Below, one piece after another: positions 1 through 45,742 of a DNA stretch of 45,742 bases. The DNA is from Roseicella frigidaeris (lineage in GTDB: Bacteria > Pseudomonadota > Alphaproteobacteria > Acetobacterales > Acetobacteraceae). The position numbers and the translations under genes were made by a program. The notes under the pieces are model-generated. The model made no database searches and was not told where the DNA came from. It saw only the letters and a program-made list of their open reading frames with translations. Each line of letters begins with the position of its first letter. Position 1 is the first letter of the stretch. The DNA is taken from NCBI RefSeq assembly GCF_003258945.1, contig NZ_QLIX01000030.1, positions 1-45,742 on the forward strand, given 5' to 3'.

Positions 1-1
1 C

Positions 2-76
2 ATCGCTTGCGCCTTCGTCCGCTTGGCCATGATCCGCATCATGCTGCGACGGCTGGCCGCAACCCCCTCCGCCTGA
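2..76 (+). CDS. C-terminal tail of an IS5-like transposase (partial)
   Basis: The window opens inside a reading frame that runs to a TGA at 74-76. The last residues read FVRLAMIRIMLRRLA, a hydrophobic and basic end of the kind seen at the C-terminus of IS5-family DDE transposases. The catalytic part lies to the left of the window. The sequence just after the stop (about 85-105, ending in cggatgggctcttag) may be the terminal inverted repeat of the element, but the other end is not visible. The call rests on 24 residues and is tentative. If right, an insertion sequence borders the left edge of the accessory block. Confidence 0.4.
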   Translation: MACAFVRLAMIRIMLRRLAATPSA

Positions 77-99
77 ATCAGAACTTCCCGGATGGGCTC

Positions 100-399
100 T
101 TAGGCACCACTACCCCGTTGCTGTCTCGCATTTAAAACAGCATTCGCGAGGATGGTGCGGCTCAGAAAATCGCGACTTTGCCCCTGATTTTCGTCAGCGG
201 TCACTGAATATACTTCGTGCCCATTTGCCTCCAACACCTCACGTATAGCAGTTGGAAGTTCGCGCTCGATCTGCTCGATCGTGCGTCCGGCAACGAATAA
301 TCCTGAAAGATCGTTACTAATCGCAACCAGGAGATGAGTATCACGATGTTCTACGATTGTAACTTTGATCTCCCTTTCGATGACATCGTTGTTGCTCAT
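100..399 (-). CDS. HicB-like / DUF1902-type antitoxin-fold protein
   Basis: This 99-residue protein starts with a beta-strand-rich segment (IKVTIVEHRDTHLLVAISND), then a helix with LSGLFVAG and TIEQIERELPTAI. That is the layout of the HicB/DUF1902 half-RNase-H fold, which neutralises toxins and often binds DNA. The start is well supported: aaggag sits 6 bases upstream of the ATG. No HicA-type toxin lies next to it, so it is an orphan or its partner is elsewhere. The gene and its flanks are less GC-rich than the chromosomal genes to the right, which fits acquisition with the neighbouring insertion sequence. The fold call is moderate; the toxin-antitoxin role is inferred. Confidence 0.6.
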   Translation of the reverse strand: MSNNDVIEREIKVTIVEHRDTHLLVAISNDLSGLFVAGRTIEQIERELPTAIREVLEANGHEVYSVTADENQGQSRDFLSRTILANAVLNARQQRGSGA

Positions 400-457
400 G
401 TGATCTCCTTAGTTCACCACCCAGCTCCACTGCTGGAGAGATTTTGCCGAATGGCAA

Positions 458-715
458 CTATCCCCAGTATATCGCTTGGCGCCTCATACATATAATAGGA
501 ATGTCCCGTTTAACGTGACAACCGCGTTGTCGCGAACGTTCGGAATACCCGGTGTGAGCTAGCTGCAGGGTCAGGTCATGACGTCGGGCAAGCCCCAACG
601 CCTGGATGACCTCCGGCGTCCACCGCGCCGGCCGCGGCGCTCTCGCCGCCACCTCCGCGACGAGGCGCTGCATCTCGGCCTGTCTGCGCTGGCTCACGAC
701 CTTCCCGGCTGGCAC
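458..715 (-). CDS. Small hypothetical protein, possibly a gene remnant
   Basis: An 85-codon frame overlaps the end of the upstream secreted-protein gene by 22 bases. The first 50 residues look protein-like (a charged helix, then WTPEVIQALGLARRHDLTLQ). The last 30 (Cys-rich, ending in RRQAIYWG) do not resemble a normal C-terminus, so the frame may have run out of its original gene into unrelated DNA. I do not recognise the family. Coupling to the upstream gene is the main argument that it is translated. Confidence 0.25.
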   Translation of the reverse strand: MPAGKVVSQRRQAEMQRLVAEVAARAPRPARWTPEVIQALGLARRHDLTLQLAHTGYSERSRQRGCHVKRDIPIICMRRQAIYWG

Positions 716-1152
716 TGGTTCACCACGGCAGCCTTCGGCGCCGCGTTGGCCGTGAGCTCGATCGTGTCCGCCCTATGCCACTCCAGCATGCGCGTCGGAC
801 CGAGGCTGTCGTCGCTGTCGGGCGCGCCGTAGCGCTCCAGGAACCGCGCCAAGAGACCATCGGCGTCGCTGCCCGTGGCGTTGATGAGCACGCACTGCAG
901 GCCGCCGCTCGGAAGCCCGAACTGGAAGCCGATCGACGTCCGCGGCGGCCCCGGGTCGCTCGCGTCCACCGTGATCTCGAAGTGCCCCGCGTCGTCACGG
1001 TAGCGGCGTGAGGCCGGCATGGCGTGCGCCCGGCCACCCGATGCGCTGATGACCTGCTCGGCGGTCATGCCCCAGCGGGTGTATTCCCAATCGGCCGAGG
1101 CAGGCGCCGCCGCCGCTATGGTCAGGCCGGCGGCCAGGAAGAGGCGCTTCAT
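694..1152 (-). CDS. Small secreted protein of unknown function
   Basis: This 152-residue protein begins with a clear Sec signal peptide: MKRLF, a hydrophobic Leu/Ala stretch, and an APASA cleavage site near residue 20. The mature part begins DWEYTRWGMT, a start often seen in small periplasmic proteins of alphaproteobacteria whose WGMTAEQV motif is a short helix. Two cysteines (in LQCVLIN and NQCQPG) could form a disulfide. No enzymatic motif is visible. It is probably exported to the periplasm. The function is unknown. Confidence 0.6.
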   Translation of the reverse strand: MKRLFLAAGLTIAAAAPASADWEYTRWGMTAEQVISASGGRAHAMPASRRYRDDAGHFEITVDASDPGPPRTSIGFQFGLPSGGLQCVLINATGSDADGLLARFLERYGAPDSDDSLGPTRMLEWHRADTIELTANAAPKAAVVNQCQPGRS

Positions 1153-1266
1153 CGCGAATCCACTCCGGGGTCAGGGCCCACCCATAGCGCCTCCTGGCGG
1201 CGCTGAGGCCTCTATCCGGCAGACCAACCTTTCCGCCACACTTCCCTAGTCAGGGTGGGGGACGAG

Positions 1267-1533
1267 ATGGGCGATCTTTGGTTCCTCGTCCTGGCGGTGG
1301 CCGTGTTTTTCGTGGCGCGAAGCGTGCGGCAGCGGCGGGTGAGCGACCCTGCGCATTCCGCATCCACCGCTTCGCCCCTCTCGCGTGATCGCTCGTCCAC
1401 GCTGAGCGAATCAACCGGCGATGCCGACCTGGGCCACAACACCACGCACAGCCACGGGCACTCGTCGAGCGGCGACAGCTCGGACAGCGGCAGTGACGGC
1501 GGGGGCAGCAGCGACAGCAGTTCGTCGGATTAG
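1267..1533 (+). CDS. Small single-pass membrane protein with a Ser/Asp/Gly tail
   Basis: The protein has one N-terminal transmembrane segment (MGDLWFLVLAVAVFFVARSV) followed by a basic stop-transfer stretch (RQRR). The rest is low-complexity: a short His-containing patch (HNTTHSHGHSS), then a run rich in Ser, Asp and Gly. The internal ATG at 1267 is chosen because the membrane segment begins there; a GTG 12 bases earlier is possible. The His/Ser/Gly/Asp tail resembles the ends of many small DUF-type membrane proteins of unknown role. It is probably anchored in the inner membrane with the disordered tail in the cytoplasm. Confidence 0.45.
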   Translation: MGDLWFLVLAVAVFFVARSVRQRRVSDPAHSASTASPLSRDRSSTLSESTGDADLGHNTTHSHGHSSSGDSSDSGSDGGGSSDSSSSD

Positions 1534-1586
1534 GAGCGCCCAGCGCCTGAGCTGCCCGGCGCGCTCGCAGCCGCCGCCTCCCGCCC

Positions 1587-1838
1587 CTACCCCTCGCCGC
1601 CAGGCCGCTGGGACGACCGCAGCCGAACGCCAGGGCCGCCGCCGTTCTGCTCGATGAAGATCAGGCCCGCCTCTTCGAAAGTCCGGCGTAGGCGCAGCAG
1701 CGTCGTTCGCGTTGGGCGCGATGCTTCCGTCTCGAAGCGGGCCACGGTTGCGACCCCCACCGCGGCACGGTCTGCGAGGTCCTGCAGGCTCCAGCCCAAA
1801 GCTCCGCGAGCCATCCGACACTGAACAGGATCGATCAT
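1587..1838 (-). CDS. XRE-family helix-turn-helix regulator
   Basis: This 83-residue protein is mostly one Cro/CI-type helix-turn-helix: ARGALGWSLQDLADRAAVG, then VATVARFETEASRPTRTTLL, with the typical TVARFE recognition-helix region. The C-terminus (FEEAGLIFIEQNGGGPGVRL) matches the short XRE proteins of Rhizobiales and Rhodospirillales in which a FIxxNGGGxGVRL end is common. It is transcribed away from the phage block, and an AT-richer interval follows its start (1839-1984). It is a candidate repressor of the divergent phage-type operon. That role is inferred from position only. Confidence 0.75.
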   Translation of the reverse strand: MIDPVQCRMARGALGWSLQDLADRAAVGVATVARFETEASRPTRTTLLRLRRTFEEAGLIFIEQNGGGPGVRLRSSQRPGGEG

Positions 1839-1984
1839 AATCTGATCGTACGATATTTTTCCGCTTGCAGGGAAGCGCAGAAAGACGATAAGAATTTGAT
1901 CGCCCGATAAGGGCGGACCAGCCGAAGGCTCCTACCCCTCCGGCTGATCCTCACCACAACCGGCCCCTTCAAGGACCCCGGCAT

Positions 1985-2350
1985 ATGGCTTCCGTCTCCA
2001 TAGCGCATGCGGCGCAGGCTCGTCTCGCCGCCCTCCGTCACGTCACGGTTCTCGACCACCCTGCCCCCCGCGATCCTGATCTGGTCGCCCTGGTCTTCGC
2101 CGGCATCCGCGTCGCCGAGCTGCGGCGCGCGCCGGCGGGTCACGCAGCCCGGGTGCACCTGCGCCTCGGCGAGTGGCTCGACCTGGTCGAGGACACGGAC
2201 GAGGACGTGGCCTGCGCTGCCATCGCGCTATTCCTCGACCGCGTCGCCGCTGTGCCGGCCGCCTACACCGCCGCCGGCGACGAGGCCGAGCGGGCTGCGG
2301 CGGCGCAGGTCCGCGCGGCCTGCGCCTTGCCGATGACCCTGGCGGCATGA
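1985..2350 (+). CDS. Hypothetical protein, first gene of the phage-type operon
   Basis: A 121-residue Ala-rich acidic protein. After a short N-terminal segment it holds LRLGEWLDLVEDTDEDVACA and a helical C-terminal half. I do not recognise the family. Its stop overlaps the next start (ATGA at 2347-2350), so the two are translationally coupled. It stands at the head of the long rightward gene series, about 150 bases from the divergent XRE regulator, where early phage genes usually lie. Upstream of it is the only obvious intergenic space for an operon promoter. Confidence 0.5.
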   Translation: MASVSIAHAAQARLAALRHVTVLDHPAPRDPDLVALVFAGIRVAELRRAPAGHAARVHLRLGEWLDLVEDTDEDVACAAIALFLDRVAAVPAAYTAAGDEAERAAAAQVRAACALPMTLAA

Positions 2351-2835
2351 GGGAGGCGGAGATGGCAATCGCTCCATCCCTGGTTCTGGATGCGGTCGAG
2401 GAGCTGCTTCCGGCCGTCGTCTCTCGCTTTGCCGGTGTGCGCGAAGCAGACAATGGCAGCTGGATCCGGGCCGACGAGGCCTTCGTCGATCGCCTTGGGT
2501 GCCAAGTCGTAATGGCCGCTGGTCTCCATCCCGCCGATGCGCGCGATGCGGCACGCAGGCTGGTCGAGATGCTGACCAGCCGCGGCCTCTGCATTAGCCC
2601 GGAGCCCTCGCGCAGCGGCAATGGGCTCGGAGCGCGGCTTGCGCGGCTGGCCGATGTGCTCGCCGGCGCGGCGCCGGGCGGCTTCCGTGTCGAAGCCGTC
2701 GCCGCGGCGCTGAGCGCGCTGGCCGGCGAGGTTCAGGAGCGAGAGGAGGCCGCAGTGCCGGCGCATTTGCGCCTCGTGCCGGGTGCGTTGCCCAGCAGCG
2801 TGGTGCGCCTCGAGGCGCGACGCGCGCGGACCTGA
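2347..2835 (+). CDS. Hypothetical protein, coupled to the gene upstream
   Basis: The ATG at 2347 overlaps the previous stop, and a second ATG (MAIAPSLVLD) follows five codons later with gaggcggag before it. The protein is about 162 residues. The first half reads like a small folded domain (MAIAPSLVLDAVEELLPAVV, ADEAFVDRLGCQVVMAAGLH); the second is a helical, Arg- and Ala-rich region ending in SSVVRLEARRART. No known motif was found. The position suggests an early phage gene. Confidence 0.5.
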   Translation: MREAEMAIAPSLVLDAVEELLPAVVSRFAGVREADNGSWIRADEAFVDRLGCQVVMAAGLHPADARDAARRLVEMLTSRGLCISPEPSRSGNGLGARLARLADVLAGAAPGGFRVEAVAAALSALAGEVQEREEAAVPAHLRLVPGALPSSVVRLEARRART

Positions 2836-2887
2836 GCGAAGCCAGGCGCCGCGCCAAGCGGCGCCGCCAAGAAGCATGGAGAGAGAC

Positions 2888-3289
2888 ATGGCAAGGACCG
2901 CGACTTCGCGGCGCGATGCGCTGCGCTTTGGTATCGCCGCAGCCGCGGCAGGTACTGCGCCGATCGCAGCAGCAAGCGCCGAACCTGACGCCGACGCCGA
3001 GCTCGTCGGACTCTGCGACGAGATCATCGAGCGGCTCAAGGGCTACGAGGCCTGCGAGAGCGACGAGGACGAGGTGCTCGACGCGATTTGGAAGCCGATC
3101 CGAGCCCTCGAGGATCGGATCGAGGCAATCGAAGCCACGAGCACGAGGGGCCTGCTCGCCAAAGCGCGGATCGCGCGGTGGTGGGCAGAGGACCGGCCAG
3201 CAGGAGCGACATGGGATGACAGCTGCGCAGCCCAGTGGACAGGGCAGGTCGTAAAGGAACTCCTGGCGATCCACGGAGACAAAGCCTGA
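2888..3289 (+). CDS. Small protein with a twin-arginine-type leader
   Basis: The N-terminus ATSRRDALRFGIAAAAAG followed by PIAAASA is a twin-arginine-like signal sequence with a cleavage site near residue 30. The mature part is acidic and helical (ELVGLCDEIIERLKGYEACE) and ends in QVVKELLAIHGDKA. The ATG at 2888 is preferred because ggagag lies just upstream; an ATG at 2876 is in frame. Proteins of this layout, a Tat-like leader plus a short helical domain, occur in phage and plasmid regions of Acetobacteraceae-type genomes, but no function is known to me. Confidence 0.55.
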   Translation: MARTATSRRDALRFGIAAAAAGTAPIAAASAEPDADAELVGLCDEIIERLKGYEACESDEDEVLDAIWKPIRALEDRIEAIEATSTRGLLAKARIARWWAEDRPAGATWDDSCAAQWTGQVVKELLAIHGDKA

Positions 3290-3290
3290 T

Positions 3291-3653
3291 ATGACCCGAG
3301 CCGTGAAGGGCACCTCCGCCGATATGGCGGCGGGGGGTGCCGCCGAGGGGCCGGATGCCGAGATCGTCGCGCTGGCGCGGGCGGTGGTCGCACTCGAGGC
3401 CGCCGATCAGGCGCTGGCGACGGCCTGGGCTGACGACGCGGAGGCCGCGCCGCCGCGCGAGGTACAGCAGTTGCAACACCAGATGGTCCGGGCGGCGCGG
3501 CGGCTCCGGGGGCGGCTCGCGCGGCAGCGGCCGCAGACGGCGGTCGGAGTTCGGGCAATGGCGGCAGCGGCGATCGCTGCGCCTGGAGCCGGCGGCGAGA
3601 CGCTGGCGCGGTCCGTCTGTCGGGTGGTCGCCTCCGGGGGCACCCGACCGTGA
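3291..3653 (+). CDS. Hypothetical Ala/Arg-rich protein
   Basis: A 120-residue protein starting one base after the previous stop. It contains helical stretches (EIVALARAVVALEAADQALA, VQQLQHQMVRAARRLRGRLA) that could form a coiled coil. The C-terminus is low-complexity Ala/Gly. No family was recognised. The frame reads in step with its neighbours, and the stop overlaps a GTG of the next frame (GTGA at 3650-3653), which supports it as part of the same operon. Confidence 0.4.
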   Translation: MTRAVKGTSADMAAGGAAEGPDAEIVALARAVVALEAADQALATAWADDAEAAPPREVQQLQHQMVRAARRLRGRLARQRPQTAVGVRAMAAAAIAAPGAGGETLARSVCRVVASGGTRP

Positions 3654-3718
3654 CAGGCCTTCCTGCGGCGGCCGCTGATCGTCTGGAATGGCAGTCCGAC
3701 AGCCGAGGAGATGGAGGC

Positions 3719-4132
3719 GTGGCGTACAAGCGCACGGGCAAGCCGGCAGGCCGGCCGAAGAAGGCGGACCTGCCGCTCGTCTCGATCGAGATCAACCCGG
3801 ACGGGCCGCCAAGATACTCGCGAAATGTGCCGGCCTGGTGGATCGCCATGGCCCATCACGAGGCACGCATGGTCGTCGAGGGACAGTTCCGACACGGTGC
3901 CCTCCGCGAGCTTGGCCGACAGTTCGGAGCTGAGCGGGGCGGCGGAAAGTCGCCTGCAGCAATCACGAAAGTCCGTGCCGACTGGCGGTATGCGGCCGAG
4001 CGTGACCGGCAGATCGCGCTCCTGCAAAAGCTCGCGGAGCAGGACGCGCAGGACCCAAACCGTGACCGTGAAGCGAGGGCGGCGCTCCGGCGAAAGCTCG
4101 CGGCCGTCTATGCCAGGCTCTTCGAAAAGTAG
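3719..4132 (+). CDS. Basic protein with an AT-hook-like N-terminus
   Basis: From the GTG at 3719 the protein begins MAYKRTGKPAGRPKKA. The GRPKK core is AT-hook-like and typical of small phage DNA-binding proteins. A central region (ARMVVEGQFRHGALRELGRQ) could be a helix-turn-helix, and the C-terminal third is a long charged helix. Gaggag lies 8 bases before this GTG. An in-frame GTG at 3650 overlapping the previous stop would add 23 residues. The protein may bind DNA, for example as a regulator or packaging accessory. The function is not established. Confidence 0.5.
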   Translation: MAYKRTGKPAGRPKKADLPLVSIEINPDGPPRYSRNVPAWWIAMAHHEARMVVEGQFRHGALRELGRQFGAERGGGKSPAAITKVRADWRYAAERDRQIALLQKLAEQDAQDPNRDREARAALRRKLAAVYARLFEK

Positions 4133-4261
4133 GTCGAGGTTTCGGTGAAATCTCGACTAGCGCGCGCAGTCGCGGAGCGGCGTATTGGGAATGTCGCCCA
4201 GTGTTCCCCGGAACCGCGGACTGCCCGCCACCCGTAGCAACGCTGGATGAGGACGTTGGAA

Positions 4262-4480
4262 ATGATCCCTGCCACCATCGAGAAGATCGAGCCGCTCGCA
4301 GTTCCGCTGGCCCGCGCGCCAGCAATCACCGGTTTGAGCCGAAGCACGATTTATCGCGAAGTCGCCCGTGGAAATCTGCGCCTGCTTAAGGTTGGCCGTA
4401 CGTCCCTGCTGGATATGGCGTCGGTGCGGGCTTTCCTCGCCAGTCTTCCGGTGGCCGAAATCGGGAAAACGGCTGCCTGA
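4262..4480 (+). CDS. AlpA/excisionase-like helix-turn-helix protein
   Basis: This 72-residue protein carries a winged helix-turn-helix of the excisionase (MerR/AlpA) type: PAITGLSRSTIYREVARGNL, then LRLLKVGRTSLLDMASVRAFLAS. The order (a helix starting at the substrate-recognition segment, a wing with KVGRTS, and a final VRAFL helix) is what phage excisionase and AlpA regulators show. Gagga lies 8 bases before the ATG at 4262. It could direct excision of the element or regulate it. No integrase is in this window, so a partner would have to lie to the left. Confidence 0.7.
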   Translation: MIPATIEKIEPLAVPLARAPAITGLSRSTIYREVARGNLRLLKVGRTSLLDMASVRAFLASLPVAEIGKTAA

Positions 4481-4629
4481 AACGCAAAACACCGGAGGCC
4501 ATCAGACCCCCGGCGCCATGCGAAAACCAACTTCGGCAGCAACTACTACAGCACCTCCTCACTATAATGCTGCCAGCATGCGCGCCACCCCAGTCTGTTG
4601 CCTCCGCGTCAAAACACGCGGAAGTGACA

Positions 4630-4899
4630 ATGCAAAGTCAAAGACTTAGCCCCCCCAAGGTCGATCCGCTGACGCGGTTCCGGCTCGAGCGCGCGATGGT
4701 TCAGGTGCACCGCCTCGGCGCGCGCGCGTGCCTCGAGGCAGTGTTGGAGATCGGCGTCCACCGACACGTCGGGGACATCCTCGATGCGCTGGAGGCGTTC
4801 GCCCAGCTCGATCCTGCAGTGGTGCGGCGCGTCGGCGGCGATCGCTTTCCGGTGCAGCCGCTGCACGTCGTGCCGCCCACCCGGAGTGCCGTACGGTGA
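4630..4899 (+). CDS. Small hypothetical phage protein
   Basis: An 89-residue frame starting at MQSQRLSPPKVDPLTRF. A helical core reads AMVQVHRLGARACLEAVLEI and VGDILDALEAFAQLDPAVVR. The C-terminus loses order. The stop overlaps a GTG of the next frame (GTGA at 4896-4899). No family was recognised. The 4481-4629 interval before it holds no gene I can support. The pattern of overlapping starts with the two genes that follow is typical of phage early operons. Confidence 0.45.
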   Translation: MQSQRLSPPKVDPLTRFRLERAMVQVHRLGARACLEAVLEIGVHRHVGDILDALEAFAQLDPAVVRRVGGDRFPVQPLHVVPPTRSAVR

Positions 4900-5099
4900 C
4901 CGGGCCGGCCGACGATCTCGACGAGTTTCTGGCCGCCGGAGCGCGCCATCTCCTCGAGAAACTCCGCGCCAAGCGCGCGGATTGTCCACGGGCGAAGGCA
5001 AAGCCTGTCTGGCGCAGCCCGCGACGCGCAAAGGCGCGGGCGCCCGCTCGCCCGACGGCCGAGGATGCGACGTCCGTGCCCGAAGATCCTGCCGAATGA
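4896..5099 (+). CDS. Very small basic protein in an overlapping phage cluster
   Basis: The GTG at 4896 overlaps the previous stop, and the stop TGA at 5097-5099 overlaps the next ATG. The 67-residue product begins MTGPADDLDEFLAAGARHLL and continues into a Lys/Arg/Ala-rich tail. The tight GTGA and ATGA junctions on both sides are the main reason to call it. The composition suggests a nucleic-acid-binding or disordered protein. The function is unknown. Confidence 0.4.
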   Translation: MTGPADDLDEFLAAGARHLLEKLRAKRADCPRAKAKPVWRSPRRAKARAPARPTAEDATSVPEDPAE

Positions 5100-5467
5100 G
5101 CGAGCCCCCACCCGCCGGGATGCTGCGCATCGGCCGGCTGATCGCGCTTCGTCTCTTGGATCCAGAAGACGCGCTGACGGAAGCACTTGCTGCCGAGGCT
5201 CGAGCATCCGGCATGACGATGCGTGTCGCGCAGAGCCTGGACGCCGCCATCGAGCACTGGACGCAAGTTCGCGAGGACACCGAGGCGGAGGTTCGTGCGG
5301 CAATCCGACCGCGCGTCACAGGCTTGGCCGATCTTGCGGTCGTGTTCCCTGTCGTCGCGGCGATCAATGAGCGCCGCGGGTATCCGTTTGTCACCTTCGA
5401 GCTCGATCGGCTCGTTGCGTCAGAATTGCAGCGTGCCGTTGCGGAGGGCAGGCGTCGTGCGCCGTGA
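5096..5467 (+). CDS. Hypothetical protein, third gene of the overlapping cluster
   Basis: The ATG at 5096 overlaps the previous stop. The 123-residue protein reads MSEPPPAGMLRIGRLIALRL, then a helical acidic middle (ALTEALAAEARASG, DAAIEHWTQVREDTEAEVRA) and a C-terminal segment (FELDRLVASELQRAVAEGRR). I do not recognise a domain. It ends inside the start region of the primase gene (GTG at 5457), so the two overlap by 11 bases and are probably co-translated. Confidence 0.5.
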   Translation: MSEPPPAGMLRIGRLIALRLLDPEDALTEALAAEARASGMTMRVAQSLDAAIEHWTQVREDTEAEVRAAIRPRVTGLADLAVVFPVVAAINERRGYPFVTFELDRLVASELQRAVAEGRRRAP

Positions 5468-6302
5468 GCGGACTTCACCTCTCCCGGTCGAGATCGAGCG
5501 GCTTGCGCTTCTCGGCTGGCGCTTGACGCCGGCGACGGCGAACAAGCGCGGCTTGTTTCCCGGCTATCTCGACGTTGCTACCTGCGATCTCGACACTTTG
5601 GAGCAATGGGCCGGCGCCCACCCTGGTTTCAGCTGGAAGGCCGTACCGGACGGTTCGGGCATCTTGCTTCTCGATATAGACATCACGGGCGCCACACACG
5701 CGGACGACGGCGTCGCCACGCTTCGCGCACTCTGCGCGGCGCACGGCCCACTACCGCCGCGACCGCACGGACGCACACCCAGCGGTGGCCACCTGCTCGT
5801 CTTCCGCGATCCTGGCACGCCCGTCCGGCGTGGATCCGGCGTGCTTGGCCCCGGCATCGACATTCTCCATCATCGGCTTGCCGCGATGGTCGCCCCGTCG
5901 CGCCGCCGCGATGGTGTCTATCGCTGGGTCATACCACCTTGAGAGCTCGCTCCCCCTCCCGCCCCATCGTGGCTGCTCGAGCTGCTGGCGCCGCCCCCTC
6001 TCCCGCCGAGGCCGCACCGGCCGCTGATCCCCACCCCCGACCGCGCGACCCGAGCCCTCATGCGCGCCCTCAGCGCCATCGCCGACGCTCCCCAAGGCGG
6101 CCGGAATGTCGCTTTGCTTCGGCGCGCGACGCTGATGGGCGGCTACCTCGCCGCCGGCGCCATCGGCGAGGCCGAGGTGGAGCGCGAGCTCGTCGCTGCC
6201 GGCACGGCCGCTGGCCTTCCGCGGCACGAGGTCGTTGCGACCATCAAAAGCGGGATCCGCCGTGGGCTGCAGCGCCCGATCGAGTGGGAGGCACGCAGAT
6301 GA
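5457..6302 (+). pseudogene. Prim-Pol bifunctional primase/polymerase, interrupted by an in-frame TGA
   Basis: The N-terminal part (residues 1-161) is a Prim-Pol domain of the archaeo-eukaryotic primase superfamily. The metal-binding DxD lies in LLLDIDITG and the signature in TPSGGHLLVF. The domain then stops at TGA 5940-5942, right after VYRWVIPP. Beyond it the same frame stays open to 6302 and reads APSWLLELLAPPPLP, then the usual C-terminal helical region (GGRNVALLRRATLMGGYLAA, VVATIKSGIRRGLQRP). A glycine codon GGA at this point would restore the normal sequence, so a single substitution or a sequencing error broke the gene. The start GTG at 5457 overlaps the upstream gene, and the end overlaps the helicase start. 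In life it would prime element replication together with the next gene. Confidence 0.8.
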
Positions 6303-7543
6303 ACTCCGTCGACGCGCCTCCCCTTTCAGTGCTCGCTGCGCGGCTCGAGGTCGATGCGAAGGGCAACCCTTACCCGCACGTCGCCAACGTCCTGGCCATC
6401 CTTGCCTTCGATCCGGCACTGGCAGGGCTGATCGGGCATTGCGAATTCACCGAGGAGCAGCAGCTGCTACGCCCGCCACCGGCCCTGAACCCCGGTGACG
6501 CGCCGGCGGTCGGCCCGTATCCGTGGGCGCTGCGCATCTCCGACGTGATCGCCATCGCTGCGCACATTCAACGTGCCTTTCTCCCGCGTGCTACGCGCCA
6601 GACCGTCGAGGATGCGCTTCGGGCAGAGGCAGAGCGGCATCGCTTCCATCCCGTTCGGGACTGGCTTGCATCACTCCGCTGGGATGGCGTCGAGCGACTG
6701 GACAGGTGGCTCACCACGGCATTCGGCACTGAAGATACAGCCTACACTCGAGCCGTTGGCGCGAAGACCGTGATTGCAGCGGTGCGGCGCATCCGTGTGC
6801 CTGGCGCCAAATTTGACAATCTGTTGATCCTTGAGGGCAACCAAGGTATCGGCAAGTCCCGTTGCCTACGCAGGCTTTTCGGTGATTGCTGGTTCAGCGA
6901 TGCCATGCCGCCGGATCTGGCCAGCAAAGACGGCTCGATGGCTGTGCTCGGCATTTGGGGCATCGAACTTGCTGAGATCGAGCACCTTGTCCGGACCGAT
7001 CCGGAACTCATCAAGGCCTTCTTGAGCCGCCCAGTCGAACGGTTCAGACCACCTTACGAAAGAGCCTTCCTAAAGCGCGGTCGGCAATCGATCTTCATCG
7101 GCTCGACCAACAGCGACAATTATTTGAAGGACAGCACCGGTGGCCGACGCTTCTGGCCCGTGCGCTGCAACTATGCTGACGAGGGCTGGATCGCCGAAAA
7201 CCGCGATCAGCTGTGGAGTGAGGCGGCGGCTCGTGAAGCCGCCGGCGAAACCGTTTGGCTCGAAGAGGATGCTGCAGCCGCCCAGGTTGAGGAAGCAGCG
7301 GGCCGCCTGGTTACCGATCTTTGGAGTGAGCGTGCTGCGTCCTGGCTGAAGGAACAGCGTCAGAACGGGGCAACCTACGTGACTGCCGCTCGGCTGCTGA
7401 GTGAAGGGCTTGGGCTCTCCGCGTCCCAAATGGGGCGACGGGAGGAGATGCGCGCGGGCCTCATCTTGGTCGAGGCCGGCTTGCGCCGACACACCGCGCG
7501 TGCCGATGGGAAGCTTCGGAAGGTTTGGCGATGGCCGGAATGA
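6299..7543 (+). CDS. VapE/virulence-associated-E-type phage helicase
   Basis: This 414-residue protein is a P-loop ATPase of the VapE family, SF3-like helicases that work with Prim-Pol primases in phage and satellite replication. The Walker A is EGNQGIGKSRCLRRLFG; the Walker B-like segment is WGIELAEIEHL. Downstream are the conserved SRPVERFRPPYERAFLKRGR and STNSDNYLKDSTGGRRFWPV (sensor and arginine region). The C-terminal helical part begins around DLWSERAASWLKE. The ATG overlaps the primase stop. The length fits family members without extra domains, and the gene looks intact although the primase is broken. Confidence 0.85.
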   Translation: MNSVDAPPLSVLAARLEVDAKGNPYPHVANVLAILAFDPALAGLIGHCEFTEEQQLLRPPPALNPGDAPAVGPYPWALRISDVIAIAAHIQRAFLPRATRQTVEDALRAEAERHRFHPVRDWLASLRWDGVERLDRWLTTAFGTEDTAYTRAVGAKTVIAAVRRIRVPGAKFDNLLILEGNQGIGKSRCLRRLFGDCWFSDAMPPDLASKDGSMAVLGIWGIELAEIEHLVRTDPELIKAFLSRPVERFRPPYERAFLKRGRQSIFIGSTNSDNYLKDSTGGRRFWPVRCNYADEGWIAENRDQLWSEAAAREAAGETVWLEEDAAAAQVEEAAGRLVTDLWSERAASWLKEQRQNGATYVTAARLLSEGLGLSASQMGRREEMRAGLILVEAGLRRHTARADGKLRKVWRWPE

Positions 7544-7632
7544 GTTCGCTACTACCTCCCCTCGGATGGGTTGCCGACGACGCGCTCCCGGGCGGGTTCG
7601 GCAGTGAGGTGGAAACAGACGTTACCTCTTTC

Positions 7633-7794
7633 GGTGGTAACCGCGCGGCTCGGCTCGTGAGGTGGAAACACCAGCGGCATATGGTTCGACACCACCGTTA
7701 CCACCTGCACCACACAACGTATGTAGGTATGATAATTGCGCGCATTACAGGGATTGTGTGGGAGAGAGGTGGTAGTGGTAACGCTGGTAACACC
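7633..7794. repeat. Cluster of GGTGGTAAC-type short repeats between helicase and terminase-like gene
   Basis: The 280-base gap between the helicase and the next gene holds repeated copies of one short motif: ggtggtaacc at 7633-7642, its reverse complement in ccaccgttaccacc at 7692-7705, and ggtggtagtggtaac plus gctggtaac at 7768-7791. A short frame could be read through the gap but its translation is His/Arg-rich and unconvincing. The motif arrangement, next to a primase/helicase pair, could mark a replication origin or an operator. Only the motif copies themselves are seen directly. Confidence 0.5.
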
Positions 7795-7823
7795 CCTCTC
7801 CCCGCGGCCCCCGGAGCGCTCCG

Positions 7824-8291
7824 ATGAACGCGGAGGATCCGCCCGACAGCCCGTCTAATAACGGGAGCGGGAGCACCGGCCCGTTCCGGTTCGGGGCGGG
7901 CAATCGCTTCGGCAAGGGCCGGCCAGCAGGCAGCAGAGCGAAGGCGGTCCTCGCCCTCGACGCCATCGGTGAGGAGCGCGCGCAGAACATCGTGCGGGCC
8001 CTCGCGGAGCGGGCTGAGGCGGGCGACACCCGTGCCGCGGAGCTTATTCTCCAGCGCGCTTGGCCGATCCGGAAGAGCCGCCCGTTCTCCATCGACATCG
8101 GGCGCATCGAGACCGCGGCTGATGCCACGCGCGCGCACAGCGAGGTCATCGAGGCGGTCTGCAGCGGGCACCTCACGTTGGATGAAGCCGAGGGTCTCTC
8201 GGGCCTCCTGACACGGCACCACGCTGCGCTCGAGTTGGAGGAGATCCAGGCTCGCTTGGCTGCGCTCGAGAGCCGGGGGACCGGGTCATGA
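7824..8291 (+). CDS. DUF5681-type, terminase-small-subunit-like protein
   Basis: The 155-residue protein has the N-terminal GNRFGKGRPAGSRAKAVL motif of DUF5681 proteins, a basic segment that precedes an Ala-rich helical region in phage small-terminase-like proteins. Further on it has RAAELILQRAWPIRKSRPFS, then a coiled region (HHAALELEEIQARLAALES). In such phages this gene normally precedes the large terminase. Here that enzyme is missing. The stop overlaps the next ATG (ATGA at 8288-8291). Confidence 0.65.
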   Translation: MNAEDPPDSPSNNGSGSTGPFRFGAGNRFGKGRPAGSRAKAVLALDAIGEERAQNIVRALAERAEAGDTRAAELILQRAWPIRKSRPFSIDIGRIETAADATRAHSEVIEAVCSGHLTLDEAEGLSGLLTRHHAALELEEIQARLAALESRGTGS

Positions 8292-8860
8292 GCCACTCGA
8301 TCATGCCAGCTGCCGACGCCACCGCTGAACCGGTCCTGCTTGCCTTGGATCTGGGAAGCACCCTCGGCTGGGCTGTCCGGCAGCCGCGCGCCGGCATCAC
8401 CTCCGGCACCGCGACCTTTCGCCCGGGCCGCTTCGAGGGCGGCGGGATGGCCTGGCTACGGTTCCGGCGCTGGCTCGAAGAGATGGCCGGCATGACGGGC
8501 CCGATCGGGAGCGTCGTCTTCGAGGAGGTGCGGCGCCACGCAGGCACCACCGCAGCGCATGTCTATGGCGGCTTCCTGGCGCACCTCACCGCCTGGTGCG
8601 AGGGTGCAGGCGTGCCCTACCAAGGCGTGCCGGTGGGCACGATCAAGCGGTTCGCCACCGGCAAGGGAAATGCCGACAAGGCGGCGGTGATCGCGGCGAT
8701 CCGCGCCCGCGGCTTCGCGCCGGGGGACGACAACGAGGCCGACGCTCTGGCCATCCTGCTGTGGGCGATCGATGCCGAGGGCGGCCAGCGGAAAGAGCCG
8801 AGTGCGGCGGCCTCGCCCAGACATCGCGCAGTAGCCGAAAGCCAGAGGCGGAGGTCGTGA
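8288..8860 (+). CDS. RuvC-like phage Holliday junction resolvase
   Basis: The 190-residue protein has an RNase-H-like RuvC fold. The first acidic residue sits in LLALDLGSTLGWAV, the second in GSVVFEEVRRHAGT and the last pair in GDDNEADALAILLWA. The stretch VYGGFLAHLTAWCEGAGVPY, then GVPVGTIKRFATGKGNADK, is the usual central part of phage RuvC/YqgF-type resolvases. Such enzymes cut branched DNA before packaging or during recombination. The gene overlaps both neighbours. The C-terminal 25 residues are Arg/Ser-rich and probably disordered. Confidence 0.8.
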   Translation: MSHSIMPAADATAEPVLLALDLGSTLGWAVRQPRAGITSGTATFRPGRFEGGGMAWLRFRRWLEEMAGMTGPIGSVVFEEVRRHAGTTAAHVYGGFLAHLTAWCEGAGVPYQGVPVGTIKRFATGKGNADKAAVIAAIRARGFAPGDDNEADALAILLWAIDAEGGQRKEPSAAASPRHRAVAESQRRRS

Positions 8861-9306
8861 GGCGCGCGGTCAGCCATGCGGCGCTGCTGAAGCGCCTCGA
8901 GGCTCTCGAACAGCGCCGGCAGACGCATGAGACCGCGCGCGCTGCGCTGTTTCTGCGGTGTGGCGGCGAGGACATTGGCCCCGTGCCACCGCCGAGCGCG
9001 CCCGGGACCAGGCGCCCTACCATCGTCGTCAACATCACCGGCGCGCTCCCCGCGTGGGACGAGCTCGAGGCCCACGAGGCTCCGGCTCATGAGGACGTGC
9101 CTGCCGAGCGCGAGTTGCCGGAGCCGCTCATCCTCACCCCTGCGCCAGCGCCTCCGCCGGCACCTTCCCCGCCGCCGCGGAACGCCGGGCCGCAGCCGCT
9201 CCTGTTCGGCGATAACCCGCTGGTCGTCGGGATGGCTGGCGATCCCATCGAAACGATCGGCGAAGCGCTGTGGCGTGCCGAGCGCCGAGCGCGCGGCGAC
9301 GAATGA
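8857..9306 (+). CDS. Hypothetical phage protein with a proline-rich linker
   Basis: Starts with a GTG that overlaps the RuvC stop. The N-terminal 30 residues form a coiled-coil-like helix (AALLKRLEALEQRRQ). A middle segment reads RPTIVVNITGALPAWDELEA, then a Pro/Ala-rich linker, then NPLVVGMAGDPIETIGEALW. The family is unknown to me. In related phage clusters a small protein of this type stands between the resolvase and the packaging genes. Here a structural protein follows 37 bases later instead. Confidence 0.45.
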   Translation: MRRAVSHAALLKRLEALEQRRQTHETARAALFLRCGGEDIGPVPPPSAPGTRRPTIVVNITGALPAWDELEAHEAPAHEDVPAERELPEPLILTPAPAPPPAPSPPPRNAGPQPLLFGDNPLVVGMAGDPIETIGEALWRAERRARGDE

Positions 9307-9343
9307 CCACCACCCTGCGAACCTTGGGAAAGGCCCGCGAGCC

Positions 9344-11263
9344 ATGACAGAGATGATCGGATACGACCCCGAGGGCGAGGCGATCCGTCGCCGGCGGGCG
9401 CAGGCAGACGCCCTCCTTGCGCAGAGCATGTCCGGACAGGGCAACTTCACACACCGGAACTCGTGGCTTGGCCCGGTAGCTCAGGCCCTCGCCGGCGCCT
9501 TCCTGCAAGTCCAGGCCGGGCGGGACACGGACGCGCTGGCGAAGGATCGGCAGGAGGGCTCGACCGCATTCGATGCCAAGTTCGGGCTGACCGGCGGCGG
9601 AAGCGCTTCTCCCGACACGGGCATGTCGCTGCCCGCGGCCAGCGCGCCGCCGTCGATGACCATGCCTGCGGCCGCGCCGCCGCCCAGCGACCCGAACCCG
9701 CAGCCGATGCCTGCCGCCACCCCGGCGCAGACCCCACCGCAGTTCGCGCCGGCGGTGCAGACGGCCGCCCAGCGCAACAGCATCCCGCCGCAGCTCCTCG
9801 CCGGCATCCTCTCGCGCGAGAGCGGCTGGAACCCCAACGCCCGCGGCGGCGCGGGGGAGGTTGGGCTCGGCCAGATCCTGCCCTCGACGGCCCGTAACCC
9901 GGGCTTCGGCATGCAGGGGGTGGATCCGGCCACGCTCAACGACCCGACCGCCAACATCAACTTCGCGGCCGACTACTTCGGCGCCCGGGCGCGTGCCAAG
10001 GGCCTCGACCTGTCGAACCCGAGCCATCAGGACCTGGCGCTGCGGGCCTACAACGGCGGCGGCGATCCCAACTACGTCCAGAACGTCCGGGCGAAGATGG
10101 CACCGATTGCCGATGCGCTGATGGCTGGAGCGGGCGGCGCGACGACCGCGCCGGCGCCCGCCGCGCCGGCCGGGCCCGATCGCTTCGCCCAGGCCTTCGC
10201 CAACGCGCCGATGCTGACCGATGCGGCCGGCTTGCCGGACCGGGGCCGGATGGCCCTGGCGCAGCAGCTGCTCCCGCCGGAGCGGCGCGCTGCGGTTCAG
10301 CAGGCCAGCGCCGGTCCGGACTACCGCCGCGCCGCCATCGAAGCGGCGAACTCGCCCAACCCGCTGATCCGCCAGAAGGCCTCCCTCCTCGCCCAGCTTG
10401 CCACCACGCAGGGCCGGGACGAGGGGCTGCAGCTTCAGCGTGACCGGTTCGACTGGGAGCGGCAGCGCGCCGGGCAGGTGGACGCCCGGACGGCGGCGCA
10501 GCGGGACGAGGACTGGCGGCGGAAGCTCGCCGAGCTCGAGATCCAGCAGCGGTTCCAGGCGACGCGCGACATGGCGAACCAGCCACTGGTGCCGACGCAG
10601 GGCCCGAATGGCCCACTGCTGACGCCGCGGTCGGAGGCTGCGGGGCAGGCGCCCTATCAGGAGCCGCCGCGCCCGATGCAGGTTTCGCCCGGTTCGACCG
10701 TCATCGACCCGAAGACCGGGCAGCCGATCTATCAGGCGCCGCCGGCGCCTAGCCAGAACATGCCGCCCTCCACCATGGTCGGCGGGATGCTGGAGAATGC
10801 CAACGCCATCCGGAAGATCGACCAGGCGCTGTCGCAGCTCGGGACGCCGCAGGGGCAGAATGCGGTGGGGCTCGGCAATGCCGTCATGCCCGACTTCCTG
10901 GTGAACCGGACCGACCCGCAGGGCACCTCCACGCGCGCCCTGATCGCCGATATCGGCAGCCTGAAAATCCATGACCGATCCGGCGCCGCCGTCTCGGCCT
11001 CGGAGGAACCGCGGCTGCGGCCCTTCATCCCGAAGGTGAGCGACAGCCCGGAGACGATCCGGGCCAAGCTCGGCAACTTCCGGCAGGAGTACATGAGCCT
11101 GCTGCAGGACCAGTATTCCATCTACGGGCCGCAGGGCGGCGGCAAGGCGCTGCCGGCCATCGAGAGCGTGCTCACCCCGCGGCAGCGCGAGCAGCAGCAG
11201 CCACAGGGTCCGGCGGCGCCGGGCGGCAACCTCCAAGGCTTCTCCATTCGGAGGATCAACTGA
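9344..11263 (+). CDS. Phage internal virion protein with lytic transglycosylase domain
   Basis: This 639-residue protein holds an SLT lytic transglycosylase domain at about residues 135-245. The catalytic glutamate is E159 in LSRESGWNP, followed by GEVGLGQILPSTAR and LALRAYNGGGDPNY. N-terminal to it is a Pro/Ala linker; after it comes a long helical region, rich in Gln and Arg, and a C-terminal part (MVGGMLENANAIRKIDQALS) like phage core proteins. Podoviruses carry such enzymes inside the virion to open peptidoglycan during DNA entry. The stop overlaps the next ATG. This is the first virion gene after the resolvase, with no head genes between. Confidence 0.75.
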   Translation: MTEMIGYDPEGEAIRRRRAQADALLAQSMSGQGNFTHRNSWLGPVAQALAGAFLQVQAGRDTDALAKDRQEGSTAFDAKFGLTGGGSASPDTGMSLPAASAPPSMTMPAAAPPPSDPNPQPMPAATPAQTPPQFAPAVQTAAQRNSIPPQLLAGILSRESGWNPNARGGAGEVGLGQILPSTARNPGFGMQGVDPATLNDPTANINFAADYFGARARAKGLDLSNPSHQDLALRAYNGGGDPNYVQNVRAKMAPIADALMAGAGGATTAPAPAAPAGPDRFAQAFANAPMLTDAAGLPDRGRMALAQQLLPPERRAAVQQASAGPDYRRAAIEAANSPNPLIRQKASLLAQLATTQGRDEGLQLQRDRFDWERQRAGQVDARTAAQRDEDWRRKLAELEIQQRFQATRDMANQPLVPTQGPNGPLLTPRSEAAGQAPYQEPPRPMQVSPGSTVIDPKTGQPIYQAPPAPSQNMPPSTMVGGMLENANAIRKIDQALSQLGTPQGQNAVGLGNAVMPDFLVNRTDPQGTSTRALIADIGSLKIHDRSGAAVSASEEPRLRPFIPKVSDSPETIRAKLGNFRQEYMSLLQDQYSIYGPQGGGKALPAIESVLTPRQREQQQPQGPAAPGGNLQGFSIRRIN

Positions 11264-12183
11264 TGCCGGACTTCGAAATCACGGCGCCGGACGGCAGCAG
11301 GTTTGTCGTCACGGCCCCGGAGGGGGCCAGCGAGGCGGACATTCTGTCCTTCGCGCAGCAGAACATGGGCAGCAAGCCCGCCGCACCTCCCGCTTCCCAG
11401 CCGGCCCCCAGCCTCGGCGAGCAGGCCATGCGCGGCCTCGGCCTCGGTGCCCGCGCCGCTGTCGAGGGCCTCTCCTCCCTGCCGGGCATGGTCTATGACG
11501 CCGCCGCGGCGCCCATCAATGCCGGCATCCGTGGCGTGAACGCCCTCGCCGGCACGTCCCTGCCGCGGGTCAACCCGGCCGCGGAGAACATCGCCGCGCT
11601 GACCGATGCGGCCGGCCTGCCGAAGCCCGAGACGCAGGGGGAGAAGATCGCCTCCGGGGCCGTCCAGGGCGCCGCGTCGGCCCTGCCCATGCTCGTGGGC
11701 GGCGCGGCACTGCAGGGCGCTGGTGGCCTCGCCGGCGCCGTGGGACAGGGGCTCGCCGCCGGCCCTGGCATACAGATCGCGGCCGGCGCCGCCGGTGGCG
11801 CGGTGGAGGGCGGCACCGATAGCCCGCTGGCCGGCACCGCGGCTGCCCTCGCCGTGCCCGGCATCGCCGCCCTCTTCGGCCGCGTCGCGGCGCCGGTCCG
11901 GCCGAATGAGAACCCGAGGATGCGGGACGCCCTGCGCATCGCGGAGCAGGAGGGCATCGCCCAGCACCTGACCCCTGGCCAGCAGAGCGGCAGCCAGGGG
12001 CTGCGCCGCGCCGAGGACATGATGCGGTACGTGCCAGGCAACGGGCCGGCGGCGATCAACCGCGGCCTGCCGGAGGCCTACAACCGGGCCGTCCTGCGCC
12101 GCGCCGGCATCGACGCGGACTATGCCAGCCCCGATGTGCTCGAGGCGCAGCGGGCGGCGCTGGGCCAGCGCATCGACACGTGA
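11263..12183 (+). CDS. Phage injected/core protein, 5' part of a frameshifted gene
   Basis: The product begins FEITAPDGSRFVVTAPEGAS, then EADILSFAQQNM, the start of a family of phage virion proteins that pass into the cell with the DNA. A Gly/Ala-rich hydrophobic region at about residues 140-215 could insert into membranes. The frame stops at 12183 after LGQRIDT. The following sequence continues the protein in another frame from MSRNQLNLNP. One missing G in the run acgtgatg (acggtgatg would give RIDTVMSRN) explains the break. The gene is therefore probably inactive or read by slippage. Confidence 0.7.
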   Translation: MPDFEITAPDGSRFVVTAPEGASEADILSFAQQNMGSKPAAPPASQPAPSLGEQAMRGLGLGARAAVEGLSSLPGMVYDAAAAPINAGIRGVNALAGTSLPRVNPAAENIAALTDAAGLPKPETQGEKIASGAVQGAASALPMLVGGAALQGAGGLAGAVGQGLAAGPGIQIAAGAAGGAVEGGTDSPLAGTAAALAVPGIAALFGRVAAPVRPNENPRMRDALRIAEQEGIAQHLTPGQQSGSQGLRRAEDMMRYVPGNGPAAINRGLPEAYNRAVLRRAGIDADYASPDVLEAQRAALGQRIDT

Positions 12184-13019
12184 TGTCGCGGAACCAACTG
12201 AACCTGAACCCGAACACCCCGGAGGGGCTGCAGAACGTGCGGGAGCTCGCCGGCCCGCTGCAGGAGGCCCGGCAGTATGCGCTCCCCGACCGGGCCCAGG
12301 CGGTCATCGACATGTATGGCAACCTGCTGCGCCAGATACAGAACGGCGGCGTCGTCCCCGGTGATCGGGTGCGGGAGCTCCGGACGGCACTGCGGGATCA
12401 GATCGATCGCACCGGGAACGAGGACCTGAAGCGGTACTTCATCGGCATGCGGGATGCGCTGACCTCCGGCATGGACCGCAGCATGGTCAGCATGGATGCG
12501 GCCGACCTGCGCGAGGCCAACCGGCAGTATGCGAACCTGATGACCATCCGGAGTGCGATGGACCGCCCGACGCAGACCGCCGCCGCGGACAACGTCTCGC
12601 CGGCCCAGCTCGGCGCGGCGCTGAAGCGGAGCCTCGGCCAAGGCTCGATGGCTGCGGGCCGCGGCGACCTGCATGACCTGGCCGATGTCGGGAAGCTGCT
12701 TGTCGAACCGTCCGTGAAGGACAGCGGCACGGCGGGCAACCAGGTGGTGCGGACGATGGTGACGGGCGGACTGACCGGGCTGACCGCGATCGACCCGATG
12801 ACCGCCGCGCTGGCCTATGCCCCCACCGCCGCATACCGCGGCCTGGCGGCGACCGGATACCTGAACCCCCGCGCTGCGCCGGCCGCCCTGCCCGAGGTCA
12901 CGCCGGAGGTGATTGCGGCGGTGCTGGCGGCGCGTGGGAAGAGCCATGCCCAGCCGCAGCGTCAGGACTTGCCCCAGCCTTCGAAGGCGGCTCTCGCCGC
13001 GGCGTTGCTGGCGAGGTGA
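12183..13019 (+). CDS. Phage injected/core protein, 3' part of the frameshifted gene
   Basis: This frame supplies the C-terminal 278 residues of the virion protein begun at 11263: LRQIQNGGVVPGDRVRELRT, RTALRDQIDRTGNEDLKRYF, then MRDALTSGMDRSMVSMD. A hydrophobic stretch (MVTGGLTGLTAIDPMTAALA) and a Gln-rich tail follow. It has an ATG at its first codon but no visible ribosome site, and it lacks the N-terminal motif, so it is a fragment rather than an independent gene. Its good reading frame right up to the junction suggests the break is recent. Confidence 0.6.
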   Translation: MSRNQLNLNPNTPEGLQNVRELAGPLQEARQYALPDRAQAVIDMYGNLLRQIQNGGVVPGDRVRELRTALRDQIDRTGNEDLKRYFIGMRDALTSGMDRSMVSMDAADLREANRQYANLMTIRSAMDRPTQTAAADNVSPAQLGAALKRSLGQGSMAAGRGDLHDLADVGKLLVEPSVKDSGTAGNQVVRTMVTGGLTGLTAIDPMTAALAYAPTAAYRGLAATGYLNPRAAPAALPEVTPEVIAAVLAARGKSHAQPQRQDLPQPSKAALAAALLAR

Positions 13020-13067
13020 GACCGCCCGCGACCGGAAGAGCCTTCATGTGCATGATCGGCCAGAGGA

Positions 13068-14285
13068 GTGCGTGTCATCGGCAAGTCAGCGGGCAGTCCG
13101 CCCTCGGCACCTGATCCTGTCGTCACCGCGCAGGCGCAGACGCAGAGCAATGTGGACACGGCGCGCACCAATGCCGCGCTGAACCGCGTCAACCAGGTCA
13201 CGCCCTACGGCAACCTGACCTACACCAACTCGGGCGCGGACTGGGCGCAGCAGCAGACGCAGAAGGCGAAGGCCGCCTACGACGCCGGCACCTACACGCC
13301 GACGCAGAACGGCGGCCAGTTCGACTGGAACACCGAGTACCAGGGCGCGCTCAATGCCGACTGGAACCCCTACAAGGACACGTGGACCGCCACGACCAGC
13401 CTGAGCCCCGAGCAGCAGACGCTCTACAACCAGACGGTGCAGGGCCAGACGATGTACGGCAACGCCGCGCTGCGCGGCCTGTCGCAGCTTCAGGACAAGA
13501 TCGGCTCCCCGGTGGACTATTCCGGCGTGCCGGCGGCCGGGCAGGCGTACCAGCAGCAGGGCCAGCTTGCGCCGACGCTCACGCAGGATGCGTGGCAGGC
13601 CATCGACCCGAACATCGGCTACGGGGCGCAGAGCCGCGAGCGCGTCGAGCAGGCGATGTTCGACCGGCTCTCTCCGGTGCAGGCGCAGCAGCGCGCGGCG
13701 CAGGAGACGAGCCTGCGCAACCAGGGCCTCACGCCGGGCTCCGAGGCGTACACCAATGCCATGCGCGACCTCGGCCAGCAGGAGAATGACGCGCGGCTGG
13801 CGGTGATCGCGGCCGGCGGGCAGGAGGAGGCGACGCAGGCCAACATCGCCAACACCCTGTTCAACCAGAAGGCCAGCAACCGGGATGCGCTGCTCAATGC
13901 GCAGAACACCCTGTTCGGGCAGCAGGCGGCGTCGCGCGGGCTGTTCGATCAGGAGCAGGAGCAGCAGTTCAACCAGTCGAACGCGCTACGCCAGCAGAGC
14001 ATCAACGAGATGCTGGCGCAGCGGCAGATCCCGCTGAACGAGATCGCGGCACTGCTCGGCGGCCAGCAGGTGCAGTACCCGCAGCTGCAGACTACGCCGC
14101 AGAGCAACGCGGCCGGGACCGATTATGTGAGCCTGATCAACGGGCAGATCGCAGCCCAAAACAATGCCTACAACGCCAAGGTCCAGAATGCAGCGAGCGG
14201 GAACGCCACTACTGGCACCGTCGCAGCGTCCCTGATCTCCGCCTTGGCGTCAGCTGCCGCCAGTCGCCAGGGCTCGGGTGGGTAA
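13068..14285 (+). CDS. Gln/Asn-rich phage virion protein
   Basis: A 405-residue protein of low complexity, rich in Gln, Asn and Ala. It has SNVDTARTNAALNRVNQVTP, YGNLTYTNSG and repeated segments such as ERVEQAMFDRLSPVQAQQRA and SLRNQGLTPGSEAYTNAMRD. Proteins with this N-terminus and repeats close the structural block of many podovirus-type prophages, where they are annotated as tail-fibre-domain or internal virion proteins. The translation lacks the usual C-terminal fibre or chaperone domain. The GTG start is used because no better codon is near. A virion role follows from its place after two virion genes. Confidence 0.6.
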   Translation: MRVIGKSAGSPPSAPDPVVTAQAQTQSNVDTARTNAALNRVNQVTPYGNLTYTNSGADWAQQQTQKAKAAYDAGTYTPTQNGGQFDWNTEYQGALNADWNPYKDTWTATTSLSPEQQTLYNQTVQGQTMYGNAALRGLSQLQDKIGSPVDYSGVPAAGQAYQQQGQLAPTLTQDAWQAIDPNIGYGAQSRERVEQAMFDRLSPVQAQQRAAQETSLRNQGLTPGSEAYTNAMRDLGQQENDARLAVIAAGGQEEATQANIANTLFNQKASNRDALLNAQNTLFGQQAASRGLFDQEQEQQFNQSNALRQQSINEMLAQRQIPLNEIAALLGGQQVQYPQLQTTPQSNAAGTDYVSLINGQIAAQNNAYNAKVQNAASGNATTGTVAASLISALASAAASRQGSGG

Positions 14286-14421
14286 CCTCTCGCATCCTGC
14301 GGCCCGCGGCGCTGCTGTTGCAGCGAAGGTGCCAAGCAGCCCGCGGATCCAGGATGTCGACCAGGAACCTGCCACGATGTGGGCGGTTAGGCTGAGACCA
14401 CCAGATCGCAGGAGGCCCCCC

Positions 14422-14577
14422 ATGCGCAGTCTGCCCCTCGGCGCGTCAGCCGCCCTCCTCGCCGCCCTCATGCTCATCGCAGGGTGCACCGACACGCCGC
14501 GCGGTCCGACCACGGAGACGACCCCGGCCGGGAACAGCGCTGGCCAGACCTCGGCGAGGCCGTCCACCGCGCGGTGA
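14422..14577 (+). CDS. Small lipoprotein
   Basis: A 51-residue product with a signal peptide (MRSLPLGASAALLAALMLIA) and a lipobox LIAGC at residues 18-22. The mature lipopeptide is Thr/Pro/Ser-rich. Aggagg lies 6 bases before the ATG. Such short lipoproteins sit at the end of phage lysis regions or are host proteins that act as outer-membrane anchors. Here it follows the phage block directly, so a link to lysis is possible but not shown. Confidence 0.6.
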   Translation: MRSLPLGASAALLAALMLIAGCTDTPRGPTTETTPAGNSAGQTSARPSTAR

Positions 14578-14589
14578 GAGAGCAGGCAT

Positions 14590-15273
14590 CTATTTCGTCA
14601 GCCGCCAGAGCACCGGCCGCACCTCCGCGAAGATCGCATCGAAGAGGGCCTGATCCGCGAACAGCGCCCGAAAGGTGCCATCGTCGCCTGGCGCCGGCGC
14701 GGCACGCACGTCGTGCCAGCCGGCCGCCTCGCATGCGGCCATGAAGTCGCCGGCGCTGTGGGCTCGGGCGTGCAGGTGCCGCTCCATCAGCGCGTTGTCG
14801 CCACCGGTGCGCACGAAGTCGAAGATGAAGCAGAAGCCACCGGGCCGTACCACGCGCGCCGCCTCGCTAAGCGCCGCCAGCGGGTCCACGTGGCAGAGCG
14901 CATAGAGGAACATCGCGCCGCCCACCGACCCATCGGCCAGCGGGACGGCGCCCATATCGGCCTGGATCGAGGTGAAGCCCGAACCTCGTGGCGCGCGCCG
15001 CAGCTGCGTGCCGTTCCGGTTCAGCAGTACGAAGGCTAGATCCGGCCGCTCGGCCCGCATGAGCCGCGCCACCTCGCCGAAGCCGCAGCCGGCGTCGAGG
15101 ATCACGGATCCCAACGGCGGCGCCATGAGGCGAAGCAGGATCGACACGTGCTCGGCCTCGGTCGGGGCGAGCTTGGTGCCTTGCAGGACTCGCAGGCCCT
15201 CCTCCCACACGCCATCCGAGACCTGATCCAGCAGCGCATCCAACGACGTCGGCGGCATGGCAACTTCGCTCAT
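14590..15273 (-). CDS. Class I SAM-dependent methyltransferase
   Basis: A 227-residue protein with the Rossmann methyltransferase fold. Motif I is VILDAGCGFGEVARLM, the acidic loop at the end of strand 2 is replaced by LLNRNGTQ, motif II is near IQADMGAVPLADGSVG and the post-motif is EAARVVRPGGFCFIFDF. It lies on the opposite strand to the phage genes. Substrate not predictable; close relatives act on small molecules or lipids. It overlaps nothing and ends beside the lipoprotein, so the two are convergent. Confidence 0.75.
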   Translation of the reverse strand: MSEVAMPPTSLDALLDQVSDGVWEEGLRVLQGTKLAPTEAEHVSILLRLMAPPLGSVILDAGCGFGEVARLMRAERPDLAFVLLNRNGTQLRRAPRGSGFTSIQADMGAVPLADGSVGGAMFLYALCHVDPLAALSEAARVVRPGGFCFIFDFVRTGGDNALMERHLHARAHSAGDFMAACEAAGWHDVRAAPAPGDDGTFRALFADQALFDAIFAEVRPVLWRLTK

Positions 15274-15453
15274 CGGCTCATCCTACACAGGCGCGCTCTG
15301 GTGTTTCCAGCGGAATGCCTTCCTCGTTCCAGTGACTGCGCTGCTCGCCACGGGGAAGATCTCGCTTAGCGATCAATCGCGACGATGAAATTAATCAATC
15401 CCCGCTGTGTTGGGGAGCTAGGCCGGCAAGCCGTCGTCCTTGGAGGGCGACCC

Positions 15454-15690
15454 GTGGCGACTGATCCCGACGTTTGGGCTGCGCAGGGGCGGCTCGAAGA
15501 TGCCTACCTCGAGGCCTTCCGGCGGCTTCCAGCCTTTGCAGTCGCGAATGTCTACTCGGCGGCCCTCGACGAGATCGAGGATCTGCCGAAAGAAGAGCAG
15601 ATCCGTTGCCTCGATAGGGTGACCGCCACGCTCGAAGACTTCGCCTCCGGCAGGATATCCTTGTCGGATTTGACGACGCCCGAAGGCTGA
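15454..15690 (+). CDS. Small acidic hypothetical protein
   Basis: From the GTG at 15454, ggaggg lies 6 bases upstream. The 78-residue product is helical (AYLEAFRRLPAFAVANVYSA, ALDEIEDLPKEEQIRC) and acidic. An in-frame ATG at 15385 would add 23 less protein-like residues. No family was recognised. An AT-richer stretch with possible promoter character precedes it (around 15360-15400). Confidence 0.45.
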   Translation: MATDPDVWAAQGRLEDAYLEAFRRLPAFAVANVYSAALDEIEDLPKEEQIRCLDRVTATLEDFASGRISLSDLTTPEG

Positions 15691-15726
15691 CGCTCACGCG
15701 GCAGCCTCACGGCGGCCGCTGCCTGG

Positions 15727-15870
15727 GGCCGCCAGCCTGTGGTGACCAAGGACGACCTCGGGCAGGCGCGTGATCTGCTCGGCAAGCGCCCGACCGGTCG
15801 CATGGCCGCCATGCGGGTGCAGGTGGAATGGACCGGCCCTTACCAAGCGCCCCGTGGCACAGCCTCTTAA
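15727..15870 (+). pseudogene. Possible serine-recombinase C-terminal remnant
   Basis: The gap before the HigA-like gene carries a short frame reading GRQPVVTKDDLGQARDLL, which resembles the start of the C-terminal helix-turn-helix of resolvases and invertases (the GRxPxLT...ARxLL pattern). After this it loses similarity and stops at 15870. There is no catalytic domain upstream. It may be a scrap left by a mobile element. The call rests on about 18 residues and is weak. Confidence 0.22.
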
Positions 15871-15938
15871 TGCGCTGTTGAACTTCGCCGCCTGTCGCGC
15901 GCTGCGCCACAGGTCGGCCCGACAAGCCAGGAACTTTC

Positions 15939-16295
15939 ATGCCAAGCCCCAAGCAAGAGCTCCCTGCCGCCATCCCGCCGGCGCATCCGGGCCGGCTGCT
16001 GCGGGATCGGGTGCTGCCCGGCCTCGGCCTGTCCGTCAGCCGGGCGGCGCGCGAGCTCGGGATCGCCCGCTCGACGCTCCACCGCCTGCTCGCGGGCGAG
16101 CAGGCCGTCACGCCGGAAATGGCCGCCCGGCTGGCCCGCCTGAGCGGCGTGCCGGCCCGCCACTGGCTCGCCCGGCAGCAGGCGCACGACCTCTGGCATA
16201 CCGAGCGGGCGCTGGCCGCGATCCTCGGGCGCATCCCGACCCATGCGCTGCCCTGGGCCTTGCAGCAGGAACTCAGGGACGCCGCGCATGACTGA
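15939..16295 (+). CDS. HigA-type XRE antitoxin or regulator
   Basis: The 118-residue protein fits the HigA family: IPPAHPGRLLRDRVLPGLGL, then SVSRAARELGIARSTLHRLL, AGEQAVTPEMAARLARLSG and RHWLARQQAHDLW. The helix-turn-helix and the HPGxxLRxxxL start are the family signature. No HigB toxin is upstream, so it is not a complete module. Its stop lies 8 bases inside the start of the KaiC-like gene, so it is co-transcribed with the signalling pair and may regulate that operon. The pairing with KaiC is seen; the regulatory role is inferred. Confidence 0.8.
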   Translation: MPSPKQELPAAIPPAHPGRLLRDRVLPGLGLSVSRAARELGIARSTLHRLLAGEQAVTPEMAARLARLSGVPARHWLARQQAHDLWHTERALAAILGRIPTHALPWALQQELRDAAHD

Positions 16296-17790
16296 TGCCC
16301 CGATGCCCGCGCCGCCGCAGGGGCGAGCGGCCACCGGCATTGCCGGGCTGGACGACGTCCTCGCCACCGGCCTCATCCGCAACCGCCTCTACCTGGTCGA
16401 GGGCAATCCGGGCACCGGCAAGACCACGCTCGGCCTGCAATTCCTGCTGGCGGGCGCCCGCGCCGGCGAGCGGGGCCTCTACGTGACCCTGTCGGAGACC
16501 GCCGCCGAGCTGCGCGACGGCGCCGCCTCGCATGGCTGGTCGCTCGACGGCATCGAGATCTTCGAGCTGGTGCCGCCGGAGAACCTGCTCGACCCCGACC
16601 AGCAGCAGAGCCTGCTCTACGCCTCCGACCTTGAGCTCGGCGAGACGACGCGCTCGCTGCTCGAGGCGGTGGAGCGCATCCGTCCCCACCGCGTCGTGCT
16701 GGACAGCCTCTCCGAGTTCCGGCTTCTGGCGCAGGGCTCGCTGCGCTACCGCCGGCAGGTGCTGACCCTCAAGCACCATTTCGCTCGCCAGGATGCGACC
16801 GTCCTGATGCTCGACGACCTGACGGCCGAGCCCGGCGACAAGACGGTCCACAGTGTGGCCCATGGCGTGCTGCAACTGGAGGAGCTGGCACCGGATTACG
16901 GCGCCGAGCGGCGCCGCCTTCGGGTTACCAAGTACCGTGGCACGACCTTTCGCGGCGGCCACCACGATTTCACTCTCTCGCATGGTGGTGTCCGGGTCTT
17001 CCCGCGCCTGGTCTCCGCCGAGCACCATACCGGCTTCCGGCGCGACCAGCTCAGGAGCGGGATCCCCGAGCTCGATGCCCTGCTCGGCGGCGGGGTGGAG
17101 CGCGGCACCAGCACCCTGCTGCTCGGCCCGGCCGGCACGGGCAAGTCGCTGCTCGCCCTGAGCTTCGCCGCCGCCGCGGTCCGCCGCGGCGAGCGGGTGC
17201 TGGCCTGCATCTTCGACGAGGAAATATCGCTGCTGCTGGACCGGTCGCGGGCCATGGGCCTCGACCTCGGAGCGATGCGCGAGGCGGGCAGCCTGATCCT
17301 CGAACAGGTCGATGCCGCCGAGATCTCCCCGGGCGCCTTCGCGCACAGCATCCGGGCCCATGTCGAGGGCGGCGTGCGCACCGTCATCATCGACAGCCTG
17401 AACGGCTACCAGACGGCGATGCCGGGCGAGCAGTTCCTGGTGCTGCACATGCACGAGCTGCTGCAATACCTGAACCGCCAGGCCGTCTCGACCTTCCTCG
17501 TCGTCACGCAGCACGGGCTGTTAGGCGACATGCAGGCGCCGGTGGACGTCACCTACCTGGCCGACACGGTGCTGCTGCTGCGCTACTTCGAGGCGCTGGG
17601 CCAGGTCCGGCGGGCGATCTCGGTCGTCAAGAAGCGCGCTGGCGGCCATGAGGACACCATCCGCGAGTTCCGCATCGATGCCGGCGGCGTCCGGGTCGGC
17701 AGGCCGCTCGACGAGTTCCAGGGGGTGTTGCGGGGCGTGCCGACCTATATCGGCAAGGATGGCACGCTGCTCGGGGACCGCCCGGCGTGA
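16288..17790 (+). CDS. Two-domain KaiC-like ATPase
   Basis: The 500-residue protein carries two tandem RecA-like KaiC domains. CI has Walker A G39NPGTGKT and Walker B VVLDSLSE, with SETAAELR after strand 2. CII has Walker A G280PAGTGKS, the EE pair in CIFDEEISLL and Walker B VIIDSLNGY. In cyanobacterial KaiC the clock phosphosites are S431/T432; the matching segment here reads VDVTYLADTV, giving Thr and Tyr at these places. The C-terminus keeps the KaiC REFRI segment. No kaiA or kaiB is nearby. The ATG overlaps the HigA-like gene, and the stop overlaps the GTG of the histidine kinase, so all three are probably one operon. It is likely a KaiC-family signalling ATPase rather than a true clock protein. 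Confidence 0.85.
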   Translation: MTDAPMPAPPQGRAATGIAGLDDVLATGLIRNRLYLVEGNPGTGKTTLGLQFLLAGARAGERGLYVTLSETAAELRDGAASHGWSLDGIEIFELVPPENLLDPDQQQSLLYASDLELGETTRSLLEAVERIRPHRVVLDSLSEFRLLAQGSLRYRRQVLTLKHHFARQDATVLMLDDLTAEPGDKTVHSVAHGVLQLEELAPDYGAERRRLRVTKYRGTTFRGGHHDFTLSHGGVRVFPRLVSAEHHTGFRRDQLRSGIPELDALLGGGVERGTSTLLLGPAGTGKSLLALSFAAAAVRRGERVLACIFDEEISLLLDRSRAMGLDLGAMREAGSLILEQVDAAEISPGAFAHSIRAHVEGGVRTVIIDSLNGYQTAMPGEQFLVLHMHELLQYLNRQAVSTFLVVTQHGLLGDMQAPVDVTYLADTVLLLRYFEALGQVRRAISVVKKRAGGHEDTIREFRIDAGGVRVGRPLDEFQGVLRGVPTYIGKDGTLLGDRPA

Positions 17791-19880
17791 ATGACGATGC
17801 CGGCAGCGGCGTAGAGGGCCGGGGCGCCGAGGTACTGGTTCTCGCCCCCGGCGGCCGCGACGCCGCGGTGGCGACGGCGATTCTGCGCGAGGCCGGCATC
17901 CCGGCCCAGGCCTGCCCCGACCTGGCGACCCTGTCCCAGGGCCTCGACCAGGCCAGCGCCGCCGTGCTGACCGAGGAGGCGCTCGCCGGGACCGACCTCC
18001 GCGCCCTCACGAGCTGGACTTTGGCGCAGCCGCCCTGGTCGGACTTTCCCTTCGTGGTGCTGACGCGCCGTGGCGGCGGGCCCGAACGGAGCCCGAAGGC
18101 CGCGCGCCTGGCCGGCTTCCTCGGCAATGTCGCTTTCCTCGAGCGCCCGTTCCACCCGACGATCCTGGCCAGCGCGGTGCGCAGCGCGCTGGCGGCGCGC
18201 CGCAGACAGCGTCAGGCGCGCGACGCTCTGGCGGCCGAAGTCACCGCCGCGGAGCGTCTGCGCTTCGCCCTCCATGCCGGGCGGCTCGGCTCCTGGGAAT
18301 TCGATGGCGGCACCGGCGAGCTCCGGGCCTCGGAGGCCTGCAAGGCGGTGTTCGGCCGTGCACCCGGGGATCGCTTCGGCTACCCGGACCTCCTCGCCGC
18401 AATTCACCCCGACGATCTGGGGCGCATGCAGGATGCCGTCGCAACCGCGCTGGCCGAGTGCGGCGATTACGACATCGAGTACCGCACCATCTGGCCGGAC
18501 GGGTCGGCGCACTGGGCCGAGGTGCGCGGCCGCGCCTTCCGGGACGCGAGGGGACGACTTCTCATGGCTGGGGTGTCCCTCGACACCACGGCGCGGCGCG
18601 CCGCCGAGGCGGAGCTGCGCCGCCACCGCGGGCAGCTCGAGGAGCAGGTCGCTGAGCGGACGCGCGCGCTCGAGGCTGTCAACCGGCGGCTGCGCGCGGC
18701 GGCCGAGGAGCGGGACCAAGCCGAGGCGGCGCTGCTGCAGGCGCAGAAGATGGAGGCGGTCGGCCAGCTCACCGGCGGCCTCGCGCACGACTTTAACAAC
18801 CTGCTCCAGGCGGTGCTGGCCAGCCTCGACCTGATCCGCCGTCGCGCGACCGATCCGGTCCAGGTCGAAAAGCTCGCGGTGGCGGGCGGCGAGGCCGCGC
18901 GGCGGGGCGCCCGGTTGACCGCCCAGCTGCTGGCCTTCTCGCGCAAGCAGAAGATGGATTTGGCGCCGGTGGCGACAGGCGAGCTGGTCGAGGGCATGCG
19001 CGACCTGCTGGCGCGCTCGCTCGGGCCCGGAATGGGGCTGCGCTTCGATGTCGACCACGGGGCCGGCCTGGCGCTGGCCGATGCCACGCAGCTCGAGCTT
19101 GCGGTCCTCAACCTCGCCATCAACGCGCGCGACGCCATGCCAGGCGGCGGCACGCTCACCGTCGCGGTGCGGGCCTTGGAATTCGGCCTCGCCGCCGACC
19201 TGCCGGTGGGCCGCTACGTGGCTGTTTCCGTGTCCGACACCGGCGAGGGCATGGCGCCGGAGGTGCTGGCGCGCGCTTTCGAGCCTTTCTTCACGACCAA
19301 GGGCGTTGGAAAGGGCACCGGGCTGGGGCTGAGCCAAGTCTACGGCATCGCGCGGCAGTCGGGCGGCGCGGCGCGGATCGAGAGCGTCCCAGGGCGCGGC
19401 ACCATGGTGACGATCCTGCTGCCGGCGGCCGGCAGCGAGGCGGCGGCGCGCATCCTGGCGCGCCAGCCGGAGGATGCGATGCCGGGCGGCGCGCCAGTGA
19501 CCGCCGCCGAAAGCGTCGGTGCGCTGGTGTTGGTGGTGGACGACGACCCGGATGTGCGGCGGGCGCTGGTCGGCTGGCTCGACGCGCTCGGCTACCGCGT
19601 CGCCGAGGCCGCAGATGGCCGCGCCGGGCTGGCGGCGCTGGAGAGCCTCGCACCGGATGCGATGCTGGTGGACTTCGCGATGCCAGGCCTGACCGGCGCC
19701 CAGGTCGCCGCCGCGGCGCAGCGCCTGCGCCCCGGCCTGCCGGTCGTTCTCGCCACCGGCTATGCCGCCGCCGCGGAACTCGGCATGGACGGCCTGATCG
19801 GGCTGCCCGTGTTGCGGAAGCCCTTCCGGATACAGGAACTCGCCGAGGTGCTGGCCCAGGCCTTCTCGACGAGAGTCTGA
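17787..19880 (+). CDS. Hybrid sensor histidine kinase with N-terminal pseudo-receiver
   Basis: This 697-residue protein has, in order: a receiver-like N-terminal domain (residues about 12-130, AEVLVLAPGGRDAAVATAIL) in which the phospho-acceptor position reads AAVLTEEAL and lacks the Asp; a PAS domain (about 150-270); a coiled coil; a HisKA region with H334 in GGLAHDFNNLLQAV; a HATPase domain (NLAINARDAMPGGG, SDTGEGM, GKGTGLGLSQVYG); and a C-terminal receiver with D629 in MLVDFAMPGLTG. There is no transmembrane segment, so it is cytosolic. Start GTG overlaps the KaiC-like stop. It probably relays the ATPase's state by phosphotransfer. Confidence 0.85.
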   Translation: MNDDAGSGVEGRGAEVLVLAPGGRDAAVATAILREAGIPAQACPDLATLSQGLDQASAAVLTEEALAGTDLRALTSWTLAQPPWSDFPFVVLTRRGGGPERSPKAARLAGFLGNVAFLERPFHPTILASAVRSALAARRRQRQARDALAAEVTAAERLRFALHAGRLGSWEFDGGTGELRASEACKAVFGRAPGDRFGYPDLLAAIHPDDLGRMQDAVATALAECGDYDIEYRTIWPDGSAHWAEVRGRAFRDARGRLLMAGVSLDTTARRAAEAELRRHRGQLEEQVAERTRALEAVNRRLRAAAEERDQAEAALLQAQKMEAVGQLTGGLAHDFNNLLQAVLASLDLIRRRATDPVQVEKLAVAGGEAARRGARLTAQLLAFSRKQKMDLAPVATGELVEGMRDLLARSLGPGMGLRFDVDHGAGLALADATQLELAVLNLAINARDAMPGGGTLTVAVRALEFGLAADLPVGRYVAVSVSDTGEGMAPEVLARAFEPFFTTKGVGKGTGLGLSQVYGIARQSGGAARIESVPGRGTMVTILLPAAGSEAAARILARQPEDAMPGGAPVTAAESVGALVLVVDDDPDVRRALVGWLDALGYRVAEAADGRAGLAALESLAPDAMLVDFAMPGLTGAQVAAAAQRLRPGLPVVLATGYAAAAELGMDGLIGLPVLRKPFRIQELAEVLAQAFSTRV

Positions 19881-20546
19881 TGCGGACCCGATCGATGCCC
19901 TGGCCGGCGTCGGCACGCCGACGCCGGCGATCGCACGACCTGCTGCTCTTCGCTGCTGCTGCCGAAGCCGGCCCCTGCCCTATCTGCCGAGGCGGAGGGC
20001 GAGGCGGAGGGCGAGGCGGTGGTGGAGGACTACCGCGCCACCGGCCTGACGCTCCGCCGGCACCCGCTCGCCCTGCTGCGGCCCCTCCTCGACGCCGAGG
20101 GCTACGACGACACCGGGCAGCTCAACCAGCGCCCTGGCGGAGCCTGGCTGCGGCTGCCCGGACTGGTGCTGATCCGCCAGCGGCCGGGCTCGGCCAAGGG
20201 CATCGTCTTCCTCACCATCGAGGACGAGCACGGCACCGGCAACCTTGTCGTCTACCCGGACGCCGCCGCCCGCGACCGCGCCGCCCTGGTCGCCGGCCGG
20301 CTGTTGCTGGCCGAGGGGCGGATCGAGCGCGAGGTGGCCGAGGCCGAGGTGCCGATCACCCATCTCATCGTCCGGCGGCTGCTCGACCTCTCGCCGCTGG
20401 TAGACCGGCTCGATGCTGCGGGGCGCGAGGCCGTCGGCGACTGGGCCGGGCAGGCGCTGGCGCGGGCCGACGAGGTGAGAAAGCCGGAGCTGGGCAGCCG
20501 GCGGCCGGCGCGGATCAGGATGCCGGGGAGCCGGGACTTCAGGTGA
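19880..20546 (+). pseudogene. dnaE2: 3' remnant of error-prone DNA polymerase dnaE2
   Basis: The frame at 20019-20546 reads VVEDYRATGLTLRRHPLALL, GLVLIRQRPGSAKGIVFLTI and EDEHGTGNLVVYP, the OB-fold end of DnaE2, finishing with the usual SRDFR-stop. Upstream, DLLLFAAAAEAG (about 19937) is the expected preceding sequence but in another frame, so a frameshift lies near 19960-19985. Everything N-terminal of this, more than 800 residues in a normal DnaE2, is absent, and the histidine kinase gene lies in its place. The imuA/imuB partners are not in the window. It is non-functional. Confidence 0.75.
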
Positions 20547-20967
20547 CCGCGCCAGCCCGAAGGCGAGCATTTCCGAGGCGCTTGTCTGCACTGCGGCAGT
20601 CGTCGCTCAGCGCATCGGGACCGGCGTCGGGGCTTGGCCCCGGCCCGAAGCCGGTTGCCGGCGCCGGCTTCCCCTTGCCTTCCGCCAGGACCACGCCGTC
20701 CCCGTCATGGATCAGCCGGATCCTGCGTCCAAGCAGCTCAGTGGTGTCCTGCGGCTTCGCCGGGGCGGTGGCATGCGCATCCTTAGCATGGTCCTTCTCC
20801 TCGGAGATGCCGAGCCGGCGCGCCTTCGCCCGGGCCGCAGTGCCGGCAACGGCGCTGGCCAGGCTGAGGGCGGTATCGGGCGGGTGCCCGAGACGCTCGG
20901 CCACCACGGCAGCCCAGAGCGTCAGGACGGGCGCGCGGTTGATCTTGATCGGCGAGGAGCGGGTCAT
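20539..20967 (-). CDS. Conserved hypothetical protein, C-terminus probably altered
   Basis: The N-terminal two thirds match a conserved family seen in many proteobacteria: SPIKINRAPVLTLWAAVVAE, then RLGHPPDTALSLASAVAG, with a basic ARAKARRLGI segment and later TTELLGRRIRLIHDGDGVVL. The family normally continues with a folded C-terminal part; here the sequence after AEGKGKPAPAT turns Gly/Pro/Asp-rich and unrelated. The break lies near the convergent dnaE2 remnant, with which it overlaps by 8 bases. A recombination or frameshift may have replaced the end. The role of the family is unknown to me. Confidence 0.5.
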   Translation of the reverse strand: MTRSSPIKINRAPVLTLWAAVVAERLGHPPDTALSLASAVAGTAARAKARRLGISEEKDHAKDAHATAPAKPQDTTELLGRRIRLIHDGDGVVLAEGKGKPAPATGFGPGPSPDAGPDALSDDCRSADKRLGNARLRAGAVT

Positions 20968-21126
20968 GGGCGGGTCCGAACACGGCGAGCAGGCTCTGAA
21001 GCGTTCGGCCACGCCGATCTATTCCCCATCGTCCCAGCGCGTCGCAGGCCAGCGCCGTCCGATGTTGTGGACCAGATTGTGGACTGTGGCGATGCTGCCG
21101 CCTAAGAGTCTGAATTCCCTAGGCTG

Positions 21127-21217
<91 letters not shown>

Positions 21218-21312
21218 GCAGGCGGGTCGCGCGGCCCTATAAGCGGTGCGGCGGGCCGGCGCAACGGCCTTGCCGCCACCGGCCAGGGCGGGCCGCAGCC
21301 AGTGACGCGGCG

Positions 21313-21342
21313 TTGACGCCGCCCGGCCGCCGCCGCTATAAG
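21313..21342 (+). promoter_or_regulatory. Sigma-70-like promoter for rplU-rpmA
   Basis: Ttgacg at 21313-21318 and tataag at 21337-21342 are separated by 18 bases. They lie about 125 bases upstream of the L21 start, in a stretch with no gene. This is the best promoter match in the ribosomal region. Confidence 0.6.
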
Positions 21343-21466
21343 CCCCGCCTCCCGGCGGCGCCCCTTGCGCCGACGGCGGCCGCTTGCGGCCGGACGATCC
21401 ACAGAACTCTTCCGGGGCGGTGCCGCCTCGGCACGCAATCCTGGCTCGGCCAGGAGGGGCCGCACG

Positions 21467-21784
21467 ATGACCTTCGCAGTGATCCGCACCGGCGGAAAGC
21501 AGTACCGGGTAACGCCGAACGCCGTGCTCACGGTCGAGAAGCTGGAGGCCGAGCCCGGCGCCACCATCACCTTCCACGACGTGCTCGCGCTCGGCGGTGA
21601 GGGCGGGCTGACCCTCGGCGCGCCGACCGTCCCCGGGGCGAGCGTGACCGCCACCGTGGTCGAGCAGACCCGCGGCCCGAAGGTCATCATCCTCAAGAAG
21701 AAGCGTCGCCAGAACTACCGCCGCAAGCGCGGCCACCGTCAGGACCTGACGGTGCTGCGCATCGCCGAGATCGCGGCGGCCTAA
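21467..21784 (+). CDS. rplU: 50S ribosomal protein L21
   Basis: The 105-residue protein reads [40 protein letters not shown] and ends with [10 protein letters not shown], the L21 signature order. It binds 23S rRNA near domain II in the large subunit. The ATG is preceded by aggagg 10 bases upstream. The L27 gene follows 12 bases after the stop, as in nearly all bacteria, and the two share one promoter and one terminator. Confidence 0.97.
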
Positions 21785-21796
21785 GGAGACAGGACG

Positions 21797-23195
<1,399 letters not shown>

Positions 23196-23202
23196 GGCGG
23201 CC

Positions 23203-23230
23203 GCCGGCAGGCTCCCTCGGGGCTGCCGGC
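23203..23230. other. Inverted repeat after obgE
   Basis: Gccggcag (23203-23210) and ctgccggc (23223-23230) form an 8-bp perfect stem with a 12-base loop directly after the obgE stop. There is no T-run, so it could be a Rho-dependent terminator region or an mRNA 3' stabiliser. The rest of the 23196-23481 gap holds a smaller catgcc/ggcatg repeat near 23345 and no convincing gene. Confidence 0.4.
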
Positions 23231-23481
23231 GTCCTGTCGGGCGCGGGCCGCAGGCCTGCCCGTCGCATGCGGTGCCGCGAGGCCAGGCCACGCGGCGCCT
23301 AGCGCTTGCGGCGCAGGACGGCAACATCGGCCTGCGCTCGGTGTCATGCCAACGGCATGAGGGATTCATTCATGCCGGGCGCCCCGTGGCGCGCAGGCCC
23401 AGGCAAACCGGAAGGTTGCGCCGGGCGCCAGGGGGACTGCCCATGGGGGCCGTTGATGGTCACCAGCAACGGCCGTTCGTA

Positions 23482-23646
23482 TCAGACGCCGCGGACGACG
23501 CCGAAGATCAGCGAGATCACGAACAGCACCAGGAAGATGGTGAACAGCACCTTGGCGATGCCGGCGGAGGCGGAAGCGATGCCGCCGAAGCCGAACAGGC
23601 CGGCCACCAGGGCGATCACGAGGAAGATCAGGGTCCAGTAGAGCAT
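23482..23646 (-). CDS. DUF1328 (YtjA-type) small membrane protein
   Basis: A 54-residue product: [20 protein letters not shown], then [20 protein letters not shown] and [11 protein letters not shown]. It has two transmembrane helices with a Gly-rich turn, as DUF1328 proteins do. These proteins are common near stress-response genes in alphaproteobacteria. It lies on the same strand as phyR, downstream of it (229 bases away), so it may belong to the same regulon, although no shared promoter motif was found. Confidence 0.85.
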
Positions 23647-23875
23647 GCGCTCCTCCGCAGCGTTGGCCGCGGGTGAACGCCACCTCCGCGCCGCGGTTGC
23701 CGATGCTCAACGAATCCGCCGCCACAGGTCGGTGTGCGATCGGCGGGCGGCCCAGTCCCGCCGGGGCCGCGGCTGCGGCATCGCGTGGCCTCGGCGAGGG
23801 CACAGCGCTCCCCCTGCCCTGCCGGTGCGACGCATGGGTTCCCCACCGCAGGCCGCAGACCAGCCGGGCTGGCGC

Positions 23876-24664
23876 CTAGACCGGCTGCACGCCGCGCGTC
23901 ACCGCCTGGAAGGTCGCCACCGCCAGGGTCGTCGGGTCGAAGGGCTTGGTGATGACGAAGGCCGGCTCCAGCGCCTCGCCCGTCAGCAGCCGCTCCGGAT
24001 AGGCGGTGACGAAGATCACCGGCGCCGTCAGGTGCTTCAGGATGCGCGCCACGGCATTCGCCCCGTCGCCCCCGGCGCCGAGATTGATGTCGGCCAGGAC
24101 CAGGCCGGGCCGCTCCGCCTCGGCCAGCGCCACCGCCTCGGCCTCGGTCGCGGCAATACCGACGACGCTGTGGCCGCAGCGCTCCACCAGCTCCTGGATG
24201 TCGAGCGCGATGATCGGCTCGTCCTCGATGATCAGCACCCGGGTCGCGACCCCGGTGCGCAGGCTGTCCCGTGCCAGGCGCAGCTCCAGCTCGGCGGCGG
24301 CGGGCAGGATGCGGCAGGCGGCGGCGGCGGCCGTCAGCGGCTGTTCCTCGAGCGCGGTCAGCAGCAGCAGCATGCGCTGCAGCAGCGACATCTCCGCACC
24401 CCCCTCCGCCGCCTGGCCGCCCCCTTGACCGGCCCCCTGGCCGGACTCCGACTCCGCGCCCCGCACCCGGTCGCCGATCGCGCCGTAGAGCGCGACCCGC
24501 GCCTCGGCATCCGCGGCCAGGCTGGCGCCCAGCGTCGCCAGGACCTGCCGCAGCGCCTCGGCCACGACCTCGTCGCCGCGCTGCTGGCTCCCGGTCAGGG
24601 CGCGGGCATAGCGCCGCGCATAGGGAAGGGCCCGGATCAGCGCCCCGCGATCCATCACTGTCAT
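23876..24664 (-). CDS. phyR: PhyR-type response regulator (general stress response)
   Basis: The 262-residue protein has an N-terminal sigma-factor-like domain (residues 1-135; PYARRYARALTGSQQRGDEV, with AEMSLLQRMLLLLTALEEQP as the sigma-4-like part) and a C-terminal receiver: ATRVLIIEDEPIIALDIQEL, phospho-acceptor D192 in GLVLADINLG, VTAYPERL and ITKPFDP. PhyR, when phosphorylated, binds the anti-sigma factor NepR through its sigma-like domain and frees the ECF sigma factor. It diverges from the first ECF gene; 93 bases separate the starts. The region between the domains has a Gln/Gly-rich insert (ESGQGAGQGGGQAAEGG) that looks disordered. Confidence 0.92.
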   Translation of the reverse strand: MTVMDRGALIRALPYARRYARALTGSQQRGDEVVAEALRQVLATLGASLAADAEARVALYGAIGDRVRGAESESGQGAGQGGGQAAEGGAEMSLLQRMLLLLTALEEQPLTAAAAACRILPAAAELELRLARDSLRTGVATRVLIIEDEPIIALDIQELVERCGHSVVGIAATEAEAVALAEAERPGLVLADINLGAGGDGANAVARILKHLTAPVIFVTAYPERLLTGEALEPAFVITKPFDPTTLAVATFQAVTRGVQPV

Positions 24665-24757
24665 CTCGCCCGCGCCTCGACCGCTCTTCGGGTTGTCATC
24701 TGGCGCACAAGCCCGACGTCCTCGCTGCCATAGGATACGGTTGATATTGAGCGTCCG

Positions 24758-25261
24758 GTGACCGAACAAGCCACGGATAGGGGACAGCGGGCCGCCCTCG
24801 CGGGATTGTTGCCCGAGTTGCGCGCCTTTGCCCGCTTTCTCTGCGGCTCCCGCATCGAGGCGGACGACCTCGTGCAGGAAGCCCTCGCCCGGACCCTGCG
24901 CAGCCTGGACAGCCGGGCCGAGCCGGTGGAGGACCTTCGCGGCTGGTGCCTCGCCGTCATCCGCAACGTCTTCCATGAGCAATTGCGGGCCCGCAAGCGC
25001 GAGGCGACGCGGCTGCGCGACGCCGTGCCGGAGGATCCCAGCCCGCCGACGCAGGAGACGCCCGGCCAGATGCGCGACCTCGCCCGCGCCCTCGCCACCC
25101 TGCCGCCGCTGCTGCGCGAGGCGGTGATCCTGGTCGGCGCCCAGGGCCTGTCGCATGCCGAAGCGGCCGCGGTCTGCGGCGTGCCGGTCGGCACCGTGAA
25201 GGCCCGCGTCTCGCGCGGGCGGAAGCTGCTCGCGGACGCTCTCGGTTCTGTTACGAGTTAA
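24758..25261 (+). CDS. EcfG-type ECF sigma factor, first copy
   Basis: The 167-residue protein has region 2 (LLPELRAFARFLCGSRIEAD, DLVQEALARTLRSL, WCLAVIRNVFHEQLRARKRE) and region 4 (LPPLLREAVILVGAQGLSHA, EAAAVCGVPVGTVKARVSRG). It is EcfG-like. GTG start. It diverges from phyR, so both likely share the control region at 24665-24757. It is the closer match of the two sigma factors here to the canonical EcfG, by its LVGAQGLSHAEAA segment. Which one is released by PhyR is not decided by sequence alone. Confidence 0.88.
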   Translation: MTEQATDRGQRAALAGLLPELRAFARFLCGSRIEADDLVQEALARTLRSLDSRAEPVEDLRGWCLAVIRNVFHEQLRARKREATRLRDAVPEDPSPPTQETPGQMRDLARALATLPPLLREAVILVGAQGLSHAEAAAVCGVPVGTVKARVSRGRKLLADALGSVTS

Positions 25262-25330
25262 CGGATCCGCGATGCAACCCTCCGGTCCCGGGGATCATTG
25301 GTCAGTATCAGAAAGCAAGGGGACGCATCG

Positions 25331-25948
25331 ATGGACGGCATGACCAGGATCCAGCCGGAGACCACCGAGACGAAGCCGCGGCGCGGCACCCCCGCCAGCG
25401 CCGAGTTCCACAACCAGCTCGTTGCCCTTCTCCCCAAGCTTCGCGTGCAGGCGCTGGCGCTGACCCGCAACCGCGCCGCGGCCGAGGATCTCGTGCAGGA
25501 CGCCGTGGCCAACGCCCTGGCGGCGCAGGAGAGCTTCACCCCGGGGACCAATTTCGCCGCCTGGATGCACCGCATCCTGCGCAACCGCTTCATCTCCACC
25601 CTGCGCAAGCAGCGCGAGACCACGGATATCGAGGACCTGCCGATGTCGGCCTTCGCGGTCGGCGCCGCGCATGAGGACCGCATGGTGCTGAAGGAGCTCT
25701 CCCGAGCCCTCGGCCGGCTGCCGAGCGATCAGCGCGAGGCGCTGTTCATGGTGGTGCTGCAGGGCCTGTCCTACGAGGAGGTGGCGCAGGCCACCGGCTG
25801 CGCCGTCGGCACCGCCAAGAGCCGGGTGTTCCGGGCCCGCCGCCAGCTGCAGACCTGGCTGACCGGCGAGGAGCGGTCCGAGCGGCAGGCGCCGCGGCCG
25901 GAGCGTTCCGATGTCATTAGGATTGGCGAAATCCGCGCCGCAGTCTAA
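25331..25948 (+). CDS. EcfG-type ECF sigma factor, second copy
   Basis: The 205-residue protein has a basic N-terminal extension, then FHNQLVALLPKLRVQALALT, RNRAAAEDLVQDAVANAL, region 2.3-2.4 (FTPGTNFAAWMHRILRNRFI) and region 4 (LPSDQREALFMVVLQGLSYE, CAVGTAKSRVFRARRQLQTW). It is an ECF sigma factor of the same general type as the gene before it but is clearly diverged. A cagaaagcaagggga stretch with ggg precedes the ATG. It is followed by nepR, the usual anti-sigma partner of EcfG. Together they form the sigma/anti-sigma half of the general stress response. Confidence 0.88.
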   Translation: MDGMTRIQPETTETKPRRGTPASAEFHNQLVALLPKLRVQALALTRNRAAAEDLVQDAVANALAAQESFTPGTNFAAWMHRILRNRFISTLRKQRETTDIEDLPMSAFAVGAAHEDRMVLKELSRALGRLPSDQREALFMVVLQGLSYEEVAQATGCAVGTAKSRVFRARRQLQTWLTGEERSERQAPRPERSDVIRIGEIRAAV

Positions 25949-26020
25949 TATAGTACGATGCGGAGTACGGCGGCGGTCCTGATGCGGCCCGCCGCCTGCC
26001 CGTCCTTCTCGGCGGCTGCG

Positions 26021-26218
26021 ATGGGCAAGACGGATCAGAAGAGACCGAGCAACCCGGCCATGGCCGAGACGGATGAGGAGGGCGAGGCGGTGGATAACGC
26101 CTTCGACCTGTGGCTCAGGCGTGGGCTGCACCAACTCTACGACACCGTTGCGAAGGAACCGATCCCGGAGGATCTGCTCCGGATGATCGAGGACGACCGC
26201 AAGTCGCAGCAGCAGTGA
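26021..26218 (+). CDS. nepR: NepR anti-sigma factor
   Basis: The C-terminal half reads AFDLWLRRGLHQLYDTVAKE, then PIPEDLLRMIEDDRK, the two NepR helices that clamp EcfG and are captured by phosphorylated PhyR. The upstream part is variable and acidic, as usual. ATG at 26021 (MGKTDQK) is preferred; the frame also extends to an ATG at 25958 and has one at 26060. It lies about 70 bases after the second ECF sigma gene on the same strand, so it is probably cotranscribed. Confidence 0.85.
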   Translation: MGKTDQKRPSNPAMAETDEEGEAVDNAFDLWLRRGLHQLYDTVAKEPIPEDLLRMIEDDRKSQQQ

Positions 26219-26388
26219 TCGGCCGGGCCAGGCGGCGCGCTGCGCCCGCCCGGCCGGGCCTCGGTCCAGCCTGATATCCAGGCCGAGAGGATGGGGCATG
26301 CCGCATGGCCTTGGGCCGCCGCGCGGCGTGATGAGTCGCGTCTGGCGTGACCCCTGCCGCAGGCCCCCTCCCCTCGGCGCCGGCGCGT

Positions 26389-26414
26389 TTTGGCCCTCTG
26401 GTTTGGCCCTCTGG
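26389..26414. repeat. 13-bp tandem duplication
   Basis: Tttggccctctgg occurs twice, back to back (26389-26401 and 26402-26414), in the gap after nepR. It is just before an AT-rich stretch. No function is evident. Confidence 0.7.
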
Positions 26415-26452
26415 CGGGTCCGCTCCCGCCGGGACCGGATCATGAGCATTCT

Positions 26453-26480
26453 TTGATATTTGAGCGTTTATCGATATTTT
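26453..26480 (+). promoter_or_regulatory. Candidate promoter before the 26.5 kb gene
   Basis: Ttgata (26453-26458) and tatttt (26475-26480) are 16 bases apart in the only AT-rich stretch of this region, 12 bases before the ATG at 26493. The hexamers are fair matches to a housekeeping promoter. If so, the 5' leader is very short. Confidence 0.4.
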
Positions 26481-26492
26481 AAAGATCCAACA

Positions 26493-26822
26493 ATGAATTC
26501 TAGAAAGGTGAGCGAAGCTGCCAGAAAGGCGGCCGCGGAGACGGACTGGAAGGTGCGGTATTCTCCAGGACGGAGGCGACCTTTGGACAAGCCTGAGCTG
26601 CTCGGCCTGACCGGCATTACGCTGGACCAGTTGTTTTCCAAGATCGCGGACACGGAAAGGCTGCTGACGGCGCTGAAGCACGAGCTCGTGCGTCGGTGCC
26701 GGCCTGATCTGGAAGATCCGGTCCTGCGCCGGCGCCGCGAACTCTCGCGCACCGTCCCGCGGAAGATCCGCCCCGCCGGCACCCGGCTCCCTCCCTTCCA
26801 GCATCCGGCCTGGCGCGACTAG
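26493..26822 (+). CDS. Hypothetical basic protein
   Basis: A 109-residue protein starting MNSRKVSEAARKAAAETDWK and containing GLTGITLDQLFSKIADTERL, then LLTALKHELVRRC. The C-terminal third is Arg-rich. No family was recognised. An alternative TTG start at 26460 is in frame. Its stop codon TAG (26820-26822) is the first TAG of a repeat array that begins here, so the present end of the protein may have been set by the repeat. Confidence 0.4.
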   Translation: MNSRKVSEAARKAAAETDWKVRYSPGRRRPLDKPELLGLTGITLDQLFSKIADTERLLTALKHELVRRCRPDLEDPVLRRRRELSRTVPRKIRPAGTRLPPFQHPAWRD

Positions 26823-26925
26823 AGCAGATCCCGTTCGAGTGGAAACACTCTAACGGGTGAAGATGCTGCAAAAACAAGAGGCTAGAGCATTTGTCGTGAA
26901 CCGGAGTGAACGGAAAATGCTCTAG
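26819..26925. repeat. Mosaic palindromic repeat array R1 (one Y unit, one Z unit)
   Basis: Two palindromes. The Y unit (26819-26870) has ctagagcagatcccg, a stem cccgttcgagtg/cactctaacggg with a gaaa loop, then gaagatgct. The Z unit (26882-26925) has ctagagcattt and aaatgctctag as its arms. A linker rich in A (gcaaaaacaa) joins them. The same mosaic recurs at 32.0, 37.7 and 38.6 kb. It resembles the REP/BIME-like palindromes of alphaproteobacterial intergenic regions. The left end supplies the stop codon of the gene to its left. Confidence 0.9.
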
Positions 26926-27163
26926 ACCGCGATCCACTCACGCCGGTTCGCGGACCCTGGTCCAGCGCGGCGTTTGGTCGCGTGCGTCACGCCTTCGGCG
27001 CGCCCCGCCGCAGGGCGTGATCGCTCCTCGGCTGGCCGGGGACCTGGCGCGTCGCGGCCGGGACGGACCTCCCACATGATCCCCGGGGACGGTCGCCACT
27101 GACGGAACTCGCCAGGCAAGCCACGGCACGCTGCCCTCCGCGGCCCCCATTCCGGAGACGGCC

Positions 27164-28069
27164 ATGCCGGTCCTGCTGAGCTTCGTGCCCGATGCCTGGG
27201 GTCCAACGGTCCGGATCGAAGGCGGCGCGGTCGCGCTGACCCGAGCCGGGCCGAACGGGATCCGGTTCACGGCGCCGGCGCATCTGGTCCTGGTCATGGT
27301 CCTGCCGCAGCCCTGCCGGGCGGCTGCGCCGAACGGCACCCAGCCGACGACAATCCAGGCGCCCGCCGGATCGCTGGAGCTCATGCCGGCGGACGCCGCC
27401 TGCTTCGCCCGCTGGATCGCGCCCAAGGAATGCCTGCTGCTGGCCTTCGACCAGGACGGGCTCGCCCAACGCGCCGCCCTCGAGGGCGGGAGGGGCGATT
27501 TCGAATTTCACCCCCCGAAGCTCGGCACGATCGACGAGAGGGCCAGGGTCATCGCGGGCCTGATCAGGGACGAGATGCTGCAGGGCCCCCGCCGGAACGA
27601 GGCCTATCTCACGGCCCTGCTGACAGCCCTCAAGATCCATCTCCTGCGGGAGCATCCCGCCCTGGTGGGGCAGGGCCGCGCGCCGAGCCGCGGCGGGCTT
27701 CCCCCCAACACCTGGCGCAGGGTGGTGGAGCATATCCAGGCCAACCTCTCGGCGAACCTGTCCATCCCGCGCCTGGCCGAGATGCTGGGCGTGTCGCCCA
27801 GCCACTTCCTGCGCGCCTTTCGCCAGAGCTGCGGCCAGTCGCCGCATCGCTACGTCCTCGAGAAGCGCCTGCTGCTGGTCGAGCACCTGGCCAGGACGAC
27901 CGACATGCCCCTGGCCCAGGTCGCCGAGGCGGCCGGCTTCTCCAGCCCCAGCCACATGACGGCGGCGCTGCGGCGGTGGAAGGGCGTCACCCCGGGCCAG
28001 CTGCGCCGCGAGGCGCGGCGGCAGGACCCGGGCGGCCAGGGCGACGCCCGATCGGGGGGCCTCCCCTGA
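27164..28069 (+). CDS. AraC-family transcriptional regulator
   Basis: The 301-residue protein has a variable N-terminal sensing part with cupin-like strands (APAHLVLVMVLPQ, SLELMPADAACF) and a C-terminal AraC DNA-binding domain: WRRVVEHIQANLSANLSIPR, AEMLGVSPSHFLRAFRQSCG and PHRYVLEKRLLLVEHLARTT, then AQVAEAAGFSSPSHMTAALR. The last motif is the second helix-turn-helix. It is preceded by 238 bases (26926-27163) with no gene, and the target is not evident. The next gene, leuA, is convergent with it. Confidence 0.88.
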   Translation: MPVLLSFVPDAWGPTVRIEGGAVALTRAGPNGIRFTAPAHLVLVMVLPQPCRAAAPNGTQPTTIQAPAGSLELMPADAACFARWIAPKECLLLAFDQDGLAQRAALEGGRGDFEFHPPKLGTIDERARVIAGLIRDEMLQGPRRNEAYLTALLTALKIHLLREHPALVGQGRAPSRGGLPPNTWRRVVEHIQANLSANLSIPRLAEMLGVSPSHFLRAFRQSCGQSPHRYVLEKRLLLVEHLARTTDMPLAQVAEAAGFSSPSHMTAALRRWKGVTPGQLRREARRQDPGGQGDARSGGLP

Positions 28070-28100
28070 TCGGGAAGGTGCCCTGGCCGGGGCCCTCGGC

Positions 28101-29696
28101 TCAGGCCGAGAGCGCGGTCGCCTGCATCTCCGGCGGCGCGGTGCGCTCGCGCTTGGCCAGCAGCTTGTTCAGCGCATGCACATAGGCACGGGCCGAGGCG
28201 ACGATGGTGTCGGTGTCCGAGCCCTGCCCGTCCACCAGCTTGCCGTGCTCCTCGAGCCGCACCGTCACCCGCGCCTGCGCGTCGGTGCCGCCGGTCACGC
28301 TCTGCACCGCATAGAGCTTCAGCCCGACCTCATGCGGGAAGGCCTGGCGGATGGCGATGAAGGTGGCGTCCACCGCGCCGTCGCCGCTCGCCATGCCGTC
28401 CTGCCGCTGGCCGTCCACCTCCAGCGTCACCGAGGCCATGGGCTTGGTGCCGAGGCCGGTCGAGACGTTCAGCCCGGTCAGCTTCACCCGGTCGTTGCCG
28501 CGCACCACCTCGTCATCGACCAGCGCCGCGACGTCCTCGTCATAGACCACCTTCTTGCGGTCGGCGATGTCCTTGAAGCGGCGGAAGGCGTCGTTCAGCG
28601 CGTTGTCGCCGAGCTCGCCATAGCCCAGCGCACGCAGCTTGTCGCGGAAGGCGGCGCGGCCGGAATGCTTGCCCAGCACCAGCGAGTTGGTGGACCAGCC
28701 GACGCTCTCCGGCGTCATGATCTCGTAGGTGGAGGCGTCCTTCAGCACGCCGTCCTGGTGGATGCCGCTCTCATGCGCGAAGGCGTTGCGGCCGACGATC
28801 GCCTTGTTCGGCTGCACGTCGAAGCCGGTGATGGTCGCCAGCAGCCGGCTGGTCTTCAGGATGCGCTCGGAGGTGATGCCGGTGCGGAAGGGCAGCGCGT
28901 CGTGCCGCGTCCGCAGCGCCATCGCCACCTCCTCGAGGCTGGCATTGCCCGCCCGCTCGCCGATGCCGTTGATGGTGCTCTCGATCTGCCGCACCCCGGC
29001 CTGGATGGCGGCGACGGTGTTCGCCACCGCCATGCCGAGGTCGTTGTGGTTGTGCGCCGAGAGCACGACCTTCTCGATGCCCGGCACCCGGTTGCGCAGG
29101 TCGCGGAAGATCCGCGCCATGTCCTCGGGCAGCGAGTAGCCGACGGTGTCGGGGATGTTGATGGTGGTGGCGCCGGCCTTGATCGCGGCCTCGACGCAGC
29201 GGCAGAGGAAGTCGGGATCGGTGCGGCTGCCATCCTCGGCCGACCATTCCACGTCGTCCGAATGGCTGCGGCCGAGCGTCACGCTGCGGGTGATCGCCTC
29301 CAGCACCTCCTCGCGGCTCATGCGCAGCTTGACGCGCATGTGCAGGTCGCTGGTCGCCAGCACGATATGCACGCGCTTGCGGGCGGCGGGCTTCAGCGCC
29401 TCGCCCGAGGCGTTGATGTCGGCGGCGTTGGCGCGCGACAGGCTGGCCACCACCGGGCCGTCCTTGGCGAATTTGCGGGCGATCGACTGCACGCTCTCGA
29501 AATCGCCGGGCGAGGCGATGGCGAAGCCGGCCTCCATGACATCGACGCCGAGCTCGGCCAGCGCCTCGGCCATGCGCAGCTTCTCCTCGAGGTTCATCGA
29601 GAAGCCGGGCGACTGCTCGCCGTCGCGCAGGGTCGTGTCGAAGAAGATGATGCGGTTGTCGTCCAGCGTGCCGAAGCTGGGATGGGTGATGGCCAT
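28101..29696 (-). CDS. leuA: 2-isopropylmalate synthase
   Basis: This 531-residue enzyme condenses acetyl-CoA with 2-ketoisovalerate, the first step of leucine biosynthesis. The TIM-barrel signature [14 protein letters not shown] is near residue 19, metal-binding HNHND in [15 protein letters not shown] is near 220, and [13 protein letters not shown] follows. A C-terminal LeuA allosteric domain ([17 protein letters not shown] onward) is complete, so feedback inhibition by leucine is expected. The start is the ATG at 29694-29696, with aagga upstream. The 445-base leader contains a possible leucine-rich leader peptide. Confidence 0.96.
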
Positions 29697-29789
29697 GGAT
29701 CGGGTCCTTCGGAGCGGTGTCGTCAGCCAGGCGGGCGCGCAGGCGGCGCCTCAGGTCCCCCTGAGCGGTGGCGGCCGGTCAGCCGCGCG

Positions 29790-29897
29790 TCACGCCCAGG
29801 GGCGGCTAAGTCGAAGAAGGAGGGCGAGGGGCAGGCGCGCGCGGCCGGCGGCGGGGATGCCGCGGAGGAGGCCAGCGATGCGCGCATGCGGTGCCAT
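29790..29897 (-). CDS. Candidate leucine-rich leader peptide upstream of leuA
   Basis: A 35-codon frame upstream of leuA on the same strand ends in [14 protein letters not shown]: six leucines in nine residues, just before its stop. Leader peptides of leuA-type attenuators use a leucine run in this way. A small cctgag/ctcagg hairpin lies between this stop and leuA, but a convincing terminator with a T-run was not found, so attenuation is unproven. The ATG has no strong ribosome site. This is an inference from codon content and position. Confidence 0.35.
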
Positions 29898-29908
29898 GGT
29901 GGCGCGCA

Positions 29909-29920
29909 CCCTAGCTAGGG
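29909..29920. promoter_or_regulatory. 12-bp perfect palindrome upstream of leuA
   Basis: Ccctagctaggg reads the same on both strands, 11 bases before the start of the candidate leader. It could be an operator for a dimeric regulator of leuA. Elsewhere in the 29921-30141 interval there are Pro/Gly-coding GC-rich repeats (ccccggctccgcgccgg and a near copy) and no gene. Confidence 0.4.
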
Positions 29921-30141
29921 CCACCCGGCCCGTCCAGCCCGGAAATGCCCGCGGCGGGCCGGGCGGCCACACATCCGGATCAGCGCCGCCCCTCGGTCCG
30001 GCCCCCGGCTCCGCGCCGGTCCAGTCCCCGGCTTCGCGCCGGGCGGGGCCTGGCGCATTGCGCCGGGCGGGCCCATCGCCTATAGGCCGCAGCTTCCCGC
30101 GGCCGGTCGGTATCGGCTGCGCCAAGCTGCACGAGCGCGCC

Positions 30142-30369
30142 ATGAAGTCCGACATCCATCCCGATTATCACGAGATCACCATCGTCATGACCGATGGGAC
30201 GACCTTCAAGACCCGGTCCTGCATGGGCAAGGAAGGCGACACGCTGCGGCTCGACATCGACCCGAAGTCGCACCCGGCCTGGACCGGCGTGCAGCGCGTG
30301 ATGGACACCGGCGGGCAGGTGGCGAAGTTCAACAGGAAGTTCGCCGGCATCGGCGCCCGGAAGAAGTAA
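30142..30369 (+). CDS. rpmE: 50S ribosomal protein L31
   Basis: The 75-residue protein begins [20 protein letters not shown], then [20 protein letters not shown] and [20 protein letters not shown]. It is the L31 family, with one Cys only, so it is the type without the CxxC zinc site. L31 bridges the subunits at the central protuberance. A strong terminator follows, so it is a single-gene unit. The start ATG fits the family length. Confidence 0.95.
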
Positions 30370-30398
30370 GCCCTTCGTCCCGCAGCGGAATTTTTCGG

Positions 30399-30434
30399 AA
30401 CGCCGCCCCCTTGAAGCCGGGGGCGGCGTTTTCC
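30399..30434 (+). terminator. Rho-independent terminator after rpmE
   Basis: Stem aacgccgccccc (30399-30410) with gggggcggcgtt (30419-30430), 12 perfect pairs, an 8-base loop and a short T-rich tail (ttcc). Confidence 0.85.
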
Positions 30435-30565
30435 ATGTCAGGGGGGCACGAGGCGCCCTGCCGGGGTCTCGGGCGTGGTTCCCGTCCTCGCGGCGCCCGC
30501 ATCGGGGCCGTTCCGGCTGGGGATCGCAGGCATTGATCGACCTTGCTTCCCAAGGAGGTTCGACT

Positions 30566-31051
30566 GTGAACACCCTCGATTTCTCTCCCCTCTTCCGCAC
30601 CGCCATCGGCTTCGACCGGCTCGCCCGCCAGCTCGAGAGCGCCCGCAGCCTCGGCGACGCGCAGGGCTACCCCCCCTACAACATCGAGAAGACCGGTGAG
30701 GACACCTATGTCCTGACCATGGCCGTCGCCGGCTTCGGCCCGGGCGACATCGATGTGGTGGCGCGGGAGAACGTGTTGACCGTCGCCGGCCGCGCCCCGC
30801 AGCCGGAGGAAGGCCGCAGCTTCCTGCATCGCGGCATCGCCGGCCGCGCCTTCGAGCGCCGCTTCGTGCTGGCCGACCACATCGTGGTCGAGGGCGCGAC
30901 GCTGGAGAACGGGCTGCTGCAGCTCGGCCTGAAGCGCGTGGTGCCGGAGGCGCTGAAGCCGCGGCAGATCCCGGTGCAGGCCGGCAAGCCGCCGGCGCAG
31001 CCGCGGATCACCACGGCCAACGAGCAGGAGGGCCAGGCCCAGGCGGCCTGA
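30566..31051 (+). CDS. Small heat shock protein (Hsp20/IbpA type)
   Basis: This 161-residue protein has the short N-terminal arm MNTLDFSPLFRTAIGFDRLA, then the alpha-crystallin domain from about residue 34: YPPYNIEKTGEDTYVLTMAV, AGFGPGDIDVVARENVLTVA, FLHRGIAGRAFERRFVLADH and LENGLLQLGLKR. The IxV-type tail lies in RQIPVQAG. It prevents aggregation of unfolded proteins in the cytosol. GTG start with aaggagg 7 bases upstream. The 5' leader is GC-rich and could form a thermosensor-like structure, but no clear ROSE element is seen. Confidence 0.93.
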   Translation: MNTLDFSPLFRTAIGFDRLARQLESARSLGDAQGYPPYNIEKTGEDTYVLTMAVAGFGPGDIDVVARENVLTVAGRAPQPEEGRSFLHRGIAGRAFERRFVLADHIVVEGATLENGLLQLGLKRVVPEALKPRQIPVQAGKPPAQPRITTANEQEGQAQAA

Positions 31052-31081
31052 CCGTCCGGCGAGGTTCGGCCTCGGACGAGG

Positions 31082-31109
31082 GCCGGCGGGGTTTCCCCGC
31101 CGGCTTTTT
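31082..31109 (+). terminator. Rho-independent terminator after hsp20
   Basis: Stem gccggcgggg (31082-31091) with ccccgccggc (31095-31104), a ttt loop and a ttttt tail. Confidence 0.92.
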
Positions 31110-31129
31110 CATGCCCGCCGCGCCGCCGG

Positions 31130-31148
31130 CATGACCTCGGAGGTCATG
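31130..31148. promoter_or_regulatory. 19-bp perfect inverted repeat, likely operator
   Basis: Catgacctc-g-gaggtcatg is a perfect 9-bp inverted repeat with a 1-base centre, 34 bases before the start of the XRE/MmyB regulator. Position, symmetry and length suit a binding site for that dimeric regulator or another one. Confidence 0.55.
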
Positions 31149-31182
31149 GAATCGCGGCCGCCGCCGCGGCAGGCTGCGCCGC

Positions 31183-32022
31183 ATGCACGGCCTCCAGACC
31201 GCCCCGCCCGCCCCGCCGCCGGGCCCCGCCACGGCCGGCGCCCTGCTCGCCCGCGCCCGGCGCGCCCGCCGCCGCAGCCAGCTCGACCTCGCGCTCGAGG
31301 CCGGCATCTCCACCCGGCATCTCAGCTTCGTCGAGACCGGCCGCGCGCGGCCGAGCCCGGGCCTGGTGCTGCGGCTCTGCGAGGCGCTCGGCGTGCCGCC
31401 GCGGGAGGCGGACGGGGTGCTGCTCGCCGCCGGCCACGCCCCGGCGCATCGCGAGACGCCGCTCGAGGCCCCGGCCATGGCCGAGGTGCTGGCCGCGCTG
31501 CGCTTGATCCTGGCGCGGCACGACCCGCTGCCGGCCGTCGCCTTCGATGCCGCCTGGGACATCGTCATGCTGAACGAGGCCTATGGCGGGGCGCTCGATG
31601 CGCTGCTCGCCGGCGGCGCCGAGCCGGGGCTCGGCGGGGCGGCGCCGCCGCGCCTCGCCCTGCTGCCGGCGCCGCGGCCGAACCTGCTGCGGCTGCTCTG
31701 CCACCCGGCCGGCGCCCGCCGGCTGATCGGCAATTGGCCCGAAGTGGCGCGCGCCCTGATCGACCGGGTCCAGCGCGAGGCGCGGCTGCCGAGCGCCGAT
31801 CCGGCGCGCCGGCCGCCGCTCGAGGAGGCGCTGGCGCAGCCGGGCGTCGCGTCGCTGCTCCGCCAGCGCCCCGCCGGGCCCGCCGCGCCGCTGCTGGTGC
31901 CGGTCGAGATGCGCCGGCCGGAGGGGGGCACGCAGCGCTTCCTGACCACCATCGCCACCCTCGGCACGGCGCAGGACCTGACCCTGCGGGAGCTGCGGAT
32001 CGAGACCTACCACCCGGCCTAG
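31183..32022 (+). CDS. XRE regulator with MmyB-like C-terminal domain
   Basis: The 279-residue protein has an N-terminal helix-turn-helix (LDLALEAGISTRHLSFVETG, RARPSPGLVLRLCEALGVPP), then a PAS-like MmyB ligand-binding region: VAFDAAWDIVMLNEAYGGAL, LLRLLCHPAGARRLIGNWPE and QRFLTTIATLGTAQDLTLRE. MmyB-type regulators may bind fatty-acid-like ligands. A palindrome lies just upstream. Its TAG stop is supplied by the left end of the repeat array R2, so the last residues (TYHPA) abut the repeat. Confidence 0.85.
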   Translation: MHGLQTAPPAPPPGPATAGALLARARRARRRSQLDLALEAGISTRHLSFVETGRARPSPGLVLRLCEALGVPPREADGVLLAAGHAPAHRETPLEAPAMAEVLAALRLILARHDPLPAVAFDAAWDIVMLNEAYGGALDALLAGGAEPGLGGAAPPRLALLPAPRPNLLRLLCHPAGARRLIGNWPEVARALIDRVQREARLPSADPARRPPLEEALAQPGVASLLRQRPAGPAAPLLVPVEMRRPEGGTQRFLTTIATLGTAQDLTLRELRIETYHPA

Positions 32023-32189
32023 AGCAGATCCTGTCCGGATGAACTCATCCGGACAGGTGAAGATGCTCGTAAAAACAAATACCTAGAGCAGATCCCGATC
32101 AGGTGAACTCACCTGATCGGGTGAAGATGCTCTGACAACAATAGTCTAGGGCGCTTCTCGTGAACCGGTGTTCACGAGAAGCGCCCTAG
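32019..32189. repeat. Mosaic palindromic repeat array R2 (Y, Y, Z)
   Basis: Two Y units (32019-32068 and 32083-32133) and one Z unit (32146-32189). The Y stems are cctgtccggatg/catccggacagg and cccgatcaggtg/cacctgatcggg, each 12 perfect pairs with the loop aact. The Z unit is a 20-bp perfect stem with a cggt loop, from ctagggcgcttctcg to its complement. Left end ctag gives the stop of the XRE gene; right end gives the stop of the DUF1192 gene on the other strand. Confidence 0.92.
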
Positions 32190-32377
32190 CCGCCCGGCTT
32201 GCGGAAGAAGGCGTCGGCGGCGCCGCGATGCGCCTCCTTGCGGGCGATCGCCGCCTCGGCGCGGGCGATCTCGGCCTGCAGGGTGACGATGTAGCGCCGC
32301 AGCTCCTCGATGTCCCGGCCCTCCAATACCGCCGGCGTGAAACCCGTGGTTGGGCGTGGCCGCTCCTCCTCCATCAT
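32186..32377 (-). CDS. DUF1192 family protein
   Basis: This 63-residue protein contains TPAVLEGRDIEELRRYIVTL, then QAEIARAEAAIARKEAHRGA, the DUF1192 layout: a short N-terminal segment then one long coiled helix. Members are small cytosolic proteins of unknown role in alphaproteobacteria. It is convergent with the XRE regulator across the R2 repeat, which supplies its stop codon. Confidence 0.85.
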   Translation of the reverse strand: MMEEERPRPTTGFTPAVLEGRDIEELRRYIVTLQAEIARAEAAIARKEAHRGAADAFFRKPGG

Positions 32378-32494
32378 CGCCTTTCTCCTGTGCCCTGCGG
32401 GCTTTGACCCTGTGAGGGGCCGCCTCTATATGCCAGCCGACGCCGCGTCGGGGATGCCCGGCCCTCCCCGGCTCGCCCCGAAAAGGTTCGCCTC

Positions 32495-33070
32495 ATGACC
32501 CAGCCCCTGATGCCGAAGGCCACCGCCGTGTGGCTGATCGAGAAGACGTCCCTGACCTTCGAGCAGGTCGCGGAGTTCGTCGGCATGCATCCGCTGGAGG
32601 TGCAGGCGATCGCCGATGGCGAGGTGGCGCAGGGGATCATCGGCTACGACCCGGTGCTGAACGGCCAGCTCACGCGCGAGGAGATCGCCCGCTGCGAGGC
32701 CGACCCGACCTCGCGGCTGCAGATCTCCGCCTCCTCCCTGCCGGTGCCGAAGCCGCGCGGCAAAGGCGCCCGCTACACCCCGGTCTCGAAGCGCAACGAC
32801 CGGCCGGATGCCATCGCCTGGGTGCTGCGCCACTACCCGCACCTCTCCGACCAGGCGGTCGGCAAGCTGCTCGGCACCACCAAGGAGACCATCGCCAAGG
32901 TGCGGGACCGGACGCATTGGAACAGCGCCAACATCAAGCCGCGCGACCCGGTGATCCTCGGCCTCTGCACCCAGTCCGACCTCAACGCCGCCATCGCCGC
33001 CGCCGGCGAGCGCCCGCCGGGCCTGCCAGTGCCACCGCTGCACGATGCCGAGGAGGAAAGCCTGGCCTGA
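32495..33070 (+). CDS. trcR: DUF1013 / TrcR-type cell-cycle transcriptional regulator
   Basis: The 191-residue protein reads MPKATAVWLIEKTSLTFEQV, AEFVGMHPLEVQAIADGEVA, then PTSRLQISA, KRNDRPDAIAWVLRHYPHLS and LGTTKETIAKVRDRTHWNSA. This is the whole-length DUF1013 pattern; the family is called cell cycle transcriptional regulator TrcR. It has two helix-turn-helix-like segments. Ending LCTQSDLNAAIAAAGERP is typical. It diverges from the DUF1192 gene, with about 117 bases between them. Confidence 0.88.
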   Translation: MTQPLMPKATAVWLIEKTSLTFEQVAEFVGMHPLEVQAIADGEVAQGIIGYDPVLNGQLTREEIARCEADPTSRLQISASSLPVPKPRGKGARYTPVSKRNDRPDAIAWVLRHYPHLSDQAVGKLLGTTKETIAKVRDRTHWNSANIKPRDPVILGLCTQSDLNAAIAAAGERPPGLPVPPLHDAEEESLA

Positions 33071-33122
33071 GCGGCGCCGGCCGGGCGCCTTGGGGCCGGC
33101 GGCATGCCGGGCGGCGCCCGGA

Positions 33123-33195
33123 GGTGACGGTGCCCAGGGTCATGGTGCCCAGGGTCACGGTGCCCAGGGGCCACGATACCCGGGGGTCATGCCCG
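33123..33195. repeat. 15-bp tandem repeat
   Basis: Three units, ggtgacggtgcccag, ggtcatggtgcccag and ggtcacggtgcccag, run from 33123 to 33167, followed by decayed copies to about 33195. It lies in the 33071-33291 gap after trcR, which otherwise holds no gene. The 15-base period keeps reading frame, but no supported frame covers it. Confidence 0.85.
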
Positions 33196-33291
33196 GGGGA
33201 CCCCGCGACGTCAGGCTGGCCTGGGGCTTCGGGGCCGCCGATGCGCCGCACCGGACCTGGTGCGGCGCCGGGCTCCCGCCGGGTGCGGCCC

Positions 33292-33462
33292 TCAGGCCTC
33301 CCGCCGGAGCCTCTCCATCTCTTCCTTCAGGCGGAGCTTCTCCCGTTTCATGCGGGTGAGCTCGGCCTCGTCGGGCCTCGGTCGCGCATCCTCGTCGCCG
33401 ATCTGCCGGTCAAGGACCGCATGCCGCTCCTCGAGGGAACGGAGCCTCGGCGCAACGTTCAT
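33292..33462 (-). CDS. DUF465 (YdcH-type) protein
   Basis: The 56-residue product: MNVAPRLRSLEERHAVLDRQ, then LTRMKREKLRLKEEMERLRR. It is a DUF465 coiled-coil protein with the usual KREKLRLKEE core. Role unknown. It diverges from a second DUF465 gene starting at 33560. Confidence 0.82.
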   Translation of the reverse strand: MNVAPRLRSLEERHAVLDRQIGDEDARPRPDEAELTRMKREKLRLKEEMERLRREA

Positions 33463-33559
33463 CCAGCATTCTCCCTGCGCTGCGTGACGCGCGGACGTGG
33501 CCGGCACGGCCCTGCTGTTGCGCCCGCGCGGGGGCATGGTAATGGCGGCGGGGGGCGCA

Positions 33560-33796
33560 ATGCACGCCTCCTTTCACTGCCGAGTGCCCGATCCGATGCT
33601 GGATGATCGCGAATCCCTGCTGCGCCGGCTGCACGAGATGCGGAGCGAGCATCGCGACCTCGACACCGTCATCGCCCGGCTCTCGGACAGCCTGACCGAC
33701 CAGCTCCAGGTGCAGCGGCTGAAGAAGCGCAAGCTGAAGCTGAAGGACGAGATCGCCTGGCTGGAAGGCCGGCTGCTGCCCGACATCATCGCCTGA
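33560..33796 (+). CDS. DUF465 (YdcH-type) protein, second copy
   Basis: A 78-residue product with RESLLRRLHEMRSEHRDLDT, then QVQRLKKRKLKLKDEIAWLE, again the DUF465 coiled-coil pattern. ATG at 33560 is preferred because a G-rich stretch precedes it; an ATG at 33596 is possible. The pair with the gene at 33292 is divergent and diverged in sequence. It is followed by purE after 55 bases. Confidence 0.8.
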   Translation: MHASFHCRVPDPMLDDRESLLRRLHEMRSEHRDLDTVIARLSDSLTDQLQVQRLKKRKLKLKDEIAWLEGRLLPDIIA

Positions 33797-33851
33797 TGCA
33801 TCATGATCGCCTGATGCCGGCGGCTCCGCACGGGAGAGGCCCGAGACCACC

Positions 33852-34376
33852 ATGACCCCCGAGGCACTGCCCGCCGAGGCGCCCCCGTCCGATGCGTCGG
33901 CGCCGCTGGTCGGCATCATCATGGGCAGCCGCTCCGACTGGGAGACGATGCGCCACGCCGCCGAGACGCTGGCCGCGCTCGGCGTGCCGCACGAGACCCG
34001 GGTGGTCTCCGCCCACCGCACGCCCGGCCGGCTCTATGACTATGCCCGGGCGGCGCGCGGGCGGGGCCTTCGGGTGATCATCGCCGGCGCCGGCGGCGCG
34101 GCGCACCTGCCCGGCATGGCGGCGGCGATGACGCCGCTGCCGGTGCTCGGCGTGCCGGTCGAGAGCCACGCGCTGAAGGGCATGGACAGCCTGCTCTCCA
34201 TCGTCCAGATGCCCGGTGGCATCCCGGTCGGGACGCTGGCCATCGGCCGCGCCGGGGCGATCAATGCCGGGCTGCTCGCCGCCGCCATCCTGGCGCTGGC
34301 CGATCCCGATCTCGCCGCCCGGCTGGACGCCTGGCGCGCCGCGCAGGAAGCGGGCGTGCCGGAGGCGCCGGCGTGA
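33852..34376 (+). CDS. purE: N5-carboxyaminoimidazole ribonucleotide mutase
   Basis: This 174-residue enzyme converts N5-CAIR to CAIR in purine synthesis. It has [20 protein letters not shown] at the N-terminus, [15 protein letters not shown] with the catalytic His, [19 protein letters not shown] and [18 protein letters not shown]. All are the class I PurE marks. The stop overlaps the purK GTG (GTGA), so the two are translationally coupled. Confidence 0.97.
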
Positions 34377-35512
34377 GCGACCCCTTCGCCAGCCGCTTCC
34401 CGCTGCCGCCCGGCGCCACCATCGGCATCCTCGGCGGCGGCCAGCTCGGGCGGATGTCGGCCCTCGCCGCCGCCCGGCTCGGCTATCGCTGCCACATCTA
34501 CTCGCCGGAGCCGGATGGGCCGGGCATGCAGGTGGCGGCCGCCGCGACCGTCGCGCCCTATGAGGATGCCGAGGCGCTGGCGGCCTTCGCCGACGCCGTC
34601 GACGTCGTCACCTTCGAGTTCGAGAACGTCCCGGCGGCGACCCTCGCGGCGCTCGAGCCGCTGGTGCCCTGCCGCCCCGGCGTCGCGGTGCTGCGCATCT
34701 GCCAGGACCGGCTGCAGGAGAAGGCCTTCCTCGAGCGCGCCGGCGTGCCGGTCGCGCCCTGGCGGGCGGTGCGGGACGAGGCCGACCTCGCCGCCGCCAT
34801 CGCCGCGATCGGCCTGCCGGCGGTGCTGAAGACCACCCGGCTCGGCTATGACGGCCGCGGCCAGGCGGTGCTGCGGCGGCCCGAGGACGCCGCGCCCGCC
34901 TTCGCCCGGCTGGCGCCGAAGCCGCTGATCCTCGAGGCCTTCGTGCCCTTCGCCGCCGAGCTCTCGGCGATCGCCGCCCGCACCGCCGACGGCGCCGAGG
35001 CGGTCTACGACGCGGTCGAGAATCGGCACCGCGACCATATCCTCGACCTCAGCTTCGCCCCGGCGCGGCTGCCGCCGGCGGTGGCCGAGCAGGCCCGGCG
35101 CCATGCCGCGGCGGTGGCGACGGCGCTCGGCCTGGTCGGAGTGCTGGCGCTCGAGCTCTTCCTGCTGCCGGATGGCGGGCTGCTCGGCAACGAGATCGCG
35201 CCGCGGCCGCACAATTCCGGCCACTGGACCATGGATGGCTGCGCCGCCAGCCAGTTCGAGCAGCATATCCGCGCCGTGGCCGGGCTGCCGCTCGCCAGCG
35301 CCGGGCGGCACCACGACGTCGTCATGCGCAACCTGGTCGGGCCGGAGGGAATCGCCCGCTGGCCGGCCCTGCTGCGGCAGCCGGGCGTGGTGCCGCATCT
35401 CTACGGCAAGGCCGAGGCGCGGCCGGGCCGCAAGCTCGGCCACGCCAACCGGCTGCTGCCGCTCGGCGCTCTCGCCGGACTGGCGGATGACGAGGCGCTC
35501 GACGGGCTCTGA
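34373..35512 (+). CDS. purK: N5-carboxyaminoimidazole ribonucleotide synthase
   Basis: The 379-residue ATP-grasp enzyme makes N5-CAIR from AIR, bicarbonate and ATP. It shows [56 protein letters not shown], the metal and ATP-binding [20 protein letters not shown] and [19 protein letters not shown]. Complete. It is the partner of PurE immediately upstream and starts within its stop. Confidence 0.97.
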
Positions 35513-35635
35513 GCGGAGTCGCGGCCGGCCGCCCCGCGGCGCGCCCCTCTCCCGGCCCGCCGCGCCGCCCGAGGCGGGAGCGGCGGCGCGGCGAAGGCCC
35601 GCGCCCATCGCGGCATGCACAGATGCATTCCCAGC

Positions 35636-35658
35636 AAGGCGTTTCCGATCAACGCCTT
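35636..35658. other. Hairpin in the leader before the OmpA-like gene
   Basis: Aaggcgtt and aacgcctt form an 8-bp stem with a 7-base loop. It lies in the 333-base gap between purK and the OmpA-like gene. That gap is more AT-balanced than its surroundings from 35640 to 35770 and holds no convincing gene; it likely carries the promoter and 5' leader of the OmpA-like gene. Confidence 0.4.
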
Positions 35659-35844
35659 AGTCAACTGTGATGAATTTGCCATTCCATGCTGTGGCGATCC
35701 AGCCACATTGATGCGGAAATGGTCCATCCCGTCTGCCATTGGTGGGTTCACGGTGATAGTTTCCGCTCACGCATCGTCGCGTCCGTGCTCGTCGCGGGAC
35801 CGGCAGCGTGACGGATCGCTTCTTGGGATCGAGGAGAGACAAGG

Positions 35845-36936
35845 ATGACCCTCAGGAAGGCCCTCCTGGCCGCGACGGTGCTGGCGCTGCCGGCGGTGGC
35901 GCAGGCCCAGCCGGTGTCCGGGCTTTATGTCGGCGCCGGGGTGGGCGCGAATTGGAAGTTCGACTCGGAGGGCAACTACAGCCGCTCCCGCATCTCCACG
36001 CTCGCCGTGCCGACCACGACCGTGGCCGGCCAGGGCCGGATCAATGCCGAGGTCGGCTGGGCCGCGGTCGGCAGCCTCGGCTGGGGCTTCGGCAACGGGC
36101 TGCGCGTCGAGGCCGAGGGCAACTACCGGACCAACGACATCCGCCGCTTCAAGGTGACGGGCTCGCCGAGCATCCCGGGCGGCGGCTACTACGACAGCTT
36201 CGGCCCGATGGTGAACGTCCTCTACGACTTCCACATCGGCGGCCCGATCGTCCCCTATGTCGGCGTCGGCGCCGGCTATGTCTGGAACGAGGTCCGCAAG
36301 GGCAACCGCTTCGGCTTCGCGGGCACCCAGACCGAGGGCGCCTTCGCCTATCAGGGCATCCTCGGCCTCGCCTATGACATGAGCCCGATGGTGCCGGGCC
36401 TCGCCTTCACCCTCGAGGGCCGCTACCTCGGCAGCCAGGCGCCGAAGTTCGACGATTCCATCCGCGTCTCGCCGACCGTCTCCCAGCACACCACCTGGAA
36501 GCCGGACAACAACAACGCCTCCGTGCTGCTCGGCGTGCGCTACGCCTTCAACGCCGCGCCGCCGCCGCCGCCGGTCGTCGCCCCGGCCGCCCCGCCGCCG
36601 GCCGTCGCCCGCACCTACCTGGTCTTCTTCGACTGGGACAAGGCGACGCTGACCGAGCGCGCGCGGCAGATCATCGCCGAGGCCGCCGGCGCCTCCCGCC
36701 GCGTCCAGACCACGCGCATCGAGGTCGCGGGCCATGCCGACCGCTCCGGCTCGGCGGCCTACAACCAGCGCCTGTCGCAGCGCCGCGCCGATGCGGTCGC
36801 GGCCGAGCTGGTGCGCCAGGGCGTGTCGCGCAGCGAGATCGCCGTCTCCGCCTATGGCGAGACGCGGCCGCTGGTCCCGACCGCGGATGGCGTGCGCGAG
36901 CCGCAGAACCGCCGCGTCGAGATCGTCCTCAAGTAA
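35845..36936 (+). CDS. OmpA-family outer membrane protein
   Basis: The 363-residue protein has a signal peptide (MTLRKALLAATVLALPAVAQ, cleaved after AQA), an eight-stranded-type beta-barrel (residues about 25-240; LYVGAGVGANWKFDSEG, GGPIVPYVGVGAGYVW, ASVLLGVRYAF), a Pro/Ala hinge (APPPPPVVAPAAPPP) and a C-terminal OmpA peptidoglycan-binding domain (FFDWDKATLTERARQIIAEA, VAGHADRSGSAAYNQRLSQR, YGETRPLVPTADGVREPQNR). It likely anchors the outer membrane to peptidoglycan. The ATG is followed by a consistent signal peptide; a ggagaga sits 6-12 bases upstream. A terminator follows. Confidence 0.93.
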   Translation: MTLRKALLAATVLALPAVAQAQPVSGLYVGAGVGANWKFDSEGNYSRSRISTLAVPTTTVAGQGRINAEVGWAAVGSLGWGFGNGLRVEAEGNYRTNDIRRFKVTGSPSIPGGGYYDSFGPMVNVLYDFHIGGPIVPYVGVGAGYVWNEVRKGNRFGFAGTQTEGAFAYQGILGLAYDMSPMVPGLAFTLEGRYLGSQAPKFDDSIRVSPTVSQHTTWKPDNNNASVLLGVRYAFNAAPPPPPVVAPAAPPPAVARTYLVFFDWDKATLTERARQIIAEAAGASRRVQTTRIEVAGHADRSGSAAYNQRLSQRRADAVAAELVRQGVSRSEIAVSAYGETRPLVPTADGVREPQNRRVEIVLK

Positions 36937-36963
36937 TCGGACGCTCCCGCACGGAGAGATGGG

Positions 36964-36989
36964 AAAGGGCGCCGCGAGGCGCCCTTTTT
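36964..36989 (+). terminator. Rho-independent terminator after the OmpA-like gene
   Basis: Stem aaagggcgcc with ggcgcccttt (10 pairs), loop gcga, and a T run. Confidence 0.92.
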
Positions 36990-37037
36990 CGTTTGCCGGC
37001 CCCCACCGGAGCGGATCAGGTTGCAGCCAGCCCGGTT

Positions 37038-37047
37038 TGTATATACA
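37038..37047. promoter_or_regulatory. Palindrome TGTATATACA in the brnTA promoter region
   Basis: The 10-bp perfect palindrome lies about 95 bases before brnT, in the one AT-rich patch of this gap. Ttgcag (37021) and tacatt (37044) form a weak promoter pair with 17-base spacing that overlaps it. BrnA-type antitoxins repress their own promoter through ribbon-helix-helix binding, so this is a candidate operator. Confidence 0.5.
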
Positions 37048-37140
37048 TTATGTGGTGCGATGGGTGAGACCCCGTAGGCGCCAAGGCATCCTGCCCGGCG
37101 CGGAGCGAGAAGGGCCGATGCCTCAGGGATAAGCCTGCCC

Positions 37141-37413
37141 ATGCTGTTCGAGTGGGACGAGCTTAAACGCCAAGGGAACATCGAGAAGCACGGCTTCGAT
37201 TTCGTGGATGCTCCCCTATTGTTTTCGAAGCCCCACATGACGGGCAGGACGCGTGACGGTCAGGACGGCGAGGAGCGCTGGATAGCAACGGGCATCCTCC
37301 GCGATCGCTACGCCACGGCCGTGTATACGATGCGTGGCGAGACCATCCGCCTGATCTCGATCCGGAGTGCGCGCCGTGACGAACGACAAAGACATCAAGC
37401 GCTATTCGGCTGA
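37141..37413 (+). CDS. brnT: BrnT-family toxin
   Basis: The 90-residue protein has FEWDELKRQGNIEKHGFDFV, DAPLLFSKPHMTGRTRDGQD, ERWIATGILRDRYATAVYTM, then RLISIRSARRDERQRHQ, the BrnT signature order. BrnT is a RelE-like ribonuclease. It overlaps the antitoxin gene by 38 bases, as in many brnTA modules. Confidence 0.93.
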   Translation: MLFEWDELKRQGNIEKHGFDFVDAPLLFSKPHMTGRTRDGQDGEERWIATGILRDRYATAVYTMRGETIRLISIRSARRDERQRHQALFG

Positions 37414-37711
37414 GGACCTGCTTGCGATGGCCGCGCGCGGCGAGAGTCGGACGAACCTCGCCCAGATCGACGCCCTGACCGAGGAGGCGCTCGAACGCGC
37501 CATCGCCGAGGATCCCGATTGGCGCGACGTGCCGCGGGACTGGCACCGCAGCGCCGAAGCAGCGATGCCGCGGCCGAAGGTGCCGGTCTCGATCCGCCTC
37601 GATGCCGATCTGGTGGATTTCTTCCGGCGGCAAGGGCGGGGCTGGCAGACCAAGGTGAATGCCGTCCTGCGCGCCTACGCCAATGCCAGGCAGGGCGGCA
37701 AATCCGGCTAG
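37376..37711 (+). CDS. brnA: BrnA-family antitoxin
   Basis: This 111-residue protein reads DIKRYSAEDLLAMAARGESR, then TDLA-like variable sequence, DVPRDWHRSAEAAMPRPKVP and VSIRLDADLVDFFRRQGRGW, then QTKVNAVLRAYANARQ. The end is the BrnA ribbon-helix-helix domain. GTG start at 37376, inside brnT; a GTG at 37367 is in frame. Its stop TAG is supplied by the beginning of repeat array R3. It should neutralise BrnT and repress the operon. Confidence 0.9.
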   Translation: MTNDKDIKRYSAEDLLAMAARGESRTNLAQIDALTEEALERAIAEDPDWRDVPRDWHRSAEAAMPRPKVPVSIRLDADLVDFFRRQGRGWQTKVNAVLRAYANARQGGKSG

Positions 37712-37979
37712 AGCATTTCCCGTTCACGCCGGTTCACGGCAAATGCTCTAGAGTGTTGTTTTGAGAGCATCTTCACCCGATCAGGTGAGTCCACCTGATC
37801 GGGATCTGCTCTGGAGCGCGATCGCCTGGGGCGGACACACCGAAAGCATGACTCCCGCGACCACACGATGGCCTGGGGCGCTTCCCGTGGACGCCGGTTC
37901 ATGGGAAGCGCCCCAGGCTCCTGTTTTCAGAGCATCTTCGTCCGTTCGAGTGTGTCCACTTGAACGGGATCCGCTCCGG
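37708..37979. repeat. Mosaic palindromic repeat array R3 (inverted orientation)
   Basis: Z unit 37708-37751 (ctagagcattt ... aaatgctctag), Y unit in reverse 37763-37814 (stem cccgatcaggtg/cacctgatcggg), a GC-rich stretch, second Z unit 37872-37917 (ctggggcgcttcccg ...), and a second reversed Y unit 37927-37979 (stem ccgttcgagtg/cacttgaacgg, one G:T pair). The array gives brnA its stop codon. Its right end also encodes the last residues of the glycosyltransferase gene on the opposite strand. Confidence 0.9.
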
Positions 37980-38556
37980 ACGCCCGGCCCAGCGCCCGCA
38001 GCCCCGCCGCGTCGTCCACGTCCCTGAGCCGCCGCAGCAGCGCGACGGGATGGCCGGCGCAATTCCGCAGCGTGTCGGCCAGCGCATGCTCGCTCGACCA
38101 GCGCACCGCGGCGAAGGGCGCGGGCGGCCGGCGCGGCCCGAACCCGACCAGCCAGTAGCCGCCATCCTCGGCCGGGCCGAACACCGCCCGCGCCCGCCCG
38201 AGCGCGCGGAAGGCCGCGGCGATGTCCGCCGGCCCGAGCTGCGGGATGTCGCAGCCGACCAGCACCGCCCGCCGGTGCCGCGCCAGCGCCCGGCCCATGC
38301 GCTGGCCGAGATCGCCCCGGCCCTGCGGCCGCATCGGCACGGCCCGGGCCAGCCCCGTCGGCCAGCGCGCCCGGTCCGGCGTCATGGCGAGCTCGCAGCG
38401 CCAGCGCCGGTCGCGCCCCAGCAGGCGGAGCAGGCGGCGGAGCTGGGCGCGGTGGAAGCGCAGCGCCGCCATGGCGCCGACCTCCCGCGCCAGCCGCCGC
38501 TTCACCGTGCCGAGCCGCGGCGCCCGGGCGAAGAGGATGACGGTATCGCCCCGCAT
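37927..38556 (-). CDS. TIGR04282-family (DUF2064) glycosyltransferase-like protein
   Basis: The 209-residue protein has the DUF2064 features: VILFARAPRLGTVKRRLARE, GRDRRWRCELAMTPD, GDLGQRMGRALA, AVLVGCDIPQLGPADIAAAF and FGPAEDGGYWLVG. This family is called arsenosugar biosynthesis glycosyltransferase in databases. It is normally next to TIGR04283, which is 214 bases upstream here, with repeat array R4 between. Its C-terminus (VQVDTLERTKML-stop) is encoded by array R3, so the native end has been replaced or extended. No ribosome site is visible before the ATG because R4 begins 9 bases away. Confidence 0.8.
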   Translation of the reverse strand: MRGDTVILFARAPRLGTVKRRLAREVGAMAALRFHRAQLRRLLRLLGRDRRWRCELAMTPDRARWPTGLARAVPMRPQGRGDLGQRMGRALARHRRAVLVGCDIPQLGPADIAAAFRALGRARAVFGPAEDGGYWLVGFGPRRPPAPFAAVRWSSEHALADTLRNCAGHPVALLRRLRDVDDAAGLRALGRASGADPVQVDTLERTKML

Positions 38557-38564
38557 CGCCGGGC

Positions 38565-38773
38565 TCAGAGCGGATCGCGTTCGGAGGGGACCATCCGAAG
38601 GCGTGACGATGCCTGCAGGACACCAGGACGGAGCATGCTGCGTGACCCCCTGTGGACGCAGCCTGCGCTAGAGCGGATCCCGTTCGGGGGGAACCACGCG
38701 AACGGGTGGAGATGCCCTGAAACCAGTAGCTAGGGCGCGTCCCATGAACCGATGTTCAGGGGACGCGCCCTAG
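38565..38773. repeat. Mosaic palindromic repeat array R4 (Y, Y, Z)
   Basis: A decayed Y unit (38565-38625, with ggatcgcgttcgg), a second Y unit (about 38668-38720, cccgttcg ... cgaacggg) and a Z unit (38730-38773, ctagggcgcgtccc ... ggacgcgccctag). Orientation is opposite to R3, so R3 and R4 flank the TIGR04282 gene as an inverted pair. The right end supplies the stop codon of the TIGR04283 gene. Confidence 0.88.
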
Positions 38774-39444
38774 CCGTAGAACCGCTGGATCAGCCGCGGC
38801 GGCAGGCCGAGATACCAGAGCGAGAGGCAGAGCAGGTTGCGGGCGGAGCGGCGGCGCCAGCCCTCCCGCCGCCAGCGCGCCGCCGAGGTCAGGGCGGCGA
38901 CCGGCAGCGCGGCCAGGCGGCGGCGGCCGATGCGGCGGACGAGGTCGACATCCTCCATCAGCGGGATCGGCCGGAAGCCGCCGAGGCTGTCGTAGAGGCG
39001 CCGCGAGAGCAGCAGCCCCTGGTCGCCATAGGGCAGGCCGAGGAGGCGGCAGCGCCAGGCGACGCGGCGTTCCAGCCGCCGCGCCGCCGGCGAGGGGTCG
39101 TCGAGGGCGAAGGCGAAATAGGCGGCGCGCCCGGCATTCTCCGGCGCCGCCATGAAGCGGTGGACGGCGGCCGACCAGCCGGGGGGCAGGCGGGTGTCGG
39201 CATGCAGGAAGAGCAGCCAGTCGCCCGGCGCGGCCCGGGCGCCGGCGGCGAGCTGCGGCCCGCGGCCGCGCGGCGCCTGAACCACCCGGCCGCCGACGGC
39301 TTCGGCGAGCGCAACGGTCCCGTCCCGGCTGCCGCCATCGGCGACGACGATCCCGGCCCCGGCCTCGGCGCAGGCGGCCAGCACCGGCCCGAGGCCGGGC
39401 GCGGCATCGAGCGTCGAGATGACGATGGTCAGCCGCTGGGGCAT
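38770..39444 (-). CDS. TIGR04283-family glycosyltransferase-like protein
   Basis: This 224-residue GT-A-fold enzyme begins TIVISTLDAAPGLGPVLAAC, with GAGIVVADGGSRDGTVALAE, GDWLLFLHADTRLPPGW and GDQGLLLSRRLYDSLGGFRP as the donor-binding and catalytic segments, then IPLMEDVDLVRRI. It matches TIGR04283, named for arsenosugar biosynthesis, and pairs with the TIGR04282 gene downstream. The start ATG lies 94 bases from the opposite-strand radical SAM gene. Stop codon supplied by R4. Confidence 0.85.
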   Translation of the reverse strand: MPQRLTIVISTLDAAPGLGPVLAACAEAGAGIVVADGGSRDGTVALAEAVGGRVVQAPRGRGPQLAAGARAAPGDWLLFLHADTRLPPGWSAAVHRFMAAPENAGRAAYFAFALDDPSPAARRLERRVAWRCRLLGLPYGDQGLLLSRRLYDSLGGFRPIPLMEDVDLVRRIGRRRLAALPVAALTSAARWRREGWRRRSARNLLCLSLWYLGLPPRLIQRFYG

Positions 39445-39531
39445 GGGGGCATTAACCGGGCGTTCCTAGGATGTTCTTGACAGCCCCCGATGCATGCCGG
39501 CAAGGTGTGAACGAACAGAAAGGGAACGCCG

Positions 39532-40647
39532 ATGCCGGACGGTCTCGCTCCCCATTCCGGGCTGCTGGCGCCGCGCAAGGGTCGCGGCGCCGTCTCGAAC
39601 CCCGCGGTGCGCTTCGAGAGCACGGCGCGCGAGGCCTTCGACGATGGCTGGGGCAGCCTCGCCGATTTGTCCGATCTGCCGCCGCTGCCGACCACCCTCC
39701 TGCGGGAGCGCTCGCGCAGCGCGCTGACCTACAACGACAGCCCGGATATCGGCTTCGACCGTTCGCTCAACCCCTATCGCGGCTGCGAGCATGGCTGCAT
39801 CTACTGTTATGCCCGGCCGAGCCACGCCTATCTCGGCTATTCGCCCGGCCTCGATTTCGAGACCCGGCTGCTGTTCAAGCCCGACCTGCCGGCGCTGCTG
39901 GAGAAGGAGCTCGGCCGCCCGGGCTATGTGCCGCGGCCGGTCGCGCTCGGCGCCAACACCGACCCCTACCAGCCGGTCGAGCGCAGCCTGCGCCTCACCC
40001 GGCAGGTGCTGGAGGTGCTGGAGCGCTTCGGGCATCCGGTGACGATCGTCACCAAATCCGCCGGCGTGCTGCGCGACCTCGACATCCTGGCGCGGATGGC
40101 GCGGCGCAACCTGGTGCATGTCTGCCTTTCCGTCACCACGCTCGATCCGACCCTGGCGCGGCGGATGGAGCCGCGGGCGGCTTCGCCGCTGCGCCGGCTG
40201 GGGGCGATCCGCGCCCTGGCCGAGGCGGGGGTGCCGGCCGGCGTGCTGGCGGCGCCGATGATCCCGGGGCTGAACGACGCCGAGCTGGAGAGGATTTTGT
40301 CCGAAAGCGCCGCGGCCGGCGCCACCCGCGCCGGCTATGTTCTGCTGCGCCTGCCGCTCGAGATCGCGCCCCTCTTCGAGGAGTGGCTGCAGGCGCATGT
40401 CCCCGACCGCGCCGCGCGGGTGCTGGCGCTGGTGCGCGAGACGCGCGGCGGCCGGACCTATGACAGCCGCTGGGGCCTGCGCCAGACCGGCATCGGGGTC
40501 TATGCCGACATGCTGGCGCGGCGCTTCCGGCTGGCGGCGACCCGGCTCGGCCTGCTCGGGACCAATGCCCGCAGCCAGCCGCTCGACTGCTCGCAATTCG
40601 CGCCGCCGCAGCCGCAGGGCGCGGCGCGGCAACTGGCCTTGCTCTAG
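39532..40647 (+). CDS. PA0069-family radical SAM protein
   Basis: This 371-residue protein has the CxxxCxxC iron-sulphur motif in RGCEHGCIYCYARPSH, preceded by NDSPDIGFDRSLNPY and followed by LDFETRLLFKPDLPALLE, PVALGANTDPYQPVERSL and VTIVTKSAGVLRDLDILARM. This is the PA0069/SplB-like subfamily. The reaction is unknown; relatives act in DNA repair-like photoproduct chemistry. It has a complete C-terminus and lies between the divergent TIGR04283 gene and the hairpin at 40.9 kb. Confidence 0.9.
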   Translation: MPDGLAPHSGLLAPRKGRGAVSNPAVRFESTAREAFDDGWGSLADLSDLPPLPTTLLRERSRSALTYNDSPDIGFDRSLNPYRGCEHGCIYCYARPSHAYLGYSPGLDFETRLLFKPDLPALLEKELGRPGYVPRPVALGANTDPYQPVERSLRLTRQVLEVLERFGHPVTIVTKSAGVLRDLDILARMARRNLVHVCLSVTTLDPTLARRMEPRAASPLRRLGAIRALAEAGVPAGVLAAPMIPGLNDAELERILSESAAAGATRAGYVLLRLPLEIAPLFEEWLQAHVPDRAARVLALVRETRGGRTYDSRWGLRQTGIGVYADMLARRFRLAATRLGLLGTNARSQPLDCSQFAPPQPQGAARQLALL

Positions 40648-40862
40648 AGGATGGTCGCCCGGGATGGCCTCGCCGAAGGCGGCCGTCACGCGGCCAGGCA
40701 TCGGGCTGGGCCATGCGCCGTGAACCGCCTGCGCGGATCGTGGCCCGACGGGGCCGGGCGCGCGCCTTCGCCTTCTCCCCTCCCCCCTGGCCGGCAGCCT
40801 CTCCCCGGGCCCGCCGGCCATCCCGCCCAGGGCGCATCCCCCCGATGCGCGGCCGGGCGGGG

Positions 40863-40899
40863 TGCACGGCACCGGCACCCCCCGCGCCGGTGCCGTGCA
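40863..40899. other. Strong hairpin between convergent genes
   Basis: Tgcacggcaccggc (40863-40876) and gccggtgccgtgca (40886-40899) form a 14-bp perfect stem with a 9-base loop. It lies in the 333-base gap between the convergent radical SAM and cupin genes. There is no T run, so a bidirectional Rho-dependent or structural role is possible. The rest of the gap is GC-rich with a ggcctgggcg-type repeat at 40924-40960 and no gene I can support. Confidence 0.6.
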
Positions 40900-40979
40900 T
40901 GGCGGGAGGCCCTGCCGGCAGCCTGGGCGGGCCTGGGCGTGGCCGGCCTTGGGTGTGGCGGATTGGGCGCGGCGGGCGG

Positions 40980-41400
40980 TCAGTCCCCCGCCTTCTCCTC
41001 GGTGAAAAAGGGGCGGCCATCGGCGAAGATGTTCGGCTTGAGGAAGACGCCGAGGATCGTCGCCCCCTCCTTGCCGGCCCAGGCGACATGCGTGTTGCCT
41101 TCCGGACGCCAGACGAACTGGCCGGGCAGGCACTCGCCCTCCTCATCGATGAAATGCCCCTCCAGCACATAGGTCTGCTCGATCGCCGTGTGCTCGTGCA
41201 GCGGCACCTCGGCGCCGGGCTCGAGGCGCATCAGCAGCGTCGCCATGCCGCTGCCGTCGGTGAAGAGGGTCTTGCAGCGGATGCCCGGGAACTTGGTCTC
41301 CTCCCAAGGCATGTTGGGCACGTCGAGGAAGACCGAGCGCGGCGAGGGTGCGTCGGCGGTCAGCCGCCGGCGCATGGGCTTCTGGGCTCCGTCGGGCATG
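40980..41400 (-). CDS. Cupin-domain protein
   Basis: The 139-residue protein has a single cupin barrel: MATLLMRLEPGAEVPLHEHT, then AIEQTYVLEGHFIDEEGECL and GQFVWRPEGNTHVAWAGKEG. The metal ligands are the H-E-H set of motif 1 (PLHEH) and the H of motif 2 (NTHVAW). The start ATG at 41398-41400 has aaggga 9 bases upstream. The substrate is unknown. It is divergent from a second cupin gene, with 131 bases between starts. Confidence 0.85.
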
Positions 41401-41531
41401 GACGCATCCCTTCTGTTCTCGTTGGCGCGGGAAGCGTAGCGCGCGCCGGCCGGCACGGCCAAGCCGCTTGCACGGCGGCGGCGGCGCGGCATAGCGTGAC
41501 GGCATCGAAACACCCGGAGAGGTCAGCCATC

Positions 41532-41951
41532 ATGGCGATGCGTCGCGGATTCCTCGCCTGCGCCCTCTGCAGCGCCGCGGGGCTGGTGGCCACGGCGGTC
41601 GCCGGCCCCGCCCTCGCCCAGGGGCAGCCGCCGACGCCGGGCGGCACCACCCGCAAGACGCTCAGCACCATCGACTATCCGGGCGACGGCAAGATCTCGA
41701 TCCTGATGACCCTCGACGCCCCGGCCGACACAGTGATCCCGCGCCACACCCATCCCGGCATCGAATCCTCGGTGGTGATGGAGGGCGAGCTGGAGCTGGA
41801 GGTGCAGGGCCAGCCGACCAAGCGCTTCGCCGCCGGCGAGGGCTTCCAGGTGCCCCCCGGCCTGCCGCATGGCGGCCGCACCGTCTCGCGCGTGCGCCTG
41901 GCCATCACCTATGTCGTCGAGAAGGACAAGCCGCTCGCCTCGCCGGCCTGA
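41532..41951 (+). CDS. Secreted cupin-domain protein
   Basis: The 139-residue protein has a signal peptide (MAMRRGFLACALCSAAGLVA, cut near AGPALAQ), then a cupin fold: ISILMTLDAPADTVIPRHTH, GIESSVVMEGELELEVQGQP, RFAAGEGFQVPPGLPHGGRT. The histidine ligands lie in PRHTHPG and LPHGG. It is likely periplasmic. The two cupin genes are divergent and share the 41401-41531 interval, but only this one has an export signal. Confidence 0.82.
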   Translation: MAMRRGFLACALCSAAGLVATAVAGPALAQGQPPTPGGTTRKTLSTIDYPGDGKISILMTLDAPADTVIPRHTHPGIESSVVMEGELELEVQGQPTKRFAAGEGFQVPPGLPHGGRTVSRVRLAITYVVEKDKPLASPA

Positions 41952-41966
41952 GGCCCTTGCCCCCGG

Positions 41967-42011
41967 AGCCCCCACCCCCGAAGCCCCCACCCCCGAAGCC
42001 CCTGCCCGGCA
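41967..42011. repeat. 15-bp tandem repeat before rnhB
   Basis: Agcccccacccccga occurs twice in tandem (41967-41981, 41982-41996), with a decayed third copy to 42011. It lies in the short gap between the secreted cupin and rnhB, in a region with C-rich composition. Confidence 0.85.
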
Positions 42012-42052
42012 AGCCACTGCCCAGGCCGGGCCGGGCGCGGTAGAAGGCGGCG

Positions 42053-42685
42053 ATGCCGAGCTTCGATCTGGAACGCGAGGCCGGCGGCCGGGTCGCCGGG
42101 CTCGACGAGGCGGGGGTGGGCCCGCTCGCCGGCCCGGTCCTCGCCGCCGCCGTGGTCTTCCCGGCGGGCGTGCCGGCGCCGCTCGCCCGGCTGCTCGACG
42201 ACAGCAAGCGCCTCAGCGTCGCGGCACGGCTGGCCGCCTTCGCGGCGCTGCGCGAGGCGGCGCGGCGGGGCGAGGCGGAATGCGCCGTCGCCGCCGCCTC
42301 GGCCGCCGAGATCGGCCGGCTGAACATCCTGCGCGCCACGCAGCTCGCCATGGCCCGCGCCCTGGCCCGGCTCGCGGCGCCGCCGCGGCTCGCGCTGGTG
42401 GACGGCAACCGGGCGCCGCCCCTGCCCTGCCCGGTGCGCTGCGTCGTCGGCGGCGACGGGCTCAGCCTCTCGATCGCCGCCGCCTCCATCCTCGCCAAGG
42501 TCACGCGCGACCGGGCGATGGCGCGGCTCGATGCGCGCTGGCCGGCCTATGGCTTCGCCGCCCATGCCGGCTACCCGACGGCGCGGCACCGCGCGGCGCT
42601 GGCCGCGCACGGCCCCTGCCCGCATCACCGCCGCGGCTATGCGCCGGTCGAGAATGCTCGGTTGAAAAATCAAACAAGTGCATAG
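42053..42685 (+). CDS. rnhB: Ribonuclease HII
   Basis: The 210-residue enzyme removes RNA from RNA:DNA hybrids and single ribonucleotides from DNA. The catalytic residues are in [15 protein letters not shown] (Asp and Glu), LVDGNR (Asp), and [17 protein letters not shown], with [20 protein letters not shown] near the end. The last residues ([10 protein letters not shown]) are encoded by an AT-rich region unlike the rest, so the native C-terminus has been replaced by the island that starts at about 42658. The core enzyme remains complete. rnhB next to ccrM is the usual alphaproteobacterial order. Confidence 0.95.
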
Positions 42686-42699
42686 ATCAAAATTTATTT

Positions 42700-43098
42700 T
42701 TAACTATAGCCTAGTTGAAATACCTTCCGCAATGATTCATGAATAATAAAATCAGCATCCAAAACAGGATCATTTAAACCCCGAAAAGACCAGCGATTTC
42801 TAGTTTCAGATTTTGGTCCATTATTTATTTTGAAATTGTTGCCGACTGCGCCAGCTCTGTAGAGCGATATGCACAAATCCACTATTTCTTCCCTTTCTCG
42901 AAAGCCATTCGTGATCCTATGATCAATTCTGCTAATTTCATTTATTCTTACGTGAAGATCTTTTATTCGAAAAACATGTTTGAAATTTGTAAATATTGTT
43001 TTTATGCCTTGGACTTTTTGAGGCGCATATCGGCTAAGCAATTCTTCTTCAACTTCACGCCATGCAACTTGAGAAAATCCCAATAAAGTCTCTTGCAA
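42700..43098 (-). CDS. C-terminal part of the Sll1717-type ATPase, in another frame
   Basis: This frame reads QETLLGFSQVAWREVEEELL, FTNFKHVFRIKDLHVRINEI, EIVDLCISLYRAGAVGNNFK and FRGLNDPVLDADFIIHESLR. These are the usual closing segments of this ATPase family. It has a TTG as its first codon but no ribosome site. Adding one A to the aaaaa tract near 43115 (minus strand) joins it to the upstream ATPase frame: QKITARALQETLLG. The gene is therefore split by a single-base frameshift rather than being two genes. Confidence 0.7.
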   Translation of the reverse strand: MQETLLGFSQVAWREVEEELLSRYAPQKVQGIKTIFTNFKHVFRIKDLHVRINEISRIDHRITNGFREREEIVDLCISLYRAGAVGNNFKINNGPKSETRNRWSFRGLNDPVLDADFIIHESLRKVFQLGYS

Positions 43099-44267
43099 CG
43101 CTCTCGCTGTAATTTTTGTGCATCACCATTAAATTGAGCCGCTAAAGTCAGACGACTCACAATAAGTCGGGGCTTAAACATCGATATGTCAAGGAGATGC
43201 CTTTTAATATCTTTCCTATAGATTTTTTCTTCAGAAAAATAAGCCTGCCATGGATCATCAGAGACTAGAATGCCTTCTTCTATTTCGGAAGCGCTAATTT
43301 TTGCTTCAACAATTTTCAGTATTGGTTGATTTTCCGATGAAACACTAGCATTCCACTGCACTGGAACGCCGAAATCATTAATATCTCTTCCGATTTCAGG
43401 CCCCACCCGATTAACATCTTCAAGAACTTCTGAGCGAACCGAAGCATAAACCACAAAAGAAGCATTGTTATTTCCAATAATCCTGTTCACTCTGGCTACA
43501 GCAGCCAAGAGATCTCGAATCAAAAATAGGTCTCTTTCGCGCTGATCTGGCCTATTCCAAAATAATTCCAACTCATCAAAAAACAAAATACATCTGTTTC
43601 TGGGCCTTAAAATTATTTTCCCTATATATCTCTCGCATATCTCGATAATTTCTTGTGGCCCCCTGTTATCAATATCTCTTTTTGCAGTCTCCACATCTGT
43701 GGTAATTTCAGCATTGAATGGACCAGCCGCTAACCCGAGTTTTGCGGCCAGTTTTAATGGGCCCAAAGCAAGATCAGAAAAAACTGAGCGCCGCATATTT
43801 TTCGAAACGCCGAATAGCTTACTCAGCGAAGTGACGTAGTCATGCCCATCCATTATGTCTTCATCTTTTATAAGAAAGAGAAGATTCTTGTAAATCATCC
43901 AAAGCCAATTTGTTAAGTAGTTGTATTGTATATCAATTCCGCTTTTAGTATCTATCAAATCAAAATCTATTTTTCCGGCAATTTTAGCCCTCTCAGTCTC
44001 ACTAATTCCTGACTTAAACAGTATTACATGTGTGTTTGCTCCGCAATCAGCAAGAATTCTCTGGATGTACAGCATCAAAGCTGTCTTACCGCAACCTTTT
44101 TGTCCATATATAAAGAACCTAGATCCTAATTTAAGCTCATCTAAGTCAATTTTTGGTGGAATTTGGAATGAATTCATAAATATCGACTGTCCGTACCTGT
44201 CCTGCTGAAACAATTCGTTCTTTGCATCTAATTCGCCGAATTTAATTTTTTTCACGGGTATTGTCAT
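43002..44267 (-). CDS. Sll1717-family P-loop ATPase, frameshifted at the 3' end
   Basis: From the ATG at 44265-44267 the protein has a Walker A GQKGCGKT at residues 55-62, RAKIAGKIDFDLIDTKSGID in the middle, EICERYIGKIILRP, then a Walker B CILFFDELELFW with the Asp near residue 231. Further down are RDLLAAVARVNRIIGNNNAS, VYASVRSEVLEDVN and FKPRLIVSRLTLAAQFNGDA. Such ATPases belong to the Sll1717-like group, often found near defence genes. The frame shifts after DAQK, so the last residues are not native. Aggga is 4-9 bases before this ATG; an earlier ATG at 44343-44345 is in frame. The codon use is AT-rich, unlike all its neighbours. Confidence 0.75.
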   Translation of the reverse strand: MTIPVKKIKFGELDAKNELFQQDRYGQSIFMNSFQIPPKIDLDELKLGSRFFIYGQKGCGKTALMLYIQRILADCGANTHVILFKSGISETERAKIAGKIDFDLIDTKSGIDIQYNYLTNWLWMIYKNLLFLIKDEDIMDGHDYVTSLSKLFGVSKNMRRSVFSDLALGPLKLAAKLGLAAGPFNAEITTDVETAKRDIDNRGPQEIIEICERYIGKIILRPRNRCILFFDELELFWNRPDQRERDLFLIRDLLAAVARVNRIIGNNNASFVVYASVRSEVLEDVNRVGPEIGRDINDFGVPVQWNASVSSENQPILKIVEAKISASEIEEGILVSDDPWQAYFSEEKIYRKDIKRHLLDISMFKPRLIVSRLTLAAQFNGDAQKLQRERCKRLYWDFLKLHGVKLKKNCLADMRLKKSKA

Positions 44268-44427
44268 TCTTCCCTCAGTATTTTTAGGTTTGGCAAATCT
44301 AGGGTGCGTGTTGAACACTTTGCCAGTGCTGACTGCCCAAAGCAATATACTTAGACTATTGTTCCCTATGTTGTTTCAGGGCTCCAACGCGCTTCCAGCT
44401 CCCATTTAGCTATACCAGACGATATAA

Positions 44428-45742
<1,315 letters not shown>

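What the first reader, a model, noticed from the sequence alone, without database searches (positions are those of the whole stretch)
26819..38773. A palindromic repeat family supplies the stop codons of five genes
Four arrays (R1-R4) end in CTAG. The TAG inside is the actual stop codon of the 26.5 kb gene (26820-26822), the XRE/MmyB gene (32020-32022), brnA (37709-37711), and, on the opposite strand, the DUF1192 gene (32186-32188) and the TIGR04283 gene (38770-38772). At R2 both convergent genes get their stops from the same array. Five of the gene ends adjoining these arrays doing this suggests that the repeats insert at, or are selected at, gene 3' ends, and may double as stop and processing or termination elements. 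Coordinates are read directly; the mechanism is inference.
Basis: partly seen in the sequence, partly recalled or inferred. Interest (0 to 1): 0.78.

Follow-up and report, generated by a model that had tools for sequence, protein, structure and literature searches.

The report
Mini-transposons inserted in stop codons
Short hairpin repeats in this bacterium look like tiny transposons that land on the rare sequence CTAG, which is often a gene's stop codon, and because the repeat starts with G the stop codon is rebuilt and the protein is unchanged.

Summary
In detail: five gene ends in the window use the terminal TAG of a palindromic array as stop codon. In 845,742 bp of this 5.82-Mb genome, 23 of 47 arrays do so: 24 of 62 boundaries facing a gene 3' end, 0 of 32 facing a 5' end. 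In other Acetobacteraceae, 31 of 81 intact copies do so on the one side tested. The likely cause is target choice. The repeat is a two-hairpin, 107-bp element flanked by TA, inserting at [C]TA[G]; an IS630-family element in the same genome has similar ends. CTAG is rare here, and 30 of 55 CTAGs within 150 bp of gene 3' ends are stops, against 23 of 38 arrays. In the closest relative most of these sites lack the element; genes stop at the same codon in 19 of 23, with TAG in 13 of 22, like ordinary CTAG stops (12 of 19). So the repeat mostly preserves existing stops. R2 is an exception. Repeats that form stop codons are already published. A terminator or processing role is untested.

The parts
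26819..26925 (+). Array R1: module A 26819-26866, linker, module B 26882-26925; CTAG at both ends; left TAG (26820-26822) is the stop of ORF 26460-26822
26922..26965 (.). A third palindrome (family C, CTAGACCGCGATCC...CTGGTCCAG) that shares the CTAG at the right end of R1
   Evidence: read; like copies at C34:49695 and at the g3 stop in own genome and G003
32019..32189 (+). Array R2: A 32019-32066, A 32083-32130, B 32146-32189; left TAG stops the XRE/MmyB-type gene, right CTA stops the DUF1192 gene
37708..37814 (-). Array R3: B 37708-37751, A (minus) 37767-37814; left TAG stops brnA; right end decayed to CTGG
37873..37979 (-). Array R3b: B 37873-37916, A (minus) 37932-37979; both terminal TA decayed; the DUF2064 gene reads 53 nt into it
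38565..38612 (+). Degenerate, older A module; the related older A module is also present in G003
38668..38773 (+). Array R4: A 38668-38715, B 38730-38773; right CTA (38770-38772) stops the glycosyltransferase gene; G003 already has TAG at the same codon

Best explanation
The repeat is a non-autonomous, IS630/Tc1-mariner-type miniature transposon. The unit runs from a first G to a last C (107 bp with both CTAGs), is flanked by TA on both sides, and is made of two hairpins (A and B) with a short linker. It inserts at TA, preferring C-TA-G. In this GC-rich genome CTAG is rare and many of the CTAGs that a cell can afford to have interrupted are stop codons, so surviving copies pile up at gene ends. 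Because the element starts with G and ends with C, insertion into the TA of a TAG or TAA stop leaves TA+G = TAG on the gene side, on either strand and in either orientation, so the protein is unchanged. Overlapping convergent stops (CTAG) would both be kept. Shown: the positions, TA as the only sequence shared by the two ends, the conserved element G, the CTAG landscape, the orthologous stops, and IS630-family elements with similar ends. Inferred: that an IS630 transposase moves it, that TA is duplicated on insertion, and that purifying selection removes insertions elsewhere.
For: Where TA is intact, 28 of 29 A ends have G after it while the base before it varies (C 24, T 3, G 2); copies with left TTAG and right CTAG, or left CTAG and right CTAA, share only TA. 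G003 empty sites: g0 own gttcTAG[108]TAGaacgcc, relative gttcTAGaacacc; flanks align at 8 insertions and the relative has TAG in 7. IS630-family elements in the own genome: [C]TA GAGCGGTTTCC...GGAAACCGCTC TA[G], 1035 bp, and [C]TA GAGCCATTCCC...GGGAACGGCTC TA[A], 1040 bp. CTAG landscape: 30 stop, 25 within 150 bp of a gene 3' end, 24 further, 38 with no 3'-facing gene, 34 in genes; arrays 23, 15, 5, 4 for the first four classes. Orthologous stops look like ordinary CTAG stops (13 of 22 vs 12 of 19 TAG; own TGA genes 28 of 366 TAG). No Y1/RAYT transposase.
Against: R2: both genes end in TGA, 10 nt apart, in G003, so one TA insertion does not give the present state. TGA orthologues are commoner at element stops (13 of 27) than at all ordinary TAG stops (13 of 65; p=0.010), though not than at CTAG stops (6 of 18; p=0.37). 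In pooled named loci the share at stops exceeds the CTAG landscape (31 of 43 vs 15 of 46, p=0.0003). The repeat's ends match the IS630 ends only in part. IS630 genes do not track the repeat: G020 has at least 15 repeat matches but no DDE_3 match, while G002 and G004 have DDE_3 matches but no repeat match. The four IS630 copies tested (8 ends) do not themselves sit at stop codons.
Confidence: 0.78

Rival explanations
1. The arrays are selected at gene 3' ends because they act as stop plus transcription terminator or mRNA 3'-end protector.
For: Arrays avoid places with no 3'-facing gene (4 of 47 vs 38 of 117 CTAGs, p=0.0013). Hairpin A shows compensatory changes at 7 of 9 pairs. In the B-to-A reading, hairpin B is followed by the T-rich linker: 4 of the 5 terminator-like sites found are B hairpins, three of them the same one. 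Excess at stops in pooled loci.
Against: 5 terminator-like sites were found against 3.6 expected in shuffles. Stops use both ends (13 A, 9 B, 2 other). At g0 and g19 a hairpin that follows the stop in the relative lies beyond the element. In the own genome the CTAG landscape alone accounts for the share at stops near 3' ends (p=0.67).
Confidence: 0.1
2. The repeats are REP-type sequences (GTAG REPs) moved by a RAYT Y1 transposase, and the TAG belongs to the REP tag.
For: GTAG REP termini are reported to often provide the TAG stop codon (PMC3733652, passage). The repeats are hairpin-forming, 3'-located and found in pairs.
Against: No PF01797 match in the own genome, with the control ringing in 5 of 14 known genomes. 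Only 2 of 29 intact A ends are GTAG; 24 are CTAG. Both ends of the unit carry TA, and the variable flanking base lies outside it.
Confidence: 0.05
3. Some insertions change the stop: the element lands at or beside a TGA stop and rewrites it as TAG, so it does supply a new stop.
For: All relatives with an orthologue have TGA at g5, g9, g10, g15, g18 and g21 (3 or 4 relatives each). R1 has TGA in G003. 3 of 4 G003 element stops face TGA in the own genome.
Against: Ordinary CTAG stops face TGA about as often (6 of 18 TAG+TGA cases; p=0.37). TGA to TAA to TAG is silent. Except at R2 the far flank does not align at these loci (z 4.0 or less), so the pre-insertion sequence is unknown.
Confidence: 0.15

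Closest known systems
RUP (repeat unit of pneumococcus), proposed to be moved by IS630-Spn1
   Same: 107 bp, about 100 copies, ends like an IS630-family element in the same genome, TA target (PMC2229807 and PMC3049150, passages)
   Different: Sequence and host differ; the present unit is two separate hairpins and about half of its arrays sit in stop codons; its ends only resemble those of the local IS630 elements
IS630 transposition into TA of CTAG (Tenzen and Ohtsubo 1991)
   Same: Same preferred target; only the title was seen, in the reference list of PMC2170065; the paper is not held
   Different: That concerns an IS-borne transposon; here a unit too short to hold a transposase gene
GTAG REPs (PMC3733652, passages)
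   Same: Palindromic repeats whose termini often provide the TAG stop of flanking genes; mostly downstream of genes
   Different: Tagged GTAG at one end and linked to RAYT transposases; neither holds here
BOX of pneumococcus (PMC3049150, passage)
   Same: Encodes the stop codon of 36 annotated genes without strong evidence of truncation
   Different: Unrelated modular repeat, linked there to another IS; no target-site reason was given in the passage seen
MITEPsy1 (PMC3189936, passages)
   Same: 100-nt miniature element whose target is CTAG or YTAA
   Different: 4-nt duplication, probably IS5-type (marked 'IS5?' there)
RIME of Rhizobium and CIR of Caulobacter
   Same: Alphaproteobacterial intergenic repeats; that both have two palindromic halves of about this length is recalled; only mentions were seen
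   Different: Not compared by sequence here

Membership tests
IS630/Tc1-mariner-type MITE | Short unit with no room for a transposase gene, many copies | tested here: met
   106-108 bp unit; 83 exact 13-mers in the genome
IS630/Tc1-mariner-type MITE | TA target, duplicated on insertion | tested here: inconclusive
   TA at both ends and only TA shared; empty sites only from another species
IS630/Tc1-mariner-type MITE | Terminal inverted repeats shared with an IS630-family element | tested here: inconclusive
   GAGC next to TA is shared; by eye 8-9 of the first 11 bases match the C10 element (sequences)
IS630/Tc1-mariner-type MITE | Moves when an IS630 transposase is supplied | not testable with these tools
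   needs an assay
GTAG REP moved by RAYT | GTAG tag at one end of the hairpin | tested here: not met
   2 of 29 intact A ends are GTAG, 24 CTAG, 3 TTAG
GTAG REP moved by RAYT | RAYT (Y1 transposase) gene in the genome | tested here: not met
   0 PF01797 matches in a 98.5% complete genome; control rings in 5 of 14
RUP | RUP sequence | not tested
   no RUP sequence was fetched
Intrinsic terminator | GC-rich hairpin followed directly by a T run | tested here: inconclusive
   Only hairpin B in the B-to-A reading, with the T-rich linker a few bases after the stem; 5 sites against 3.6 expected
Rfam RNA family | Match at the gathering score | tested here: not met
   2 sub-threshold matches only, neither in an array, in window 26000-39500

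The most novel reading that the evidence does not exclude
A mini-transposon whose end bases suit its target so well that stop codons are a safe landing site from both strands, with an extra preference or survival advantage at stops beyond CTAG frequency; its conserved hairpins have been taken over as 3' UTR elements of many Acetobacteraceae genes, and some insertions rewrite TGA stops as TAG.
Probability: 0.2. Interest if true: 0.6.

Novelty: new member of a known kind. Interest (0 to 1): 0.4.

Why it matters
It gives a concrete, testable reason why short repeats so often form stop codons: in a GC-rich genome a transposon that wants CTAG finds many of its harmless targets at stops, and an element that begins with G always restores TAG. 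The same logic might bear on other repeats reported to form stops (GTAG REPs, BOX). It also warns annotators that stop codon use and 3' UTR content can be shaped by a mobile repeat, and that decay of the element's TAG could extend a protein, as the DUF2064 gene in this window suggests.

Tried and rejected
Chance placement: rejected, 24 of 62 3'-facing boundaries sit exactly at the stop. Rfam: nothing at gathering score. Plasmid collection, one distant blastn search: no match. RAYT: no Y1 transposase. IS630 partner with ends identical to the repeat: not found; 34 loci examined, 5 with clear ends. IS630 copies at stop codons: not seen at 8 ends of 4 copies. brnA: no orthologue in G001-G004; homologues in other genera end at varied places, so R3 has no empty-site test. 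g20 was dropped from the orthologue count because its G003 end lies 31 codons further on; g11 (brnA) has no orthologue. Papers: only passages were read, of PMC2573895, PMC2873474, PMC2229807, PMC2170065, PMC3189936, PMC3049150, PMC3733652 and PMC6382973. The IS630-CTAG paper and the RIME paper are not held. This repeat family was not recognised in the listings of searches (only the first rows of each were listed; the library is open-licence only).
Full report
What is there. The window is contig C24 of a 5.82-Mb genome; its GC content is 69.8%. The repeat is a composite of two hairpins. Module A (about 48 nt, CTAGAGCAGATCC...GGTGAAGATGC) is followed by a linker (such as TGAAAACAAnnnC) and module B (44 nt, for example CTAGAGCATTT...AAATGCTCTAG or CTAGGGCGCTTC...GAAGCGCCCTAG); the complete unit is 106-108 bp including both CTAGs. 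The exact 13-mer CTAGAGCAGATCC occurs 83 times in the genome and its reversed control not at all.

Observation. All five stops are at the stated coordinates. Four genes have Pfam domains. The fifth ORF (26460-26822) scores poorly as coding but has a 58%-identical homologue in G003 ending at the same codon. R3's right end and R3b lack CTAG, so 'arrays end in CTAG' is not fully general.

Scale. I took 845,742 bp of the own genome (C12 1-400 kb, C34 1-340 kb, three 20-kb pieces of C45 and the window), called genes with a codon-usage caller, and found modules with iterated nhmmer profiles. Result: 79 modules in 47 arrays, 94 boundaries. Of 62 boundaries facing a gene 3' end, 24 fall on the stop codon; 37 of the 62 still end in TAG, and all 24 are among these; of 32 facing a 5' end, none. 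23 of 47 arrays carry at least one stop. In C12 and C34 alone it is 15 of 32 (counted). One array is overlapped by more than 4 nt by a called gene. The 31 fall in 7 of the 14 genus labels used.

The ends. Where TA is intact, the base after it is G in 28 of 29 A ends and the base before it is C 24, T 3, G 2. So G belongs to the element and C to the flank. Copies with left TTAG and right CTAG, or left CTAG and right CTAA, show that TA alone is shared. The 10 decayed A ends have TG (5), CA (4) or GA (1) in place of TA. Some tandem arrays share a single CTAG between units, as expected if a new unit inserts into the TA at the end of an old one.

Empty sites. A query joining the C-termini of the 24 genes was searched in the four same-genus genomes, places fetched and compared. 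In G003, 23 of 24 genes were found. Only one (g12) has an A or B module (E up to 0.05) within 250 nt, an older one. 19 of 23 stop at the same codon. Leaving out g20, whose end is not comparable, G003 has TAG at 13 and TGA at 9 of 22. At 8 insertions the sequence beyond the element aligns to the sequence after the relative's stop (z 9.7 or more). In 7 the relative has TAG (g0, g3, g6, g12, g16, g19, g22); the exception is R2 (g9/g10). The clearest case is g0: own gttcTAG[108]TAGaacgccccacga, G003 gttcTAGaacaccccacga. At g3 both genomes have a further palindrome of another family (C) after the stop, so there the older stop itself abuts a repeat. At R4 the relative's glycosyltransferase gene already has TAG at the same codon.

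Controls. G003 C43 and part of C23 were tiled, and 483 of 641 own genes matched at 70% identity or more. Own TGA genes face TGA 327, TAG 28, TAA 11; own TAG genes without the element face TAG 51, TGA 11, TAA 7 (genes with an array within 300 bp were kept apart: 16 TGA genes and 3 TAG genes); TAG genes preceded by C face TAG 12, TGA 6, TAA 1. Element-bearing TAG stops (13 of 22 TAG) thus look like ordinary CTAG stops. Adding R1 and the reciprocal G003 cases (4 element stops in G003; own orthologue TAG 1, TGA 3), TGA orthologues are 13 of 27, more than for all ordinary TAG stops (13 of 65, p=0.010) but not significantly more than for CTAG stops (6 of 18, p=0.37).

Target landscape. Outside arrays the tiles hold 151 CTAGs: 34 in genes, 30 at stops, 25 within 150 bp of a gene 3' end, 24 further, 38 with no 3'-facing gene. 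Arrays: 23, 15, 5 and 4 for the last four classes. Near gene 3' ends, stops make up 23 of 38 for arrays and 30 of 55 for CTAGs (p=0.67); arrays avoid places without a 3' end (4 of 47 vs 38 of 117, p=0.0013). In the own genome, CTAG choice plus loss of insertions in genes and promoters is therefore enough. In the pooled named loci the share at stops is higher than the landscape (31 of 43 vs 15 of 46, p=0.0003). That control is small, counts each CTAG in both orientations and masks 120 bp around element-like words, so I treat it as a lead.

Who moves it. The own genome has five IS630-family (DDE_3) matches over the cut-off. Two show clear ends: C10, [C]TA GAGCGGTTTCC...GGAAACCGCTC TA[G], 1,035 bp; C1, [C]TA GAGCCATTCCC...GGGAACGGCTC TA[A], 1,040 bp. 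Of three clear-ended IS630 elements in relatives, two also begin GAGC or GAGT after C-TA; 29 of the 34 loci examined gave no clear ends. The repeat's ends (GAGCAGATCC, GAGCATTTCCC, GAGCATTTTCC) resemble these but are not identical. Against a simple pairing: G020 has the repeat but no DDE_3 match, and G002 and G004 have DDE_3 matches but no repeat match. No Y1 (RAYT) transposase is present. Transposition of an IS630-family element into TA with TA duplication is established for ISY100 (PMC2170065, passages); the CTAG preference of IS630 is known to me from a title cited there.

Function. In 35 distinct rows hairpin A shows compensatory changes at 7 of its 9 consensus pairs, so pairing matters, whether for RNA or for movement; no shuffled control was run on this. 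A terminator role is not supported: the T-rich tail exists only in one orientation, stops use both ends, and at g0 and g19 a hairpin that directly follows the stop in the relative lies beyond the element here.

Known or new. Repeats giving stop codons are on record: GTAG REP termini 'often provide' the TAG stop (PMC3733652), and BOX encodes the stop of 36 genes without strong evidence of truncation (PMC3049150). A 107-bp IS630-linked repeat is on record (RUP). What I did not find in the listings of the nine searches made is this family or the target-site reason for the stops.

Open. R2 needs a further event, such as prior overlap of the two stops, two insertions with loss of the 10-nt spacer, or replacement. 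No same-species strain was available, so the TA duplication and the pre-insertion codon are inferred from another species.

Noticed in passing
window 37927-38556 (-) and 37873-37979: The DUF2064 gene reads 53 nt into array R3b and ends at a TGA inside it; the array's terminal TA at that side has decayed (CCGG), which suggests that loss of an element TAG extended the protein by about 17 residues. The alignment to the G003 orthologue ends before this tail.
   Followed up: partly
window 26922-26965: A third palindrome family (CTAGACC.CGATCC...CTGGTCCAG) abuts R1; like copies stand at other stops, as at g3 in both genomes.
   Followed up: partly
window 32019-32189 (R2): In G003 both convergent genes end in TGA, 10 nt apart; how both came to end on one array is not explained by one insertion.
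   Followed up: partly
L078 (G000 C64), about 85-899: A different 812-bp stretch with inverted ends GAGCCTGTTTGAGAATGG / CCATTCTCAAACAGGCTC flanked by TA.
   Followed up: no
G001, G003, G015, G020, G025 against G002, G004: The repeat is patchy: 6 of 59 genomes searched, own included, match the 107-bp unit, and two same-genus genomes do not.
   Followed up: partly
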